The notes under the pieces: model-generated
The model's input: the letters and a program-made list of their open reading frames with translations, nothing else
The model's database searches: none
What the model was told of the DNA's origin: nothing
Position numbers and translations under genes: made by a program
Source of the DNA: Pseudanabaena galeata CCNP1313
Lineage (GTDB): Bacteria; Cyanobacteriota; Cyanobacteriia; Pseudanabaenales; Pseudanabaenaceae
Direction of reading: 5' to 3'
Length of the DNA: 64,000 bases
Assembly (NCBI RefSeq): GCF_029910235.1
Contig: NZ_CP112874.1
Location: 3,162,001-3,226,000 of the forward strand
In this document: positions 1 to 64,000 of the stretch, piece by piece
How the letters are laid out: each line of letters starts with the position of its first letter
How positions within the stretch are numbered: position 1 is the stretch's first letter

Positions 1-2
1 CA

Positions 3-1024
3 GAAGACGAGAAGAAAAAACTACTGCACGAAAGATTTCATCATCCTCATCCAAGGGTGCAGATCAAAATGGAAGCACTGTGGTTAAAAAGTCAAGGCAT
101 GGAGCATCAAGCTATTACCCAGTTGGTCGGGATTTCAGCAAACACCTTACGCAGTTATCTGCGTGAGTACGAAGACGGAGGCATTGAAAGACTTAAGGAG
201 ATCCGATTTCACCGTCCAAGTAGCAAGTTAATAGACCATGCACCAAGTATAGAAGCACATTTCCGTAAACACCCACCCGCAAGTATTAACGCAGCAATCG
301 GAAACATTGAAACCCTCACGGGAATTCGTCGATCCCCCACCCAAGTCAGGCTATTTATGAAGCGCATGGGTATGAAATGTCTTAAGGTTGGTGTGTTTCC
401 AGCCAAGGCAGATCCAGATGTACAGGAAACCTACAGACTCGAAGAGCTAGAACCTCGCATTGAAGAAGCTAAAGCAGGGAAAAGAGCCCTTTTTTTGTAG
501 ATGCAGCTCATTTCGTTATGGGGGCTTTTCTAGGATTTGTATGGTGTTTTGAGCGGTTGTTTGTGCGAGCACCCTGTGGACGCAAACGTTTTAATGTCCT
601 AGCCGCATTAAATGCTATCACCCATGAAGTCATTACCGTCACCAATGACTCCTATATCAATGCTTTGAGTGTCTGTGAACTGCTCGAAAAATTGGCTACC
701 CTCGGTTTATCCATCCCCATCACCCTCGTTTTAGACAATGCTCGATATCAAAAGTGTCAACTTGTCCAAGATTTAGCACATTCTCTCGGAATTGAGTTGC
801 TCTTCCTGCCCAGTTATTCCCCTAACCTCAATCTCATTGAGCGATTCTGGAAATTTGTCAAACAAAAATGTTTGTACTCAAAATACTATGAGGATTTTAC
901 GTTGTTTCAGGATGCTATTTCTTCATGTATTGAGAACGCTCATATTAACCATAAAAAAGAACTGCTATCGCTACTCACTCTCCGTTTCCAAAATCTCAAA
1001 AAAGCTCAGATTATACCCGTTTAA
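3..1024 (+). CDS. IS630-family transposase, 5' partial, needs -1 frameshift
   Basis: This DDE transposase is encoded in two overlapping frames. Frame one is open from the window edge to a TAG at 498-500 and carries an N-terminal helix-turn-helix (LVGISANTLRSYLREY). Frame two continues to 1024 with the catalytic triad: FFVDAAHF (first Asp, just before the 518 ATG), LVLDNARYQ (second Asp) and SPNLNLIERFW (Glu). The first Asp is only made if ribosomes slip back one base in the T-run at 490-496, so the second frame alone is not a working enzyme. The true start lies left of the window or near its edge; the in-frame GTG at 57 is too late to include the upstream conserved residues. Family assignment is firm; whether the element is mobile cannot be seen, because its left end is missing. 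Confidence 0.85.
491..497 (+). other. Slippery heptamer for -1 frameshift (T TTT TTG)
   Basis: In the transposase frame the codons read CTT TTT TTG TAG. Slipping back one base over 491-497 re-pairs TTT TTT and continues as GTA GAT GCA, giving FVDA and the first catalytic Asp. The heptamer has the canonical X XXY YYZ form. No downstream stimulatory structure was identified. Confidence 0.7.
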
Positions 1025-1111
1025 AGTATAACGATTATTTGACGATATCAGCTAAACTAAACTTACCAGTTAATTTCATCTAGCAATTTTTGGCATAAGC
1101 TATCATCCCAA

Positions 1112-4100
1112 ATGTTTTTAAGTAACAAAATATTTTATGGATATGCGATCGCTCTAGGTATTACCTCCTTAGGTACTATAACTGGATTGCTATTGGGAAA
1201 TTACTACCATCAAGAAGTATTACAAAAGAGTCAGGTTATATCTCAAGAGCGTAAATCTATAAATGCGCTCCAGTTAGACATTTTATATAATCAACCTGCC
1301 CCACAACTATCTCCAAAACTAAATAATGTTGAGATTTTGCGGCAAGAAAATCGAAAATTGCTTGAATCCATTCAAACAAACTTAAATATTGTCAAGGCTC
1401 ATCACAATTCGGGAGAATTCTCAACCATAGAAGGATTAGAAGCCTTACTAAAGGAACAAAAGCAGTTTTTAACCGAATTTCAGCAAGAATATCAAGATTT
1501 GTTCGATCGCCTAGAGCGACTCACCATATCACCTAACACATCGCCTAAAAACCTCATTGATGCAGAATTACAGCTAGTAGCGTTTTTTAAGAGCAAGAAT
1601 TTTCTGCGGTTTATTGAATTTTCCGATCGCCTATCTCCCTTTGCTGAGATTGTGTACCAACGGGAAAAAGAAGTGGATTTAGATCTTAGTCAAGCGAAGG
1701 TAGTTCGTATTCAAATAGTACTGATTAGCATGTTCCTGTCAGTCGTAACTGCGGCTTTATTTATCAAGTGTGCTAGCCATGCGATCGCCATTGAACAAGC
1801 TCAAAACAACCAAAGATTGCAAGATCAACTAGTTGAGCGTCAACAAACCGAAGCTAAATTACTCAAGAGCGAAGCCCATCAACGCGCCATACTGAGTGCG
1901 ATTCCCGACATGATCATTCGCATGAGTCGAGAAGGCTTCTATTCGGAATGTGTTACTACTCCCAACTTTGCAGTGGTAGGTGTTTTACAAGATCTGGTAG
2001 GAACGCATGTGTCTGATACACTTCCTGCTGACATTGCCACAAAACGCTTGCAATGTGTCCAACAGGTATTTCAAACTAATTCCATGCAGATATATGAACA
2101 AAATATCTTTGTCGATGGTAGAGAGCAAATCGAAGAAGTGCGAATAGTTCCCTATAACGAAAATGAAGTTTTGTTGTTAGTTAGAGATGTTAGTGAACAA
2201 CATATTGCCATGCGCGAACGCAACCAAGCTGAACTTGCCTTAGCTGCAAGTGAATCCAAGAGTCGCGCCATGTTAGCTGCGATTCCCGATCTCATGTTTC
2301 GGGTTGGGGCTGATGGAGTTTACCGAGAATTTGTGACTCAAAGTCGTGATTTTGCGATCGCTACGGCTAAGCTGGATCGTGCTGGCATGTCGATGGCAGA
2401 AGTATTACCCGCAGATATTATCGAACAACAGTTTTACTATTTACAAAAAGCGATAGAAACGGGGGAACTACAGGTCTATGAACAACAGATTCAAGTAGGC
2501 GATCGCTTGATCTGTGAAGAAGTTAGAGCAGTTAAGAGTGGTGAAGATGAAGTTCTATTTATGATTCGTGATATTAGCGATCGCAAACAAGCAGAAGCAA
2601 AGCTGGAAAAAGAATATTACCGTAGTGCAATGCTCTTTAATACTTCCTTAGATGGGTTGTTTGTGTTAGACCTTCAAGGATACTTAATCGATGCAAATCA
2701 AAGCTTTGCGAACATGTTAGGCTATAGTCGCGAAGAAGTAATGTCATTGAGTATCTATGATATTGATGCTAAATGGTCAGCAGTAGAACTGCTATCAGGA
2801 ATTCAAGAATTTGCTCAAGAGAAGAGTGTCAAGTTTGAAACCTTACATCGGCGCAAGGATGGCTCACTCCTTACGGTGGAAATTAGTGCCAGCAGCGTGG
2901 ATTGGTCGGGTGAGATTGTCCAGTTTGGCATCTGTCGGGATATCACTGAGCGCAAGCAAGCAGAGCAGCAACTGCAAGAACTCAATCAATTTCTAGAGGC
3001 TAAAGTCAAAGAACGCACATCGGAATTGCAAAAACGGGAAGTAGAACTTCAAAAACTGTCGGAACGCCTTGCCCTATCGCTGAAATCTGGGGCGATCGGT
3101 ACTTGGGAATGGGATATCAGACAAAATACTTTGCGCTGGGACGATCGCATGTATGAACTCTTTGGCATCACAGGTCAGCCAGAGTTACGTAGGAACAGCG
3201 AAACGAACCAAAATATAGCCTACGATATTTGGTCTAACGGATTACATCCTGATGATCGGACGGAAACAGAAACATTACTCCATCAAGCTATTTTAGGAAA
3301 TGCTGAATATGATACGGAGTTTCGAGTCGTACATCCCGATCGCAGTATCCATTTTATTAAAGCCTATGGGATCGTAGTGCGTGATGATCAGGGACAGCCC
3401 TACAGCATGTTGGGAGTCAATTTTGATATTAGCGATCGTAAGCAAGCAGAACTGCAACTACAGCAAACAAACGAAGAATTAATCCGAGCCACCAGACTCA
3501 AGGATGAATTTCTCGCCAATATGAGTCATGAACTTCGTACCCCACTTAATGCCATCCTTGGGATGACCGAGGGGTTACAAGAACAGGTGTTTGGTGATGT
3601 TAATGAGCGACAGCTTAAGGCTCTGCAAACCGTTGAGCGTAGTGCTTCGCATTTGTTGGAGCTAATTAACGACATTCTTGATTTAGCTAAAATTGAAGCA
3701 GGACACATCAAATTAGACTGCACTTCCACATCTATTAGTCATCTCTGTCAATCCAGTATATCTTTTGTGAAACAACAGGCTTCGCAAAAGCAGATTCAAC
3801 TGAATATAAAACTTCAAAGCAATCTCCCGCCGCTATTTATCGATGAACGTCGGATTCGCCAAGTTTTGATTAATCTACTGAACAACGCCGTTAAATTTAC
3901 GCCAAAGGGAGGACGAGTTACCTTAGAATCTAAACAGTTGACTCCTAATATAGCTACGAGCGATCGCCCTTTACAACAGTACTTACAAATCTCAATAACT
4001 GATACAGGTATTGGCATTTCTCCAGAAAACATCCAGAAACTATTCCAGCCGTTTATTCAGATCGATAGTGCTTTAAATCGACAATATGAAGGGACTGGAT

Positions 4101-4687
4101 TAGGGCTAGCTCTAGTAAAACGCATCGTTGAACTCCATGGCGGTAAAGTCGGACTAACTAGTGAAGTGAATGCGGGTAGTTGCTTTACAGTGGAGTTACC
4201 CTATGATGTTACCTCTGAAGTCGTTCTCAGTAATAACCCAGAGACGACCTTATTACTAAATACACCAATCACCAAAGCCACCAAAGATCAATCTCCTCTC
4301 ATCTTGTTAGTAGAAGATAATGAAGCAAATATTATTACGATTTCCAGCTATTTAGAAGCTAATGGATATCAGATTTTATTGGCGAATAATGGTAAAGATG
4401 CGATCACACTGGCGAAAGTTCACCAACCAGACTTAATTTTGATGGATATCCAAATGCCTGTTATGGATGGAATCGAGTCAACTCAGAAAATCCGTCTTGA
4501 TCCTAAATTTGTTGACACTCCAATTATTGCGATGACGGCTTTAGCGATGTCAGGAGATTGCGATCGCTGTCTAGCTGCGGGGGCTAACAAGTACCTAAGC
4601 AAGCCGATGAAACTAAGGCAATTAGAAATGACGATTCAAGAGCTTTTAAATGCGAGGGATGGCACAAATGCAACATCCTCATCTTAA
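1112..4687 (+). CDS. Membrane hybrid histidine kinase (PAS x4-HisKA-HATPase-REC)
   Basis: This 1191-residue sensor kinase autophosphorylates a His and passes phosphate to its own receiver. It has a TM helix at about 7-29, a helical extracytoplasmic region at about 30-195, and a second TM at about 197-219. Four PAS-type modules follow (about 254-370, 380-495, 505-625, 655-790), each ending in an ISDRKQAE-like linker. HisKA carries H806 (MSHELRTPLNA). The HATPase has N box LINLLNNAVKFT and G boxes DTGIGI and GTGLGLAL. The C-terminal REC has D1112 (LMDIQMPVMDG) and a switch Lys in YLSKPMK. PAS1 and PAS2 resemble each other (AIPD...YEQ...EEVR), suggesting internal duplication. The ligand is unknown. 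It is the first gene of a same-strand signalling island. Confidence 0.9.
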   Translation: MFLSNKIFYGYAIALGITSLGTITGLLLGNYYHQEVLQKSQVISQERKSINALQLDILYNQPAPQLSPKLNNVEILRQENRKLLESIQTNLNIVKAHHNSGEFSTIEGLEALLKEQKQFLTEFQQEYQDLFDRLERLTISPNTSPKNLIDAELQLVAFFKSKNFLRFIEFSDRLSPFAEIVYQREKEVDLDLSQAKVVRIQIVLISMFLSVVTAALFIKCASHAIAIEQAQNNQRLQDQLVERQQTEAKLLKSEAHQRAILSAIPDMIIRMSREGFYSECVTTPNFAVVGVLQDLVGTHVSDTLPADIATKRLQCVQQVFQTNSMQIYEQNIFVDGREQIEEVRIVPYNENEVLLLVRDVSEQHIAMRERNQAELALAASESKSRAMLAAIPDLMFRVGADGVYREFVTQSRDFAIATAKLDRAGMSMAEVLPADIIEQQFYYLQKAIETGELQVYEQQIQVGDRLICEEVRAVKSGEDEVLFMIRDISDRKQAEAKLEKEYYRSAMLFNTSLDGLFVLDLQGYLIDANQSFANMLGYSREEVMSLSIYDIDAKWSAVELLSGIQEFAQEKSVKFETLHRRKDGSLLTVEISASSVDWSGEIVQFGICRDITERKQAEQQLQELNQFLEAKVKERTSELQKREVELQKLSERLALSLKSGAIGTWEWDIRQNTLRWDDRMYELFGITGQPELRRNSETNQNIAYDIWSNGLHPDDRTETETLLHQAILGNAEYDTEFRVVHPDRSIHFIKAYGIVVRDDQGQPYSMLGVNFDISDRKQAELQLQQTNEELIRATRLKDEFLANMSHELRTPLNAILGMTEGLQEQVFGDVNERQLKALQTVERSASHLLELINDILDLAKIEAGHIKLDCTSTSISHLCQSSISFVKQQASQKQIQLNIKLQSNLPPLFIDERRIRQVLINLLNNAVKFTPKGGRVTLESKQLTPNIATSDRPLQQYLQISITDTGIGISPENIQKLFQPFIQIDSALNRQYEGTGLGLALVKRIVELHGGKVGLTSEVNAGSCFTVELPYDVTSEVVLSNNPETTLLLNTPITKATKDQSPLILLVEDNEANIITISSYLEANGYQILLANNGKDAITLAKVHQPDLILMDIQMPVMDGIESTQKIRLDPKFVDTPIIAMTALAMSGDCDRCLAAGANKYLSKPMKLRQLEMTIQELLNARDGTNATSSS

Positions 4688-4715
4688 AAACATCCCCGTA
4701 AGTAAGTAGCTATGC

Positions 4716-4770
4716 AAAACCAAAAAGATGAGTGGCGGCGCGAAGCGCCGCCACTCATCTTTTTGGTTTT
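4716..4770. repeat. Perfect hairpin, GGCGGCGC-GAA-GCGCCGCC family
   Basis: Two 26-bp arms flank a GAA loop. The core GTGGCGGCGC/GCGCCGCCAC and the trailing TATGTCCTAAGCAAAAC...TTGCTATA are shared with copies at 31986 and 32719. The outer arms differ between copies but remain self-complementary. It may act as a transcription terminator after the kinase gene. Confidence 0.85.
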
Positions 4771-4802
4771 ATGTCCTAAGCAAAACTTACATTGCTATAC
4801 AA

Positions 4803-4855
4803 ACCCAAACCCGTAAAGTAGCGCCCCTGCGGGGTGCTACTTTACGGGTTTGGGT
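4803..4855. repeat. Hairpin, GTAAAG(T)...GCCCC family
   Basis: An inverted repeat of about 20-bp arms (ACCCAAACCCGTAAAGTAGC) surrounds a GCCCCTGCGGGGT centre. It is related to hairpins at 26131 and 29983, which have different but complementary arms. Confidence 0.8.
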
Positions 4856-4878
4856 AATTTATTCTACATAGCTACTTA

Positions 4879-4917
4879 ATACCAATTCACAAAAGTATTG
4901 ACACACTTTTGTGAATT
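4879..4917. repeat. ATACCAATTCACAAAAGT inverted-repeat element
   Basis: This short interrupted palindrome runs from ATACCAATTCACAAAAG to CTTTTGTGAATT. Related copies are at 5244-5282 (opposite orientation) and 27067-27105. Confidence 0.65.
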
Positions 4918-4942
4918 AAAACCAAATCCAGTAAGGGTTTTA

Positions 4943-4975
4943 AAAACACAAAATGGCTACGCCATTTTGTGTTTT
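4943..4975. repeat. Perfect hairpin, 15-bp arms
   Basis: AAAACACAAAATGGC and its reverse complement flank a TAC loop. It is one of four consecutive hairpins filling the gap between two kinase genes. Confidence 0.75.
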
Positions 4976-5027
4976 GTATACCATCAGTTCAAAAAAACAA
5001 TACTACAATTGCTGAGAAAACGAGCCA

Positions 5028-5078
5028 CAAGAAAAGTTTTAAAAGCGTTTCTTTGAAACGCTTTTAAAACTTTTCTTG
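5028..5078. repeat. Perfect hairpin, 24-bp arms
   Basis: Arms of 24 bp (5028-5051 and 5055-5078) pair perfectly around a TTT loop, with GCGTTTC/GAAACGC at the tip. The AT-rich stem lacks a clear U-tract and looks more like a mobile palindrome than a simple terminator. Confidence 0.75.
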
Positions 5079-5243
5079 GCTGGAACTTGATCGCACAGCA
5101 TTGTAAAATTTCTGTAGAGTATTTTTGCGTTAACCATTAATAATTCTATCATTCTCGATTTTTTATAGCGATGGGCGTAATATCGAGAAATACAATAACT
5201 TAGCTAACTTGTGCTTTGAAAATCTTTACTAAGCTTTGTTTTT

Positions 5244-5282
5244 AATTCATAAAAGTGTCAGCACATTTTTGTGAATTGGTAT
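5244..5282. repeat. Second copy of AATTCACAAAAGT element, inverted
   Basis: This copy ends GTGAATTGGTAT and mirrors the start of the 4879 copy. The two bracket about 400 bp of hairpin-rich intergenic DNA just upstream of the next kinase gene. No gene is seen between them. Confidence 0.6.
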
Positions 5283-5345
5283 AAAAGGAGTAAAATAAAA
5301 GATGATTACTGACTTTTGTGTGTATTTTTTAGATTACACAATATT

Positions 5346-8300
5346 ATGTCTACCCATACAAATTGCTCTCGCGTAGATGACTTGAGTTCCACAAGTGAAC
5401 AAAGGTTTATCTCATTGGTAGCTTCTGTGCCTGTAGGAATTTATCGTACTGACGCTCTTGGTAGCTGCTGCTATGTGAACGATCGCTGGTGTCAGATTGC
5501 GGGGCTAACAACCACAGAAGCGGAGGGCTTTGGTTGGATTAATGGGCTTTATCCTAGCGATCGCGAACTTGTGACGATGGAGTGGAATAAGGCTCTCCAA
5601 GAAAATCGTCCATTCCAATTAGAGTATCGCTTTCAAAATAAAGCAGGGGAAATCACTTGGGTTTACGGTCAAGCAGTAGCTGAATGCGATCAGTCTGGCG
5701 AAATTATCGGTTATATCGGTACGATTACGGATATTAGCGATCGCAAAGCCACTGAACAAGCTTTGAAATTGCAGCGAGACTTTAATCAACTGATTGCGGA
5801 AATCAGTAGTCGATTTATCGATATTAGCCTAGATCAACTAGATGCTGAGATTGATCGCTCCTTGCAACTGATTGGGGAAGCAACCAACTCAGACACCAGC
5901 TACTTGATTAAATTCTCTTTCAGAGAGCAGGTTGACTCGCCGCTTCCCGACGGCACGGTTAGTATGACCAATGAATGGGCTAAGCCAGAATATCCCCGAC
6001 AAATCACACTAGTACAGAATGTTCCTTTTTCAGCCTTTCCTTGGGCTAATGCCAAAGTACTGCGACGAGAGATTGTGAATATGCCTAGAGTTAGCGATGC
6101 TCCCATTGAGGCGGCGATCGACAAAGCCAGTTGGCAAAGGTTCAATATTGTGTCAGCCCTATCGGTTCCCATCATCCAAAAATCCGTTGTTACAGGAGTG
6201 ATGGGATTTGCTTCCTTTAGTAAAGTAGTAATTTGGGGCGAGGAAATAATCAGACTGCTGCAAGTAATGGCGCAAACCATTGCCAATGCCCAACAACGTG
6301 CCCAAGACGAGCAACAACTATACGAGAGCGAGGAGCGTTTACGTCTGGCGCTTCGGGCTGCCAATCAAGGGCTTTACGATCTCAACTTACAGACGGGAGA
6401 AGCAATCACCAGTCCTGAGTATGCCACGATGCTAGGCTATAACCCAAGCACTTTTCAGGAAACCAATGCTAAATGGCTAGAACGTATACATCCTGACGAT
6501 TGCGAGCAAGTTGCCAAGGTCTATCAAGACTATGTGGCTGGGATTTTGCCAGAATATAAAGTGGCATTTCGCCAACTTACCCAAACTGGGGAATGGAAAT
6601 GGATTCTCTCGCTAGGGCGTATTGTCGCTTGGGATGAGTCAGGTAATCCCTTGAGAATGTTGGGAACGCATACGGATATTAGCGATCGCAAACAAGCAGA
6701 AGCCGAAAGATTAATTGCTGAGCAAGTTAGCCAAGAGCTAAGCCTGTTAGAAAACATTTTTGATACTCTGCTTGCGGGTTATTGGGATTGGGATCTGCAA
6801 ACTAACGAAGAATACCTCAGTCCCAAATTCAAAAAAATGTTTGGCTATGAAGATGATGAATTACCCAATTCTCCTGAGACATGGCAACACCTGATCTTTG
6901 ATGAAGATTTGGCAAAGGTTCTCGATTGTTTTGAGCGACATGTCCAAACCCACGGCGAAGTTCCATTTTGCAATGAGGTCAGATATCGGCACAAAGATGG
7001 CTCTACGGTTTGGGTGATTTGCTCAGGGCAAGTGATTAAGTGGGGTGAAAATGATCAACCTTTGCGAATGATTGGCTGTCATGTTGATATCAGCGATCGC
7101 AAGCAATCCGAAGAAAAAATTCGCAAGAGTGATGCTCACCTCAAAACTGCACAGCGCATTGGTAAACTAGGCAGTTGGGAGTTTGATCCCTATAGCGAAC
7201 AGATTATTTGGTCTGATGAGGTCTTTCACATCTTTGGTCGTGATCCAGCAATGGGAATGCCTAGCTTTGCGGAGGTTCAGGAGCAGATACATCCCGATGA
7301 TCGAGAACATCATCAGCAAGTGCTCCAAACAGCGGCTGCCACTGTCCAACCCTACGACCTTGAAATTCGATTCTATCGCTGTGATGGCACATTAGGTTAC
7401 ATCCAAGCAAGAGGAGAACCAATTGTCTCTACGGGGACAGGTCAATTAACGCATCTGATCGGTACGGTTCTGGATATTACTGATCGCAAACAAGCAGAAG
7501 CAGAATTGCAAACTCTCTCTGATCGTCTAGCCTTAGCCGTAAAATCTGGGGCGATCGCGATCTGGGATTGGAACGTTCCTGACAATATCTTGGTCTGGGA
7601 TGACCGCATGTATGAACTTTATGGCATTACCTCCACTCAGTTCCCAAGTGTCTATGAGGCTTGGGTAAGCAGCTTACATCCAGATGATCGAGCTAGCGCC
7701 GAATCAGCAATTCAACAAGCCTTGGCAGGAACAAATGATTACGATCCCGAATTTCGGGTGATTCATCCCGATGGCACAATTCGCTTCCTCAAAGCCTATG
7801 CCTTGGTACAGCGTGATCCTCAGGGTAAACCGTTGCGGATGATCGGCATTAACCTTGATATCACCGATCGCAAACAAGCGGAAGCTCAACTCATGCGGAC
7901 AACATTACAGTTAACAGCTTCTAATCGTGAATTAGAGGCTTTTGCCTACTCTGTATCCCATGATTTGCGATCGCCTTTACGAGCGATCGATGGCTTCAGT
8001 AAAGCTCTACTGGAAGACTATGGCGACAAATTCGATGCCGATGCGAAAGACTATTTTGATCGAATTCGTCATAACGTGTCGCGAATGGGTATGCTGATCG
8101 AGGACTTGCTGCGTCTATCGCGTGTATCTCGCTCAGAGATGCAATACGACAAAGTTAACCTCAGTGCATTAGTTACTGAACAGTTAGCAGAACTGCGAAC
8201 ATCGGAGCCAGAACGACAAGTAGAAAGCGTAATTGCCTCAAACGTATATGTCCTAGCCGATATAACCCTGATGCGAATGGTGATCAGTAACTTAATCCAA

Positions 8301-8621
8301 AACGCTTGGAAATTTACCAGTCATCATCCCAGTGCGCTAATTGAATTTGGTGTCAAGCCATCGGAAAGTGAACAGGATGGATCATTCATTTATTTTATTC
8401 GCGATGATGGAGCGGGGTTTGATATGAACTATGCCAATATGCTGTTTGGGGTCTTTCAACGGCTACATAACACGAATGAATTTGTCGGAACGGGGATCGG
8501 ACTTGCCACTGTGCAACGGATTATTCATCGGCATGGCGGACGAGTATGGGCTGAGGGGGCAGTCGAGAAAGGAGCAACAGTTTATTTCACAATACCTGAA
8601 ATATCATCTCTCAAGACGTAG
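5346..8621 (+). CDS. Soluble histidine kinase (PAS-GAF-PAS x4-HisKA-HATPase)
   Basis: This sensor kinase of 1091 residues has no TM segment. Domains in order are PAS (about 15-140), a GAF without a bilin-type Cys (about 145-325), four PAS/PAC modules (about 330-460, 470-590, 600-725, 730-855), HisKA with H872 in YSVSHDLRSPLRA, and HATPase (NLIQNAWKFT, GTGIGLATV). The HisKA is of the type that follows phytochrome-like sensors, and it lacks its own receiver. An Rcp-type response regulator lies 70 bp downstream and is the likely partner. The ATG at 5346 is preferred over an in-frame TTG at 5316, which would add an atypical hydrophobic leader. Repeated ISDRKQAE and ITDRKQAE linkers suggest PAS amplification. 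Confidence 0.9.
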   Translation: MSTHTNCSRVDDLSSTSEQRFISLVASVPVGIYRTDALGSCCYVNDRWCQIAGLTTTEAEGFGWINGLYPSDRELVTMEWNKALQENRPFQLEYRFQNKAGEITWVYGQAVAECDQSGEIIGYIGTITDISDRKATEQALKLQRDFNQLIAEISSRFIDISLDQLDAEIDRSLQLIGEATNSDTSYLIKFSFREQVDSPLPDGTVSMTNEWAKPEYPRQITLVQNVPFSAFPWANAKVLRREIVNMPRVSDAPIEAAIDKASWQRFNIVSALSVPIIQKSVVTGVMGFASFSKVVIWGEEIIRLLQVMAQTIANAQQRAQDEQQLYESEERLRLALRAANQGLYDLNLQTGEAITSPEYATMLGYNPSTFQETNAKWLERIHPDDCEQVAKVYQDYVAGILPEYKVAFRQLTQTGEWKWILSLGRIVAWDESGNPLRMLGTHTDISDRKQAEAERLIAEQVSQELSLLENIFDTLLAGYWDWDLQTNEEYLSPKFKKMFGYEDDELPNSPETWQHLIFDEDLAKVLDCFERHVQTHGEVPFCNEVRYRHKDGSTVWVICSGQVIKWGENDQPLRMIGCHVDISDRKQSEEKIRKSDAHLKTAQRIGKLGSWEFDPYSEQIIWSDEVFHIFGRDPAMGMPSFAEVQEQIHPDDREHHQQVLQTAAATVQPYDLEIRFYRCDGTLGYIQARGEPIVSTGTGQLTHLIGTVLDITDRKQAEAELQTLSDRLALAVKSGAIAIWDWNVPDNILVWDDRMYELYGITSTQFPSVYEAWVSSLHPDDRASAESAIQQALAGTNDYDPEFRVIHPDGTIRFLKAYALVQRDPQGKPLRMIGINLDITDRKQAEAQLMRTTLQLTASNRELEAFAYSVSHDLRSPLRAIDGFSKALLEDYGDKFDADAKDYFDRIRHNVSRMGMLIEDLLRLSRVSRSEMQYDKVNLSALVTEQLAELRTSEPERQVESVIASNVYVLADITLMRMVISNLIQNAWKFTSHHPSALIEFGVKPSESEQDGSFIYFIRDDGAGFDMNYANMLFGVFQRLHNTNEFVGTGIGLATVQRIIHRHGGRVWAEGAVEKGATVYFTIPEISSLKT

Positions 8622-8652
8622 GAAGGGCAGTGCAAAGCACTACCCTTCCTAC
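8618..8652. terminator. Hairpin overlapping the kinase stop codon
   Basis: GTAGGAAGGGCAGTGC and GCACTACCCTTCCTAC pair perfectly, and the stem includes the TAG stop of the kinase. There is no strong U-tract, so it may attenuate or process the mRNA rather than end it. Confidence 0.55.
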
Positions 8653-8691
8653 GAGTCACATCTTGTCATCATAGGAATAGGAGATTAAACA

Positions 8692-9111
8692 ATGACTCTG
8701 CGCCCAATCATTCTCGTCGAAGATAACCCCGATGATGAGAAGTTAACCATTCGAGCCTTGCATCGTGGCAATATTGCCAATGACATTCTTGTGGCTCGTA
8801 ATGGGGAAGAAGCTTTGCTCATGGTGTTGAATGCTGATCCACTACCCAGTGTCGTCTTGCTAGATCTCAAACTCCCGAAAGTGGATGGGCTAGAGGTATT
8901 AAGGCGGATTCGCGCTAATGAACGCACGCATTTATTGCCTGTGGTGGTACTCACCTCCTCCAGTGAAGAGCGAGATATTATTGATAGTTACAACTTTGGG
9001 GCAAATAGCTATGTCCGTAAGCCTGTGGAAATTGAGAAGTTCACAGAGGCTGTGCGGCAACTAGGGCTGTATTGGGCCGTAATTAATGAAGTATTACCCA
9101 ACGGTGGATAG
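8692..9111 (+). CDS. Single-domain response regulator, Rcp1 type
   Basis: This 139-residue CheY-like receiver has acidic residues at 10-11 and 14-15 (VEDNPDD), phosphoacceptor D58 (LLDLKLPKVDG), a Ser/Thr position in VVLTSS and a switch Lys at 110 (YVRKPVE). The NPDDEKL...GNIANDI signature and the C-terminal LGLYWAVINEVLP match regulators paired with cyanobacterial phytochromes. It sits between a kinase with a phytochrome-type HisKA and a REC-led hybrid kinase, with only 3 bp to the latter, so the three are probably co-transcribed. No output domain is present; it likely works by protein-protein contact or as a relay step. Confidence 0.93.
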   Translation: MTLRPIILVEDNPDDEKLTIRALHRGNIANDILVARNGEEALLMVLNADPLPSVVLLDLKLPKVDGLEVLRRIRANERTHLLPVVVLTSSSEERDIIDSYNFGANSYVRKPVEIEKFTEAVRQLGLYWAVINEVLPNGG

Positions 9112-9114
9112 GCT

Positions 9115-12100
9115 ATGACTGACAACATCCTAAACCTAAGTGTACTAAATATTGAAGACTCAGAGGATGATGCCTTTTTAGTACAGCGAGAACTACGTCG
9201 TTCTGGATTGAACATTATCTGGGAAAGGGTAGAAACGTTAGAAGCTTTGTGTGCAGCTTTAGAGAAGCAAACTTGGGATGTAATTATTTCAGATTATAAT
9301 TTACCCAAATTTAATGCTTATGATGCGCTCCAAATCGTTAAGTGTCGATATCCCAATCTTCCTTTTATCGTGGTTTCTGGAACAATCGGCGAGACGGCTG
9401 CGGTCGAACTGATGAAAGCAGGCGCTCAAGATTATTTGATGAAAGGGAGTCTCACTCGACTAGCTGAGGCAATACGGCGCGAAGTGCGAGATGCGGAAAG
9501 TCGTGTGGAGCGTCAACGATCGCAACTTGAGCTAGATCTCGTCAAAGAACGTCTGCAACTAGCGGTTGAAGGATCGGGCATTGGTTTATGGGATTGGTCG
9601 ATTCAGACTGGGGAGGTAATTATTAATGAGCGATTGGCTGAAATTTTTGGCTTTACCCTTGAGGAATTAGAACAATTTGGCACAAAGACTTGGTGGGAGT
9701 TAAACCACCCAGAAGATTCGCAGAAAGCTCAATTCGCGATGGAAAGCCACTTACAACAAAAGACTCCAGTTTATGAATGTGAACTACGGAAATGTCATCG
9801 GTCTGGGGCATGGATTTGGATACTATCAAGGGGGAAGGTAGTGGAATGGGATCGGGAAGGCAATCCGCTCCGCATGACAGGGACGACTCTGGATATTAGC
9901 GATCGCAAACAGGCGGAACTGCGCGTCGAAATGCAAAACTCGATTTTGGAGCGAATTGCTAAGGGAGAGCCTTTACCAAATATTTTTGAGATTTTAGCTA
10001 TAGCTACGGAAGATCAAATTGAAGGAGGAATTTGCTCTATTTTGCTTTGCAATCACGAAGGTAAACTGCATCTAGGGGCAGCCCCTAATTTGCCAGATGC
10101 TTATAATCAAGAGATCGAAGGCATGTCAATTGGGGAAAAGGCTGGCTCCTGCGGCACAGCAGCCTTTCGGAAAGAGCCTGTGATTGTGTCTGATCTTGCT
10201 ACCGATCCGCTTTGGCAAGATTTTAAGGAATTAGCTTTAGCCCATGGATTAAAATCTTGCTGGTCATTTCCTGCGATCGCCAGTGATGGATCTGTCCTAG
10301 CCACTTTTGCTGTTTATCATCACGATATTCATCATCCACAGCGGCAAGAGCTAGAGTCGATCGCCCTTGCTGCGAATATCGTCAAAATTGCGATCGAGCG
10401 CGAACGCGCTACCCAAGCCCTAGAAAATTTAAATCAAGAACTGGAAGATCGCGTCCAACAGCGCACTCAAGCTTTGCAGCAGAGTGAGGCTCGCTTGCAA
10501 GAGGCGCAACAAATTGCCCATCTTGGCAGTTGGGAGCTAGATGTCATCAACAATAAAGTAACTTGGTCAGAGGAGATTTTTAATATTCTAGCTATTGATC
10601 CCCATAGCCCTGCACCAACCTATGAGCAGTTTTTTCAATTTTTTGCCCCCCATGAGCAGGAACATCTAAAACTACTGCATGAACGAGCAATTAACGATCG
10701 ACAATCCTTTACGATGGATGCCGAAATCATCTGTGCTGATGGTTCCATTGGCTATGTTTTTGTGAAAACTGAGCCGATCTGGAATTCGGCTGGAAAGGTG
10801 ACTCGACTGTTAGGTATTGCCATGGATATTAGCGATCGCTATGCCATGCAAGAAGCACTCCAACGGAGTGAAGAGCGAACTCGTGCGACCCTCTTAGCTT
10901 TGCCCGATCTTGTATTTCGAGTTAATCGTGCGGGGCAATATGTAGACTTTATGGTGTCGCATCAGGGGAAAAATCTAGTTGAACCCGAACAATCCATTGG
11001 GAAAAGCATTTATGAAACTTTTCCCATAACTATTTCGGGAATTTATGCGGAACGCAAGTATGCAGCGTTGCAACAAGCCCTCACCACTCAGACTGTCCAA
11101 ATTTATGAACAGCAGATTCAGATAGAAGGTAAATATATTTACGAAGAGGTGCGCGTTGCTCCCTGTGGCAATGATGAAGCAGTCTTTTTTGTGCGAGATA
11201 TTAGCGATCGCAAGCAAGCTGAGTCGCAACTGCAACAGACTAATCAAGAGTTAGCCCGCGCAACGCGACTTAAGGATGAGTTTTTGGCAAACATGAGCCA
11301 TGAACTGCGTACCCCGCTCAATGCGATTTTGGGCATGACTGAAGGATTGCAAGAACAAGTATTCGGTAAGATTAGCGATCGCCAACTCAAAGCATTAGAA
11401 ACCATAGACTCTAGTGCAACGCATTTATTAGAACTGATTAATGACATCTTGGATGTATCTAAAATTGTATCTGGGCAAATCAAGCTGGACTATACACCTA
11501 CTTCAATTAATCACCTATGCCAGTCCAGTCTGGCTTTTATCAAGCAGCAAGCGATGCAAAAACGCATCCAGATCCTCACCAAATTTCCACTCAATTTGCC
11601 CGACTTACTTGTGGATGAACGGCGGATTCGACAGGTCTTAATTAATCTTCTAAACAATGCTGTCAAATTTACCCCAGAGGGAGGAACTATTACCCTAGAA
11701 GTTAGCCGCCTCCAGTTGATTTCTGCTTCTCTAGATCAAACTAATGAGGAGGTAAGGGAATCTGTCCGCATAGCGGTAATTGACACAGGTATTGGTATTG
11801 CCGCAGAAAATATCCAAAAACTATTTAAGCCTTTTGTGCAGATCGACAGTGCGTTAAATCGTCAATACGCAGGTACAGGACTGGGGCTTGCCTTAGTGAA
11901 ACAGATGGTAGAACTACATAATGGCAAAGTGGGGATAACTAGTGAACTAGGTGTAGGTAGTTGCTTTTTCATTGAGTTACCCTGTGTTCCTAGTAACACA
12001 CAACCATCTAAAATAATTACCAGCCATCAAACTATCGAGACATCTAGTCTAGATACCCCAAGTGTTAGCAAATCAACTCCGCTCATCTTGATCGCTGAAG

Positions 12101-12441
12101 ATAACGAAGCTAATATCATGACAATTTCTAGTTACCTCATCGCTAAAGGTTATCGTATTGTGTTAGCTAAAAATGGAGAAGAGGCGGTTTCTATAGCATT
12201 ATCGGCAATACCTGATTTAATTTTGATGGATGTCCAAATGCCAGTCATGGATGGATTAAAAGCGATGCAACAGATTCGCCAAATTCCCAGTTTAGTTAAT
12301 ATTCCGATTATTGCATTGACGGCTCTAGCCATGACAGGCGATCGCGATCGTTGCCTAGACGCAGGAGCTAATGAATATTTGACTAAACCTGTTAAGCTAA
12401 AGCAACTGGCGGCTACTATCCATCAACTTTTAGCGACTTAA
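9115..12441 (+). CDS. Double-receiver hybrid histidine kinase (REC-PAS-GAF-PAS-PAS-HisKA-HATPase-REC)
   Basis: This 1108-residue soluble kinase begins with a receiver (D60 in IISDYNLPKFNAYDAL) typical of sensors whose input is another kinase. Then come PAS (about 150-270), a GAF of the SIGEKAGSCGTAAFRKEPV type (about 285-440, not a bilin domain), a short coiled coil, PAS (about 460-575), PAS (about 583-700), HisKA with H729, HATPase, and a C-terminal REC with D1039. Its HisKA and last PAS closely match the gene at 1112, implying duplication. It starts 3 bp after the Rcp-type regulator and ends 11 bp before the next kinase, fitting an operon. Confidence 0.9.
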   Translation: MTDNILNLSVLNIEDSEDDAFLVQRELRRSGLNIIWERVETLEALCAALEKQTWDVIISDYNLPKFNAYDALQIVKCRYPNLPFIVVSGTIGETAAVELMKAGAQDYLMKGSLTRLAEAIRREVRDAESRVERQRSQLELDLVKERLQLAVEGSGIGLWDWSIQTGEVIINERLAEIFGFTLEELEQFGTKTWWELNHPEDSQKAQFAMESHLQQKTPVYECELRKCHRSGAWIWILSRGKVVEWDREGNPLRMTGTTLDISDRKQAELRVEMQNSILERIAKGEPLPNIFEILAIATEDQIEGGICSILLCNHEGKLHLGAAPNLPDAYNQEIEGMSIGEKAGSCGTAAFRKEPVIVSDLATDPLWQDFKELALAHGLKSCWSFPAIASDGSVLATFAVYHHDIHHPQRQELESIALAANIVKIAIERERATQALENLNQELEDRVQQRTQALQQSEARLQEAQQIAHLGSWELDVINNKVTWSEEIFNILAIDPHSPAPTYEQFFQFFAPHEQEHLKLLHERAINDRQSFTMDAEIICADGSIGYVFVKTEPIWNSAGKVTRLLGIAMDISDRYAMQEALQRSEERTRATLLALPDLVFRVNRAGQYVDFMVSHQGKNLVEPEQSIGKSIYETFPITISGIYAERKYAALQQALTTQTVQIYEQQIQIEGKYIYEEVRVAPCGNDEAVFFVRDISDRKQAESQLQQTNQELARATRLKDEFLANMSHELRTPLNAILGMTEGLQEQVFGKISDRQLKALETIDSSATHLLELINDILDVSKIVSGQIKLDYTPTSINHLCQSSLAFIKQQAMQKRIQILTKFPLNLPDLLVDERRIRQVLINLLNNAVKFTPEGGTITLEVSRLQLISASLDQTNEEVRESVRIAVIDTGIGIAAENIQKLFKPFVQIDSALNRQYAGTGLGLALVKQMVELHNGKVGITSELGVGSCFFIELPCVPSNTQPSKIITSHQTIETSSLDTPSVSKSTPLILIAEDNEANIMTISSYLIAKGYRIVLAKNGEEAVSIALSAIPDLILMDVQMPVMDGLKAMQQIRQIPSLVNIPIIALTALAMTGDRDRCLDAGANEYLTKPVKLKQLAATIHQLLAT

Positions 12442-12452
12442 GAAGATAGGCA

Positions 12453-14819
12453 ATGAATTTAGCATCTGTTTTAATCATTGATGACGAAGCTGATAATTTT
12501 GACGTGATTGAAACTATCTTGGGCGACCGAGATTACCAGTTGCATTATGCTGCTAGCGGTCAAGATGCGATCGCCTATCTCGACACATTTCAGCCCGATC
12601 TAATCTTGCTAGATGTAATGATGCCAGTTATGGATGGCATCGAGGTTTGCGAACGGATTAAAGCTTTACCCGAATGGCAAGCCGTGCCAATTATTATGGT
12701 TACTGCACTTAACTCTAAGGAAGACCTAGCAAGGTGTATGAATGCGGGAGCCGATGACTTCATCAGTAAGCCCCTAAACTCTTTGGAGTTCCGAGCAAGG
12801 GTTAGCTCCATGTTACGCATTAAAGAGCAGCACGATCGACTAGAACGCGCCAATGCTCTGATCCATGCCCAACTCGAAGCCAGCTTAGAGGGACTTATTG
12901 CCGTCGATGAACAGGGACGACTAGTCGCCTATAACCAAAAAATATGCGAAATATGTGATATCAACGCCATTACCTCTAATAACAATCATCAAGACTTACC
13001 GCTTTTACCCCTACTGCAATCGGCTAATTCCCCCCAAGCAATTACCCAGATTTTGGAAGAAACCTATGATGAACCAGATCAAGTTACCCATGGTGAGATG
13101 GTCATCAATGCAATGACCTACGAGTATTTTAGTAGTTCTGTTACTTCTCCAACGGGGCGTTTTTGGGGATTTGTTTGGCGATTTCGCGACATTACCGATC
13201 GCAAGCAATACGAAACCAATCTCCAAAAATCCAAAGAAGTAGCGGAGGCGGCTTTACGGGTTAAGTCCGATTTCTTAGCGATGATGAGTCATGAAATCCG
13301 CACCCCCATTAATGGAGTCTTGGGCATGACGGAGCTATTGGCGACGACTTCCCTCGATCAAGAACAAAATAAGTTTGTTCAATCCATTCAAACTAGCGGA
13401 GAGATACTGCTAACAGTCATCAATGACATTCTCGACTTCTCTAAACTTGAGTCCGAAAAACTTTTACTAGAGAATCTACCAATTGATGTATATGGAATTA
13501 TTGGCGATACCTGTGAACTCCTAAGTCAGCAAGCTGAATCCAAAGGAATTGGGCTAGATTACCAGATCGATCCGCAAACACCTGCATATATTCTTGGCGA
13601 TCCGATCAGATTGCGTCAAATCCTACTGAATTTGGCAAATAATGCCGTCAAATTTACCCATCAAGGCGCAGTAAGACTCTCTATATCTGTATCTCCAGAG
13701 ACTTCTTTACAGACTGAGAATGAAGTGACGTTACTTTTTGAAGTACAGGACTCAGGTATCGGACTTTCCTCAGAACAATTACAAAAACTATTTCAACCTT
13801 TTACCCAAGCCTCGATCGCCACAGCCCGTCAGTATGGTGGCACAGGTTTGGGTCTGGTGATTTGTCAAAAACTTGTACAGATGATGGGAGGCAGGATTTG
13901 GGCAGAAAGTTCTCTAGGTAGTGGTTCTAGCTTTTTCTTTTTGTTGCCAGTCTTAGTTACAGATGAACCTCCTCAATCCATGATTCCCTTGGAAAGGAGA
14001 AGCATATTGCGCCATGCTAAACCCCTTAGGACTAACCTCGCGACTCAACTGCCACTGCATATTTTGGTTGCCGAGGATAATTTGATCAACCAAGAAATGG
14101 TTTTAGCTATGCTCAGTAAAATGGGCTATACACCTTTAATTGTCAACGATGGGATTGAAGCTCTAGAAGCAATTAAGAGTAGTACTTTTAATATTGTGTT
14201 CTTAGATGTGCAGATGCCAAGGTTAAATGGACTGGAAACTGCTACTTGTATTGTGGAGGACTGGGCAAAACTATCCACTAACCCATCCCGCCCCATTCTA
14301 ATTGCGATGACTGCTAGTGCGATGCAAGGCGATCGCGAAATGTGTTTAGCCGCAGGGATGGATGACTATATCAGTAAGCCCGTCTCCTTTGATACGTTAC
14401 AAAGAATCATTGAGCGTTGGGGTAATCTTCCTAAAGGAATTGAAATTCAGCAGGATACGCTGCACTTAAATACTGACTTTGATGATCATGCACTTCAGGA
14501 AATTGAGAAGGTTTCCTTGAATTTGCCGAAACGAATGATCAACATATTCTTATACGAAGAATGTCCAGTCCTCTTAGCAAAGCTGCGTCAAGCTATCTTC
14601 GACCAAGATGCTTCGCAGATAGAATATGTGGCGCATACCCTAAAGGGAAGTAGCATAATGCTCGGTGCTAAAGCTTTTTCTGAAATTTGTTTTGGATTGG
14701 AAGTTGCGGGACGCAATCATCAATTAGAGGGTAGCGATCGCTTAATGACCGAGATTGATCAAAGTTTTCCTTTAGTTGTTGCGTATCTGGAGGATTACCT
14801 TGCTAAAAATTCTTCATAG
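12453..14819 (+). CDS. Hybrid kinase with Hpt (REC-PAS-HisKA-HATPase-REC-Hpt)
   Basis: This 788-residue phosphorelay protein carries REC1 (D54, [11 protein letters not shown]), a PAS-like segment (about 130-250), HisKA (H280, [11 protein letters not shown]), HATPase ([23 protein letters not shown]), REC2 (D585, [11 protein letters not shown]) and a C-terminal Hpt domain with H728 in [12 protein letters not shown]. It is the only Hpt in the island and so a possible phosphate donor to receivers in neighbouring proteins. Architecture resembles ArcB/BarA-type relays, but it lacks TM segments and has an N-terminal receiver. It lies 11 bp downstream of the previous kinase. Confidence 0.9.
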
Positions 14820-14897
14820 GTTAGTTAGTACAAAGCATAGACCATCATGTTCAAAGCTCTAAAAGATCCCCCCAGCCCAGCCCCAACTTATCTAGTT

Positions 14898-15050
14898 ACC
14901 ATGTACACACAAGTCTCTCTGTCTACGTTTGAGGGTTTAGATCCCCCCCAGCCCCCCTTAAAAAGGGGGAGAATTTTCTTCTTCCCCCTTTTTAAGGGGG
15001 ATTGAGGGGGATTATTAGTCACGCTATAGCTGATAACTTGTGGGTACACC
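14898..15050. repeat. MITE-like element, copy 1 (GTGTACAC termini)
   Basis: This element of about 153 bp begins ATGTACACACAAGTC and ends ACTTGTGGGTACACC, an imperfect terminal inverted repeat. The interior holds C-rich and G-rich blocks around TTAAAAAGGGGG. Copies with nearly identical ends are at 21869 (reverse orientation) and 43085. There is no coding capacity. It fills the 345-bp gap between two kinase genes. Confidence 0.75.
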
Positions 15051-15060
15051 ACCGTAGCTT

Positions 15061-15118
15061 AAAAAAGAGGGGGAGAATTTTTCTTCTTCCCCATTTTTAA
15101 GGGGGATTGAGGGGGATC
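15061..15118. repeat. Extra GGGGGAGAA/AGGGGGATTGAGGGGGAT block
   Basis: This is a second, degraded copy of the inner part of the adjacent element, lacking its GTGTACAC ends. Such blocks are common cyanobacterial intergenic repeats. Confidence 0.5.
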
Positions 15119-15164
15119 TAGACAATTCTTAAATGGTTTCTAAAGTAAAAAAACGACAAATACA

Positions 15165-16304
15165 ATGACAAATATATCTTCGATTTTAGTTGTTGATGAT
15201 GAGCCGAATAACTTTGATGTAATTGAGGCTCTCTTAAGCGAATATGACTATGAATTGCATTATGCGGCCAATGGTAAAAGTGCGATCGCTAGTCTTACCG
15301 CATTTCAGCCCGATCTGATTTTGCTAGATGTGATGATGCCAGAGATGGATGGCATAGAGGTCTGTAAATGGATTAAGGCTAGCGAGTTATGGCAAACTGT
15401 GCCGATCATTATGGTGACAGCCTTAAGCTCTAAGACTGATATGGCTAACTGCCTCAATGCGGGAGCCGATGATTTTATTAGTAAGCCGATCAATAGTATT
15501 GAACTGCGGGCGCGGGTGCATTCAATGCTGAGAATCAAGCAACAATATGACAATATCCAAACTTTATCCCATATCCAAGCAAATACGATTAATATCCTTG
15601 AAAGCACCCTCAATGAATTGCGCGGTACGTTAGCCTCAAGAATGTCCCATGAGTTAAATACGCCCCTCAATGGCATTATCGGCACGATCGCCATGCTAAA
15701 AGAAGATATCGAAAGTATGGATATAGCCGAAATACACGAAATGCTAGGGTGGGCTGACGAATCCGCAAGACGTTTAGAGAGTTTAACCAAAAAGTTTTTG
15801 ATCTACCTAGAGCTTGAGGTTTCCCCTAGTCGGCAAGAGTCATTTAAAGTAGCGCATACTAAATTCTCTAGAGATATGATTGAATCTTCGCTAAAATCCT
15901 ATGTTAAAGATCTTAAACGTAGTGATGATCTCCAATTTGACTTTGAGGAAGCAGAGATTGCCCTATCGGATCGCTACCTTTTGACGATCCTCCATGAGTT
16001 AGTCGATAATGCAGTGAAGTTTTCCACCGCAGGAAAGATGATTAAAATTAGTAGTCAAGTGGCAGAAAACATGTTTAATTTGTCAGTAAAGGATTTAGGA
16101 CGGGGCATGACCAATGAGCAAATTAATCGCATTGATGCTTTTGTACAGTTTGAGCGTAAAAACTATGAGCAGCAAGGTATCGGTTTGGGCTTAAGGGTGG
16201 TCAAAAAAATTGTTGAACTCGCAGGAGGCAATTTTTCCATTACAAGCATTTACCAGCAAGAGACGACTGTATATATTTCATTACCACTCTATCCAAAGTT
16301 ATAG
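15165..16304 (+). CDS. Receiver-kinase (REC-HisKA-HATPase)
   Basis: This compact 379-residue protein has an N-terminal receiver with D55 (LLDVMMPEMDG) fused to a short kinase core with H162 (MSHELNTPLNGI) and an HATPase with HELVDNAVKFS, DLGRGM and GIGLGLRVVKK. The N box is divergent but keeps the Asn. There is no sensor domain, so the receiver is probably its input. The receiver is close to those at 12453 and 20053 ([13 protein letters not shown]), suggesting family expansion within the island. It ends 35 bp before the cyanobacteriochrome kinase. Confidence 0.88.
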   Translation: MTNISSILVVDDEPNNFDVIEALLSEYDYELHYAANGKSAIASLTAFQPDLILLDVMMPEMDGIEVCKWIKASELWQTVPIIMVTALSSKTDMANCLNAGADDFISKPINSIELRARVHSMLRIKQQYDNIQTLSHIQANTINILESTLNELRGTLASRMSHELNTPLNGIIGTIAMLKEDIESMDIAEIHEMLGWADESARRLESLTKKFLIYLELEVSPSRQESFKVAHTKFSRDMIESSLKSYVKDLKRSDDLQFDFEEAEIALSDRYLLTILHELVDNAVKFSTAGKMIKISSQVAENMFNLSVKDLGRGMTNEQINRIDAFVQFERKNYEQQGIGLGLRVVKKIVELAGGNFSITSIYQQETTVYISLPLYPKL

Positions 16305-16339
16305 CTTTGACCAATTCTGTCCCCCTCCCTTGATAACCT

Positions 16340-19300
16340 ATGTTTACCTCTGTCGATCCGCTAGCCCATCTACCACTAACGTCCACGATCATTCTTGACC
16401 CGCTTGTTGTTGAGCCTGAGACGACTGTGATGGAAGCGATCGCGAAAATGCATAGAGAGAAAGCGCACTACCTGTTAGTAGTAAAAAGTGAGCATTTGTT
16501 GGGCATTTTCACTGAACAAGATGTCCTCAGACTGATCGCCCAACGACACCTCCCACATAATTTAGATAATTCATTGATCGGGGAAGTGATGTCTTCTCCC
16601 GTGGTTACCTTGCAAGAGGCAGCTTTTACCGATGCGTTAGTGGCAATTAATTTATTTCAAAAATATCAAATTAGGCAGTTGCCGATTGTCGATCGGGGCG
16701 ATCGCCTAGTGGGGGTAGTAACTTCCGAAAGTATGCAAAGCTATGCTTCGCACCAACAGACCGAGATGGATTATCGGAAGTTAATGCAAGAGTTAACCTC
16801 ATTTAAGATAGGACTTGACCAAGCGGCGCTCGTGGCAATTACCGATGTTAAAGGCGTAATTACCTATGTCAATGATCAGTTTTGCGAGGTATCTGGATAT
16901 TCTCGCGATGAACTTATGGGAAAGACCCATCGCCTTATTAAATCTAGCTATCATCCCTCTGCCTTCTTTCAAGATCTGTGGCAAACAATCTCTCATGGTC
17001 AGGTTTGGCGAGGTGAAATTTGCAATCGCACTAAGAATGGCAGTCTGTATTGGGTTGATAGCACGATCGTTCCTTTTACTGATAGTCAAGGTAGAGCACA
17101 GCATTATCTAGCGGTTCGGGTTGACATCACAGCCCGTAAGCTTGCCGAAGCCGCTTTAAAATCAAGTGAAACCCGCTTCCGTCGAGTTTTTGAATCTAAC
17201 ATTGTGGGGATGATGTTTACCGACTTTAGCGGTCAGATTACTGATGCGAACGATCGCTTCTTAGATCTACTGGGCTACAGTCGCCAAGATCTGAGCGATA
17301 AGCGGATTAGCTGGGAAACTATCACCCCTGCCGAATATCTGCCAAGCGATCTCCATGCGCTCCAGCATCTGAAACTTAGTCGTGTGATTGCACCTTGGGA
17401 AAAAGTCTACTATCACAAGGATGGACATCTCATTCATGTGCTGATTGGGGTGGCGATGCTCGCTGAAGATGATTGCGTCTGTGTGGTGGTGGATATTAGC
17501 GATCGCAAACAAGCTGAAGAGATGATCCGTCAACAGGTATCGCGAGAAACACTTCTACGGGAAATCACCCAACGGATTCGTCAATCTCTTGATATCCACA
17601 CTGTCTTTAATACGGCTTGTCAGGAAATTCGTTCTGTAATTCAGGCTGATCGAGTCGGTATTTTTAAGTTTTATCCAGATTCTGGTTTCAGCGATGGCGA
17701 ATTTGTCGCTGAGTCAGTGGGAGAAGGTTTTGTCTCCGCCATGGCAATTCCTATCCATGATCATTGCTTTGGCGAAAAATATGCCCCCCTTTACCTACAG
17801 GGACGCTATGCCGCCATGTCAGACATTTATCAATTACAGGAACAATGTCATACGGATGTTCTCGCACGGTTTCAAGTGAGAGCCAATCTAGTGATGCCCT
17901 TATTTTATGGTGAGCAGCTTTGGGGACTGCTTTGTATCCATCAATGTAGTTCATCGCGATGTTGGCATCCATCCGAAATTAATTTTATCCAGCAAATATC
18001 TGTTCAATTGGGAATCTCTCTGCAACAAACAAGTTTATATGAACAGGTACAAATAGAGTTGCGGATTCGTAAGCAAGCAGAACTGGAGCTACAACAAAAA
18101 GCGGAACAGTCAAAATTATTGCAAACAATCACTCAACGGATTCGATCCACGCTGAATCTAGATGCAATCCTCAAGACCACCGTGGAAGAGGTTCATCGGG
18201 TATTAAACTCAGATCGAGTATTAGTTTATCGAGTTTTCCCAGACAAAACAGGTGCGGTGATTGCTGAATCTGTCTCACCTCAATGGATGTCAACTTTAGA
18301 AAGTAGTTTTCCTGAGGAGGTTTTTCCACAAGTTAATTACGATCGCTATGTCCAAGGCAGAATATTTGCCCTCAGAGATCGCGAAGCTGATCCTCTGGAA
18401 GTGTTACCCTGCTTAGCTGATTTTCTGGCTGACTTAGAGGTTCGCGCGAAACTCGTTGTGCCAATTATTCAAAATGAGGCTCTCTGGGGATTGCTGATTG
18501 CCCATCAATGCGATCGCCCACGCCTTTGGCAAGCATGGGAGAGTAATCTCCTCCAACAGATTGCTGGTCAGTTAGCGATCGCTATTCAACAAGCAGATTT
18601 ATTAGAACAATTGCAACAGGAACTTCGCGATCGGCAACAAACACAGCAAGTCCTCACCGAAATCAACCAACGCCTAGCCGTCTCAAATGAAGAACTAGCC
18701 AGAGCCACCCGACTCAAAGATGAATTTTTGGCTAACATGAGCCATGAACTCCGTACTCCACTTAATGCAATTCTGGGAATGACAGAGGGAATGCAAGAGC
18801 AAGTATTTGGTAAAATCTCTAATGCCCAAGTCAAGGCTCTCCAAACGATTGAGCGTAGTGGATCTCACTTACTAGAATTGATTAATGACATTCTTGATGT
18901 CGCCAAAATCGAATCAGGACAGATTGAGCTAGAATACTCCACCATTTCTGTAGAATCTCTCTGTCAATCCAGTCTTACCTTTATTAGACAGCAAGCTGTT
19001 AAAAAATCAATCCAACTAGAAACTAAACTATCCCCGAACTTACCCGAATTAATTGTTGATGAACGGCGCATCCGTCAAGTTTTGATTAACTTACTAAATA
19101 ATGCTGTCAAATTTACGTCAGAGGGTGGCTGCATTACCTTAGAGGCAAGCTGCCAACCGCTATCTGTTGAGATGCAAAAGGCTTGGGGGTCTGGTAATCT
19201 CCCAGAATCTAACTTCACTAGATATATTCACATTGCCATACGTGATACAGGTATCGGTATCGCTCCAGAAAATATCAGTAAGCTGTTTCAACCCTTTATC

Positions 19301-19951
19301 CAAATCGATAGCGCCCTCAATCGCCAATATCAGGGAACAGGTTTGGGTCTGGCGCTAGTAAAGCGGATTGTGGAAATGCATGGAGGCAAGGTAATGTTAT
19401 CTAGTGAATTGGGGGTGGGAAGTTGTTTTACTGTGATTCTTCCCTGTGCTGAGATGACAGCATCACCTATATCGATAACTGTGGAGCGTCAGGCTGAAGC
19501 GATGAGTTTTGAGCCTGACCAAAGCCAGCAAAATCCTCATCCTCCTGTGATTTTGCTCGTCGAAGATAACGAAGCCAACATTATTACAATATCTAGCTAC
19601 TTAACTGCCAAAGGCTATGTCATGGTTTTTGCGAATAACGGAGAGGAGGCGATCGCTTTGGCTCAGTCGGCAAACCCTGATTTAATTTTAATGGACATTC
19701 AAATGCCTGTAATGGATGGATTAGAAGCCACGAAACAGATTCGCCAAATCCCTAGTCTTGATCATGTTCCGATCATTGCCATCACTGCTCTAGCCATGGA
19801 CAATGATGTAGAGCGTTGTCTTGCCGCAGGGGCAAATGATTATTTAAGTAAACCTATTAAGCTGAGGCAATTAACAAAAATTATTCAACAATTTTTAACT
19901 TCTGATTTTTACAGATCTGAGCGCTCAAACCCAAGCCAAGAGAGTTTTTAA
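16340..19951 (+). CDS. Cyanobacteriochrome hybrid kinase (CBS x2-PAS-PAS-GAF-GAF-HisKA-HATPase-REC)
   Basis: This 1203-residue protein starts with a CBS pair (about 25-150), then two PAS modules (about 155-275, 280-400), two GAF domains, HisKA (H802), HATPase and REC (D1119). The first GAF (about 415-570) has the hallmarks of a bilin-binding cyanobacteriochrome: a DHCF motif with C476, a canonical Cys-His (C503-H504) 27 residues later, and the framework FQVRANLVMPL...LWGLLCIHQC. This matches the DXCF subfamily, whose members usually sense blue/green light through two Cys attachments. The second GAF (about 590-755) has a Cys (C691) at the same place but Leu instead of His and no DXCF; bilin binding there is doubtful. 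CBS pairs often bind adenine nucleotides, so light and energy state may be integrated (inference). Confidence 0.88.
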   Translation: MFTSVDPLAHLPLTSTIILDPLVVEPETTVMEAIAKMHREKAHYLLVVKSEHLLGIFTEQDVLRLIAQRHLPHNLDNSLIGEVMSSPVVTLQEAAFTDALVAINLFQKYQIRQLPIVDRGDRLVGVVTSESMQSYASHQQTEMDYRKLMQELTSFKIGLDQAALVAITDVKGVITYVNDQFCEVSGYSRDELMGKTHRLIKSSYHPSAFFQDLWQTISHGQVWRGEICNRTKNGSLYWVDSTIVPFTDSQGRAQHYLAVRVDITARKLAEAALKSSETRFRRVFESNIVGMMFTDFSGQITDANDRFLDLLGYSRQDLSDKRISWETITPAEYLPSDLHALQHLKLSRVIAPWEKVYYHKDGHLIHVLIGVAMLAEDDCVCVVVDISDRKQAEEMIRQQVSRETLLREITQRIRQSLDIHTVFNTACQEIRSVIQADRVGIFKFYPDSGFSDGEFVAESVGEGFVSAMAIPIHDHCFGEKYAPLYLQGRYAAMSDIYQLQEQCHTDVLARFQVRANLVMPLFYGEQLWGLLCIHQCSSSRCWHPSEINFIQQISVQLGISLQQTSLYEQVQIELRIRKQAELELQQKAEQSKLLQTITQRIRSTLNLDAILKTTVEEVHRVLNSDRVLVYRVFPDKTGAVIAESVSPQWMSTLESSFPEEVFPQVNYDRYVQGRIFALRDREADPLEVLPCLADFLADLEVRAKLVVPIIQNEALWGLLIAHQCDRPRLWQAWESNLLQQIAGQLAIAIQQADLLEQLQQELRDRQQTQQVLTEINQRLAVSNEELARATRLKDEFLANMSHELRTPLNAILGMTEGMQEQVFGKISNAQVKALQTIERSGSHLLELINDILDVAKIESGQIELEYSTISVESLCQSSLTFIRQQAVKKSIQLETKLSPNLPELIVDERRIRQVLINLLNNAVKFTSEGGCITLEASCQPLSVEMQKAWGSGNLPESNFTRYIHIAIRDTGIGIAPENISKLFQPFIQIDSALNRQYQGTGLGLALVKRIVEMHGGKVMLSSELGVGSCFTVILPCAEMTASPISITVERQAEAMSFEPDQSQQNPHPPVILLVEDNEANIITISSYLTAKGYVMVFANNGEEAIALAQSANPDLILMDIQMPVMDGLEATKQIRQIPSLDHVPIIAITALAMDNDVERCLAAGANDYLSKPIKLRQLTKIIQQFLTSDFYRSERSNPSQESF

Positions 19952-20052
19952 AGGTGTTGATTCGCAAAACTTTCCAAAACTATCCTATGGTTCGTTCGAT
20001 CGGTAATCGCTGTAAATCTCAACTTTTAGCTTTTATATAAATTTAACTAATT

Positions 20053-21810
20053 ATGAAAAAACCTTCAATCTTGGTTGTGGACGATGAACCTGATAATTTT
20101 GATGTGATTGAGACGCTGTTAAGTACCAGCGAGGACTTTGAACAGGAAAACCAAGACTATAATTTACATTACGCGGCTAATGGTAAAGATGCGATCTCAT
20201 CCCTAGAAATATTTCAGCCCGATCTGATTTTGCTAGATGTGATGATGCCTGATATGGATGGCATTGAGGTTTGTCGGCGTATTAAAGCGATGCCCCAATG
20301 GAGCGCAGTGCCGATTATTGTGGTGACGGCTTTAACTACCAAAAAAGACCTTGCTCAATGTTTGTTTGCGGGAGCCGATGACTTTATTAGTAAACCTGTC
20401 AATCGGTTGGAGTTAACCGCAAGAGTGCGATCGATGATCCGCATTCACCAGCAATATCAACAATTAGCAACCTTCAATACTCAATTAGAGGCGATGGTGC
20501 AGAGTCGTACAGCCCAATTGCAAAATATGCTTTTGGAGGATACTCTCACGAAGTTGCCGAGTCGAACATTCTTAGTTCAAGAACTCAAAAAGAGGTTACA
20601 AACGGGAGACTCATCTCTGGCGCTAGTTTATATAGACTGTGATCAGTTTAAACTGGTGAACGGCTCCTTTGGTCATGCGGTTGGTAATCAGTTACTGATA
20701 GCGATCGCCCAACGTTTACAAAAGCATCTGCGTCCCCGCGACCTATTAGCAAGAATGGGTGGCGATGAGTTTTGTTTTCTATTACAGGGAATTGAAGAAG
20801 AAATATCCCTTGAGCCATTTCTGCAAGAAATCCTCCAAAGCTTTACTCAACCCTTTACTGTGGCAAATTGTGAAATCTTCATCACTGTTTGCATGGGAAT
20901 TGCTCTGGGCAAATATAGCGATCATAAACCTGAAGAACTCTTGCAAGATGCAGATACAGCAATGTATCAAGCCAAATTACGCGGCAAAGACAGTCATCAA
21001 ATCTTTGATCGTCAAATGCATCTTGCTATGTACAATCGCCTGATTTTAGAGAATGATCTTCAGCGAGCGCTAGAACTACAGGAATTTATTCTCTTTTACC
21101 AACCAATCATCGAGTTGCAAACTCAAAAACTAGTAGGATTTGAAGCCTTAGTAAGATGGCGACATCCTGAACGGGGAATGGTTTCACCAGCAGAATTTAT
21201 TCCTTCTATGGAGATGACGGGCTTAATCGTACCTGTGGGGATGTTGGTATTTAAGCAAGCTTGTGAGCAACTTTATGCATGGCAGCAGCAAGGCTGGACA
21301 GAACTAACCATGAGTATCAATCTTTCAGTGCGCCAGTTTTCTTGCACAACGTTACTTGCTGATATTGATCACATCATTGCGGAAACCCAAGCTAATCCCG
21401 CCCATATCAAGTTAGAAATTACCGAAAGTGCGATTATGGATAATGCGGAAACAGCGATCGCTATCACCAAAGAATTGCGATCGCGGCAAATTCAAATCAG
21501 CATTGATGATTTTGGAACGGGGTATTCTTCTCTTGGTTATCTGCATCGGTTTCCCGTTGATAATCTCAAAATTGATCGCTCCTTTGTGAGCCAAATTCAA
21601 ACCGAAAATCGTAACTATCATGTCGTTGATACGATCATTGCGCTAAGTAATCAGCTTGGCTTAGCCGTAATTGCGGAAGGAATAGAGACTAAGGAGCAAC
21701 TTGAATGGTTACAAAAAGTTGGCTGTCAGTATGGACAGGGCTACTTATTTAGCAAACCTTTACCTGCCTCAGAAGTCGAGAAAGTTTATTTGCAATCTAC
21801 CCCCCTTTAA
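20053..21810 (+). CDS. REC-GGDEF-EAL c-di-GMP enzyme
   Basis: This 585-residue response regulator has D62 in LLDVMMPDMDG, a GGDEF domain (motif at 236-240) and an EAL domain. The EAL half looks catalytically complete: E364 in GFEALVRW, SINLSVRQF, EITES, IDDFGTGYSSLGYL, KIDRSF and AEGIET. The GGDEF half keeps the A-site and metal Asp (YIDCDQFK), but the second guanine-contact Asp (GD in most enzymes) is Asn (AVGNQLL), so cyclase activity is uncertain. The receiver has a short insertion (STSEDFEQENQ) relative to its paralogues. As the last gene of the island it is a plausible output for the upstream kinases. Confidence 0.92.
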   Translation: MKKPSILVVDDEPDNFDVIETLLSTSEDFEQENQDYNLHYAANGKDAISSLEIFQPDLILLDVMMPDMDGIEVCRRIKAMPQWSAVPIIVVTALTTKKDLAQCLFAGADDFISKPVNRLELTARVRSMIRIHQQYQQLATFNTQLEAMVQSRTAQLQNMLLEDTLTKLPSRTFLVQELKKRLQTGDSSLALVYIDCDQFKLVNGSFGHAVGNQLLIAIAQRLQKHLRPRDLLARMGGDEFCFLLQGIEEEISLEPFLQEILQSFTQPFTVANCEIFITVCMGIALGKYSDHKPEELLQDADTAMYQAKLRGKDSHQIFDRQMHLAMYNRLILENDLQRALELQEFILFYQPIIELQTQKLVGFEALVRWRHPERGMVSPAEFIPSMEMTGLIVPVGMLVFKQACEQLYAWQQQGWTELTMSINLSVRQFSCTTLLADIDHIIAETQANPAHIKLEITESAIMDNAETAIAITKELRSRQIQISIDDFGTGYSSLGYLHRFPVDNLKIDRSFVSQIQTENRNYHVVDTIIALSNQLGLAVIAEGIETKEQLEWLQKVGCQYGQGYLFSKPLPASEVEKVYLQSTPL

Positions 21811-21843
21811 TTCCCCCTTGCAAAGGGGGAATTAAAGGGGGGT
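21799..21843. terminator. G/C-block hairpin overlapping stop codon
   Basis: ACCCCCCTTTAATTCCCCC and its complement GGGGGAATTAAAGGGGGGT pair around TTGCAAA. The stem contains the TAA of the c-di-GMP gene. It probably ends the island transcript. Confidence 0.55.
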
Positions 21844-21868
21844 AGTTCCCTCCCCTTTGCAAGGCTAC

Positions 21869-22025
21869 GGTGTATACACAAGTTATCAGCTATAGCATGA
21901 GTTACTAATGATCCCCCTCAATCCCCCTTAAAAAGGGGGAAGAAGAAAATTCTCCCCCCTTTTTAAGGGGAGCTGGGGGGGATCTAAAACCTCAAACGTA
22001 GACAGAGAGACTTGTGTGTACACGG
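21869..22025. repeat. MITE-like element, copy 2 (reverse orientation)
   Basis: It starts GGTGTATACACAAGTTATC and ends GACTTGTGTGTACACGG, the reverse-complement arrangement of copy 1. The internal TTAAAAAGGGGGAAGAAGAAA block is shared. It lies between the convergent c-di-GMP and transketolase-like genes. Confidence 0.75.
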
Positions 22026-22068
22026 TAAACTTTGCAAGCGGAGGGTTAGAGAGGGGGTTATTTACCTC

Positions 22069-24279
22069 TTAGCTAATCAACTGCTTGGCGCGATCGCAAA
22101 TCGCCTCAGCATTCATGCCATTAAAATCAAACAATTGACCCGCCGAAGCCGTTGTTTCGCCGCGCTTCCAAGAGAAAATATCGCGCTTGCTATTGCTGCG
22201 GAGCATCACTGGCTCAAGGAGTGCCGATGCACCACCCACAACACCAACTAAAGCATCACCACCAAAGAAAGCCTCAAAATCAGCATCACTTAGGAACTTA
22301 CCATCTGGCTCAGAGCAAGTATCCCAAGCTACATCAGTTGACCGATAAAGGCGACGAGGGCTAACAACTGAGACAATTTTGGAGCCGATCCCTTGTTCCG
22401 CCAGCTTTTGGGCAGCTTCGTAAACAGGAAGCAACATCATGTCACCGATGACAGCGAAGACGACCTTCTTCTCACCTGCAATTTCTTGCAAAGCGATCGC
22501 GCCATCCTCTAGAGCCTGTCTGGTTTGCTCAAAGGTAGTACGGATTGGCAAAGGAGATTTGCTAGCCGTAATCACCACGCCCTTATTTACTGCCTTCAAA
22601 GCCCAGTCATAACAAACCTGAATGCTATTAGCATCAAGAGGGAATAGTGGGAACACGTTGCCATTTCGCATCATCGCGGCAAAATAACCTTCGATTTCAG
22701 GGCGTTGGTGTGTCCAGCCATTACGTCCTTGCTCTAAGGCTCCTGCGGTGAATAGACATACCGTTGCAGGTGTGGGACGACGCAACTCAGCCATTGCTTG
22801 AGTGACGGTTTGCCAAATGGGAAGTCCATTAATTGCAAAGGATTCATAGGAACACCAGAGAGTCCGGCTACCCATCAACGCTAAGCCGACAGCCAAACCT
22901 GCACAGGCATCTTCGCTCAGAGGTTCGTAAACCTGTCCACCAGGTTCTTGATTATAGAGAGCGTCAGTGGTGGGGTGATTGATTTTCAGGGCTTGGTTAA
23001 TATTGGCAATTCCTGAAGCTTCGTTCCCATCGGCATTGGTGACGATATAGCGCTTATCGGTTTGTCCGACATAACCAACTAAGCGTCCCATGGCGGTTGT
23101 GGAGATCTTGGCTTCGCCAGCAGCATATTCTTCGAGAGGCAAAGTTCCCAAATCCGTTAATGCTAGGACTGATTCCGTAACCGCAGTTTTAGAAGAAGAA
23201 CCACCGCCAGCCCATTCTAAATTGGTGCGAACGGTTTGCCATGCTTCAGGATTGAGCGCACGGGATTTTAGACCCGCAACCACATCGGCATTATCAAGGG
23301 TGTGGTGAGCATAGAGATTATGGGATTTTGCGCCGCGTGCATGAACTCCTGCGCCTTTAAGTTGCTTGATGATAAATACAGTCAGCTTCCCACCAAAGGC
23401 AAGTTTCGCCGCTTTATCTACACCAACGAGAACTGCTTCCGTAAAGGCAAGACGTTGCTTTAAAGAGAAGGCAGTACTATCAATATAATCTCCTTCCTGA
23501 TGCTGATCATCAAAATCCTTAGCATCAACCAAAATCACTTCATCAAAGCCATTCCCTTTCCAAAAAGCAATCATTTCGGCATTGGTCTTTGTCGAAACCA
23601 TGCTGTGATGTTCTTGGCTAAACCCATTCCAAACTAGTATCGGAATGAAATTGGTAACTTCAGGATAGGCGGTATGAAAATGGGCGATCGAACTAATTGG
23701 ATAGGGTTCACCCATGCCACCATCACCCATCGTTACTGGGAAAAGTTTGTCACGATGTAACAGCGCTGCCGCCATCGCAAAGTGTTGCCCCTGTCCAAGG
23801 GGACCCGCAGGCGCTAGAATTCCGGGGATATATCCCGACAAATGACCAAGTAAGCCATGCTTTTCCCGATATCTTTCGCGCATTTGACTTACAGTGCTGA
23901 TGCCCATATCCTCTAGGGAGCGATCAAGAAACATGGCGCTGTAATATCCGGGGGCATGATGTCCCACTTCTGTGGGCATATTCTTATGACCAAGCATATA
24001 GAAGGCAGCTACTGCTTCAGCACTACTAGCAAACCCACCAGGGTGACCTGATGCTTTGCTGGCTGTGACTTGTAAGGTGAGATAGCGTAATGCATCAGCC
24101 GCTAGTAAGGTTTGAAACACCGCAGCGCGATCGCTTGGATCGGTAACACCAGATTTGTCAGGGCTAAGAACGGGTATACGTCCTAGCTCGTCGAACCCCT
24201 CCAACGGTTCGCCAAAGTACTGAATGCCTTCACAAAAGGCGGGAGTGGCTGCGTTTGTGGTTTCAGGGGTTGCGACCAT
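22069..24279 (-). CDS. Transketolase-family TPP enzyme, putative second phosphoketolase
   Basis: This 736-residue protein has a transketolase-like thiamine-diphosphate fold: ASGHPGGFAS early, GPLGQGQHFAMAAAL, a GDGGMGEP motif (GDG of the TPP site), and a pyrimidine-domain segment with NADGNEASG and EPLSEDACAGLAVGLA. It is longer than ordinary transketolase (about 670) and lacks typical classical phosphoketolase signatures. It resembles the cyanobacterial family represented by Synechocystis sll0529, called a putative second phosphoketolase. That name rests on memory of the family, not on an active-site proof. Substrate is likely a sugar phosphate. The gene stands alone on the minus strand, convergent with the signalling island. 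Confidence 0.75.
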   Translation of the reverse strand: MVATPETTNAATPAFCEGIQYFGEPLEGFDELGRIPVLSPDKSGVTDPSDRAAVFQTLLAADALRYLTLQVTASKASGHPGGFASSAEAVAAFYMLGHKNMPTEVGHHAPGYYSAMFLDRSLEDMGISTVSQMRERYREKHGLLGHLSGYIPGILAPAGPLGQGQHFAMAAALLHRDKLFPVTMGDGGMGEPYPISSIAHFHTAYPEVTNFIPILVWNGFSQEHHSMVSTKTNAEMIAFWKGNGFDEVILVDAKDFDDQHQEGDYIDSTAFSLKQRLAFTEAVLVGVDKAAKLAFGGKLTVFIIKQLKGAGVHARGAKSHNLYAHHTLDNADVVAGLKSRALNPEAWQTVRTNLEWAGGGSSSKTAVTESVLALTDLGTLPLEEYAAGEAKISTTAMGRLVGYVGQTDKRYIVTNADGNEASGIANINQALKINHPTTDALYNQEPGGQVYEPLSEDACAGLAVGLALMGSRTLWCSYESFAINGLPIWQTVTQAMAELRRPTPATVCLFTAGALEQGRNGWTHQRPEIEGYFAAMMRNGNVFPLFPLDANSIQVCYDWALKAVNKGVVITASKSPLPIRTTFEQTRQALEDGAIALQEIAGEKKVVFAVIGDMMLLPVYEAAQKLAEQGIGSKIVSVVSPRRLYRSTDVAWDTCSEPDGKFLSDADFEAFFGGDALVGVVGGASALLEPVMLRSNSKRDIFSWKRGETTASAGQLFDFNGMNAEAICDRAKQLIS

Positions 24280-24569
24280 AGATTTTTTTTGACCTTGGGT
24301 TTGTCCAAACTAGAGGTTTAACTATGTAATGAATAGAGATTAAGAAATATTTAAATTTTCTCTAATAGCCATTTTAGTATAGACCTGTTGACAAATCCAA
24401 ACAAGTTGGAGATGGGATTGTGTCCATCGAAATCCATGCTAAGAGCGTGTTTGCGAAGTATCCTATTTGGTATAAATTTCTATTTTCACATCTCTTAATC
24501 TCTCCTTACAAAGCTATCTTGCACATATTCAGATACTAAACAAACTCAGTTCGAGTTAATTTCAAACTA

Positions 24570-24654
24570 GCTCCTAGAGAGGTTTCACAGAGCGAAACCT
24601 CTCTAGGAGCCAAAACAGTAAAAGCCTCGCTTTGCGAGGCTTTTACTGTTTTGG
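24570..24654. repeat. Two abutting perfect hairpins
   Basis: The first stem is 24570-24610 (GCTCCTAGAGAGGTTTC arms); the second is 24610-24654 (arms CCAAAACAGTAAAAGCCTCGC around TTT). They lie in the 627-bp gap 24280-24906, which holds only repeats plus promoters for the divergent flanking genes. No ORF or known RNA is seen. Confidence 0.75.
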
Positions 24655-24670
24655 CTTTTAAAATTTTATA

Positions 24671-24806
24671 GCTTTTATCGAACTGATGTTAATTAACGTG
24701 AGTTCGATAAAAGCAAAAAATGGTAAAAATCGCTAAGCGATTCTTACCATTTTTTGCCATTTGCGGCGTGCGAAGCACGACACAAATGGCTATATCGAAC
24801 TCACGT
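24671..24806. repeat. Composite three-way-junction element, copy 1, with alternative stem
   Basis: An outer 14-bp stem (24696-24709 with 24793-24806, ACGTGAGTTCGATA) encloses two hairpins: A at 24713-24757 (tip ATCGCTAAGCGAT) and B at 24756-24790 (GCCATTTGCGG...CAAATGGC). The left outer arm AGTTCGATAAAAGC (24701-24714) can instead pair perfectly with GCTTTTATCGAACT just upstream (24671-24684), so two structures compete. Copies are at 27149 and, inverted, at 34476. Confidence 0.8.
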
Positions 24807-24906
24807 TCTCTTAGGAATGTTGCAAAATCTCAATTAAGCTAAAGTAGAGATAGACGGCTCTGTGTTGTGTTCTAATGCGTTCTAAAATTTTAAGGAGCAT
24901 AAACCA

Positions 24907-25293
24907 ATGAAAGTAATCATGACAGCGATCGCCACAATAGGAGCGATGACGACATTTGTGGGATCGGCGTTTGCTGATGTCTCAATTAGCATTAGATTTG
25001 GATCGAGTCCATCACTCAATCACTATCGAACTTACAATTCCTACCGTTCCAATGTCCGTCAGCCTATTTATCATCATCCCTACAAACAAAATTATTTCAA
25101 TCGAGACTCTAGAGCCAATACTAGATCTAGGGTAATTGTGCGTGAGGTAGTCCCCAACTATGGCAGGGCTTGGAACTATTCGACTATACCTAGAAACTAT
25201 CCCACTAGCACTCAATCGGTCTACAACCCATATAACGTTGATCTTGATGGCAGTCGCTACATCATCGAAAAACGTTATATCCGCGTTCGCTAA
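24907..25293 (+). CDS. Small secreted Tyr/Arg/Asn-rich protein
   Basis: This 128-residue ORF has a signal peptide (about 1-23, ending GSAFAD) and a mature part rich in Tyr, Asn, Arg and Ser (NHYRTYNSYRSN, PYKQNYFNRDSR). It ends YIIEKRYIRVR. No catalytic motif or known family is recognised. An AGGAG site at 24892-24896 sits about 10 bp before the ATG and supports this start. High basic and aromatic content would fit an extracellular or envelope-associated protein; this is inference. It converges with the cyclophilin gene across a shared terminator. Confidence 0.7.
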   Translation: MKVIMTAIATIGAMTTFVGSAFADVSISIRFGSSPSLNHYRTYNSYRSNVRQPIYHHPYKQNYFNRDSRANTRSRVIVREVVPNYGRAWNYSTIPRNYPTSTQSVYNPYNVDLDGSRYIIEKRYIRVR

Positions 25294-25310
25294 AAGTTCT
25301 ACTTCCAAAT

Positions 25311-25342
25311 AAAAAAGGCGACGCTTCGCGTCGCCTTTTTTT
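25311..25342. terminator. Bidirectional terminator
   Basis: AAAAAAGGCGACGC, a TTC loop and GCGTCGCCTTTTTTT form a stem flanked by A and T runs. It sits between convergent genes and would serve both; it also overlaps the last codon of the cyclophilin gene. Confidence 0.85.
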
Positions 25343-26102
25343 ATACAGGTTGTTTGAGATTTTCCTCGCCTTGGGTAATCGTGATTGATTCAATGCGATC
25401 ATCCATTTGAATTTTTTCAACTAGATCCATTCCCTCTTTTACATAGCCAAATACAGCATAGGAGCCATCCAGAAAGTAGATATCGTCGAGGGCAAGGTAA
25501 AACTGACAGGATGCAGAGTTAGGAAATTGAGATCGAGCCATGGCGATCGCCCCTTTGTTATGACGTAATTTAGGCTTTTGAGTGGGAGCTAAAATTTCGC
25601 CATAAACTGGTTTCTTGGCACCATCGGGCAGAATTTCTAGAGGAATATAACGAGGCTGTGATGTCGCGGGATCGATAAAATTACCAGTACCATTACCAAG
25701 GGGATCGCCACCCTGAGCCACAAAAGGAGTTGGTTCCTTGACGACACGATGGAAGGTTAATCCGTTATACAGTCCACGTTTGACTAAATCTGCAAAATTC
25801 CCTGCGGTAACGGGGGCATTTTCACCATCAAGCTCAATCGTCACGGAGCCAGATTTTAGTTTTAATTCCACTGTAGCCTTACCTTTTAGTTGCACAAATT
25901 TAGCAAGGGCAGCCTCTAAGGAGTTTTCAGGACTAGCACTAGGCTTAGGCGATGCTGTTGGCGTAGAAGCGATCGCCGTAGGTTTGCTGCTAGCAGTAGC
26001 CGACGCTGTCGGGGAAGAACTTGCAGAAACACTACCGCCATTACTGCAACTAGTGAGTAAAACACTCACCGCTAAAAAACAACTAAGAATCCAACGCAAC
26101 AT
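25341..26102 (-). CDS. Cyclophilin-type peptidyl-prolyl isomerase, lipoprotein
   Basis: This 253-residue protein has a lipoprotein signal (LLTSC, Cys about 19), a Ser/Ala/Pro-rich linker to about residue 65, and a cyclophilin domain (about 75-250). Family marks include VTAGNFADLVKRGLYNGLTFHRVV, GGDPLGNGTG, GAIAMARSQFPNSASCQFYLAL and YAVFGYVKEGMDLVEKI. It should catalyse cis-trans isomerisation of prolyl bonds in exported proteins at the membrane. The catalytic Arg of FHRV is present. The long linker is typical of surface-tethered forms. Confidence 0.93.
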   Translation of the reverse strand: MLRWILSCFLAVSVLLTSCSNGGSVSASSSPTASATASSKPTAIASTPTASPKPSASPENSLEAALAKFVQLKGKATVELKLKSGSVTIELDGENAPVTAGNFADLVKRGLYNGLTFHRVVKEPTPFVAQGGDPLGNGTGNFIDPATSQPRYIPLEILPDGAKKPVYGEILAPTQKPKLRHNKGAIAMARSQFPNSASCQFYLALDDIYFLDGSYAVFGYVKEGMDLVEKIQMDDRIESITITQGEENLKQPV

Positions 26103-26130
26103 GTTTAACTCTTGATAATTTGTACAAATT

Positions 26131-26224
26131 ATATAGCGCTCCTAAATGAGTTGTAAGATTTTGGGTTTTGTAAGAGTTCGCCCCGAAGGGGCGAACTCTT
26201 ACAAACTATTTAGGATTGCTATAT
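26131..26224. repeat. Hairpin with GTAAGAGTTCGCCCC arms and TATAGC flanks
   Basis: The core stem 26167-26205 pairs TTTGTAAGAGTTCGCCCC with its complement around GAA. An outer stem of TATAGCG.TCCTAAAT with ATTTAGGATTGCTATA brackets it. It is related to the 4803 and 29983 hairpins. Confidence 0.75.
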
Positions 26225-26250
26225 ACAGCGCATTACTCTCAAATCCAAAC

Positions 26251-26301
26251 CAAGAAATTTTTTGAAAGTATTGCTTAGCAGCACTGTCAAAAAATTTCTT
26301 G
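26251..26301. repeat. Inverted repeat, 15-bp arms
   Basis: CAAGAAATTTTTTGA and TCAAAAAATTTCTTG are separated by 21 bp. It lies downstream of ycf4 and may help end that transcript. Confidence 0.6.
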
Positions 26302-26360
26302 TATCCGTCTGGTCAGTAATTGCTGTAGATGAAATGCGGTGCTAAGAACTGTATTTCTAG

Positions 26361-26918
26361 TTATAGCCCTTCCAATGGTACTGACAAAAATTTGGCAATG
26401 TCGGCAGCCCGATCTTCGAGTTCGGTTAAACCAATTGGTTGACCCACCTGCGACAAAGGCAAATCGCCTTTACCCTTAACTCGCAAATATAAGGCTCTCT
26501 TGGGATTTAGCCCATTGCGAATTTCAACACGAACTGCTTGCACATCAGCAATCTTATAAATCAATTCAATATTTTTGCTTTTATTGCGCCCACGTCGAAA
26601 AACGGTTACCTTACCAATATTGCGATCGAACTCGTTGTAGCCGCTACCGTAATCGATCACCATCACATATAGCAGGTAAAGCTCTAGCAATGTACCAGCT
26701 ACGCCATAAAAGGAGAGAGCCAAGCCTTGAGGTACAAATTCTAGTTGGAGGGGATCAGCAAATGGTAGCAAATTAATTTTTAAGAAGCTGGAAATCCCTG
26801 CTAATAAAAAGCCCGACGCACCTATGGCAACAATAACCGCAAAGCAATAGTTACTAAAGCGCCGTGACCCGACAATGTCATATCGCAGAACATTGGATTG
26901 AGATTTTGTAGTGACCAT
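26361..26918 (-). CDS. ycf4: Photosystem I assembly protein Ycf4
   Basis: At 185 residues this is the usual length. Two N-terminal TM segments (about 22-46 and 64-88) lie around the LPFADPLQLEFVPQGLALSFYGVAG signature, followed by YGSGYNEFDR and a C-terminal soluble domain with VRVEI and GNGLNPKR-type residues. Ycf4 works in the thylakoid membrane as a scaffold for photosystem I assembly. Its presence marks the organism as an oxygenic phototroph. The gene stands alone with repeats on both sides. Confidence 0.96.
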   Translation of the reverse strand: MVTTKSQSNVLRYDIVGSRRFSNYCFAVIVAIGASGFLLAGISSFLKINLLPFADPLQLEFVPQGLALSFYGVAGTLLELYLLYVMVIDYGSGYNEFDRNIGKVTVFRRGRNKSKNIELIYKIADVQAVRVEIRNGLNPKRALYLRVKGKGDLPLSQVGQPIGLTELEDRAADIAKFLSVPLEGL

Positions 26919-27066
26919 CGGTTGAAATAATATGGAAAAATTATTGTGTAAAGGAACAGTATATAGCGGCTTGCAGTCTAGTGAAATATAGGATTGTTTC
27001 TCTGCCTCTGTGCCTCACCTACATGAAAAACGCTATATAGCGGATTACGGCATTTCGTTATGTGTA

Positions 27067-27105
27067 ATACCAATTCACAAATGTATAACGACACTGTTGT
27101 GAATT
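27067..27105. repeat. Third copy of ATACCAATTCACAAA element
   Basis: ATACCAATTCACAAATGT...GTTGTGAATT matches the 4879 copy with changes in both arms. It is upstream of ycf4 in a 579-bp gene-free stretch (26919-27497). Confidence 0.6.
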
Positions 27106-27125
27106 AAAGCCCAAAACTACAGCAT

Positions 27126-27313
27126 TTCTCATTATAAAAATAATTTTAACGTGAGTTCGACGAAAGTGGAAATGATAAGCATCGCTTGGCGATGCTTATC
27201 ATTTCCACCATTTGCGGCGTTCCACGCCGCAAATGGCTATATCGAACTCACGTGATTTTAATGAAAGTCAGCCAACAGCATACTTTCATTAAAGCCAATT
27301 TTTATAATGAGAA
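27126..27313. repeat. Composite three-way-junction element, copy 2, nested in a larger stem
   Basis: The element proper is 27149-27253, with outer stem ACGTGAGTTCGA/TCGAACTCACGT, hairpin A at 27166-27208 and hairpin B at 27208-27236. It is followed by another hairpin (27257-27268 with 27282-27293). All of this is enclosed by a perfect 16-bp stem, 27126-27141 with 27298-27313. The rest of the gap shows no gene. Confidence 0.75.
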
Positions 27314-27497
27314 TTACTGAAAAAAATGGCTATGTCATTGAGCTTTTTGGGATGAAATACAGGCTGATTATGGTTACGATTAGTTATGCCCCAAAAGATT
27401 TGCTAAGAAATGACGCGTAGCGTATCTTAATTAGACAGGTGACTCAAGACTAATTTTCATCCGTTACTTATCATCAACTATCCCTCAAAAATTAATC

Positions 27498-28067
27498 GTG
27501 AAAAAATCACTCAACTATTTCCTAAAGCAAAGCTTCCTCGGCGCGATCGCTGTTAGTTGTGTTGTGGTCATGTCAGCTTGTCAGCAACCACCAACAGAAC
27601 CCACAGCCGTAAGCCCTACAGCTACTGCATCACCATCACCAAGTCCTACAGACACAGCATCACCAAGTCCTACAGACAAACCCGCCGAAACCACTCCCGA
27701 AAAAAGTCCTACGAGCAGTAGTCCCGCTAGTCTTGAAAAAGTTGCAGGTGATTATACAGTTGTTTTAGATCCTAAAGTTTTAGCCGATGCCGAAAAAGAA
27801 GGTGTTAAGTCAGTTACAGGTAAATGGACAATTAAACCTGAAGGTACTTTTGAGGCAACTCTGAAGGCTGTATCTACTAAGGATGAAGTACAAGAAATCA
27901 AGACTACTGGCAAAATTACCATCGAAGATGGCAAGGTTGTCTCTCAAGTAGAATCAGTTAATGGAGAAAAACCACCTCAAGCTCCTCCTAAGCAGCCATA
28001 CACTTTGTCAGCAGATGGAAAAGAATTGCAAGCCGATGGTCAGCCAGTAAAATTGGTCAGACAATAA
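27498..28067 (+). CDS. Lipoprotein with Ser/Pro/Thr linker
   Basis: This 189-residue ORF starts at GTG and has a lipobox (VVMSAC, Cys about 27). A low-complexity linker with tandem SPSPTDTA/SPSPTDKP units runs to about residue 85. The C-terminal domain (about 86-189) includes ADAEKEGVKSVTGKWTIKPEGTFEATLK and ends LSADGKELQADGQPVKLVRQ, suggesting a small beta-rich fold. No family is recognised. The linker repeat could vary in length between strains. A strong hairpin follows the stop. Confidence 0.75.
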   Translation: MKKSLNYFLKQSFLGAIAVSCVVVMSACQQPPTEPTAVSPTATASPSPSPTDTASPSPTDKPAETTPEKSPTSSSPASLEKVAGDYTVVLDPKVLADAEKEGVKSVTGKWTIKPEGTFEATLKAVSTKDEVQEIKTTGKITIEDGKVVSQVESVNGEKPPQAPPKQPYTLSADGKELQADGQPVKLVRQ

Positions 28068-28073
28068 AACCCG

Positions 28074-28140
28074 TAAAATAAAGACCCAATTTTTGATAGC
28101 GCGGCTTCGCTGCGCTATCAAAAATTGGGTCTTTATTTTA
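28074..28140. terminator. 29-bp-arm hairpin
   Basis: Arms 28074-28102 and 28112-28140 pair perfectly, with TAAAATAAAGACCC at the base and GATAGCGC near the tip. It belongs to the same family as 29594 and 60111, whose arms have different but matched sequences. It probably separates the lipoprotein and reductase transcripts. Confidence 0.75.
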
Positions 28141-28153
28141 TGGCAAAGTCCTT

Positions 28154-28960
28154 ATGTATAAAAGCTTGTACTCCTCGCACGATCGCATTTACAACTTTGA
28201 AGAATTAAACTTTCCCACTGAAGGCGTAGAGTTTAAGCTAAATAACTTAGGTGATGCTCGCTTAGGCGATCGCCTTGCTAGACGACCATACATAGCTTTC
28301 AATATGGTGTCTAGTGTTGATGGCAAAGCAACAACCTATGAGGGGAAGCTGACGGGTTTGGGATCGCGCCCCGATCGCCTGTTAATGAAACGTCTGCGAT
28401 CGCAATTTGATGCGGTACTGGCTGGCGGCACAACCCTGCGGCAAGATGCCTTTATCCCCACCGTACCTCCCGAATTGTTAGCAGAGCGCCAAAAAAACTT
28501 TTCGCAGCCTCAGCCCCTTGGTATTGTGATTACCAACTCAGGCAAACTACCAAGTGAGCATCGTTTTTGGGATGCTGGCAAAGATTTGCGAGTAGCCTTG
28601 ATTGGCGAAGAAACTACGGTCGAGTCATGGCTAGATCAGAAAGCCCAAATTTTCCGATTCCCAACCAAGGAGCAGCAAATTGATTTAAGGCAAGTATTAG
28701 CAATGCTATTTGAAAAGCTGGGGATCAAACGTCTGTTAGTCGAAGGGGGGCCAGCGTTAAATTATTCACTGATCTCTCAAGGCTTGGCTGATGAATTGTT
28801 TTTGACTGTATCTCCCCATATAGTCGGCGGTATTGATAATATGACCGTTATTGGTGGCTCTGGCTATGGCTTGGGCGGCAATAATTTACCTAGTCTTCAA
28901 TTGCGATCGCTATACCATCACGAATCAGAGTTATTTTTACGCTATCAATTTCAAAGGTAG
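28154..28960 (+). CDS. RibD C-terminal-type reductase
   Basis: This 268-residue protein matches the RibD C-terminal (dihydrofolate-reductase-like) fold: RPYIAFNMVSSVDGKATTYEGKLTGLGS, RSQFDAVLAGGTTLRQD, GIVITNSGKLP, KLGIKRLLVEGGPALNYSLISQGLADELFLTVSP. It lacks the N-terminal deaminase domain of bifunctional RibD. The family reduces the ribosyl group of pyrimidine intermediates in riboflavin synthesis using NADPH. Whether this stand-alone copy supplies that step or acts on another pteridine-like substrate cannot be told. It is alone on its strand here. Confidence 0.88.
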   Translation: MYKSLYSSHDRIYNFEELNFPTEGVEFKLNNLGDARLGDRLARRPYIAFNMVSSVDGKATTYEGKLTGLGSRPDRLLMKRLRSQFDAVLAGGTTLRQDAFIPTVPPELLAERQKNFSQPQPLGIVITNSGKLPSEHRFWDAGKDLRVALIGEETTVESWLDQKAQIFRFPTKEQQIDLRQVLAMLFEKLGIKRLLVEGGPALNYSLISQGLADELFLTVSPHIVGGIDNMTVIGGSGYGLGGNNLPSLQLRSLYHHESELFLRYQFQR

Positions 28961-28973
28961 CCGCGCCACCTCT

Positions 28974-29008
28974 AGCTTGAAAGTCAGCCTTTGGCTGACT
29001 TTCAAGCT
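28974..29008. terminator. Shared terminator-like hairpin
   Basis: AGCTTGAAAGTCAGCC and GGCTGACTTTCAAGCT pair perfectly around TTT. It lies between the stops of two convergent genes. Confidence 0.65.
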
Positions 29009-29522
29009 AATGCAATCCCTTTAACTGGCGGACAAGATGAATAATTTCTGGCAAAATTAGCTGCTCGATCGCCAATTTCACCGCATTACTCGATCCTGGA
29101 AGCGAAAAAACCAACTTACCTTGATAAATGCCAGCCTCCGATCTCGAAGCGATCGCCCTTGAGCCAACCTCTTGCCAACTCAAATAACGAAACATCTCCC
29201 CAAACCCCGGCAGTGTTTTTTCGAGTAACGCAGCGATCGCATCGTAAGTAGTATCCCGTGGCGCAATTCCTGTCCCGCCATTGAGAATAATCGCGTCAAG
29301 ATCAGCGATCGCCGCTAACTTATACATTTGGGTGCGGATTTCGTCAGGCTCATCCTTGACTAGGGTGTAGTAATCGAGCAAATGCCCTGCATTAGTCATC
29401 GACTGCTTGATAAAGTGACCACTTTTATCGGTTTCTGGGGTACGGGTATCACTGACAGTAATCACCGCAAAATGTACTTGGTAAGACGGTGGATCGGGAC
29501 AAGGATTTTGAGATTTAGTCAT
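29007..29522 (-). CDS. MoaB/MogA-family molybdopterin protein
   Basis: This 171-residue protein carries the family hallmarks AVITVSDTRTPETDKSG, ILNGGTGIAPRDTTYDAI, PGFGEMFR and VFSLPGSSNAVKLAIEQLILPEI. MogA adenylylates molybdopterin before Mo insertion, while MoaB has a similar fold with a less clear role; sequence alone does not separate them, though length and spacing fit MoaB-type. No other molybdenum cofactor gene is adjacent. Confidence 0.9.
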   Translation of the reverse strand: MTKSQNPCPDPPSYQVHFAVITVSDTRTPETDKSGHFIKQSMTNAGHLLDYYTLVKDEPDEIRTQMYKLAAIADLDAIILNGGTGIAPRDTTYDAIAALLEKTLPGFGEMFRYLSWQEVGSRAIASRSEAGIYQGKLVFSLPGSSNAVKLAIEQLILPEIIHLVRQLKGLH

Positions 29523-29593
29523 AAATTTTGTTTGAGGATCGCAAATTAAATATATAGATCAGGATCTGCTTTAGTCGATAATTTGACCACTTC

Positions 29594-29652
29594 ATAAAGA
29601 ACCAATTTTTGATGGCACGGCTTCGCCGTGCCATCAAAAATTGGTTCTTTAT
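29594..29652. repeat. Hairpin ATAAAGAACC family, copy 2
   Basis: ATAAAGAACCAATTTTTGAT with its complement surrounds GGCACGGC-TTC-GCCGTGCC. Compared with 28074 the arms differ at several positions, all compensated. Confidence 0.8.
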
Positions 29653-29666
29653 CTTACGGTGAAGCC

Positions 29667-29942
29667 CTAAATATTTTTAGATTTAGGCTTTTCTTGTTGA
29701 CTACAACGAAATCTTTGGGACTCAGAGGTGATGGCATGTTTAGTTTTGCGACCACTTACCCTTTCTCGCCACATCAGGAACGATGGACGTTTCATGGATT
29801 TACGCATGATTTTAATTACTTCTGCCTCGGAAATGCCAAATTGCTCGTGAATAGTATCAAAAGTAGTGCGGTCTTCCCACGCCATCTCGACAATGCGATC
29901 AATATCAACCGCAGTGAGTGTTTTTAAAATTAGTCTATCCAT
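29667..29942 (-). CDS. TIGR03643-family small protein
   Basis: This ORF of 91 residues from ATG at 29942 reads MDRLILKTLTAVDIDRIVEMAWEDRT, then a helix-turn-helix-like FGISEAEVIKIMRKSM and KRPSFLMWRERVSGRKTKH. This is the conserved core of an uncharacterised family widespread in cyanobacteria and proteobacteria. A basic C-terminal tail (QQEKPKSKNI) is variable. An upstream in-frame TTG at 29954 is less likely. The HTH-like stretch hints at nucleic-acid contact, but no function is established. Confidence 0.85.
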   Translation of the reverse strand: MDRLILKTLTAVDIDRIVEMAWEDRTTFDTIHEQFGISEAEVIKIMRKSMKRPSFLMWRERVSGRKTKHAITSESQRFRCSQQEKPKSKNI

Positions 29943-29982
29943 ACCAATGATCAATCTGTTTAAGTACTGTGCAAAATAAATT

Positions 29983-30035
29983 ACCTAAACCAGTAAAGTT
30001 GCGCCCCGCAGGGGCGCAACTTTACTGGTTTAGGT
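29983..30035. repeat. Hairpin GTAAAGTTGCGCCCC family
   Basis: Perfect arms ACCTAAACCAGTAAAGTTGC...GCAACTTTACTGGTTTAGGT surround GCCCC-GCA-GGGGC. It is the same family as 4803, with two clear compensated substitutions. Confidence 0.8.
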
Positions 30036-30066
30036 TTGTAATTAACTATGTCCATCTACCTATGAG

Positions 30067-30095
30067 ATCATTGCCGCGCAAAGCGCAGCAATGAT
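30067..30095. terminator. Hairpin just after stop of the coiled-coil gene
   Basis: ATCATTGCCGCGC-AAA-GCGCAGCAATGAT has one mismatch. It lies immediately 3' of the minus-strand gene that ends at 30097. Confidence 0.55.
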
Positions 30096-30096
30096 T

Positions 30097-31128
30097 TTAG
30101 TTTTGTTTCCAATGACGTGCTAATTGCTTAGCTTTCAGTCCCGATTCAATTACTTCGAGTAGTCTGGTCATACCTGTAGTATTCACAATTTCATAGGTTT
30201 TATTAGCTCGACGACAAGCCTCGATCGCTCTTTCAGTGAGTGAGTGGCTCGCATAACCTGTCACGATAATAATTAAATCACCACCAGAGATTTGGCTCTC
30301 TCCTTGCGCTGCAAGTTGCAAGCCATCCTGCTCGGTGTACCACATTAAATTAATTGCCGAATCACGCAACCGATTTTTTACAGCCGTTTGCAAGCGATCG
30401 TGTCCGCCAAATACTAAAACCTTGCCACTGAGGTCAGTGTACAAAGCAGGTCGCTTTTCTGACTTGCGATGTCTTGTCGTAGGCTGAACATCAGGGGCGC
30501 GATCAACACGGGAGCGATTTTCAAGAGCTTTGTTGTAAATAAAGGTGAGTGTTTGTTCATGGCTACCACGCAAACGTGCAACGGGACCTTCTTCACTGTG
30601 GGAATTTATTTGGTTAATCAGCGCTTCGACAACTTCTTCGAGTGCGCCGATCGCTTTTAAGTCATTGGCATATCCACGCACCGCGATCGAAGCATCGGTA
30701 GCACTAAAGAAATCGCGTTGTTCTTCAATCATCTCTAATAGGTCAGCTTTTAATTCCAGTCGCCATTGAGCCGTTTGTTCCGTTATTCGTTCATCTAGTA
30801 GTCTTTCTTCGCTCAAAATCAACTGGCGATCGGCAAGCTGAGCCGCAAGGTTAGGAGCCTCAGCTATTTCCTGTCGAATATCAGCCGCTTTTTTTTCTAG
30901 CCTTTGCCTAGTCTCGCTGTTGGGGTTTCCACCTTCACGATCATATTCTTGTAGCATCTGCTCAACTTTAGCCAGTAAAGGTTTCAATCTTGCTTCAATT
31001 TGGGCTACTGCTTCTTGGATTTGGCGATCGCGTTGCTGTTGTAAACGATTTTGTTCTAACTCCACCTTTGCCATGGTCAGCAAATCGCTAACCGAGGCTT
31101 CCAGTTCATCTAATTCAGAAATATGCAT
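30097..31128 (-). CDS. Coiled-coil protein with DUF2325-like C terminus
   Basis: This 343-residue protein has an N-terminal part (about 1-215) that is long, charged and helical (LEQNRLQQQRDRQIQEAV, RLEKKAADIRQEIAE), so coiled coil is likely. The C-terminal part (about 240-335) has KVLVFGGHDRLQTAVKNRL, DLIIIVTGYASHSLTERAIEACRRANKTYEIVNTTG, matching the Rossmann-like DUF2325 pattern, in which small molecules may bind. No signal peptide or TM is seen. Function is unknown. It is divergent from deoC. Confidence 0.75.
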   Translation of the reverse strand: MHISELDELEASVSDLLTMAKVELEQNRLQQQRDRQIQEAVAQIEARLKPLLAKVEQMLQEYDREGGNPNSETRQRLEKKAADIRQEIAEAPNLAAQLADRQLILSEERLLDERITEQTAQWRLELKADLLEMIEEQRDFFSATDASIAVRGYANDLKAIGALEEVVEALINQINSHSEEGPVARLRGSHEQTLTFIYNKALENRSRVDRAPDVQPTTRHRKSEKRPALYTDLSGKVLVFGGHDRLQTAVKNRLRDSAINLMWYTEQDGLQLAAQGESQISGGDLIIIVTGYASHSLTERAIEACRRANKTYEIVNTTGMTRLLEVIESGLKAKQLARHWKQN

Positions 31129-31271
31129 ATTTACTTAATATCTGCCTATATTTGCTTAATTTTAATAAGTCGAGAATAAGTCGTGAGAAATGACGTGAAT
31201 AAGTAATTATAAGAAGTTATCGTCACTAATCTCCAATGTAACCTCTTGCTTGCCTAAGTGTGTATAGTTTT

Positions 31272-31928
31272 ATGCTCCAACCTGATATCAATCCTGCCCC
31301 ATATATTGATTACGCCCTATTAGATCCCGCCGCTAGTGATGAACAGGTAGATCGAGCTTGTGAAGAAGCCGATCGCTTTGGTTTTGCTAGCGTCTGCGTT
31401 TATCCTTGCAACGTCAAGCGCGTGACAGAAAGACTGCTCAAAACCAAGGTAGAAATTTGCACTGTGATTGGCTTTCCCAGTGGCGCAACCACATCAAACG
31501 TTAAGCTTTATGAAGCAATGGAATCTGTGGAAAATGGCGCAACGGAATTAGATGTTGTCATTAACTTTGGCTGGCTCAAAACAGGACAGACTAATTTATT
31601 ACATCAAGATATTGCTCAAATCTGTGAGGAGTCGGGCAAACCTGTCAAAGCAATTTTAGAGCTTAGCTTACTCACTCCCGATGAGCAGGAACTCGCCGCC
31701 GAGGTATGTATGGATGCAGGAGTTGCCTTTTTAAAAACAGGCACAGGCTGGGCGGGATCTGCCACGCTGGAAATGGTGAAATTTCTCAAGGAAATTTCAC
31801 GCGGAAAAGTTGGTATTAAGGCTTCAGGGGGAATTCGTACCAGAGAGCAGGCGATCGCCTTAATTGATGCAGGTGCAAATCGGATCGGTACGTCTCACGG
31901 CGTAGCGATCGCTCGCGAAAAAAATTAA
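31272..31928 (+). CDS. deoC: Deoxyribose-phosphate aldolase
   Basis: This 218-residue class I aldolase cleaves 2-deoxyribose 5-phosphate to acetaldehyde and glyceraldehyde 3-phosphate. Catalytic residues are visible: D94 ([10 protein letters not shown]), Schiff-base K155 ([10 protein letters not shown]) and K183 ([10 protein letters not shown]). The ATG at 31272 is chosen; an in-frame GTG at 31260 would add MYSF. Length is normal. It stands alone; the product would feed deoxynucleoside carbon into glycolysis. Confidence 0.95.
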
Positions 31929-31985
31929 TTTATAAAAAGCCAAGCTGAGCCTGACTTTTTATTCTATAGAAACGCAAGAGATAGA

Positions 31986-32056
31986 TAGGACATAAAACCA
32001 AAAAGAAGAGTGGCGGCGCGAAGCGCCGCCACTCTTCTTTTTGGTTTTATGTCCTA
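31986..32056. repeat. GGCGGCGC-GAA hairpin, copy 2
   Basis: The stem extends from TAGGACATAAAACC to GGTTTTATGTCCTA. Against the 4716 copy, GATGAG is GAAGAG and the opposite CTCATC is CTCTTC, one compensated base pair. The 3' flank (AAGCAAAAATTACATTGCTATA) is also shared. Confidence 0.88.
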
Positions 32057-32172
32057 AGCAAAAATTACATTGCTATAAGCAATTATGTCAATCCGAAAAA
32101 ATTTAGGTGCAAATTTTATCTTGTTAATATGGGAGGCATAAAATAAAAAATATAAACATCAAAATCTAAGCT

Positions 32173-32682
32173 GTGATACCAACTCTTGATGTCAAATATG
32201 CTTATTCGATGTGTCTGGGAATAATAATTGCCCTGACAGGTGTTTCCCTATGGCAACGTTTTACGACACATCCTCCTCGCGATATTCCCGAAAATACCGA
32301 AGCAGCCAAGGTGAATGTACCTCCCTTACCTGCAACTTTTACTCGTCCTAGTCTTAATGATGGTGAGAATATTGGCAGCCTGCGCGTCGGCAATCGCACC
32401 GATCGCTCCGTGCGGATTGTCCTATTTTCGCGAGTTACCTCCCAAAATGTGTGGAAAGCGATCGAGCCTCTGAATTGGGACTTTGCGCCCAATGAAGGTG
32501 GCAAAGAGGGTTTATTACTATCTTTGCCAAATTATAAAATTGCGATCGGTAAAGGTGATGTGATTTTTGCCTTCGCCACCGATGGTTCCCGTACTTACTG
32601 GGGACCAAATATTGTTGGCGAAACCGATGCCCCATTTTGGGATAGTCAAAACAAAGAATGGAGTATGGTATTGCAACCTTAA
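32173..32682 (+). CDS. Hypothetical membrane-anchored protein
   Basis: This 169-residue ORF starts at GTG. A single N-terminal hydrophobic segment (about 9-28, YSMCLGIIIALTGVSLW) is followed by a Pro-rich stretch and a domain of about 110 residues with IGSLRVGNRTDRSVRIVLFSR, WDFAPNEGG and GDVIFAFATDGSRTYWGPNIVG. The domain looks beta-rich. No family is recognised. It is flanked by two copies of the GGCGGCGC hairpin family, which may have been swapped or copied across it. Confidence 0.7.
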   Translation: MIPTLDVKYAYSMCLGIIIALTGVSLWQRFTTHPPRDIPENTEAAKVNVPPLPATFTRPSLNDGENIGSLRVGNRTDRSVRIVLFSRVTSQNVWKAIEPLNWDFAPNEGGKEGLLLSLPNYKIAIGKGDVIFAFATDGSRTYWGPNIVGETDAPFWDSQNKEWSMVLQP

Positions 32683-32718
32683 TAGCTATAGCAAAAAAAG
32701 AGTTGGCTAGTACAAACC

Positions 32719-32773
32719 AAAACCCAAGAATCGAGTGGCGGCGCGAAGCGCCGCCACTCGATTCTTGGGTTTT
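32719..32773. repeat. GGCGGCGC-GAA hairpin, copy 3
   Basis: Arms AAAACCCAAGAATCGAG/CTCGATTCTTGGGTTTT differ from copies 1 and 2 at several places, all matched. The core and TATGTCCTAA...TTGCTATA flank are conserved. Confidence 0.88.
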
Positions 32774-32800
32774 ATGTCCTAAACAAAACTTGCTTTGCTA

Positions 32801-32889
32801 TATCAGTAGGGGCAATTCATGAATTGCCCCTACTGATAGCTAAAAAAGAACCTCTCGCATTGCGAGAGGTTCTTTTTTTAGCTATCAGT
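32801..32889. terminator. Two overlapping, competing hairpins
   Basis: Stem 1 is 32801-32838 (TATCAGTAGGGGCAATTC with its complement). Stem 2 is 32831-32889 (TACTGATAGCTAAAAAAG... around CTCGC-ATT-GCGAG). They share the TACTGATA segment at 32831-32838, so only one full stem can form. Stem 2 includes the stop codon of the minus-strand gene and a T run on either strand. Confidence 0.7.
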
Positions 32890-33981
32890 AGGCTCTTTGC
32901 GCTTAATTAATGGTTTCGGCACGGGTGGACGCTCTTCCGAAGAAAATCTGGGACGTGGTGGATAAAAAGAACCATCACCACCATCACCCGTATAGGACGG
33001 CTTAAATGGGCGATCGCTATAGGGGCGATCGTTGTACCTTCTTGGCGCAAACTTACCACCATTGCTAGGACGACCCTTAAATTGTGAGCCACGCTTACCC
33101 TTAGAAGGAATAATCCCAATAAACTCACCATCAATAATCGTCAAAACATCCCCTTGACGTTGCACATTCACGCTCCAGAATTGTCCAACTGCATCAGTTG
33201 GCAACAATCCTGTAAGACGAACCTTGAACTTGCTATATTCCTTGGTGACTTTATCCTTTTGTTTATCAAACTTTTGTTCAGTACGGCGCACCTTAACAAT
33301 TACTGAATTATCTTCAGTAGACTGACTAGAGATCTCGCCGCGTACAGAAAAATAACCATCCTCAACGTTAGGATCAATGGGGATATCAGTTTTGCCAAGC
33401 TCAACAGGAGCCCACACGCCAGATATCTGTACATGTAATTTACCTGCCTTATCATTGGTGCGCGGATACACCACCCACAAATATTCGCGATCGCTTTCTA
33501 GACGCTTTTTAACAATCGAAATAATCTTACCAAGTAGCACTGCATCAACTTGAGAACCATCGGTCGTTAAGATATACCCCTTAGCAAAGTTATCTTCATT
33601 AGCAATGTATTTCCCACAGATTACACCGATCGCTCGGTACTGAAATGGTTCTGTTGCGGCTGGAATTGGCTGTAAACAGACTTTATTTTCCTTGGATTCT
33701 TCAGGTTTATCTACAGATGTTTGACTGTCACCATTACGGATTAAGTTAGGGTTTTTAACCTTTAAAGCAGCAGGAATAATCTTGGGAACAGGTTTAACCG
33801 CATCCTCATTCTGTTGTGGTAACTTTTGCTCTTCAGCCTGATTAGCCTCCAGAGACTTGGGGGCGATAACTTTGAGAACTTCTAATTTAGGCAAGTCTTT
33901 AATCGGAGGTTTAGGTGTAACAGATTTTGGTAGTTTACTATTTGAGTCATCGGATTGGCTGGACTTATTGATTTTACTCAT
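32878..33981 (-). CDS. Hypothetical protein with basic Gly/Arg/Pro-rich tail
   Basis: This 367-residue protein has a low-complexity charged N terminus (Lys/Pro/Ser, about 1-105), a central folded region (about 115-285, PFQYRAIGVICGKYIANEDNFAKGYILTT..., KVRLTGLLPTDAVGQFWSVNVQRQGDVLTIIDGEF) and a tail of KRGSQFKGRP, RRYNDRPYSDRP and PPRPRF repeats. The tail resembles RNA-binding RG/RP tails. Related cyanobacterial proteins are uncharacterised. AGGTTC plus GGAGG upstream of the ATG support the start. Confidence 0.75.
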   Translation of the reverse strand: MSKINKSSQSDDSNSKLPKSVTPKPPIKDLPKLEVLKVIAPKSLEANQAEEQKLPQQNEDAVKPVPKIIPAALKVKNPNLIRNGDSQTSVDKPEESKENKVCLQPIPAATEPFQYRAIGVICGKYIANEDNFAKGYILTTDGSQVDAVLLGKIISIVKKRLESDREYLWVVYPRTNDKAGKLHVQISGVWAPVELGKTDIPIDPNVEDGYFSVRGEISSQSTEDNSVIVKVRRTEQKFDKQKDKVTKEYSKFKVRLTGLLPTDAVGQFWSVNVQRQGDVLTIIDGEFIGIIPSKGKRGSQFKGRPSNGGKFAPRRYNDRPYSDRPFKPSYTGDGGDGSFYPPRPRFSSEERPPVPKPLIKRKEPTDS

Positions 33982-34775
33982 CTGAACCTCCAGAAAAATA
34001 AGTTGTCTAATGCGGACTAGACCTTACTAAGCAATTGCTAGAAAAACATGTTAATCAACATCGAAATACTCTCAAATACAGTCTGTATAAAAACAATCTA
34101 TACAAAAGAGAATTTTAGTTGAAATATATCTTGGTTTTGACCAAGGTATACCCACGTTTAAAACCTACCTCAACTAAATTCCGCAAAAAAATGAAATGTT
34201 TAGGTAGTCTAACTTATCCCCTTGCTAATTGGCCTTGTGGCTTTAGTTTGGTTAGGGATACTATCTAATTTAGATTTAGTTCAAGATGTAGATACTACAC
34301 ATCTTAACTAAACTAAGCATACACCGTTATCAGTCAGACCTGTGAATAGTTCCCTGAATGATTCACAGAATTTCATGGTCATCATACTTGAAATCGGACT
34401 GTAACAATCGTCAAAGAAAAAATTTATATCTAGTTAAAATTTGTGATAGCGCGACTTCGCCTCACCGCCATAAATTAACGTGAGTTCGATATAGCCATTT
34501 GCGGCGTGCTTCGCACAACGCAAATGGCGAAAAATGGGAAAAATCGCTTAGCGATTTTTCCCATTTTTCGCTTTCGTCGAACTGGCGTTAAATTACAGCG
34601 AAGCCCCTAGATACTTACCACTTTTGTTCCTGATGGTATTAAGGATTTACAAAGGATTTGCGATCCCCGCTAAATCAGCGCTTACGATACCTTTGTCCTT
34701 AAGTTCAGTAAAAACTGACTTTACTTTGGGAATGCATCATATTGTTCATGGACGTTCATGAATAGAGAGGATTTT
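33982..34775. other. Gene-free stretch upstream of gnd
   Basis: This stretch of about 790 bases has no credible ORF. Apart from the composite element at 34476-34590 it is AT-rich unique sequence likely to contain promoters for the divergent genes. No tRNA or recognised small RNA was seen. Confidence 0.5.
34476..34590. repeat. Composite three-way-junction element, copy 3 (inverted)
   Basis: Hairpin B (34494-34528, GCCATTTGCGGCGTGC...) comes first and hairpin A (34527-34571, tip ATCGCTTAGCGAT) second, the reverse of copies 1 and 2. The outer arms TAACGTGAGTTCGA and TCGAACTGGCGTTA pair with one mismatch and one G-T pair. Confidence 0.75.
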
Positions 34776-36200
34776 ATGGCATCTGACAAGCAAAATTTTG
34801 GATTGATTGGTTTGGCTGTGATGGGTGAAAACCTTGCTCTAAACATTGAGCGCAATGGGTTTTCGATGAGTGTTTATAACCGTAGCCGTGACAAAACTGA
34901 TAAGTTTTTAGCAACCCGTGCTGCTGGTAAAAATTTCAAAGGCACATTTACGATCGCTGAATTTGTTGCATCCCTAGAGCGTCCCCGCAAAATGTTGATC
35001 ATGGTTAAGGCGGGAGCGCCCGTTGATGCAGTTATCAAAGAGCTAATTCCCTTTTTGGATGAAGGTGACATTATCATTGATGGCGGTAACTCTCTCTATG
35101 ACGACACCGATCGCCGCACTGTGGAGCTAGAGGCCATTAATCTCAAATTCATTGGTATGGGCGTGAGTGGCGGTGAGGAAGGCGCTCTTAATGGTCCCAG
35201 CATGATGCCTGGTGGTCAAAAGTCAGCCTATGCTGAGATTGAGCCAATCGTGACCAAGATTGCGGCTCAAGTCGATGATGGCGCTTGTGTGACTTACATC
35301 GGTAAGGGTAGTGCGGGGCATTACGTGAAAATGGTGCATAACGGCATTGAGTATGGCGATATGCAGTTGATCGCAGAAGCCTATGATTTGCTTAGCACTG
35401 GATTAGGCTTGACGGCAAGTGAATTGCATGAAACCTTTACCGCTTGGAAAAGCTCAGAGCTTGATTCTTATCTAATCGATATCACGACGGATATTTTTAC
35501 GAAGATTGACGATCTCACAGGAGATGCGTTGGTCAATAAAATTCTTGATGCGGCTGGGCAGAAGGGGACAGGTAAATGGACGGTACAGAGTGCCTTTGAT
35601 CTGGGTGTACCGATCCCCACGATGATCGCGGCGGTGACTGCAAGGGTGATGTCTTCCTACAAAGAAGAGCGGGTTGCTGCCTCGAAGGTGCTAATCAGTT
35701 CGACTTCTGGTAAGTATGAAGGCGATCGCCAAGAATTTATTGATGCGGTACGTGACGCTCTTTACTGCTCCAAGATTTGTTCCTATGCTCAGGGCATGGC
35801 ACTACTTGGTGCGGCTTCCCGTGACTTTGGCTATGACTTGAATCTGGGTGAAATTGCCCGTATTTGGAAAGGTGGTTGCATTATCCGTGCGGCTTTCCTT
35901 GACAAGATCAAACTTGCATTTCAGCGCAATGCTCAACTACCTAACCTGCTAGTTGATCCCGATTTCAAGCAAACGATTTTGACTAAAGAAGCGGCATGGC
36001 GCAAGGTGGTTATGGCGGCGGCGCAGTTGGGTATTCCGATCCCTGCGTTTAGTGCATCTCTTGATTATTTCGATAGTTATAGACGCGATCGCCTACCTCA
36101 AAACTTGACACAGGCTCAGCGCGATTACTTCGGCGCTCACACCTATGAGCGCACCGACAAGCCCAGAGGCGAATTTTTCCACACCGAGTGGATGAAGTAA
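34776..36200 (+). CDS. gnd: 6-phosphogluconate dehydrogenase (decarboxylating)
   Basis: This 474-residue enzyme oxidises 6-phosphogluconate to ribulose 5-phosphate with NADP in the oxidative pentose phosphate pathway. Marks are [20 protein letters not shown] (Rossmann GxAxxG), [42 protein letters not shown] and [16 protein letters not shown] at 34764-34770 positions the ATG at 34776, not the in-frame ATG at 34758. It supplies NADPH in the dark in cyanobacteria. A strong hairpin follows. Confidence 0.97.
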
Positions 36201-36255
36201 TATCAAAAAATTAAGAGATGCAACATAAAACACTGCATCTCTTAATTTTTTGATA
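36201..36255. terminator. Terminator of gnd
   Basis: TATCAAAAAATTAAGAGATG and its complement CATCTCTTAATTTTTTGATA form a stem right after the stop codon. Confidence 0.75.
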
Positions 36256-36342
36256 ATAATAGAATTTGGAATAATTTGTGTCGAATGAATGTACTGACTA
36301 AAGAAAAGTGAATTGATCCCAAAATAATCACTCCATCTATCT

Positions 36343-37455
36343 ATGATTGATATAGTCTTATTCAAGAACCAGTACAAAAGATTTAAAGAAAATGTTTTTA
36401 AAAATAGTGGCGTAGAATTCAAGTCATTTAGTTCCAACCCTTATACCGAATTAGAGGAAGGGTATAAATATGATATTTACCGCGATGCTAGGAAATTATT
36501 AAGATTTGAGACTTGGAAAGAGTCAGATATTGGAAATGGAGATATCGCTCGCTCTGTAATTAACGCAATTGAATTGCCCAGTAATAATTTGGTGCAATGG
36601 CAGTCTAAATATGGCGATGAAAAAAGACCTCACCATATTTTACATTATGCTATTTCAAATGCATTGAAAATTAAAGACTATGATTCAGTATTTTATTCTT
36701 TGTACCGTGAATCTGATGATGCAAAATCGTTTAGCAGTCTAATCAAATTATTTGGTCGAAAGTATTCGTTAATAGCTTACCTTTTATTTATCAAAGATCG
36801 ATCTCGTTATACGCCAATAGCTCCCCAATATTTCGATCAAGCATTTTTACTGTTAGGGGTAGAATTCTCAACCAACAAAAAATGTTCTTGGGATAATTAC
36901 TCAACATTCAACAATATTTTATTGGATTTAAAAGGATTGCTTACAAATGAGTTACAAGGAGAAGTGTCGTTACTTGATGCTCATTCTTTTGCTTGGATAA
37001 TAGCTCGAAAAATAGAAGAATATACACCATCAAAAGATGAATTGAAATATTTAAAATTGTCTGAAAAAGAAAGACAGGTAATTGTTAAAGCAAGAAATGG
37101 TCAAGGATTTTTCAGGGATGTTCTACTTAAGTATTGGCAAAATGCTTGCGCAGTAACTGGATGTAAAGAAAAGAATTTACTTAGAGCCTCTCATATAAAG
37201 CCTTGGTCAGAATGCGATTTAGAAGAAGCTATTGATTCTTTTAATGGATTACTACTTTCTCCTACTCTTGATGCTGCTTTTGACAAAGGATTTATAACTT
37301 TTGATACAGTAGGAAATATATTGATTTCACCATCATTAAGTAATTCAGATGCCAAAATACTAGGTCTTTCCTCCTCATTACGTTTAAAGCATATAGATTT
37401 TAGACATAAACCTTATCTTGTTTATCATAATGAGTTTATCTTTAGGGAGAATTAA
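36343..37455 (+). CDS. HNH endonuclease with unknown N-terminal domain
   Basis: This 370-residue protein has a C-terminal HNH_2-type nuclease (about 255-345): CAVTGCKEKNLLRASHIKPWSEC, then NGLLLSPTLDAAFDKGFITFD. The His, Asn and His positions of the fold are visible. The N-terminal two-thirds (about 1-250) is helical and of no recognised family; such fusions often act as restriction-like or defence nucleases. The gene is clearly more AT-rich than its neighbours and has few HIP1 sites, suggesting recent acquisition. It stands alone, followed by several very small ORFs. Confidence 0.85.
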   Translation: MIDIVLFKNQYKRFKENVFKNSGVEFKSFSSNPYTELEEGYKYDIYRDARKLLRFETWKESDIGNGDIARSVINAIELPSNNLVQWQSKYGDEKRPHHILHYAISNALKIKDYDSVFYSLYRESDDAKSFSSLIKLFGRKYSLIAYLLFIKDRSRYTPIAPQYFDQAFLLLGVEFSTNKKCSWDNYSTFNNILLDLKGLLTNELQGEVSLLDAHSFAWIIARKIEEYTPSKDELKYLKLSEKERQVIVKARNGQGFFRDVLLKYWQNACAVTGCKEKNLLRASHIKPWSECDLEEAIDSFNGLLLSPTLDAAFDKGFITFDTVGNILISPSLSNSDAKILGLSSSLRLKHIDFRHKPYLVYHNEFIFREN

Positions 37456-37590
37456 CTCATTTAAAATAATGTTTGTTGCAATCTGACTAGTAAATCTCTA
37501 TATATTGCAATTTACTAAGGCGGATTGAAATATGATCGCCTTGCAGACAAGTAAAATAGTTAACACTCTTAAAATCTAAAGTTGTAAATT

Positions 37591-37704
37591 ATGACCCAAG
37601 CATTACACTCAGCCATTGAGTCGATCAATGCTCTGAGCTTAGAAGAAAAACATCAACTCTGGCTAATTCTGGATGAGGCGATCGCAAAAAATATAGGGCG
37701 CTAA
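37591..37704 (+). CDS. Tiny antitoxin-like ORF
   Basis: This ORF of 37 residues (MTQALHSAIESINALSLEEK, then HQLWLILDEAIAKNIGR) resembles the start of small helical antitoxin-type proteins common next to cyanobacterial toxin genes. It may be truncated. No partner toxin is recognised directly downstream. Confidence 0.5.
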   Translation: MTQALHSAIESINALSLEEKHQLWLILDEAIAKNIGR

Positions 37705-37737
37705 GTGCAGACAAAAGTACAAAAGCGGAGGTAAGCC

Positions 37738-37872
37738 ATGATTACGGATGAATTTGACATTGACGAAGCAGAGATGCTTAGGGATGTGCAGATCGAGGAT
37801 GAGTCAGGTTGTGACATCAGGGCAGGAATTAACCACGGTGCAAATCTGGGTAATTACCTATCGAGAAAATGA
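37738..37872 (+). CDS. Tiny acidic ORF
   Basis: This ORF of 44 residues, very acidic at the N terminus (MITDEFDIDEAEML), is preceded by GCGGAGG at a good distance from the ATG. It overlaps the next ORF by 4 bp (ATGA). No family is recognised. Confidence 0.45.
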   Translation: MITDEFDIDEAEMLRDVQIEDESGCDIRAGINHGANLGNYLSRK

Positions 37873-38033
37873 ATATCATTAGCTATGATGAGTTGAAAGA
37901 AATTTTGATCGATAGCAAAGTGGGTAACATTCTGTCATCCGAAGAGATTGATGAAGTTACAGCCAAAATCCAAGAAAAAATCTTAGCTCCACGACTAAAG
38001 CTAAAAACTTATCCCATCCCTAAATCAGCCTAG
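37869..38033 (+). CDS. Small ORF, translationally coupled
   Basis: This ORF of 54 residues (MNIISYDELKEILIDSK..., ending LKTYPIPKSA) has its ATG sharing ATGA with the preceding stop. It is helical with a basic C-terminal half. No known family. Confidence 0.45.
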   Translation: MNIISYDELKEILIDSKVGNILSSEEIDEVTAKIQEKILAPRLKLKTYPIPKSA

Positions 38034-38068
38034 ACAATACCAAGAAATCGATTGCAGAGATTAATACA

Positions 38069-38425
38069 ATGACTGAAAAATGGACAGATGAACGATTAGA
38101 CCGATTTACCAACAAAGTTGATAGCTTAAGCAACGATATTCAGCAACTAATACAGGCACTTTACCTCGAATTGCCAACAGTTAAAGCTGAGATAAACAGT
38201 GTCAGAGAGGAGGCAAGAGAGCAACGTGAAACTCTCCATACCGAACTTGTTGAGATAAAGGAGATTATTAAACAGCAAGCCATTACATCACAATCTCAAA
38301 GCGAATCTCTTCACACTGAATTGCTAGAAATTAAAGAAATTACCAGACAGCAAGCCATTGTTGCTCAGACTCAAGCTGAAAGCATTAGACTGATGATTGA
38401 AATGCTAAATCGAAAACAAGCTTAG
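38069..38425 (+). CDS. Coiled-coil protein with tandem repeat
   Basis: This 118-residue protein consists of heptad-rich helices. It contains a repeated unit of about 26 residues: LHTELVEIKEIIKQQAI and LHTELLEIKEITRQQAI. This kind of short coiled-coil ORF often precedes nuclease or methylase genes in cyanobacteria. It ends 12 bp before the next gene, so the two are probably co-transcribed. A structural or regulatory partner role is inference. Confidence 0.7.
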   Translation: MTEKWTDERLDRFTNKVDSLSNDIQQLIQALYLELPTVKAEINSVREEAREQRETLHTELVEIKEIIKQQAITSQSQSESLHTELLEIKEITRQQAIVAQTQAESIRLMIEMLNRKQA

Positions 38426-38437
38426 CAATATAAAAAA

Positions 38438-39079
38438 ATGCCTCAAACTGCTGTCACACAGGTTGTCAAAACCTTAAACCATGTCCATCAAAAGCTCGGT
38501 CTACAGAGAGCTACTGATAGCCAGTTTTTTACAGAGTGGTTTGAGGGATTACCACAACTAACAGCTTTAGAACAAGAAACTTTAGATTTAATTCGACAAC
38601 GCTTTCGATACCATCGTGAAGAAGGACAAGTTACTGAAGGTGCAGTTAATGCGATCGTCGTATCGCGATTAATGGAATTAGCTGGTTTCTACGATCCACC
38701 ATTTCGCTTGCGATCGGAATTACCTATCGAGATTACAACCACAGTTGAGAATGAAACCTTAAGGGGACGCATCGATTTTTTGGTCGTACAGGAACGGTTT
38801 TGGCGCGTAATTATTGAATCCAAAGAAACTGAATTTGATATTGAAGTTGGCATTCCCCAAACACTTGCCTATGCGATCGCCTCTTCAGCAGAAGCATCAC
38901 CATTATTTGGCATGGTTACAAATGGGAATAGTTTCATATTTATTAAGATTGACCCTCAGAATAAAACATACGATTTTTCGGAAACCTATTCGATGCTGTC
39001 GCGAACCAATCATCTTTATGATGTACAGCAAATATTAAAAGCGATCGCCATTATCTTTTTAGCTACAACTCATGATTAA
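38438..39079 (+). CDS. PD-(D/E)XK-like restriction-type protein
   Basis: This 213-residue protein has LRSELPIEIT..., RGRIDFLVVQE and WRVIIESKETEFD, giving the D...ExK order of the PD-(D/E)XK nuclease fold, and then IPQTLAYAIASS. It resembles the N-terminal nuclease part of type I restriction R subunits (HSDR_N type) but lacks helicase motifs. With the upstream coiled-coil ORF it may form a small standalone nuclease module. The stop overlaps the start of anmK by 8 bp. Target is unknown. Confidence 0.65.
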   Translation: MPQTAVTQVVKTLNHVHQKLGLQRATDSQFFTEWFEGLPQLTALEQETLDLIRQRFRYHREEGQVTEGAVNAIVVSRLMELAGFYDPPFRLRSELPIEITTTVENETLRGRIDFLVVQERFWRVIIESKETEFDIEVGIPQTLAYAIASSAEASPLFGMVTNGNSFIFIKIDPQNKTYDFSETYSMLSRTNHLYDVQQILKAIAIIFLATTHD

Positions 39080-40232
39080 TGCACCAACTGACCAAATATT
39101 AGCGATCGGCTTAATTAGTGGCACATCGGTGGATGGCATTGATGCGGCTTTGGTAGAAATCACCGATCGCCATGAACAACTTGAAACTAACTTGATCGCA
39201 GGATGTACCTATCCCTATGCCGATGATCTGCGTACTGAGATATTAGCTGTCTGTGCAGGTGCGCCCCGATCGCTACAGCAAATATGTGAACTCGATGATC
39301 GCATAGCTGAAAGCTTTTCCCAAGCAGCGATCTCAATTATGGCAAAAGGCGATCGCTTACCAGATTTGATTGCCTCTCACGGGCAAACAGTATTTCATCG
39401 CCCACCAGTCACTCCACAGGCCGGCAAAACTGGACTCGGCTATTCGGTACAATTGGGACGAGGTGCGGTAATTGCGGAATTAACAGGAATTAAAACTATC
39501 AGTGATTTCCGAGTTGCCGATATTGAAGTAGGTGGACATGCGGCTCCCCTAGTGCCAATGCTAGATATTTTGTTGCTATCTCATCCTACAAAATATCGCG
39601 TCTGTCAGAATATTGGTGGCATTAGTAATTTGACCTACTTACCGCCAAAAGCCCTAGAACATCCAGAAAAAGTTTTTGGTTTTGATAATGGTGCTGGCAA
39701 TGTCCTGATCGATATGGCAGCACAAAAATTATTTGGTGTTTCGTTTGATGCGGATGGTGCGATCGCCCGACAAGGGCAGCCAAATTTAGATTTAATCAAT
39801 CAATGGTTAGAGCAAGAATTTTTTCGCCTTCCTCCCCCAAAATCTACAGGACGTGAGTTATTTAGTCCTGAATATTTAGAACAATGCTTGAGTGAGTGTC
39901 AGGGTTTAAGTAATTACGATATTCTCGCCACGCTGACAGAATTTACAGCTAGAGCGATCGCCCAAAGTTATCGTGACTTTCTGCCCGTATTTCCCGACGA
40001 GGTTTTAATCGGTGGTGGTGGTGGTCATAATGGCTATTTGATGGAGCGATTACAGAATTTAGTTAAACCTGCGATCGTAATGCGTACTAATGACTGTGGC
40101 ATCGATAGCGATAGTAAAGAGGCGATCGCCTTTGCGTTGCTGGGATATTTACGCTTAAAAGAACGTTATGGCAATTTGCCTAGTGTCACTGGAGCCAAGC
40201 GATCGGTTTTATTAGGTAAAATTTATCAATAG
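39072..40232 (+). CDS. anmK: Anhydro-N-acetylmuramic acid kinase
   Basis: This 386-residue enzyme phosphorylates and opens 1,6-anhydroMurNAc from recycled peptidoglycan to MurNAc-6-P. Family marks are GLISGTSVDGIDAALVEI, ASHGQTVFHRP, SDFRVADIEVGGHAAPLVPM, NIGGISNLTYL, DNGAGNVLIDM and CGIDSDSKEAIAFALLGYL. Length and motif order are normal. It overlaps the upstream gene by 8 bp but is functionally unrelated to it. Confidence 0.96.
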   Translation: MINAPTDQILAIGLISGTSVDGIDAALVEITDRHEQLETNLIAGCTYPYADDLRTEILAVCAGAPRSLQQICELDDRIAESFSQAAISIMAKGDRLPDLIASHGQTVFHRPPVTPQAGKTGLGYSVQLGRGAVIAELTGIKTISDFRVADIEVGGHAAPLVPMLDILLLSHPTKYRVCQNIGGISNLTYLPPKALEHPEKVFGFDNGAGNVLIDMAAQKLFGVSFDADGAIARQGQPNLDLINQWLEQEFFRLPPPKSTGRELFSPEYLEQCLSECQGLSNYDILATLTEFTARAIAQSYRDFLPVFPDEVLIGGGGGHNGYLMERLQNLVKPAIVMRTNDCGIDSDSKEAIAFALLGYLRLKERYGNLPSVTGAKRSVLLGKIYQ

Positions 40233-40268
40233 CAATATTTTCAACACTACTTTTACAGGTATCGAGCA

Positions 40269-40526
40269 ATGTCAAATAAAGATGCCATCATTAACGAGTT
40301 GCAATATATTCCCGAATCTAAACTATCTGCTCTATATGATCTGATTCACTATTTTCGATTGGGAATTAATAGCGAGATAGAGCAAGAATCTGATGAAGAT
40401 CTCGCAATAGATCAACATCAATGCTTAAAAACCATACAAAAAATTAAACAGGAAGGTTTATCGGGCTTTACCGAGATTAGTGATGTAAAAGCTTATATTC
40501 AAGATTTAAAACATGAAATTAGTTAA
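40269..40526 (+). CDS. Antitoxin of a RelE/YafQ-type pair
   Basis: This ORF of 85 residues (MSNKDAIINELQYIPESKLSAL...) is helical, with a C-terminal segment (ISDVKAYIQDLKHEIS) typical of toxin-wrapping antitoxins. It overlaps the toxin start at 40513 by 14 bp, the normal arrangement. The toxin gene is split by an insertion sequence, so this antitoxin is now unpaired unless the toxin is restored. Confidence 0.75.
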   Translation: MSNKDAIINELQYIPESKLSALYDLIHYFRLGINSEIEQESDEDLAIDQHQCLKTIQKIKQEGLSGFTEISDVKAYIQDLKHEIS

Positions 40527-40599
40527 AGATGATGACTATAAACGTAAAGAACGCAAATTCTTTAAAAAACGTCCTCACTTAATTGACAAGTATGGAGAA
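40513..40599 (+). pseudogene. RelE/YafQ-type toxin, 5' fragment
   Basis: Twenty-nine codons (MKLVKDDDYKRKERKFFKKR, then PHLIDKYGE) end in the AGAA target duplication. Removing the IS with one AGAA joins codon 29 to GTT TTA GAA at 41862 and gives a full 89-residue toxin with YGEVLEKL and LKTHKLKGDL, the expected family sequence. The gene is therefore disrupted but otherwise undamaged. Confidence 0.85.
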
Positions 40600-41857
40600 C
40601 TGAGATCTTGCACCATTCCTAAAAGAGTTAAGTGGGAATGGGTTTGAGAATAATTTCAAAGCCATGACGAGCAGCAATATCGGCACTAATTTGAAGATAC
40701 CTGAGAAGTTTCAACCAAAGGACAGAAGGGAATAAAACTGAAAGAGTTAAATCACAAGTAGCTTTCCAGTCCAAGATGGGAGGAATCGACCATTGATCAA
40801 TCCAATGAGCCAAAAGATAAGAAAGCAGAGAGAGGATAAGCCAACGATAAACACCAAGTTTTGTCGATTGCCCAAAACAATGCAAGCCAAAGCGATGTTT
40901 GATGGTTTTGAAGAATCCCTCAATTGCCCAACGCTTACGCCCTAACATCACCAGATAAGCACCAGAATAAGGATGAGAAGAGACAACAAAACGTAACTCC
41001 CGTTTACTATCGGCTCTTTTGAGCCAGAACCAAGAGATCGTCAAAGGCTGAGTTAGCCCTTCTAGCAAAATTTGTTGTCCACGTTTGCCATGACGATAAA
41101 GTTGTTTGACGGTGCGTCCATCTTGAAGTTTACGATTGTTGCGGACACCGACAACGATGCGCCAAGACTTGGCTCGGACTGCATTGAAAAACTTCACTGT
41201 ACTAAACTCAGTATCGGCAAGGACAATCACAGTCCTGCCTTGGGTTAGTTGCTTGGGGACTGTCCTCAATAACTTACAAGCTAACTCAGAGGGACTGGGG
41301 TATCCTTTACCTCGCCATACTCTAAAACTCCATGGCACGCGCCACTCTCCATAGACCAGATACAGTACAACCAGATGTAGTCCTCGCTTGCCGTTTAGTA
41401 TTCTCACCCATGGGTCGGGTTCATCTTTGGTGGGATTACTCAAATGTAGAAACTTGCCACATTTTTCTAGGGTCGTCAAGTCTATCAGTATCTTTAATGG
41501 CACTTGTTTCGATGGACGATGCTTGGCGATTTGTCCCAAAATAGCCTGACGTGTCGCTCGAATTAGTCCTCTTGTTGACCAGTTATAGTGGTTGAGAAAT
41601 CGACTCAACGCACTCGCTGATTTTATCTGTGTATGTTCTGGATAGGGATGTCCTTGTGCTTCGAGGAATAGTCCCAATATTGCATTGAGACTTGCTTTTT
41701 GATACACACTTGGCATCAAACACAGAAGGCTATAAACTAGCCCTTGGGCGTGCTTAACGATGCTTTCCATGATCGTTATTTAATTTACTACTACGCCCTT
41801 TTTTTCACATTTTTGCTCTTTCTGCAACCCCTTTTCTTGAATGGTGCAAGATCTCAG
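40600..41857. mobile_element. Insertion sequence, 1258 bp, in the toxin gene
   Basis: Perfect 19-bp terminal inverted repeats (CTGAGATCTTGCACCATTC at 40600-40618 and its complement at 41839-41857) are flanked by a 4-bp direct repeat AGAA (40596-40599 and 41858-41861). The perfect ends and target duplication point to recent insertion. The family is IS4-superfamily, perhaps ISH3/IS701-like; the 4-bp duplication fits these, but the exact family is unsure. Confidence 0.92.
40628..41770 (-). CDS. IS transposase, IS4-superfamily DDE
   Basis: This 380-residue DDE transposase has KILIDLTTLEKCGKF (first Asp), IVLADTEFSTVKFF (second Asp) and GRKRWAIEGFFKTIKHRFGLHCF (the Glu in the YREK-like R-W-xIE-xFFK-xxK signature). 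N- and C-terminal parts are intact. It runs opposite to the disrupted toxin. Length fits the element, and no frameshift is needed, so it is probably active. Confidence 0.85.
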   Translation of the reverse strand: MESIVKHAQGLVYSLLCLMPSVYQKASLNAILGLFLEAQGHPYPEHTQIKSASALSRFLNHYNWSTRGLIRATRQAILGQIAKHRPSKQVPLKILIDLTTLEKCGKFLHLSNPTKDEPDPWVRILNGKRGLHLVVLYLVYGEWRVPWSFRVWRGKGYPSPSELACKLLRTVPKQLTQGRTVIVLADTEFSTVKFFNAVRAKSWRIVVGVRNNRKLQDGRTVKQLYRHGKRGQQILLEGLTQPLTISWFWLKRADSKRELRFVVSSHPYSGAYLVMLGRKRWAIEGFFKTIKHRFGLHCFGQSTKLGVYRWLILSLLSYLLAHWIDQWSIPPILDWKATCDLTLSVLFPSVLWLKLLRYLQISADIAARHGFEIILKPIPT

Positions 41858-41861
41858 AGAA

Positions 41862-42044
41862 GTTTTAGAAAAGCTTAAAACTTCTCCATTTGATCCATCA
41901 CTAAAAACACATAAGTTAAAAGGCGATCTTAGCGAATTTTATGCCTGTAGTCTGACCTATGAATACCGCATTATTTGTGTTTTTCTAGTCCAAAATGAGA
42001 CGATAGTTTTAGTTGATATTGGTAGTCACGATGAAGTTTATTAA
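41862..42044 (+). pseudogene. RelE/YafQ-type toxin, 3' fragment
   Basis: Codons 30-89 of the toxin read VLEKLKTSPFDPSLKTHKLK, then GDLSEFYACSLTYEYRIICVFLV... to GSHDEVY. The conserved basic and YEYRI residues of the mRNA interferase fold are present. The fragment might be translated from an ATG inside the IS end (about 41841), but without the N-terminal helix it is unlikely to be toxic. Confidence 0.85.
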
Positions 42045-42050
42045 TGCCAA

Positions 42051-42083
42051 TAAAAAAGGGGGCGCGAAGCGCCCCCTTTTTTA
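42051..42083. terminator. Bidirectional terminator
   Basis: TAAAAAAGGGGGCGC-GAA-GCGCCCCCTTTTTTA has A and T flanks and serves the toxin gene and rpsB. Confidence 0.9.
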
Positions 42084-42096
42084 TTGTTGAGAAGCT

Positions 42097-42876
42097 TTAA
42101 GCAACTTCTTCTTCATCGCCTGTGATGATCGCTTCATCTTCGACATAAGCTTCAGCATCTTCGGCAGAAACTTCATACTCGATATCTTCGATATCGCCAT
42201 GACGACCTTCGTAGATTGCATCAGCAAGCTTGCCAACGATCAACTTGATCGAGCGAATTGCGTCATCGTTTGCGGGAATCCCAATGTCAACGCTATCGGG
42301 ATCGCAGTTGGTATCAAGCAAAGACACAATGGGAATCTTCAACTTTTGGCATTCTTGGACAGCATTGTACTCACGCTTGTGGTCAACCACGATTACGATA
42401 TCGGGTGGCTTACGCATGAGCTTAATGCCGCCAAGGTACTTACGTAGCTTTTCCATTTCGCGGCGAAGGGTGGATGCTTCCTTCTTAGGAAGGCGATCGA
42501 GTGCGCCGCTTTCGTCGCGACGTTCGAGATCCTTAAGGCGATCAACACGGGTTTTGATGGTTGTCCAGTTGGTGAGCATTCCACCCAACCAGCGTTGGTT
42601 GATGTAGTAGCTACCGCAACGGGCTGCTTCTTGAGCAATCAGACCAGCAGCTTGACGCTTGGTTCCAACGAACAATACTTTTTTGCCTTGCTCGGAAGCT
42701 TGACGCAAATAAGCATAGGCTTCTTCAAGATATTGTGCGGTTTGCACAAGGTCAATAATATGAACGCCATTACGCTCGGTGAAGATGTAAGGCTCCATCT
42801 TGGGGTTCCAACGACGGGTTTGATGTCCGAAGTGAACGCCCGACTCTAGCAATTGGGCTAGGGTTACGACTCCCAT
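42097..42876 (-). CDS. rpsB: 30S ribosomal protein S2
   Basis: This 259-residue protein is S2: [102 protein letters not shown]. It has an acidic C-terminal extension ([23 protein letters not shown]). AGGAG precedes the ATG. A terminator and a convergent gene follow directly, so tsf, the usual next gene, is absent here. Confidence 0.97.
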
Positions 42877-43012
42877 TTAAGTTTTCTCCTGTGTTCGGGT
42901 TTATCCTTGCGCCTGAGATGGAATTTAGGAGTTAACAAGTAACTCTAAACACCCGAAACCTCAAGCGTGTGTTTTTTAACAGCTTGTCTAGGATAACTCA
43001 TATGTGCCTCAA

Positions 43013-43038
43013 TAGCAAAAGGCGATCGCCTTTTGCTA
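43013..43038. repeat. Perfect 26-bp palindrome with HIP1 core
   Basis: TAGCAAAAGGCGATCGCCTTTTGCTA is a symmetric palindrome about 140 bp upstream of rpsB on the minus strand. It could be an rpsB leader structure or a plain repeat. Confidence 0.6.
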
Positions 43039-43084
43039 TGTGCAAAATTAAAACGAGCGATCTCGTTCCCCTCTCCTGTGGGCT

Positions 43085-43240
43085 ACCGTGTACACACAAG
43101 TCTCTCTGTCTACGTTTGAGGGTTTAGCCCCCCCAGCCCCCCTTAAAAAGGGGGAAGAAGAAAATTCTCCCCCCTTTTTAAGGGGGGCTGGGGGGGATCA
43201 TTAGTAACCCATGCTATATCTGATGACTTGTGTGTACACC
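43085..43240. repeat. MITE-like element, copy 3
   Basis: This 156-bp copy has the best-preserved ends: CCGTGTACACACAAGTC and GACTTGTGTGTACACC are near-perfect inverted repeats. The interior is an imperfect palindrome of CCCCCC/GGGGGG blocks. With the palindrome at 43013 it occupies most of the 502-bp gap between rpsB and the Uma2 gene; no gene is seen in it. Confidence 0.8.
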
Positions 43241-43378
43241 ATAGCTCCTATGGGAGAGCGCCTAGGGGTGAGGGCTTAGCGCTTTGGTGTGTCAAGTATA
43301 TTAACGTCCTAATTTTGGGGATATGGAGATGTGGATACGATCGCTTAAAATATAGAAAATCTGTTATTCCTAAAAAAT

Positions 43379-43969
43379 ATGATTGCAGTTAGAGACAACT
43401 TCCCTCAATTCACTCCGCAGGAATACTTTGCTTGGGAAGAAAAGCAACTACACAAGCACGAATATATAGAAGGTGAAGTCTATGCCATGAGTGGTGGCAG
43501 TAGAAACCATAGCTTAATTGCGGTTCGGTTCACTACTTTGTTTTCCAATCATCTAGAAGGTAGTGCTTGTGAAGTAGGCAATTCAGACTTGCGGATTAAA
43601 ATAGCTAAATCCGAAAAATACACTTATCCTGATGTCAGTGTCACCTGCGACGATCGCGACAAAACTACCACTCAATACATTACCTATCCATCTCTAATCG
43701 TTGAAGTTTTATCACCTAGTACCGAATCCTACGATCGCGGTGGAAAGTTCAGACTATATCGCAACAATCCTGTATTAATAGATTATTTATTAGTTAGTTC
43801 CACCAGTATAGAAATAGACCTTTATCACAAAAAAGATAATGGGGAATGGATAATCAGCAACTATCAGGAAGGTGACACAATCGAGTTAAAGAGCATCAAT
43901 CTCACCTTCGCGATCGCCCAAATTTATAAAGGACTCAATCTCACACCAGAAAATATAGATGTAGTGTAA
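43379..43969 (+). CDS. Uma2-family (DUF820) putative endonuclease
   Basis: This 196-residue protein follows the Uma2 pattern: FTPQEYFAWEEKQLHKHEYIEGEVYAM-type start, GSRNHSLI, NSDLRIKI, YTYPDVSVTCD and PSLIVEVLSPSTESYDRGGKF. The PD-(D/E)XK core residues (D in PDVSV, E in EVLSPST) are present. The family is greatly expanded in cyanobacteria and its cellular role is unknown. A second member is at 48213. It is probably monocistronic and converges with pcrA. Confidence 0.93.
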   Translation: MIAVRDNFPQFTPQEYFAWEEKQLHKHEYIEGEVYAMSGGSRNHSLIAVRFTTLFSNHLEGSACEVGNSDLRIKIAKSEKYTYPDVSVTCDDRDKTTTQYITYPSLIVEVLSPSTESYDRGGKFRLYRNNPVLIDYLLVSSTSIEIDLYHKKDNGEWIISNYQEGDTIELKSINLTFAIAQIYKGLNLTPENIDVV

Positions 43970-43985
43970 GCCGCCTAAGCTACAT

Positions 43986-46361
43986 CTATATTTTCTGAAT
44001 TGGGGCAATTTTAGGATCGATGATTTTTTTGCCTTGACCTGCGAAAGCAACTGCTAGATACATCTTGTCGCCAGTGCCTAATAAATTCGAGACTTGACCT
44101 TCGCCAAACTTATCATGCACCACGCGATCGCCCACTTGCCAATCAATACGAGGTTTCGGTTTGACAGCATTTACCTTTACAGGGGGCGCAGATCTGAGAG
44201 AACCTTTAACGCTGGTGGCTTCAGCACGTTGACTTGCCTTGCTGATAAATTTATCGATACCATGTCCTGTCAAGTATTCCTTCGGTAATTCGGCTAGGAA
44301 TTGGGAAGGAATTGCATATTCGCGGTTGCCATAGAGACGGCGGGCTTGGGCATGGCTGAGGAATAGTTTCTCTTGGGCGCGAGTAATGCCCACATACATG
44401 AGGCGACGTTCTTCTTCAAGAGCCATCGGATCATTAATGGAACGGAAGCTAGGGAACAAGCCTTGCTCTAAACCAACAAGGAAGACCGCAGGAAATTCTA
44501 AACCTTTAGCTGCATGGAGCGTCATCAGGGTGACTTTCTCAGCGTTCTCGCTACTATCATCAAGACTAGATGCTAGAGCTGCATTGGCTAAGAACGCATC
44601 AAGGGAAGCATCTTCATTCTCTTCCGCAAATTGCACTGCCGCGTTATACAGTTCTTGCAAGTTGGCAATGCGATCGTTGGCTTCATCATTGCTCTGGGCT
44701 TTCAGTTCATCGACATAGCCCGATTCTTGAAGAATTCCTTGAATGATATCCGCCGCAGGTGTAACCGCAACTTTCGCTTGCCATTTTTGCATCAGTTCCA
44801 CAAAGGAAAGAACGCCTCTAGCCGATCGCCCTGCTAAAGTTTTAACCGTAGTTTCATCGCTGATGATTTCCCAGATCGGGACGCTGAGTTCTTGAGCAGC
44901 TTGTTGGAGCTTGTCGAGGGTTGCCTTGCCGATGCTGCGTTTGGGGACATTGATAATTCGCATCAAACCAAGGGTATCAGCAGGGTTAGAAAGTAGCCGC
45001 AAATAGGAGAGAACATCTTTGATTTCTTTGCGATCGTAAAATCGTAAACCACCCACGACTTTGTAAGGAATATTCCAGCGCACCAGCATTTCTTCAAAGG
45101 GGCGAGATTGAGCGTTGGTGCGATAGAGAATGGCAAAATGACCAAGATTAGCGCTAGGAGTCTTAGCCTTAACGCGACGAATCTGTTCAATTACAAACTG
45201 CGCCTCATCAACTTCATCATCGGCACGGAATAACTCGATCAAGTCCCCATCAGGGCGAGTTGCCTTCAGGACTTTATCAATACGCTGCGAGTTATGGTCG
45301 ATCAGTTGGTTGGCGATTTCGAGAATATTGGCGACGGAGCGATAGTTTTCCTCTAGCTTGATCATTGTGCCTGTATGGGCATCGGGCAAGCGATCGCCAA
45401 AAGCTTCTTGAAACTCCATCAAGATGGTGAAGTCGGCGGAACGGAAGCTATAAATCGATTGATCCGCGTCACCAACCACAAAAATAGAGCGGTTTTCCCA
45501 AGCTGGTTTATTGTCATTAGTAGCAAGCAATCGAATCAAATCATATTGGGTGCGATTGGTATCTTGATATTCATCAACGAGAATATGTTTAAAGCGATCG
45601 TGCCAATATTTGAGAACTTCAGGATTTTGTTGGAATAAACGCACTGGCAAAAAGATTAAATCATCAAAATCGAGGGCGTTATTGGTAGCTAGCTGATTTT
45701 GATAGAGGTTATAGACTTGTGCGATCGCCCGTTTCCGAAAAGATGAATCATCACTTTGAGCCTCATACTCCTCTGGAGTCCAGCCTTTGTTTTTGGCATT
45801 GCCGATCGCAAAGCGCACCGACTTAGGCTCAAACTTCTTTTCATCTAAATTTAGTTGATTAATGACAATATCTTTGACTAAGGACTGTGCATCAGAATCA
45901 TCGAAAATTGAGAAATTTTTTGCCCAACTTCTACCATTTTGATCTTTATACTTATCAATATCAAGGCGCAAAATCCGACAGCACATACTATGGAAAGTCC
46001 CCATCCATAGCCCATCTTGAGCAAAGCTATTGATATATTGCTTGTAAACTTTCTTACGGAGCTTATCCTGTTCCCAATCACTAATTTCGCTTAAAGCCTT
46101 ACCTAATTCTCTTTGGGCGACTTCTTGGGTTAACAAAGATTGAATTCGCTCATTCATTTCCTTGCCAGCTTTATTCGTAAAAGTCACTGCAAGGATTTGC
46201 TCAGGCGCAACACCGTGATTGAGCATTAAGTTGGCGATGCGGTAGGTCAATGTGCGTGTTTTCCCTGAGCCTGCGCCTGCGACCACCAGCATTGGACCAT
46301 GCAGATGGCTTGCTGCTTTTTGTTGAGCAGGGTTGAGATGATGCAAAAAATTGGAACTCAT
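43986..46361 (-). CDS. pcrA: PcrA/UvrD-type DNA helicase
   Basis: This 791-residue superfamily 1A helicase carries Walker A GAGSGKT (motif I), TFTNKAG, DDLI, LVDEYQDTN (motif II), VGDADQSIYSFR (motif III), TNRSVAN-like ENYRSVANIL (motif IV), TLMTLHAAKGLEFPAVFLVGLEQGLFP (motif V) and EERRLMYVGITRAQEKL (motif VI). A C-terminal Tudor-like segment (VGDRVVHDKFGEGQV) matches PcrA. It unwinds DNA 3'-5' in repair and replication restart. Confidence 0.96.
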   Translation of the reverse strand: MSSNFLHHLNPAQQKAASHLHGPMLVVAGAGSGKTRTLTYRIANLMLNHGVAPEQILAVTFTNKAGKEMNERIQSLLTQEVAQRELGKALSEISDWEQDKLRKKVYKQYINSFAQDGLWMGTFHSMCCRILRLDIDKYKDQNGRSWAKNFSIFDDSDAQSLVKDIVINQLNLDEKKFEPKSVRFAIGNAKNKGWTPEEYEAQSDDSSFRKRAIAQVYNLYQNQLATNNALDFDDLIFLPVRLFQQNPEVLKYWHDRFKHILVDEYQDTNRTQYDLIRLLATNDNKPAWENRSIFVVGDADQSIYSFRSADFTILMEFQEAFGDRLPDAHTGTMIKLEENYRSVANILEIANQLIDHNSQRIDKVLKATRPDGDLIELFRADDEVDEAQFVIEQIRRVKAKTPSANLGHFAILYRTNAQSRPFEEMLVRWNIPYKVVGGLRFYDRKEIKDVLSYLRLLSNPADTLGLMRIINVPKRSIGKATLDKLQQAAQELSVPIWEIISDETTVKTLAGRSARGVLSFVELMQKWQAKVAVTPAADIIQGILQESGYVDELKAQSNDEANDRIANLQELYNAAVQFAEENEDASLDAFLANAALASSLDDSSENAEKVTLMTLHAAKGLEFPAVFLVGLEQGLFPSFRSINDPMALEEERRLMYVGITRAQEKLFLSHAQARRLYGNREYAIPSQFLAELPKEYLTGHGIDKFISKASQRAEATSVKGSLRSAPPVKVNAVKPKPRIDWQVGDRVVHDKFGEGQVSNLLGTGDKMYLAVAFAGQGKKIIDPKIAPIQKI

Positions 46362-46422
46362 GGGTACAGGAGGGAGAAACTTAGGTAGACTCTAATACAG
46401 TATGCCAAAAATGTTTACTTGT

Positions 46423-46469
46423 GATCTTTTGAGACGCTTGGCGCTTAGCGCCGCGCATCTCAAAAGATC
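46423..46469. repeat. GATCTTTTGAGA hairpin
   Basis: Arms GATCTTTTGAGA and TCTCAAAAGATC enclose a partly self-complementary CGCTTGGCGCTTAGCGCC. It lies between divergent pcrA and the Ser/Thr kinase gene. Confidence 0.65.
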
Positions 46470-46498
46470 CGTCAATCTCTAAACTTAATGATTAGCCA

Positions 46499-47950
46499 GT
46501 GGATATTTACTGCACACGCCCCCATTGTACAAAGCCTTTAAATTCGTTTGCTGACCTTGATAGTGGCAATACACTTAAAACGATCACGCAAAAATTCTGT
46601 ACGGCTTGCGGAATGCCCTTACTGCTTGGTGGACGCTATATCGTCGAACGTCCGATCGCTCAAGGTGGTTTTGGTGCAACGTTTTTGGCACGGGATCGCT
46701 ATACACCTGCGATGAAACGCTGCGTGGTAAAGCTGTTGCAACCCGTGGGGTTGACCAGTTCGCAGATGGTGATCGCCAAGCAAATGTTTGAGCGCGAGGC
46801 TACGGTTTTAGAAGATTTGGGGACACATCCGCAAATTCCTGATTTGCTTGCCTACTTTGAGGTGCAGTCAGGACAGGATGAATTTTTTTATTTAGTACAA
46901 GAGTTTGTCGATGGCTTTACCCTAGAGCAAATTGTTGAGCAGCATGGGGCGATCGCAGAGGCAGATGTCTTAGAAATTATGCAAAGTCTGTTACCTGTCT
47001 TGACATTTATTCATGAAAAAGGCTCGATCCACCGTGATATCAAACCTGCGAATATCATGGTACGCAAGCTTGATCAAACTTATTTTTTGTTGGATTTTGG
47101 TGCAGTTAAGCAAGTGGCTGGAGCCGCCCAAGGTCAAAAGTCCACAGGCATCTTTACCCCCGGCTATGGCGCACCTGAGCAAATGCGCGGCGATACAGTG
47201 TTTCCTGCGACGGATCTCTATGCCTTTGCGGTGACTTGTCTCTTTTTGCTGACGGGCAAAGAGCCAGAGGAATTATTTGATGTGAGCTACAACAAATGGC
47301 AATGGGATCGCTTTGTGAAGCTCAGTCCCAGCTTGAATAGTGTTTTACATAAAATGTTAGAGACGGCTCCTAGCGATCGCTTTAACTCGGCGGCAAGTGT
47401 AATCCAAGCCCTCAGTTCTAAAATAGCGGCGACAGCACCAACACCAGTAAAGCCCACCCACCAAACGAGTATCCAAGTTCCTGTGCCGATCGCTTCGCCC
47501 AATGCGATTAATGCGCCATCAGTCCCCAAAGTTCTGTCTAAATCTCCAAAACCGCAAAAGACACCTTGGTTACTATCTGCGCCGATTCCTACGCAATTTA
47601 TTGCCGCTTTTTTGTTGGGTGTTGAGGCGATGTTGCTATGGCAAGTAAGTACGACCGTTGGCATTACGGCGATCGGCTCTCCTGCGAATTTAGTTGTTTT
47701 TGCAGCCTTCTTACTGGGTGTTGTTCTGCTGAGGATTAGTTCTGTTCTGGATAATAAAGATCTATTTGTATTCGTAAACTTAATCAGTTTCGCCGCAGTT
47801 TGGGCAGGACAAGTCTTTGCAAAAACTATTTTTCAGAACTTACCACAATGGGTAGATATTATTCAATATTGTGGAGTTGCTGGTTTTAGTGCGATCGCTC
47901 TGATGGCTGCCTTTCGCCTCATCTTCCAATTACTTTATTCGTTACTTTAA
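46499..47950 (+). CDS. 4-Cys Ser/Thr protein kinase with C-terminal TM domain
   Basis: This 483-residue eukaryotic-type kinase starts at GTG. An N-terminal 4-Cys prefix (YCTRPHC, then FCTACGMPL) is typical of SpkB-like cyanobacterial kinases and may bind metal. The kinase domain (about 45-310) has GRYIVERPIAQGGFGATFLARD, catalytic HRDIKPANIM, DFGAVKQ and the activation segment FTPGYGAPEQMRG. A Pro/Ser linker (about 315-365) leads to four predicted TM helices (about 370-480). The TM part has no recognised family. Targets are unknown. Confidence 0.9.
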   Translation: MDIYCTRPHCTKPLNSFADLDSGNTLKTITQKFCTACGMPLLLGGRYIVERPIAQGGFGATFLARDRYTPAMKRCVVKLLQPVGLTSSQMVIAKQMFEREATVLEDLGTHPQIPDLLAYFEVQSGQDEFFYLVQEFVDGFTLEQIVEQHGAIAEADVLEIMQSLLPVLTFIHEKGSIHRDIKPANIMVRKLDQTYFLLDFGAVKQVAGAAQGQKSTGIFTPGYGAPEQMRGDTVFPATDLYAFAVTCLFLLTGKEPEELFDVSYNKWQWDRFVKLSPSLNSVLHKMLETAPSDRFNSAASVIQALSSKIAATAPTPVKPTHQTSIQVPVPIASPNAINAPSVPKVLSKSPKPQKTPWLLSAPIPTQFIAAFLLGVEAMLLWQVSTTVGITAIGSPANLVVFAAFLLGVVLLRISSVLDNKDLFVFVNLISFAAVWAGQVFAKTIFQNLPQWVDIIQYCGVAGFSAIALMAAFRLIFQLLYSLL

Positions 47951-48212
47951 TCACTGATGTTACATGGAACTCAGAGGCTGAATCTCTTGCTGCTAGGACG
48001 ACAGGGCAACCACGGGGGGATTGCCCCTACCCCAATAATTTAGATTTTGTAGGGGCTGCACCACAGAGCAAGCCCTAGACTTAGATGATCGCAGGCATTC
48101 TATCCACGTAAGATCAGTCAATCACTCCATCCTTCGCTAGGATGGGTAGTTCGCTGCACATCCTGTTGTTCATGATAAAATTGGATAAAGGCTCAAGATT
48201 TGCTAAGTAATT

Positions 48213-48788
48213 ATGAACGCTTTAACTATCAGCCTAGATTCTATAATCGATCTCACCGATGAGCAGTTCTTTCAACTTTGCCGCAAAAATAGCGACCTCA
48301 GATTCGAGCGGAATGCTCAAGGAGATATTACAGTCATGGCTCCCGCAGGTAGTGAAACAAGCGCCCGCAACTCTGATTTAAACGCTGATCTCGTATTTTG
48401 GAATCGACGTACAAAGCTAGGTATTGTCTTTGACTCTTCAGGTGGATTTAAACTTCCTAAGGGTAGTGATCGCTCTCCTGATGCTTCATGGATATTAAAA
48501 GAACGTTGGGAATCTTTAACAGCCGAACAACAGTCAAAATTTGCTCCAATTTGTCCAGATTTTGTAATTGAGTTGATGTCTCCTAGTGATAACTTAAAGG
48601 TTACGCAAGCGAAGATGCAGGAATATCAAGACAATGGCGCAAGGCTAGGCTGGCTGATTAATCGCAAAGATCGAGAAGTGGAAGTTTATCGCATTGGGAA
48701 GCCTAAAGAAGTTTTACAAAATCCGAGTTCTCTTTCTGGGGAAGATGTCTTACCTGAGTTTGTTTTGAGCCTTGCTGAAATTTGGTAA
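48213..48788 (+). CDS. Uma2-family (DUF820) putative endonuclease
   Basis: This 191-residue protein has LTDEQFFQLCRKNSDLRFERNAQGDITVMAPAG, SSGGFKLPKGSDRSPDASWI, CPDFVIELMSPSDNLKVTQAKMQEYQDNGARLGWLI and PKEVLQNPSSLSGEDVLPEF, all Uma2 marks with PD-(D/E)XK-type D and E. It is only distantly similar to the 43379 copy. A very strong hairpin follows it, so it is not co-transcribed with the caspase operon. Confidence 0.93.
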   Translation: MNALTISLDSIIDLTDEQFFQLCRKNSDLRFERNAQGDITVMAPAGSETSARNSDLNADLVFWNRRTKLGIVFDSSGGFKLPKGSDRSPDASWILKERWESLTAEQQSKFAPICPDFVIELMSPSDNLKVTQAKMQEYQDNGARLGWLINRKDREVEVYRIGKPKEVLQNPSSLSGEDVLPEFVLSLAEIW

Positions 48789-48790
48789 TG

Positions 48791-48853
48791 CCAAACCCAG
48801 AGATTTTTGGAAAGTGTTGCGAAGCAACACTTTCCAAAAATCTCTGGGTTTGG
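48791..48853. terminator. 30-bp-arm perfect hairpin
   Basis: Arms 48791-48820 and 48824-48853 (CCAAACCCAGAG... and its complement) flank a GAA loop. It separates the Uma2 gene from the caspase operon. Confidence 0.8.
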
Positions 48854-48936
48854 TTTTGAGCGCTTTGCGCTGAAGTACTTATCAAATGTGAGAAAATAAT
48901 GCATAATTGCTAGAAATATGCAGTCTAGAGGCAAAA

Positions 48937-49332
48937 ATGCAGGAACAAGATTGGGGTGATGAGGAACTGTGGATCGTAACCGCTAGCGATCGCCAAGAAG
49001 TACAGCCAACTGGTCAAAAAAGTCCAACTCGCGATTTCAATCCTTATAACAATCCTTCTAAGGCGACGGTATCGGGTGAAGAAGTACAAGCTAGTCGGGT
49101 TAAGGCTGAGACTTTGGCAGTACAAATGTCTCAGTTTGTCAGGATTATTGGTCGAGTTTTTGCGACGGCTCAACAACAAATCGATCCGCTAGCGGGGTTG
49201 CAACTGGATGAGATTAAGCTTGCTGTGGAGATTTCGGGTAAGGGTGAAATTAAGCTCTTGGGTACTGGTATCGAAACCTCTGGCAAAGGGGCGATCGAGT
49301 TAAAATTTAAAAGGATTGATCCTTCTAAATAA
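48937..49332 (+). CDS. Trypco1-like (CU044_2847-type) protein
   Basis: This protein of 131 residues starts at ATG 48937 with GAGG before it; an in-frame TTG at 48907 is less likely. A variable N terminus leads to LAVQMSQFVRIIGRVFATAQQQIDPLAGLQLDEIKL..., ISGKGEIKLLGTGIETSGKGAIELKFKRI, the pattern of the trypsin-co-occurring Trypco1 domain, found beside trypsin-like and caspase-like peptidases in predicted conflict and death systems. Its stop overlaps the next start (TAATG). It may be a regulator or substrate of the downstream caspase (inference). Confidence 0.7.
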   Translation: MQEQDWGDEELWIVTASDRQEVQPTGQKSPTRDFNPYNNPSKATVSGEEVQASRVKAETLAVQMSQFVRIIGRVFATAQQQIDPLAGLQLDEIKLAVEISGKGEIKLLGTGIETSGKGAIELKFKRIDPSK

Positions 49333-49592
49333 TGGGCAAGAAAAATCATGAAAAATCTATTAATCCAGTGGCGATCGCCAATCCGACTCTTAATACTTTG
49401 ATTGCTGAGTTAGGGGTTGAATGTCAGAGGGTGATCATGTTAGTGCATCAACTGCAATTACCGAATATTAGCGATCGCCAAAAGGTTGATGTATTGGCAG
49501 AGTTAAATGCTTCTATAATTCATTTGCAGTCTCATTGTGATGATGATCTACAGGAGCTTATTGCGGATGAGTTGGAAAGTATTATTCCTTGA
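49332..49592 (+). CDS. Small helical protein in caspase operon
   Basis: This ORF of 86 residues (NTLIAELGVECQRVIMLVHQ, NISDRQKVDVLAELNASIIH and an acidic C terminus DDDLQELIADELESIIP) is fully helical in appearance. It starts in the TAATG overlap with the Trypco1 gene and ends 32 bp before the caspase gene. Two Cys are present; no known family. An adaptor or inhibitor role is only a guess from context. Confidence 0.7.
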   Translation: MGKKNHEKSINPVAIANPTLNTLIAELGVECQRVIMLVHQLQLPNISDRQKVDVLAELNASIIHLQSHCDDDLQELIADELESIIP

Positions 49593-49624
49593 ATCACATT
49601 TTTAGAAAGAGTTTGTAGTCAGCT

Positions 49625-51262
49625 ATGGCGAGAAATTGCGCGGTAATTGTCGGAATCAATGATTATGATGAGATTTCGCCTCTGAAGTATGCCAAAAGCG
49701 ATGCTGAGAGGATGCGTGATTTTTTCAAGCAGGATTTGGGCGTTAGTCAGGATGATCTGTACTTTTTTACCGATGATTCGCCGCGCAATGCTCAGGGACG
49801 TAAGACGCAGCCGACCTATGGCACGCTTAAGTCTTTTTTAGGCGATCGCTTTGCCAACTCCTTTCTATCGGCAGGGGATACGCTGTGGTTTTACTTTAGC
49901 GGTCATGGGATGCCCTGTGAGGGACGCGATTATCTGTTGCCTAGTGATGGCAATCCTCGAACTATGCCTGCTTTGGGGATTGCGATTAGTGATGTGACGG
50001 AACGCTTGCGGCGGAGTGGGGCGGATAATGTGGTGATGTTGATCGATGCTTGTCGCAGTGATGGCGCGAAGAATGCGGGTATGGGTATCGGTGAGGAGAA
50101 GCAGCAGGGTGTAATTACGTTCTTTTCTTGCAGTCCGTCGCAGGTTTCCTATGAGATTGATGAGATTGGGCAGGGGGCGTTTACAAATGTGTTGTTGGAG
50201 GCATTGCGGATTCAGGGTGAAGGGAATTGTGCGACGGTGGAGCGTTTTGCTAATTATTTGAAGGCGCGTGTGCCTCAGTTGACAAAAAGGTACAAAAATT
50301 ATGTGCAGTCTCCTTATGTCAAAATTGAGCCTGAAACGAAGTTGCATTATATTCTGTTGCCGAAATTTGCCAATCTCACGGATATTACTTTGCTTAAATC
50401 GGATGCGGCAATCGCTGAAGCAGAGGAAAGTTTTGATCTGGCTTTTCAATTGTGGATGCGCGTAAATGTAGCTTCTGGAGGGACTGATCTGCAAGCAATT
50501 AATGCTTTTGAACGTTTAGCCAATAAGCGATCTTCAGCAAGTCCACAACCAAAAGCAACAGTTAGTGTAGAGGATAGTAAACAACAAACTGCGCCATCAG
50601 CGTATCCGCCTTCTGTTTCTACCAAATTTAAGAGAGAGTATATTGACAAGAAAACACTACCGCCAGTCGTGGAAGTCAAGAGGAATTCTGTAGGATTGTT
50701 TAGTGCAAAGGGAATTGACTATCGCGGACTCGAAAAGCTACTCAAAGACAAAGAATGGTTTAAAGCGGATGAATTGACGAGAAATCTTATGTTGGAAGTG
50801 GCAATTAGAAGAGATAGAGAATGGCTGGGATTAGCAATAGACCTAGCTTCTAAGGTACTTGACATAGGAACTCAGAAATGGCTGGAGAAGACTTCAATTC
50901 AAAATTTCCCTTGTGAAGATTTGATGACGATTGACCAGTTATGGGTGTATTATAGTGGTGGAAAGTATGGCTTTAGCGTTCAAAAGAAGCTCTGGATAAA
51001 GTGTGGCGGTAAAATCGGTCAATACGACTGGGAAGCCTTCAAAAAATTTGCAGCAGAAATAGGCTGGTATAATCCACAAAAAAACAACTGGAATGACATT
51101 GAGAATATTCAAAACACTCTTCCATCACGCTTTCCATTAAATATTTGGAGATTTAATAGTTCTGTAAACATGGATGGAATGGGTAGAATGAAATGTGTTT
51201 TACTTTTCTCTGTCTTGGAGACTTGTGAACTTCAACTGATAAAGATTACATCCCAATATTAA
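49625..51262 (+). CDS. Caspase-like peptidase fused to a GUN4 domain
   Basis: This 545-residue protein carries an N-terminal caspase (C14) domain (about 1-245) with catalytic H94 (FYFSGHGMP) and C143 (LIDACRSDG), and SCSPSQVSYE and GAFTNVLLEAL near the substrate pocket. A linker (about 260-360, Ser/Pro/Gln rich) leads to a GUN4 domain (about 362-515): DYRGLEKLLKDKEWFKADELT, NFPCEDLMTIDQLW, YGFSVQKKLW and YDWEAFKKFAAEIGWY. GUN4 normally binds tetrapyrroles and activates Mg-chelatase; here it sits as a possible porphyrin sensor on a protease. The operon partner is a Trypco1 protein. This fits a regulated cell-death or conflict module; the trigger is unknown. The last 30 residues after GUN4 match nothing known. 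Confidence 0.88.
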   Translation: MARNCAVIVGINDYDEISPLKYAKSDAERMRDFFKQDLGVSQDDLYFFTDDSPRNAQGRKTQPTYGTLKSFLGDRFANSFLSAGDTLWFYFSGHGMPCEGRDYLLPSDGNPRTMPALGIAISDVTERLRRSGADNVVMLIDACRSDGAKNAGMGIGEEKQQGVITFFSCSPSQVSYEIDEIGQGAFTNVLLEALRIQGEGNCATVERFANYLKARVPQLTKRYKNYVQSPYVKIEPETKLHYILLPKFANLTDITLLKSDAAIAEAEESFDLAFQLWMRVNVASGGTDLQAINAFERLANKRSSASPQPKATVSVEDSKQQTAPSAYPPSVSTKFKREYIDKKTLPPVVEVKRNSVGLFSAKGIDYRGLEKLLKDKEWFKADELTRNLMLEVAIRRDREWLGLAIDLASKVLDIGTQKWLEKTSIQNFPCEDLMTIDQLWVYYSGGKYGFSVQKKLWIKCGGKIGQYDWEAFKKFAAEIGWYNPQKNNWNDIENIQNTLPSRFPLNIWRFNSSVNMDGMGRMKCVLLFSVLETCELQLIKITSQY

Positions 51263-51832
51263 GCTTTTGTTATAATCCCCTTTCTACGACATAATCAGCC
51301 TTCCAGCGTTATTTGTTACCTATCATCACCGATCCTCTTGTAGGGGCAGAGCATTCCCACCACAATCTATAAATTCTGTAATCATCTCAAATTGGGAATG
51401 CTCTGCCCTTAACCTCCAACACTCACCGACAATCCACAAATCGCAGGGATAAGCGATCGATAAAAGCAAAGAGGGTAGAGCATTTGCGAATGAAGATTGT
51501 AGTGGAAAGTTGCGAGATACTGGCGCAAATGCTCTACCCCTACAAATATTTTCCTTGTTCCTTGAATAAAATTGCTTTTTGCTAAAATATTGGTGTGTAC
51601 ACGTTAGCTTGTAAAGGGGGAGAATCTGAGTTTCCCCCCTTGTAAAGGGGGGATTAAGGGGGGTAAAAGCAGAAATTTACGCTAAATAAGAGACTTCTCA
51701 AACACGCTCTAAAGAGAAGGAAGAATTAAATTCTTCCCTCTCTTTGTAAAGAGAATTGAAGAGAGATCTCTTCGAGATTTAGACATTAGCAAATAACTCT
51801 TAAATTAAATGACTTCTAAGATTATTTCTCCA
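51263..51832. other. Gene-free repeat stretch between caspase and thrS
   Basis: Inside are long-armed repeats 51344-51359/51393-51408 (GGGCAGAGCATTCCCA) and 51473-51488/51523-51538 (GGGTAGAGCATTTGCG), and a GTGTACAC-ended remnant at 51592-51663 with G-rich blocks. The two pairs are related (GCAGAGCATTCCC versus GTAGAGCATTTGC), so they are probably diverged copies of one repeat. No gene or RNA was seen. Confidence 0.6.
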
Positions 51833-53668
51833 CTAAAACCAAGAGCGATCGCTAATTGCCGCTTGCATCTTACTAATCACTTCATCAACCGAGATTGCAC
51901 CCAGTTCACCATGCTTGCGGCTACGGATACTCAAGGTTCCTGCTTCAACCTCTTTAGGTCCAATTACCGCCATCACAGGGACTTTCTCCATCTCAGCCTT
52001 GCGGATTTGCTTAGCCATGCGATCGCCACTATGGTCTAGCTGCACGCGCAAACCTGCTGCTTTCATCTTAGTGACGACTTCCTCGGCATATGCAATTTGA
52101 CCGTCAGATACAGCGATTAACCGAGCCTGAACAGGTGCAAGCCAGAGGGGAAAGTCACCAGCATAGCTCTCAATCAACACACCGATAAAACGCTCGACCG
52201 AACCAAATAAAGCACGGTGAATCATGATTGGTTGATGTCTTGCGCCATCTTCGCCGACATATTCCATTTGGAAGCGATCGGGCAAATTGAAATCTAGCTG
52301 AATCGTCGAACATTGCCAACGACGACCGATCGCATCTTCGATCTTGATATCAATTTTTGGTCCATAAAATGCGCCACCGCCCTCATCGACAACATAGTTC
52401 CAGCCCTTATGATTGAGAGCTTGTTTGAGCGCCTCAGTGGACTTTTCCCAGATGGCATCGGAACCAACATATTTTTCGGGACGAGTAGAAAGATTGATTT
52501 CGTAATTTTCAAAACCAAAGGTGGAGAGAATTAACTCCGCAAGATTGAGAACACCGATAATTTCCGTCTCAATTTGTTCTTCGGTACAGAAAATATGAGC
52601 GTCGTCTTGCGTAAAGCCGCGCACCCGCATTAAGCCATGCATGGTTCCAGAGCGCTCATAACGATAGACTGTGCCAAGCTCAGCATAGCGAATTGGGAAC
52701 TCCTTGTAAGAATGCAGCGTATCTTTGTAAATCAACACATGGAAAGGACAGTTCATCGGCTTAAGCTGATAAACCTGATGCTCCACTTCCATCGGCTGAA
52801 ACATACTTTCGCGATAGAAGTCATTATGTCCTGAAACTTTCCACAGGTCTAAATTTGCCATGTGAGGCGTAGTTACCGATTCATAGCCATTTTGAACGTG
52901 GGTATCTTTCCAGAAAGTCTCGATGGTGTTGCGGATAATCGCGCCCTTCGGATGCCAGAACACCAAACCACCACCAGCATCTTCTTGGATGCTGAATAGT
53001 TGCAAATCTTTACCAATGGTGCGGTGATCGCGACGTTTGGCTTCTTCGAGCATGGCATGATATGCCTGAAGTTGTTCAGGGTTTTCCCATGCCGTACCGT
53101 AAATACGTTGCAGCATCGGATTTTTTTCATCGCCGCGCCAGTAGGCTCCTGCAATACTTTCTAAAGCAAAGGCTTCGGGATGAATATCGCCAGTAGCATC
53201 GAGGTGAGGTCCCGCACACAAGTCCCACCAAGGCTGTTTTTCTAGCTTTTCAGGATCGCCAATAAAATAGCGGCTGATATTCTGCCCTTCGGGGATGGCG
53301 GCTAATAGCTCTATTTTGTAAGGCTCGTTAAGCTTTTCGATTTCCGCAAGCATCTCAGGACGAGGCAACTCCTGACGCACAAGGGGCTGATTCCACTTGA
53401 TGATCCGCTTCATTTCCTTGGCGATCGCTTTTAAATCACTAGGAGTAAAATGCTCTTTGCGATCGAAGTCGTAATAAAAGCCATTTTCAGTTGCAGGGCC
53501 GATAGTCACCTTAGCATCGGGGTATAACTTTTGGACTGCCATCGCCATCACATGGGAGCATGTGTGGCGAATCCGCGCTAATTTTTCGGTATCGGCTTGC
53601 CGCAGGATATCGCTAGGTTTAATATCACTAGGTTTGCTTTCGCTGGGCTTTACTGCAACTGCATCCAT
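51833..53668 (-). CDS. thrS: Threonyl-tRNA synthetase
   Basis: This 611-residue enzyme charges tRNA-Thr. It lacks the N-terminal TGS domain but has the editing domain (RHTCSHVMAMAVQKLYPDAK with HxxxH; LCAGPHLDATGDI), then the class II core with MNCPFH, YRYERSGTMHGLMRVRGFTQDDAHIF (motif 2) and HRALFGSVERFIGVLIE (motif 3), and an anticodon-binding C-terminal domain (PVQARLIAVSDGQ). The first 20 residues are a low-complexity KPSESKPSDIKPSDI repeat. Absence of TGS is common in cyanobacterial ThrRS. Confidence 0.96.
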   Translation of the reverse strand: MDAVAVKPSESKPSDIKPSDILRQADTEKLARIRHTCSHVMAMAVQKLYPDAKVTIGPATENGFYYDFDRKEHFTPSDLKAIAKEMKRIIKWNQPLVRQELPRPEMLAEIEKLNEPYKIELLAAIPEGQNISRYFIGDPEKLEKQPWWDLCAGPHLDATGDIHPEAFALESIAGAYWRGDEKNPMLQRIYGTAWENPEQLQAYHAMLEEAKRRDHRTIGKDLQLFSIQEDAGGGLVFWHPKGAIIRNTIETFWKDTHVQNGYESVTTPHMANLDLWKVSGHNDFYRESMFQPMEVEHQVYQLKPMNCPFHVLIYKDTLHSYKEFPIRYAELGTVYRYERSGTMHGLMRVRGFTQDDAHIFCTEEQIETEIIGVLNLAELILSTFGFENYEINLSTRPEKYVGSDAIWEKSTEALKQALNHKGWNYVVDEGGGAFYGPKIDIKIEDAIGRRWQCSTIQLDFNLPDRFQMEYVGEDGARHQPIMIHRALFGSVERFIGVLIESYAGDFPLWLAPVQARLIAVSDGQIAYAEEVVTKMKAAGLRVQLDHSGDRMAKQIRKAEMEKVPVMAVIGPKEVEAGTLSIRSRKHGELGAISVDEVISKMQAAISDRSWF

Positions 53669-53818
53669 AACTTGATGTCGTGACCTTTATTGATTTACAA
53701 GAGCTACAAAAAATTTACTTAGAGTCTAACATCTTAGCTTTTTTATTGCATTAAGGTAGGTTGTTGGAATTAAATGTAGGATGCGTTACGCTATCGCTAA
53801 CCCATCCTAATTAAAGGC

Positions 53819-54607
53819 TTAAATTAAATCTGATTCCTGAAATTTCGCCTTAATTGCACAACGAGCTACCGCCGCAAATTCTGCACTATCCCAAATAGCT
53901 TTTTCTAGAATGTCCTCGGCTTCCTTTGCCAATTCTTGAAATTCTTGGTCATTCGGTCTTTGCTTAGCTAACAATAAAACTTGATTTAATCCCCTTAATG
54001 CTTGCAGCTTTTCGAGTCTTGCTTCTGGTAGCGCCCGATTGTTTAGTTTTAGTAAATCAATTGTAATTTGCCCTCTCTGATTGCCTTCAATCGCATAAGC
54101 AATCACGCCTCTGAAACCGATAAAATCTTCAGGATTTTCTTTGCCAAAATCAATAAATAAGGGTTGCTCCTGCTCAATTTTCTGTTTGTGGTTAGTAGCT
54201 CTCTCAAGTGGATTTTGTAATGGAAATAAGTTTTGTTTATGTCTTTGGTTGCAACCAGTACAAGCAAGATAGAGGTTTTCCCATTCATAAGCCAGCCAGT
54301 AGTAAGCTGGATATTTTAGAGATTCGCCAGTTGCTTGTTTATAGGCTTGTTTCGGGCGAAAATGTTCGACATCGCCATCAGTCCCAATGAGGCGTTCGCA
54401 AAAACAGCATTTTTGATGTTGTGCGTCCATTAGTGCTTGCTTGACAGTTTTATGGGCATAGATATTCCTATCAAACTCAAACTTTTTTGCCCCTGTTTCG
54501 TAGGCTGAGGGATCACGAGAATATGAGATGCAATGCGATCGCCGTTTTTGTTTACCATCTGTAGCGAGTTTTTCTGGTGGTGTTTTGGGTTTGTGAATCC
54601 GAATCAC
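53819..54607 (-). CDS. Septu-type HNH nuclease (PtuB-like)
   Basis: This 262-residue protein starts at GTG in a 4-bp GTGA overlap with the ATPase stop. The HNH core is KCCFCE (C67, C70 region), DVEHFRPK, YEWENLYLACTGCNQRHKQNLFPL (C116, C119, H123). The pattern and MIRIHKPKTPPEKL start match the TIGR02646/PtuB family of Septu and retron-effector nucleases. It needs its ATPase partner (ptuA), which is interrupted by IS30, so the system is probably inactive in this sequence. No reverse transcriptase is near. Confidence 0.82.
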   Translation of the reverse strand: MIRIHKPKTPPEKLATDGKQKRRSHCISYSRDPSAYETGAKKFEFDRNIYAHKTVKQALMDAQHQKCCFCERLIGTDGDVEHFRPKQAYKQATGESLKYPAYYWLAYEWENLYLACTGCNQRHKQNLFPLQNPLERATNHKQKIEQEQPLFIDFGKENPEDFIGFRGVIAYAIEGNQRGQITIDLLKLNNRALPEARLEKLQALRGLNQVLLLAKQRPNDQEFQELAKEAEDILEKAIWDSAEFAAVARCAIKAKFQESDLI

Positions 54608-55777
54608 TCAGTTACCTCCGCGCCAGATTTTTCTAATAACTTAGCAGCACGACGAATAATGTCCATCGCTTTGATGTCGTCTGGATTTTCGGCAGTTGGC
54701 AAAGCGCCAATTTTTTCTTCCAATTCCTTCAATTTTGCTTTATCCGCTTTAGAAATTTTTGGTTTCGAGAGGATCTCTTGTCTTTCAGCTAGCAATTTTT
54801 CAATTTGAGGCGGTCTTGCTGATGGAATTTCAAAAACACTGGTCAGGACTTGATCGACTCGCCAGTTATCAATAATTTCTGGATTATTATCAATCACTAC
54901 GCGATCGCCTTCTCGTCGTAATAAGACAATATTGGCATCCTGTGCGGCTTGCACTACTAGCGGACTATGAGCAGTAACAATAAATTGCGTATTTGGGAAG
55001 CGATTGGTCAGAAATTGCATAATATCCCTTTGCCATTTTGGATGCATATGCAAATCAATTTCATCGACTAAAACAATTGCTGGTTCAGCAAGTGGATCTT
55101 CGCTATCAGGATAACGCTTAAATAATTTAATCGCCAAGTCCACCATCCAAGCAATTGTGGCGCGATACCCTAATCCTAAGCTTAATAAACGCACCCATCC
55201 ATAAGGTGTTAAAAATTCTGCTGTTGGATATAAGCGGTCTTCATCTACTGGAGTAATACGAATATCTTTTATATCAGGCAAAATCTGTTTTAAGATTTCA
55301 ACAATGCGATCAAATTTCTTTTTTAAAAAAATGCGTGTTTTCCCAGATGCAGATTTAACAGCATGATCGGTTTGCAATAACCATTCTTCTGCATTCATTA
55401 AGGCAGCATTATCGTAAAACAAAGTGATGGAATGATCTGTGGAATATTCATCACTCCAAGAAGTATTAGCCATTATTCTCGTTGCTCCATACCCATAGCA
55501 TATTGCGCCACTTAAAAAATCAACTGATAACTGTAAGGAAGCTTCTTCAACAGTTTTCTCCGTAGTATGAATTATTTCCATTACCTTTGTAGCTTCTACG
55601 GGGAAACCGATGCGTGGAGTATAAGACTGCATATCTACTTCAATATGAATTGTCTTTATTTCAGGATGGTTTCTTATGTCTCCTTCTAAAGCTTTTAATG
55701 ATGTTAGATTGGCATTACAAACGAATTTAGTATTCACTTGAGCCATCATTTTCTGCATTACTTTTAGCTCTTCCTTC
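54604..55777 (-). pseudogene. Septu-type ATPase (PtuA-like), 3' fragment
   Basis: This part of the ATPase gene reads EELKVMQKMMAQVNTK... to the stop, with Walker B AIVLVDEIDLHMHPKWQRDIM, switch His in IVTAHSPLVVQAAQD and a helical C terminus. An internal ATG could start translation, but without Walker A the product cannot hydrolyse ATP. Joined to the 5' fragment with one copy of the 3-bp target duplication the gene is open for 497 codons. Confidence 0.85.
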
Positions 55778-56864
55778 CGCCAATTCAAGGATGAAATGCA
55801 ACACCTAGAGATCTTTGCGTAAAGGGACTCATAAGGATATTCTGATATTAATCACAATAATTAGGATACCCTCATGAGCTTTGTCCATCTTACCACCACA
55901 GAAAGAAGTGAACTGTATAAACTAAGAGTAATTGAGCAATTATCTGTATCAGAGATAGGTCGTCGCTTGAAGCGAAACAAAAGTACGATTTCAAGAGAGT
56001 TATCGCGCAATACAGACGAGCGACAGATTGGCTATTTGCCAGATACTGCGGTTGCCCTGATGAAAGCAAGACGGAAACAAGCAAAGGTAAGATTTCAGAG
56101 CATCAGTGCTGAGACGATCGCCGAAGTCAAACAACGGTTAGAGCAACACCACAGCCCAGAGCAACTAGCAGGGAGAATGGAAAGGGAGGGGCTAGGTAAA
56201 ATCAGCTATGAGACGATTTATCTGATGATCTATGCAAACCATCAAGAGATGGGAATATATCAACAATATCTGAGGCAGAAGCAAAAGCAACGAAGGCGCA
56301 AAGGTCGCCATCAGAAGCGAGGTGGCATTCCCAATAGGGTAGGGATAGAGAATCGACCGAAGATTGCAGATTTAAAAACAGAGATTGGACATTGGGAAAG
56401 TGATACGGTAATCGGGTGCAACCACACAGGTATCGTAGTTACGCATGTTGATAAAGCATCGAAGTATTTACTTGCTGGACTAGCTAAGAACAAGACGATG
56501 GACGAGATAAACAGAGTGACATTCAATCTATTTGAGCCTATAGAATCAACATCTCGAAAGACAATGACCTTTGATAATGGAAGAGAATTCTGTGGGCATG
56601 AGAAGCTATCTGAAAGATTGAAACTAGAGACCTTCTTTGCGAATCCATATCATTCATGGGAACGTGGATTGAATGAACACACCAATGGATTAATTAGAGA
56701 GTTCTATCCCAAAAGTACAAACTTTAAAATCGTGAAAGAAGAGGACTTTCAGAAGGCAGTGAATTTGATCAATTACAGACCCAGAAAATCACTTGACTAT
56801 CGTACTCCTTACGAAGTATTCTTTGCTTCATCAGAACCCGTTGCATTTCATCCTTGAATTGGCG
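55778..56864. mobile_element. IS30-family element in the Septu ATPase gene
   Basis: This element of 1087 bp has perfect 25-bp terminal inverted repeats (55778-55802 and 56840-56864, beginning CGCCAATTCAAGG) and a 3-bp direct repeat TTC (55775-55777 and 56865-56867). Perfect ends and an intact transposase suggest a recent insertion. Confidence 0.92.
55874..56857 (+). CDS. IS30-family transposase
   Basis: This 327-residue transposase has an N-terminal HTH (LSVSEIGRRLKRNKSTISREL), a central part with HHSPEQLAGRM and YETIYLMIY, and the DDE core GHWESDTVIG, MTFDNGREF and NPYHSWERGLNEHTNGLIREFYPK. Length and order are normal for IS30. It ends within the right terminal repeat. Confidence 0.95.
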   Translation: MSFVHLTTTERSELYKLRVIEQLSVSEIGRRLKRNKSTISRELSRNTDERQIGYLPDTAVALMKARRKQAKVRFQSISAETIAEVKQRLEQHHSPEQLAGRMEREGLGKISYETIYLMIYANHQEMGIYQQYLRQKQKQRRRKGRHQKRGGIPNRVGIENRPKIADLKTEIGHWESDTVIGCNHTGIVVTHVDKASKYLLAGLAKNKTMDEINRVTFNLFEPIESTSRKTMTFDNGREFCGHEKLSERLKLETFFANPYHSWERGLNEHTNGLIREFYPKSTNFKIVKEEDFQKAVNLINYRPRKSLDYRTPYEVFFASSEPVAFHP

Positions 56865-57187
56865 TTCCACTCTTTAAAATCTTTTGAAGTTCCAAGAAGA
56901 GTTATTAAGGGATAAGCACGATAAGGAGAATCTAAATCTTGCCTGCTCGGAATTATTTCCATACCAGCTAGACATCTTAAAAGTGTCGTTTTCCCGACTC
57001 CATTATTGCCTAAAATAACAGTCCATTGTGATGGTTTTCCTTGGTTGTCTGAAAGATTAAGTTCCTGTTTCCCTTTGAAGCAAAGAACATTTTCCACTTC
57101 CAATGAAAGAAAATAGACTGGAGGAGTTTTGTTGCTTGATGTCGAAGGTTTACTTTTGGTTGTAGCTTTCTTGGGCTGGTTGGTCAT
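56865..57187 (-). pseudogene. Septu-type ATPase (PtuA-like), 5' fragment
   Basis: A basic Ser/Lys N terminus, then VYFLSLEVENVLCFKGKQELNL and Walker A GNNGVGKTTLL (about 60-70), run to KDFKEW where the IS begins. Excision with one TTC/GAA copy gives KEWKEELKVMQ in frame, and 323 plus 1171 bases equals 498 codons with stop. Reading through into the IS adds a short foreign tail and a stop. Confidence 0.85.
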
Positions 57188-57413
57188 GGCTTTTGAGTGA
57201 GAAACCCTATGATCGAGCTAACTATCTAGATATTGGTATATTAACAGATGCTCGATCTAGCAAAAAATTGATGACTGAAAAGGATGATTTAGCAAGCCTT
57301 TAAATCACAAATGATCGGTGCGATCGCAGTATTATTTTGATGAGTATATGATTAAAGATGTAATTAGTACTTGTAGCAAGTACTGCTAAACACAAAAACT
57401 ATCTCTAATTGCT

Positions 57414-57839
57414 ATGGTTAATTCTGATTCTGAGCAATTACCTAACCATTCTAGTCAAATCATCACAGTGCGTCCTGACAGTGAAACTGCCACATTGCAA
57501 AAGCTGCCCTATTTTGTGGGAATTTCTGGGACTACTGCAGGAGCCAAGGGGATTTCGATGAATTTAGTGGTTATTCCCGCATGTGGTGCAGCAGAGCCAC
57601 ATTTTCATCGTGACTATGAAACTGCTATTTATTTAGTCAAGGGTCGCGTAGAAACTCGCTATGGTCAAGGGCTGAGCCAATCAGTAATTAATGAAGCTGG
57701 TGATTTTATTTTCATTCCCGCAGGTGTCCCACATCACCCCCATAATCTAAGTGATACCGAAGCCGCCCATGAGATCGTCTCCCGCAACGATCCTAACGAG
57801 CAAGAAAATGTTGTTCTTTACAATCCTAATATTGAGTAG
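57414..57839 (+). CDS. Cupin-domain protein
   Basis: This 141-residue protein has the cupin motifs AAEPHFHRDYETAIYLVKGRVETRYG and AGDFIFIPAGVPHHPHNLS, with metal-binding His residues. Catalysis or ligand is not predictable. It ends 8 bp before pdxH and probably shares its transcript. A possible link to PLP metabolism is context only. Confidence 0.85.
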   Translation: MVNSDSEQLPNHSSQIITVRPDSETATLQKLPYFVGISGTTAGAKGISMNLVVIPACGAAEPHFHRDYETAIYLVKGRVETRYGQGLSQSVINEAGDFIFIPAGVPHHPHNLSDTEAAHEIVSRNDPNEQENVVLYNPNIE

Positions 57840-57847
57840 TAAAAAAA

Positions 57848-58492
57848 ATGGATATTCATGCATTAAGAGAAGATTACAAACAAGGGGAACTTAGGCGCAA
57901 AGACCTGCTTGATGATCCCTTTAAGCAATTTGAGAAATGGTTTCAGCAAGCTTGTAATGCTGAGTTGTTAGAACCAAATGCAATGACCTTATCGACAGTT
58001 TCCGAGCAAGGACAGCCGTTTATGAGGACAGTATTGCTCAAATATTTTGACAATAATGGATTAGTATTTTTTACCAACTATGAGAGTCGAAAAGCTCGTC
58101 AAATCGAGATAAATCCCAAAGTTTCAATTTTATTTACTTGGTTACCTCTCCAAAGGCAAGTACACATTACAGGAACAGCCGAAAAAGTAACCACAGCCGA
58201 ATCATTACAGTATTTCACCTCGCGTCCTAGGGGAAGTCAATTAGGGGCATGGAGTTCTCAACAAAGCTCTGTAATTTCTTCACGGCAACTTCTACTGATG
58301 CAATTTGAACAGGTTAAGCAAAAGTTTTTGGATGGAGAGATTCCATTACCTGATTTTTGGGGAGGATATCGGGTTGTTCCCACCAGCTTTGAGTTTTGGC
58401 AGGGATGCACAAATCGCCTACACGATCGCTTCTTATATACATATACACCACAAGAAGAGCATTCGTGGCAAATTCAAAGGCTAGCTCCTTAG
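57848..58492 (+). CDS. pdxH: Pyridoxamine 5'-phosphate oxidase
   Basis: This 214-residue FMN enzyme makes pyridoxal 5'-phosphate. Marks are EPNAMTLSTVSEQGQPFMRTVLLKYFD, YESRKARQIEINPKVSILFTWLPLQRQVHITG, SRPRGSQLGAWSSQQS and GGYRVVPTSFEFWQGCTNRLHDRFLYT. Length is usual. It is cytosolic and belongs to vitamin B6 salvage. Confidence 0.95.
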   Translation: MDIHALREDYKQGELRRKDLLDDPFKQFEKWFQQACNAELLEPNAMTLSTVSEQGQPFMRTVLLKYFDNNGLVFFTNYESRKARQIEINPKVSILFTWLPLQRQVHITGTAEKVTTAESLQYFTSRPRGSQLGAWSSQQSSVISSRQLLLMQFEQVKQKFLDGEIPLPDFWGGYRVVPTSFEFWQGCTNRLHDRFLYTYTPQEEHSWQIQRLAP

Positions 58493-58570
58493 AGTAATAT
58501 TGGGCAGCGCTTTGCGCCGCTCAATTAATTTCTGATAATTTCTGAAGGTTAATTTAGGAGACAAATTATA

Positions 58571-59023
58571 ATGACGGTTAGCATGATCTTATTTATTGGG
58601 CTGGCAAGCTTAGGATATCCTCCGTTACGGCTATTGCATCCATTGCATCCATTAGCGATCGCTCAAAATTCACACATTCAAGGCAATGTACCTGAGCAGT
58701 TTGACCAGTTGCTTAAACGTGATCTCATAATCTACTTTCAGGATCTATACAAACAAACAGTAACAGTTGAATATGAACTGTTGCGAGAGATACCGACCCA
58801 AGTGGGTGTGGCTTTGCCCAAATATTACATCTGGGTAAAAATCTATAGCCAAAAAGTCTTACTCAATGAAGGCGCTGTCAAAGTTTCAGCCATAGAAAAA
58901 ACTCACTTTACGGTACTTAACTACTTGGCGATCGCTGATTTAAAAAAATCACCAGAGAGAATTAATCAAATATTCCCATTACCCGTAGGCGATAAGATCC
59001 GATCTCGCTTCAAACAAGACTAG
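58571..59023 (+). CDS. Hypothetical exported protein
   Basis: This 150-residue ORF has a TTAGGAGA ribosome site before the ATG. A hydrophobic N terminus (about 1-32, ending HPLAIAQ) is probably a signal peptide or anchor, and contains a small HPLHPL repeat. The mature part (VPEQFDQLLKRDLIIYFQDLYKQTVTVEYELL, LPKYYIWVKIYSQKVLLNEGAVKVSAIEK) is a small alpha-beta domain of no known family. It overlaps the 3' end of convergent glk by 14 bp. Confidence 0.7.
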   Translation: MTVSMILFIGLASLGYPPLRLLHPLHPLAIAQNSHIQGNVPEQFDQLLKRDLIIYFQDLYKQTVTVEYELLREIPTQVGVALPKYYIWVKIYSQKVLLNEGAVKVSAIEKTHFTVLNYLAIADLKKSPERINQIFPLPVGDKIRSRFKQD

Positions 59024-60065
59024 CAGAGTAAAGCATGGCTCCAATTAGCCCAACTTCGGGATTAAGCACAATATAAATAGGAATATCTTCTAAAACAGGA
59101 CTAACTCTCCCTTTATTTTTGAGAATCTGCAAAAACCTTCCGTCTTGGAGTAAAGGCAATATTTTAGGGGCAATACCACCCGCAATATATAAGCCCCCAT
59201 TAGGAATTAATTTCAAAGCAAAATTACCAACTTCGGCAGCATAAGCCTCTACAAACATTTGCATCGTTTGGGTGGCTAAATGATCAACATGATCAATATT
59301 AGTCTCACTATTAACTCCACAATTTGCTAACGCAGCATCGGCGATCGCTGCCGCCGCATTAACACTAAGATCTCCAGCTTCCCAAGACCGCACTTTTTCA
59401 GCAATTTCATCTGATTCAGGCGCAAATTGGTGATCGCGTAAAAACTGATAAATCGCCACAATTCCCATTCCTGAAGCTACACGCTCCACCGATACCCGCT
59501 CATGGCGCTTGAGCAAATATTGCAATAACTCGATTTCTAGGTTGTTTCGGGGTGCAAAATCCGTATGTCCACCCTCAGTGGCATACACATCATAGCGATC
59601 GCCATTCCATCCCAAATATGCCTCACCTAGACCTGTACCAGCACCAATCACCCCAATCGGCGATCGCGCTTTTACAATCCCCTCTTGCAAAGTATATAAA
59701 TCATGGGGCTGTAATCCTAAAACCCCATAACCAACTGCCACAAAGTCATTAATTAAACTTACTTTGGCAATATTAAATTCTTCAGCAAGGCGATCGCTAT
59801 CAAACGACCAACCGAGGTTAGTTAACTGCGATCGGCGATCGCGAACGGGGCCAGCAATCCCAAAACAAGCCGCCGATAATATTGGCAATTCACCCAAATT
59901 TATTTTGGCAGTTTCTATAAATTCGCCTAAAACATCTGAAAAGCTAGCGTAATCAGCACCAGCAAAACGCTGTTCATACAAAACGGTAAATCCATCGGGA
60001 TTTTTTTCAGCAACCCGCAAAAGGGTTTTTGTACCGCCAATATCTCCAGCCAAAATTATTGTCAT
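59010..60065 (-). CDS. glk: Glucokinase
   Basis: This 351-residue ATP-dependent enzyme phosphorylates glucose. Motifs are ILAGDIGGTKTLLRV (phosphate-1), ACFGIAGPV, LINDFVAVGYG (catalytic Asp), GAGTGLGEAYLG, EGGHTDFAPRN and GGIAPKILPLL. It matches the bacterial Glk family. It lies close to the PdxH and HEAT genes without clear functional link. Confidence 0.95.
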   Translation of the reverse strand: MTIILAGDIGGTKTLLRVAEKNPDGFTVLYEQRFAGADYASFSDVLGEFIETAKINLGELPILSAACFGIAGPVRDRRSQLTNLGWSFDSDRLAEEFNIAKVSLINDFVAVGYGVLGLQPHDLYTLQEGIVKARSPIGVIGAGTGLGEAYLGWNGDRYDVYATEGGHTDFAPRNNLEIELLQYLLKRHERVSVERVASGMGIVAIYQFLRDHQFAPESDEIAEKVRSWEAGDLSVNAAAAIADAALANCGVNSETNIDHVDHLATQTMQMFVEAYAAEVGNFALKLIPNGGLYIAGGIAPKILPLLQDGRFLQILKNKGRVSPVLEDIPIYIVLNPEVGLIGAMLYSASLV

Positions 60066-60110
60066 TGCTTATTATTTTCTTGTCTAATCATCTGAAAGTT
60101 CTACAATTTC

Positions 60111-60171
60111 ATAAAGAACCAAATTTTTTAGTAGCACGGCTTTGCCGCGCCACTAAAAATTGGTTCTTTAT
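60111..60171. repeat. Hairpin ATAAAGAACC family, copy 3
   Basis: ATAAAGAACCAAATTTTTTAG with ctaaaaattggttctttat surrounds GCACGGC-TTT-GCCGCGC. Here the arms are slightly imperfect, unlike the 29594 copy. Confidence 0.75.
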
Positions 60172-60222
60172 TTTACGGCACGGCTCTAGAGCAGTAAGTT
60201 ATAGAGCTTTACAGATTCTGTA

Positions 60223-60903
60223 TTAATTAGTTACCAATTGCTCGATCGCATATTGAGCCGCCGCCGCTACCTGTGGATGGGCATCTTTAACGAGATAATT
60301 CAGAGCCGACAGACTTTTATCACAGTTTAGATGTCCTAAAGCCTCAGCCAAACGTTGTCGGGTTAACCAATCATCAGACTGAGCAAACCGCAAAATTTGA
60401 TCAACACAACGTAAATCTCCCACCTCTCCCAAGGCGGCGATCGCTGCCTGATGCAGCATCGTTTCAGGGCTTTCTAAAGCTTGAATGAGAGCATCATAGG
60501 CTCGCACATCCCCCAAATTCCCCAAAGATACAGCCGCACTAAAACGAACTAGCCACTCAGTATCCTCATAAAAAGCGCGTAACAATGGCTCAACGGCACG
60601 ATTATCTTGCAGATATCCCATAGCCCCTGCTGCATCAGCACGAATTCCATAGTCATTCTCAGTTTCTAAAATCCTTGCCAACACTGGAAAGCAATCTTCC
60701 GTATGCTTCAAACCTAGTGCAAATACCGCCATCGAGCGAATCTGTAAGTTTTCATCATCAATTACCTTTAAAATCAATGGCACTGCTTCGTCAGGGGACA
60801 AATCTCGTAAAGACACCAAAGCACGAAGGCGATCGCGTGAGTTTTCACTATCTAACTGTTGAGCGATATTGCTTAAATCTGAGATTTGATTGGGGGAAGA
60901 CAT
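60223..60903 (-). CDS. HEAT-repeat protein
   Basis: This 226-residue protein consists of about six HEAT repeats (EAVPLILKVIDDENLQIRSMAVFALG, CFPVLARILETENDYGIRADAAGAMG, AVEPLLRAFYEDTEWLVRFSAAVSLG...). It resembles the bilin-lyase-like and NblB-like scaffold proteins of cyanobacteria but shows no Cys or other active site. It probably binds other proteins; phycobilisome-related function is a guess. Confidence 0.85.
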   Translation of the reverse strand: MSSPNQISDLSNIAQQLDSENSRDRLRALVSLRDLSPDEAVPLILKVIDDENLQIRSMAVFALGLKHTEDCFPVLARILETENDYGIRADAAGAMGYLQDNRAVEPLLRAFYEDTEWLVRFSAAVSLGNLGDVRAYDALIQALESPETMLHQAAIAALGEVGDLRCVDQILRFAQSDDWLTRQRLAEALGHLNCDKSLSALNYLVKDAHPQVAAAAQYAIEQLVTN

Positions 60904-61252
60904 AAAAAGCTCATATTAAAATTCTAAGTATAGCGATCGCCCTTAGCCAAAAGTAACAGAATCTTCCAAAACATTGCTAAAGAATAGCTTGCTGTCAAGA
61001 TAACCCGATCGGATGACAAAATATTTAAACTAAGTATGCTAGGATACATCCAGATTGGAATTTTATGTAGCTAATCTAGCAGTATCTAAAGCAATAAGCA
61101 GTTATTTTGGGTAAAACCGAATCCCATGCATCTGCAAAAGTTGTATAGAATTGTATAGACTATAATCGATAGCGTAAGGGTCGAGAAACTCTAGACTAAC
61201 TGCATAAATCAAACACACAAACTTAAAATTTACTCTCGTGAGGAGTGGAATA
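60904..61252 (+). promoter_or_regulatory. Porin promoter and leader region
   Basis: This AT-rich gap of about 350 bp lies upstream of the porin. It has two tandem TTGTATAGA(A/C) units at 61141-61160 followed by TATAAT at 61161-61166, a plausible -10 box with a weak -35. GAGGAG (61240-61245) is the ribosome site and fixes the start at 61253. No other gene was seen. Confidence 0.4.
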
Positions 61253-62878
61253 ATGAAAAAAGTATCTTTGAATCTAGCTGGCAGCCTAAGTCTATTAGGT
61301 GTTATCGGTGCAGTCGCCGCAACCCCTGCACTCGCAGAAACCACTACAAGCGTTTCTCAAGTTAGCCAAGCTATGAGCAGCGATCCAGTTGCTCAAAATG
61401 TAACTTCAGTATCTCAACTTAGCGACGTTCGCCCTACTGACTGGGCTTTCACCGCATTACAGTCCTTAGTAGAGCGTTACGGTTGTATCGCTGGATATCC
61501 TGACAGCACTTTCCGTGGCAGACAAGCAACAAGCCGCTTTGAATTTGCTGCTGGTTTGAATGCTTGTTTAGACAAGATCAACGAAATCATTTCCGCAGGT
61601 TTGGCTGACAAGGTATCCAAAGAAGACCTCGCCACCTTGCAAAAGCTACAAGAAGAGTTTGCTGCTGAACTCGCTACCCTTCGTGGTCGTGTAGATGCTC
61701 TTGATGCTAAGACCGCTAAGCTCGAAGCACAACAGTTCTCCACCACCACTAAGCTTTCTGGCGAAGCAATCATGTCCGTACAGGGTGCTAGTGGTAATAC
61801 TGCTGTTGGATTCCCAACCAGCACTAACGTTTTTGTGTCTAGCCGCGTTCGTCTAGACCTCGACACTAGCTTCACAGGTAGCGACCTGTTGAAAACCAGA
61901 CTAGAAGTTGGTAATGGTAGTCCGACTAATATTCCTACAGCATTTGGTGCTGGAGCTACTACTGCTGCTACCGCTAATGTTGGTAGCAATATCGGATTCC
62001 AAACCTACGGTCAAGACTACACAGGTTTAGGCACAAACTTTGTACTTGCCAAGTTGCGCTACGACTTCAACCTTGGTGATGCTCGCATCTCTCTTGGTCC
62101 TGTCATGCATGCCTACGATCACATCGACACCAATAGCTTTGCCAATAATGAAGCTGTTGACTTCGCATCGACCTTCTTCATCAATAACCCTCTAATGGTT
62201 TTGGTTAATGGTCAAACTGGTGGTGCTGGTGCAGCCTTTGATTGGAACGTTGGTAAGAGTGCTTTTACCGTTCGCGGTCTTTATTTGGCAGGTAACGCTA
62301 ACAGCCCTACTGCTGCTGCTGGTATTAACCAAGGACTCTTTGGTGATGCTTACCAAGCAACTGCTGAATTGGAATTTGCTCCTGAGAATGCTGATGGTGA
62401 CAAGCCTTTTGCAATTAAGCTTCAATACACCAATGGCGCTGTAAACAATACCAATGTTAATGCTGGTGGTGTTAATGTTGAGTGGAAATTTGCTAAGGGA
62501 GCAGCCATCTTCGGTCGCTACGGCTTCGGTACGCTTGACACTCGCGGCGCTCTTGCTAATACTGCTGGCAGTTTCTTAAATAACCTAGGAACTTTTGCCG
62601 CAGGAACAACTAGTGTGAGTCCTCAAACTTGGATGGCTGGTTTTGCTTTCCCTGACTTGTTTAAGGAAGGTGCTTTGGCTGGTATTGCAGTTGGTCAACC
62701 TTTCATTTCTAGCCAAATTGGCAACTCAACTCAAACCAACTTGGAATTGTTCTATAACTTCCCAGTTACAAACAACATCCGCATCACTCCTGATGTTCAG
62801 TTCATCTTCAATCCTAACAACAACAGCACTAACAGCACCATCTTCGTTGGTACTTTGAGAACTGTATTCTCGTTCTAA
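61253..62878 (+). CDS. Outer-membrane porin with SLH domain (SomB/iron-uptake porin type)
   Basis: This 541-residue protein has a signal peptide (about 1-27, TPALAE) and then an SLH domain (about 60-115, LSDVRPTDWAFTALQSLVER, GYPDSTFRGRQATSRFEFAAGL), which anchors the outer membrane to peptidoglycan. A short coiled coil follows (about 118-155, LATLQKLQEEFAAELATL), then a beta-barrel (about 160-541) ending in an aromatic residue (LRTVFSF). Such porins are the main outer-membrane proteins of cyanobacteria and let small solutes and inorganic iron through. An in-frame GTG at 61238 is rejected because GAGGAG lies after it. Confidence 0.93.
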   Translation: MKKVSLNLAGSLSLLGVIGAVAATPALAETTTSVSQVSQAMSSDPVAQNVTSVSQLSDVRPTDWAFTALQSLVERYGCIAGYPDSTFRGRQATSRFEFAAGLNACLDKINEIISAGLADKVSKEDLATLQKLQEEFAAELATLRGRVDALDAKTAKLEAQQFSTTTKLSGEAIMSVQGASGNTAVGFPTSTNVFVSSRVRLDLDTSFTGSDLLKTRLEVGNGSPTNIPTAFGAGATTAATANVGSNIGFQTYGQDYTGLGTNFVLAKLRYDFNLGDARISLGPVMHAYDHIDTNSFANNEAVDFASTFFINNPLMVLVNGQTGGAGAAFDWNVGKSAFTVRGLYLAGNANSPTAAAGINQGLFGDAYQATAELEFAPENADGDKPFAIKLQYTNGAVNNTNVNAGGVNVEWKFAKGAAIFGRYGFGTLDTRGALANTAGSFLNNLGTFAAGTTSVSPQTWMAGFAFPDLFKEGALAGIAVGQPFISSQIGNSTQTNLELFYNFPVTNNIRITPDVQFIFNPNNNSTNSTIFVGTLRTVFSF

Positions 62879-62890
62879 GCTCTTGAAAAA

Positions 62891-62955
62891 TAGGTGCTGC
62901 TCTACAGCACCTACAAAAAAATAAGGCTAGTGCAATGCACTAGCCTTATTTTTTT
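62891..62955. terminator. Two terminators after the porin
   Basis: A small stem TAGGTGCTG...CAGCACCTA (62891-62913) is followed by a stronger one, AAAAAATAAGGCTAGTGC and complement (62915-62955), with A and T runs. A highly expressed gene fits tandem terminators. Confidence 0.85.
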
Positions 62956-63052
62956 ATTTATTGGTTGTAGGGGTAGCGCCCCCGTGCCTACCCCGTAGTA
63001 ATGCAGAGCAAACACGGGAGGATTGCCTCTAACAAATAATGTGCGAATTTTT

Positions 63053-63469
63053 TTATCTAATTCCAATGAGCGATTTTGCCATTGGGAAATAGGTCGCCCA
63101 TATTTTAGGATCGGGACGGCTTGCCCAGTCTCGACGGGAAACAATTAGTTGCAGGATGATGGCTGCTTGATCCTGATTGAGATTTTGAGCAGTAACTTTG
63201 ACCGATACATCCGAGACAAGCACCTCACGATCAAATGTACGCTGAGCCGCCGATCGCGCCAGTATTTCGGCTTTACGAGTCATTACCGTAAATCCTTCAT
63301 CTTGGTTAACCAGTAACCGAATATCGACCTCACGACGCTCTGCAACAGCACTACCAGCGATCGCTATAGTTGATAAAGTAGCGATCGCTGAAACAAGTAA
63401 GTAATTAGTTAATCGACGAAATGGCTGAATCATCGAAAAAGTCGGAGAAACATGCGATTTGTTTTTCAT
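63053..63469 (-). CDS. Hypothetical exported protein
   Basis: This ORF of 138 residues begins at ATG 63469 (MKNKSHVSPTFSMIQPF); an ATG at 63433 is also possible, and an upstream TTG/ATG extension is unlikely. A signal peptide (LLVSAIATLSTIAIAGSAVAE) leads to a domain with REVDIRLLVNQDEGFTVMTRKAEILARSAAQRTFDREVLVSDVSVKVTAQN and IVSRRDWASRPDPKIWATYF. Fold may be a small periplasmic beta-alpha domain. No family recognised. Confidence 0.65.
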   Translation of the reverse strand: MKNKSHVSPTFSMIQPFRRLTNYLLVSAIATLSTIAIAGSAVAERREVDIRLLVNQDEGFTVMTRKAEILARSAAQRTFDREVLVSDVSVKVTAQNLNQDQAAIILQLIVSRRDWASRPDPKIWATYFPMAKSLIGIR

Positions 63470-63790
63470 ATTCATCTTCGCCAGAAACTCACAAAAAAAT
63501 TTATAGAAAATCGCCAAGATATTAGCAAAAAACTGGGAAAGATGTGTGCTATTGTCTGCTAACAAATTTGGCTTTAGAGTGTAGCTCATTTGAGAGTCAA
63601 TTTGCCTACCAATTTTCGTAATCTTGGGATTTAAGTACCTCAGCGTAAGTAAATAAAGATTCAAAAGCTGTGTGACCTTGCAGCAGTCGGCACATCTTTT
63701 AGGATTTTATATTTAGTTTTATACTTATCTACTTACTAATCTTCAAGAACATCCCTTATCTATTGTTATGGAGGTCTTACAGGGGGCGTT

Positions 63791-64000
63791 ATGTCAAAAG
63801 TTCTGATTAGTAGTTTGATCGATCAAATCAATACATTGCTGAGCCGCCCTGTGGGATCAGTATCGAGGAAACCATCCCCTGATACCATTCACCAGAGAGA
63901 GCAGCTAAAACAGTTGCGATCGCACCTTGAGAGCCTAGCTGACGACTCACTTCTAGGTAATTTAGAGCAGCAGTATCAAGCTTTAGTAACACGCTTACAA
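63791..64000 (+). CDS. Partial ORF running off the window
   Basis: Seventy codons (MSKVLISSLIDQINTLLSRP...HQREQLKQLRSHLESLADDS...) are open to the window end. The protein is helical and hydrophilic, with no recognised domain yet. GGAGG about 20 bp upstream is too far for a good ribosome site; GGGGG nearer the ATG could serve. Confidence 0.55.
   Translation, partial: MSKVLISSLIDQINTLLSRPVGSVSRKPSPDTIHQREQLKQLRSHLESLADDSLLGNLEQQYQALVTRLQ

Follow-up and report, generated by a model that had tools for sequence, protein, structure and literature searches.

Three co-directional open reading frames form a compact operon in the window, by which we mean the whole stretch of 64,000 nucleotides of Pseudanabaena galeata CCNP1313 that was analysed. 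The first two frames overlap by 1 bp and the third follows after a gap of 32 bp, in agreement with the close spacing (overlapping or within 32 bp) described in an earlier sequence-only reading of the locus. The frames and the features within them are listed in Table 1. A Uma2-family gene (48213-48788, +) lies 5' of the operon and is also found upstream at locus L176. A Septu-type anti-phage pair (53819-54607 and 54604-55788, -) is located 2.5 kb from the caspase operon and was recognized by PADLOC as PtuB (E 4e-93) and PtuA (E 7.2e-127).

Table 1. Features of the operon in the window, and Pepco-GUN4 fusions at other loci
Feature	Position	Strand	Remarks
Pepco protein (PF24393), 131 aa	48937-49332	+	constant caspase partner; E 6.5e-27
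86-aa ORF	49332-49592	+	about 11 first codons of gene A (61 aa) plus body of gene B (91 aa)
Caspase-GUN4-like protein, 545 aa	49625-51262	+	
Peptidase_C14 domain	49634-50326	+	dyad His94 (49904-49906), Cys143 (50051-50053)
Helical segment 3' of caspase	50369-50518	+	own profile 'link'; helices in predicted model; common to most Pepco-caspases
GUN4-like core without tetrapyrrole-motif region	50705-51058	+	
Degenerate upstream border, CGCTTTCCA instead of GGACACCTCCC	51128-51136	+	
Hypervariable segment, window copy, 66 nt	51137-51202	+	pLDDT < 50 over residues 500-520
Degenerate copy of 3' DNA element	51203-51253	+	core 21-mer 51209-51229, 4 mismatches
Pepco-GUN4-half fusion	L021:6784-7374	-	
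Pepco-GUN4-half fusion	L076:5057-5647		
Pepco-GUN4-half fusion	L078:4584-5162	-	
Pepco-GUN4-half fusion	L079:5097-5753		

Pepco as the constant partner of the caspase

The first gene had been taken for a Trypco1-like gene, which proved to be wrong. Its product matches the Pfam family Pepco with 94.7 bits against a curated cut-off of 27, and Trypco1 (PF19493) is unreported among its Pfam matches; the hhalign probability for Trypco1, the alignment of which is shallow, was 0.4%. A true Trypco1 gene is present elsewhere in the same genome (C1:3385490-3385792, -), together with a divergent caspase gene (3385905-3386549, +) in a 957-aa frame.

Among the fetched cyanobacterial loci, a caspase gene stands directly 3' of 95 of the 123 distinct Pepco genes, with a median gap of 1 nt, and others are located 5' of CHAT proteins or are fused to truncated GUN4. 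This adjacency is far above chance, and Pepco is the constant partner gene of the caspase. The predicted model of Pepco reached a pLDDT of 69 and gave no PDB match with E < 0.001, and no literature on Pepco was found among open-access papers. Carriage by phages or viruses was considered and rejected, as neither Pepco nor the 3' DNA element described below was found in phage or viral sequences. In Pseudanabaena-like genomes, the Pepco domain also occurs without a caspase, fused to a GUN4 half that ends at about profile position 84; in the window's genome, this fusion lies 3' of a chloride-channel-like gene and 5' of an Hpt protein gene.

The third gene matches Peptidase_C14 (E 1.3e-23) and GUN4 (E 1.3e-28) in Pfam. 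Its p20-type domain and His/Cys dyad mark it as a predicted protease of the orthocaspase type (Peptidase C14). The dyad is intact in the window copy, as the sequence-only reading had stated, and far from being lost in most relatives it is retained by every one of the 88 complete caspase domains encoded 3' of Pepco. In the predicted structure, the caspase is confident and the GUN4 core mostly so, while the hypervariable segment is without confidence; a Foldseek search with the caspase part matched MALT1 and metacaspases. The NCBIfam model caspase_w_EACC1 scored 71.5 on this protein, against a cut-off of 140.

The small frame between Pepco and the caspase, named as part of the operon in the sequence-only reading, is present in only 10 of the 26 genomes of the genus. 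It is a genus-level accessory cassette made by the fusion of two small genes, A and B, which are separate in relatives and lie there between Pepco and the caspase. A role as a core component was rejected because the frame is genus-limited and its two source genes also occur without Pepco. For example, an A-B cassette without Pepco lies beside ribH in L072 (4704-5167). In L176, the cassette (4378-4841) is located 5' of Pepco and 3' of an apparent relic of a Pepco 3' end.

A hypervariable insert between borders conserved as DNA

The tails of caspase-GUN4 genes contain a dissimilar stretch. It is bounded by the conserved GGACACCTCCC (GHLP) and by a DNA string, likewise conserved, that precedes the stop codon and whose reading frame varies from species to species. 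By pattern search, this element of about 45 nt was found in 75 of 291 genomes, a reversed-pattern control giving almost none, and the consensus of the downstream border is about YTTCTCTTCTCTCGCRTCGAGACTTGTRAAsTGTAR. Nearly all of the 87 distinct element sites end GUN4-like genes, with frames 0, 1 and 2 used at 37, 28 and 22 sites, respectively. Depending on the frame, the element encodes the tail LFSRxETCKV, SSLASRLVKCNI or LLSRRDL, and stop codons are placed at +17, +24 and +31, one per frame. Stops in the frames that the gene does not use are kept in 56/56, 46/47 and 42/51 cases, where chance would give 5.7%. An exact GGACACCTCCC forms the upstream border in 29 of 58 cases, versus none of 30 canonical GHLP sites. 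Both borders of the insert are conserved as DNA. At L269 (position 1501, +), a degenerate element has no GUN4 coding sequence upstream; this was the one clear case of a solitary copy.

The inserts are 9-165 nt long (median 60), and their lengths modulo 3 (35/25/24) do not depart from uniform. Their composition is G.41, T.31, A.18 and C.10, compared with A.33, C.16, G.26 and T.25 in the upstream flank, and their dinucleotides and runs are near random. An all-against-all comparison yielded 483 matches versus 437 after shuffling, that is, no homology among inserts beyond the control. The GHLP frame is open in 79 of 84 inserts, whereas the other two frames are open in 49 and 48 and shuffled inserts in a fraction of 0.49 (p 5e-19); the inserts are therefore translated under selection.

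Closely related genes were compared in a sample that holds one genome per species. Between two species (L065 and L328) and between two paralogs of one genome (L315 and L316), the flanks are 87-95% identical, yet the inserts are unrelated and differ in length. In a kinase-GUN4 pair (L271 and L296), two species share one and the same insert, which shows that inserts are heritable and that their turnover is not constant. The insert of L319 (element at 2002, -) contains an in-frame stop and, about 30 nt ahead of the present element, what looks like an older copy that has mutated, which may point to successive rounds of insertion.

The window copy has lost the stop at +24 (TAA to CAA) and kept those at +17 and +31. 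Its insert is A/T-rich and its element degenerate, and both count against the explanation that we favour below; no member of the linked Y1 clade was found in its genome. Because the element is degenerate and the genome is without this Y1, the window copy is probably old and frozen.

The linked Y1 transposase and the possible origin of the inserts

In the surroundings of 42 elements, to a distance of about 7 kb, Y1 (IS200-like) transposase genes are the only recurrent family besides the GUN4 genes themselves. A Y1 gene lies 58-297 nt downstream of the element, always convergent, at 18 of 80 sites. When 291 genomes were compared, the Y1 clade, from which weaker paralogs that belong to one family were excluded by hand, was present in 49, the element in 75 and both in 32, corresponding to p 1e-10 in a Fisher test that ignores genome relatedness. 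From 20 further Y1 genes, 16 had enough sequence and 14 of these face a GUN4 gene. The linked protein has features of RAYT/TnpA-REP proteins, namely a Y1_Tnp domain with the HUH motif in 33/36 and the tyrosine motif in 36/36; those that deviate are short ORFs of 191-199 aa. It shares the Y1_Tnp domain, HUH, the YIxxNP tyrosine motif and low copy number with the class 2 TnpA-REP group of REP-associated tyrosine transposases (PMC6006769), but here the Y1 gene is convergent with GUN4 receptor genes, and GUN4 is unmentioned in PMC6006769.

We tentatively propose a template-independent diversification in cyanobacteria, which we consider possible but doubtful in its full form: Y1 would open the 3' element, random G/T-rich DNA of any length would be added after GHLP, and the element would close the gene in any of the three frames. 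The Y1 transposase is the best candidate for a site-opener, and it may also be the maker of the inserts. Several results count against the proposal. Y1 is absent within 400 nt at 62 of the 80 sites, many genomes with the element are without this Y1 clade, and no polymerase or template for the inserts was identified. It was also considered that inserts next to Y1 are fresher and thus more G/T-rich; this was rejected, as the G/T content does not differ with or without adjacent Y1 (p 0.64), and this result counts against the proposal as well.

It can be argued instead that the element is the end of a selfish or decaying RAYT-like Y1 transposon lodged at GUN4 gene ends, with stops that spare the host gene and a variable stretch that is unconstrained. 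We consider this unlikely. An adjacent, convergent Y1 gene, many Y1-less sites that could be remnants, and conservation of DNA regardless of frame would suit a transposon end; however, apart from L269 the fetched sites are nearly all at GUN4 genes, Y1 is mostly present in one copy per genome, the inserts differ from eroding sequence in being G/T-rich and under selection for an open frame, and the upstream border is conserved as DNA too.

GUN4 in an exchangeable C-terminal slot

All of the 69 element-bearing proteins match GUN4, and their N-terminal parts are conflict-type effectors: NACHT in 19, C14 in 17, kinase in 16 and TIR in 6-9, and also CHAT and AAA. Among Pepco-caspases, the C-terminal module is FGS in 50, GUN4 in 21, both in 1, and others in 13 (including WD40, nSTAND, YkuD, RDD and HD-CE). 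By parsimony, exchanges between FGS and GUN4 number 12 on the caspase tree, and at least 4 of them are forced. The variable patch of FGS follows the DGR-type pattern RGGSWxxxxxxCRSAxR...GFRV, with an entropy of about 3 bits at variable positions and about zero at framework positions. Given this patch and the hypervariable GUN4, both common modules of the slot are hypervariable. As GUN4 repeatedly swaps with FGS bearing DGR-type patches, it probably fills a variable-sensor slot.

Canonical GUN4 is a regulator of Mg-chelatase. The caspase-fused GUN4 shares with it the core domain and the GHLP motif but is without LxNxLR, its tail being replaced. The full GUN4 domain reported from the sequence alone was not borne out: the matches end at profile position 109 of 141, and the tetrapyrrole-motif region is missing. 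LxNxLR is required for bilin binding (PMC10156173), and its arginine is important for porphyrin binding (PMC8967248). The motif was found in 28 of 30 canonical GUN4 and in none of 22 caspase-fused ones (two of the 22 being cut by contig ends), so that the latter appear to lack the porphyrin-binding arginine.

According to a proposal of 2020 (PMC7159879), GUN4 senses tetrapyrroles and acts allosterically on the kinases, caspases, trypsin and TIR proteins that contain it. The sequence-only reading, too, suggested a module triggered by free tetrapyrroles or photo-oxidative stress; on this view, GUN4 would bind free porphyrin or bilin and activate the protease allosterically. Such a trigger is quite improbable in our view. 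It is disfavoured because LxNxLR is absent and the segment is replaced by hypervariable sequence; moreover, a loss of bilin binding in cyanobacterial paralogs has already been proposed (PMC10156173), and the genome has a canonical GUN4 ortholog as a separate gene elsewhere. GUN4 homology and a core that is otherwise kept speak for it, as does the observation that a change of the motif in CrGUN4 abolished bilin but not porphyrin binding (PMC10156173). From its sequence, the caspase-fused GUN4 is probably not a tetrapyrrole sensor. Of the suggested death or defence module, the analysis supports a caspase module of conflict type whose dyad is intact and whose partner gene is constant; it gives no support to the name Trypco1 or to a trigger by tetrapyrroles or photo-oxidative stress.

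Targeted protein diversification in bacteria is chiefly known from diversity-generating retroelements (DGRs). The present inserts resemble DGR products (PMC7517822, PMC10907252) in the targeted variation of a C-terminal patch, the conflict-type receptors and the conserved 3' border, and the same slot in FGS relatives holds DGR-type patches. A DGR, or another templated writer with a template that is not recognisable, is nevertheless a very improbable source and was rejected: insert lengths are free and independent of frame, the inserts have no constant positions and no common backbone, and they are followed by three-frame stops. Neither adenine-specific change nor a fixed-length template was seen, the window tail has no second copy in its own genome, and a search of that genome found no DGR-type reverse transcriptase and no template repeat, the reverse transcriptases over the family cut-off being two RT-Cas1 fusions (L261 and L263, contig 5) and one of group II type. 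An inverted repeat, TCTCG-CRT-CGAGA, lies within the element and was looked at as a possible REP hairpin; alifold gave no consensus structure and little covariation, and a hairpin in RNA or DNA appears unlikely. It is scarcely credible that the element serves as a regulatory signal at the 3' end of the mRNA and that the tail evolves fast because it is unimportant, as the place of the element at the gene end and the short, frame-dependent tails might suggest, when the inserts are held open in frame, base composition is skewed on one strand, the borders are sharp on both sides, and no consensus RNA structure was found.

The explanation that we favour, and consider moderately probable as a whole, is a cell-death-type conflict module in which an orthocaspase, with Pepco as its small constant partner, is joined to an interchangeable C-terminal module with a putative role in recognition, this being the C-type-lectin-like FGS with its DGR-type patch in most relatives and the GUN4-like domain in the window operon. 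The ligand-loop segment of GUN4 is replaced by the hypervariable insert between GGACACCTCCC and the downstream element, and whatever the frame in which the insert ends, this element provides a short tail and a stop codon. The inserts seem to be written without a recognisable template, at a site that the Y1 HUH transposase, convergent just downstream in many genomes, may open. From the architecture, we infer that the hypervariable loop may bind a ligand derived from an invader or from damage, whereupon cleavage or self-cleavage by the caspase would trigger the response. The variable loop suggests a way of diversifying immune-type receptors that has not been described before, and not a sensor of chlorophyll.

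Proteins that combine a caspase with GUN4 have been in the literature since 2010 (PMC2853523), and GUN4 was listed in 29 orthocaspases in a survey of 132 strains (PMC8283722). Since these reports and PMC7159879 came first, both the architecture and the interpretation put forward in the sequence-only reading had already been published; the fusions do exist, but the neighbour here is Pepco and not Trypco1. The accessible parts of the two surveys describe the same combination of C14 and GUN4 on one protein and give the domain only, with no mention there of the lost motif, the insert, the 3' element, the Y1 link or Pepco. Among open-access papers, no literature linking GUN4 to insert hypervariability or IS200 was found. 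The EACC1 and TRADD-N/EACC2 caspase systems (PMC7159879, PMC8195603) likewise have a constant partner gene and a varying C-terminal domain on the caspase; however, the present partner, Pepco, belongs to a Pfam family of its own and is neither EACC1, with its single TM helix, nor TRADD-N, and the sensor modules are FGS and hypervariable GUN4.

If the favoured explanation is true, bacteria would have a second route of diversification, in which insert length is free and termination in all three frames is built in. Caspase, NACHT, TIR and kinase receptors would be its targets, and it would be a bacterial counterpart of the junctional diversity seen in antibodies. In cyanobacterial signalling proteins, many GUN4 domains would then be re-read as variable recognition modules and not as pigment sensors. 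The predictions of the proposed system are clear and can be tested in culturable strains. At one locus (L383:1951-10880), GUN4 forms a run of six profile matches in four ORFs over about 8 kb, which ends at a convergent Y1 gene.
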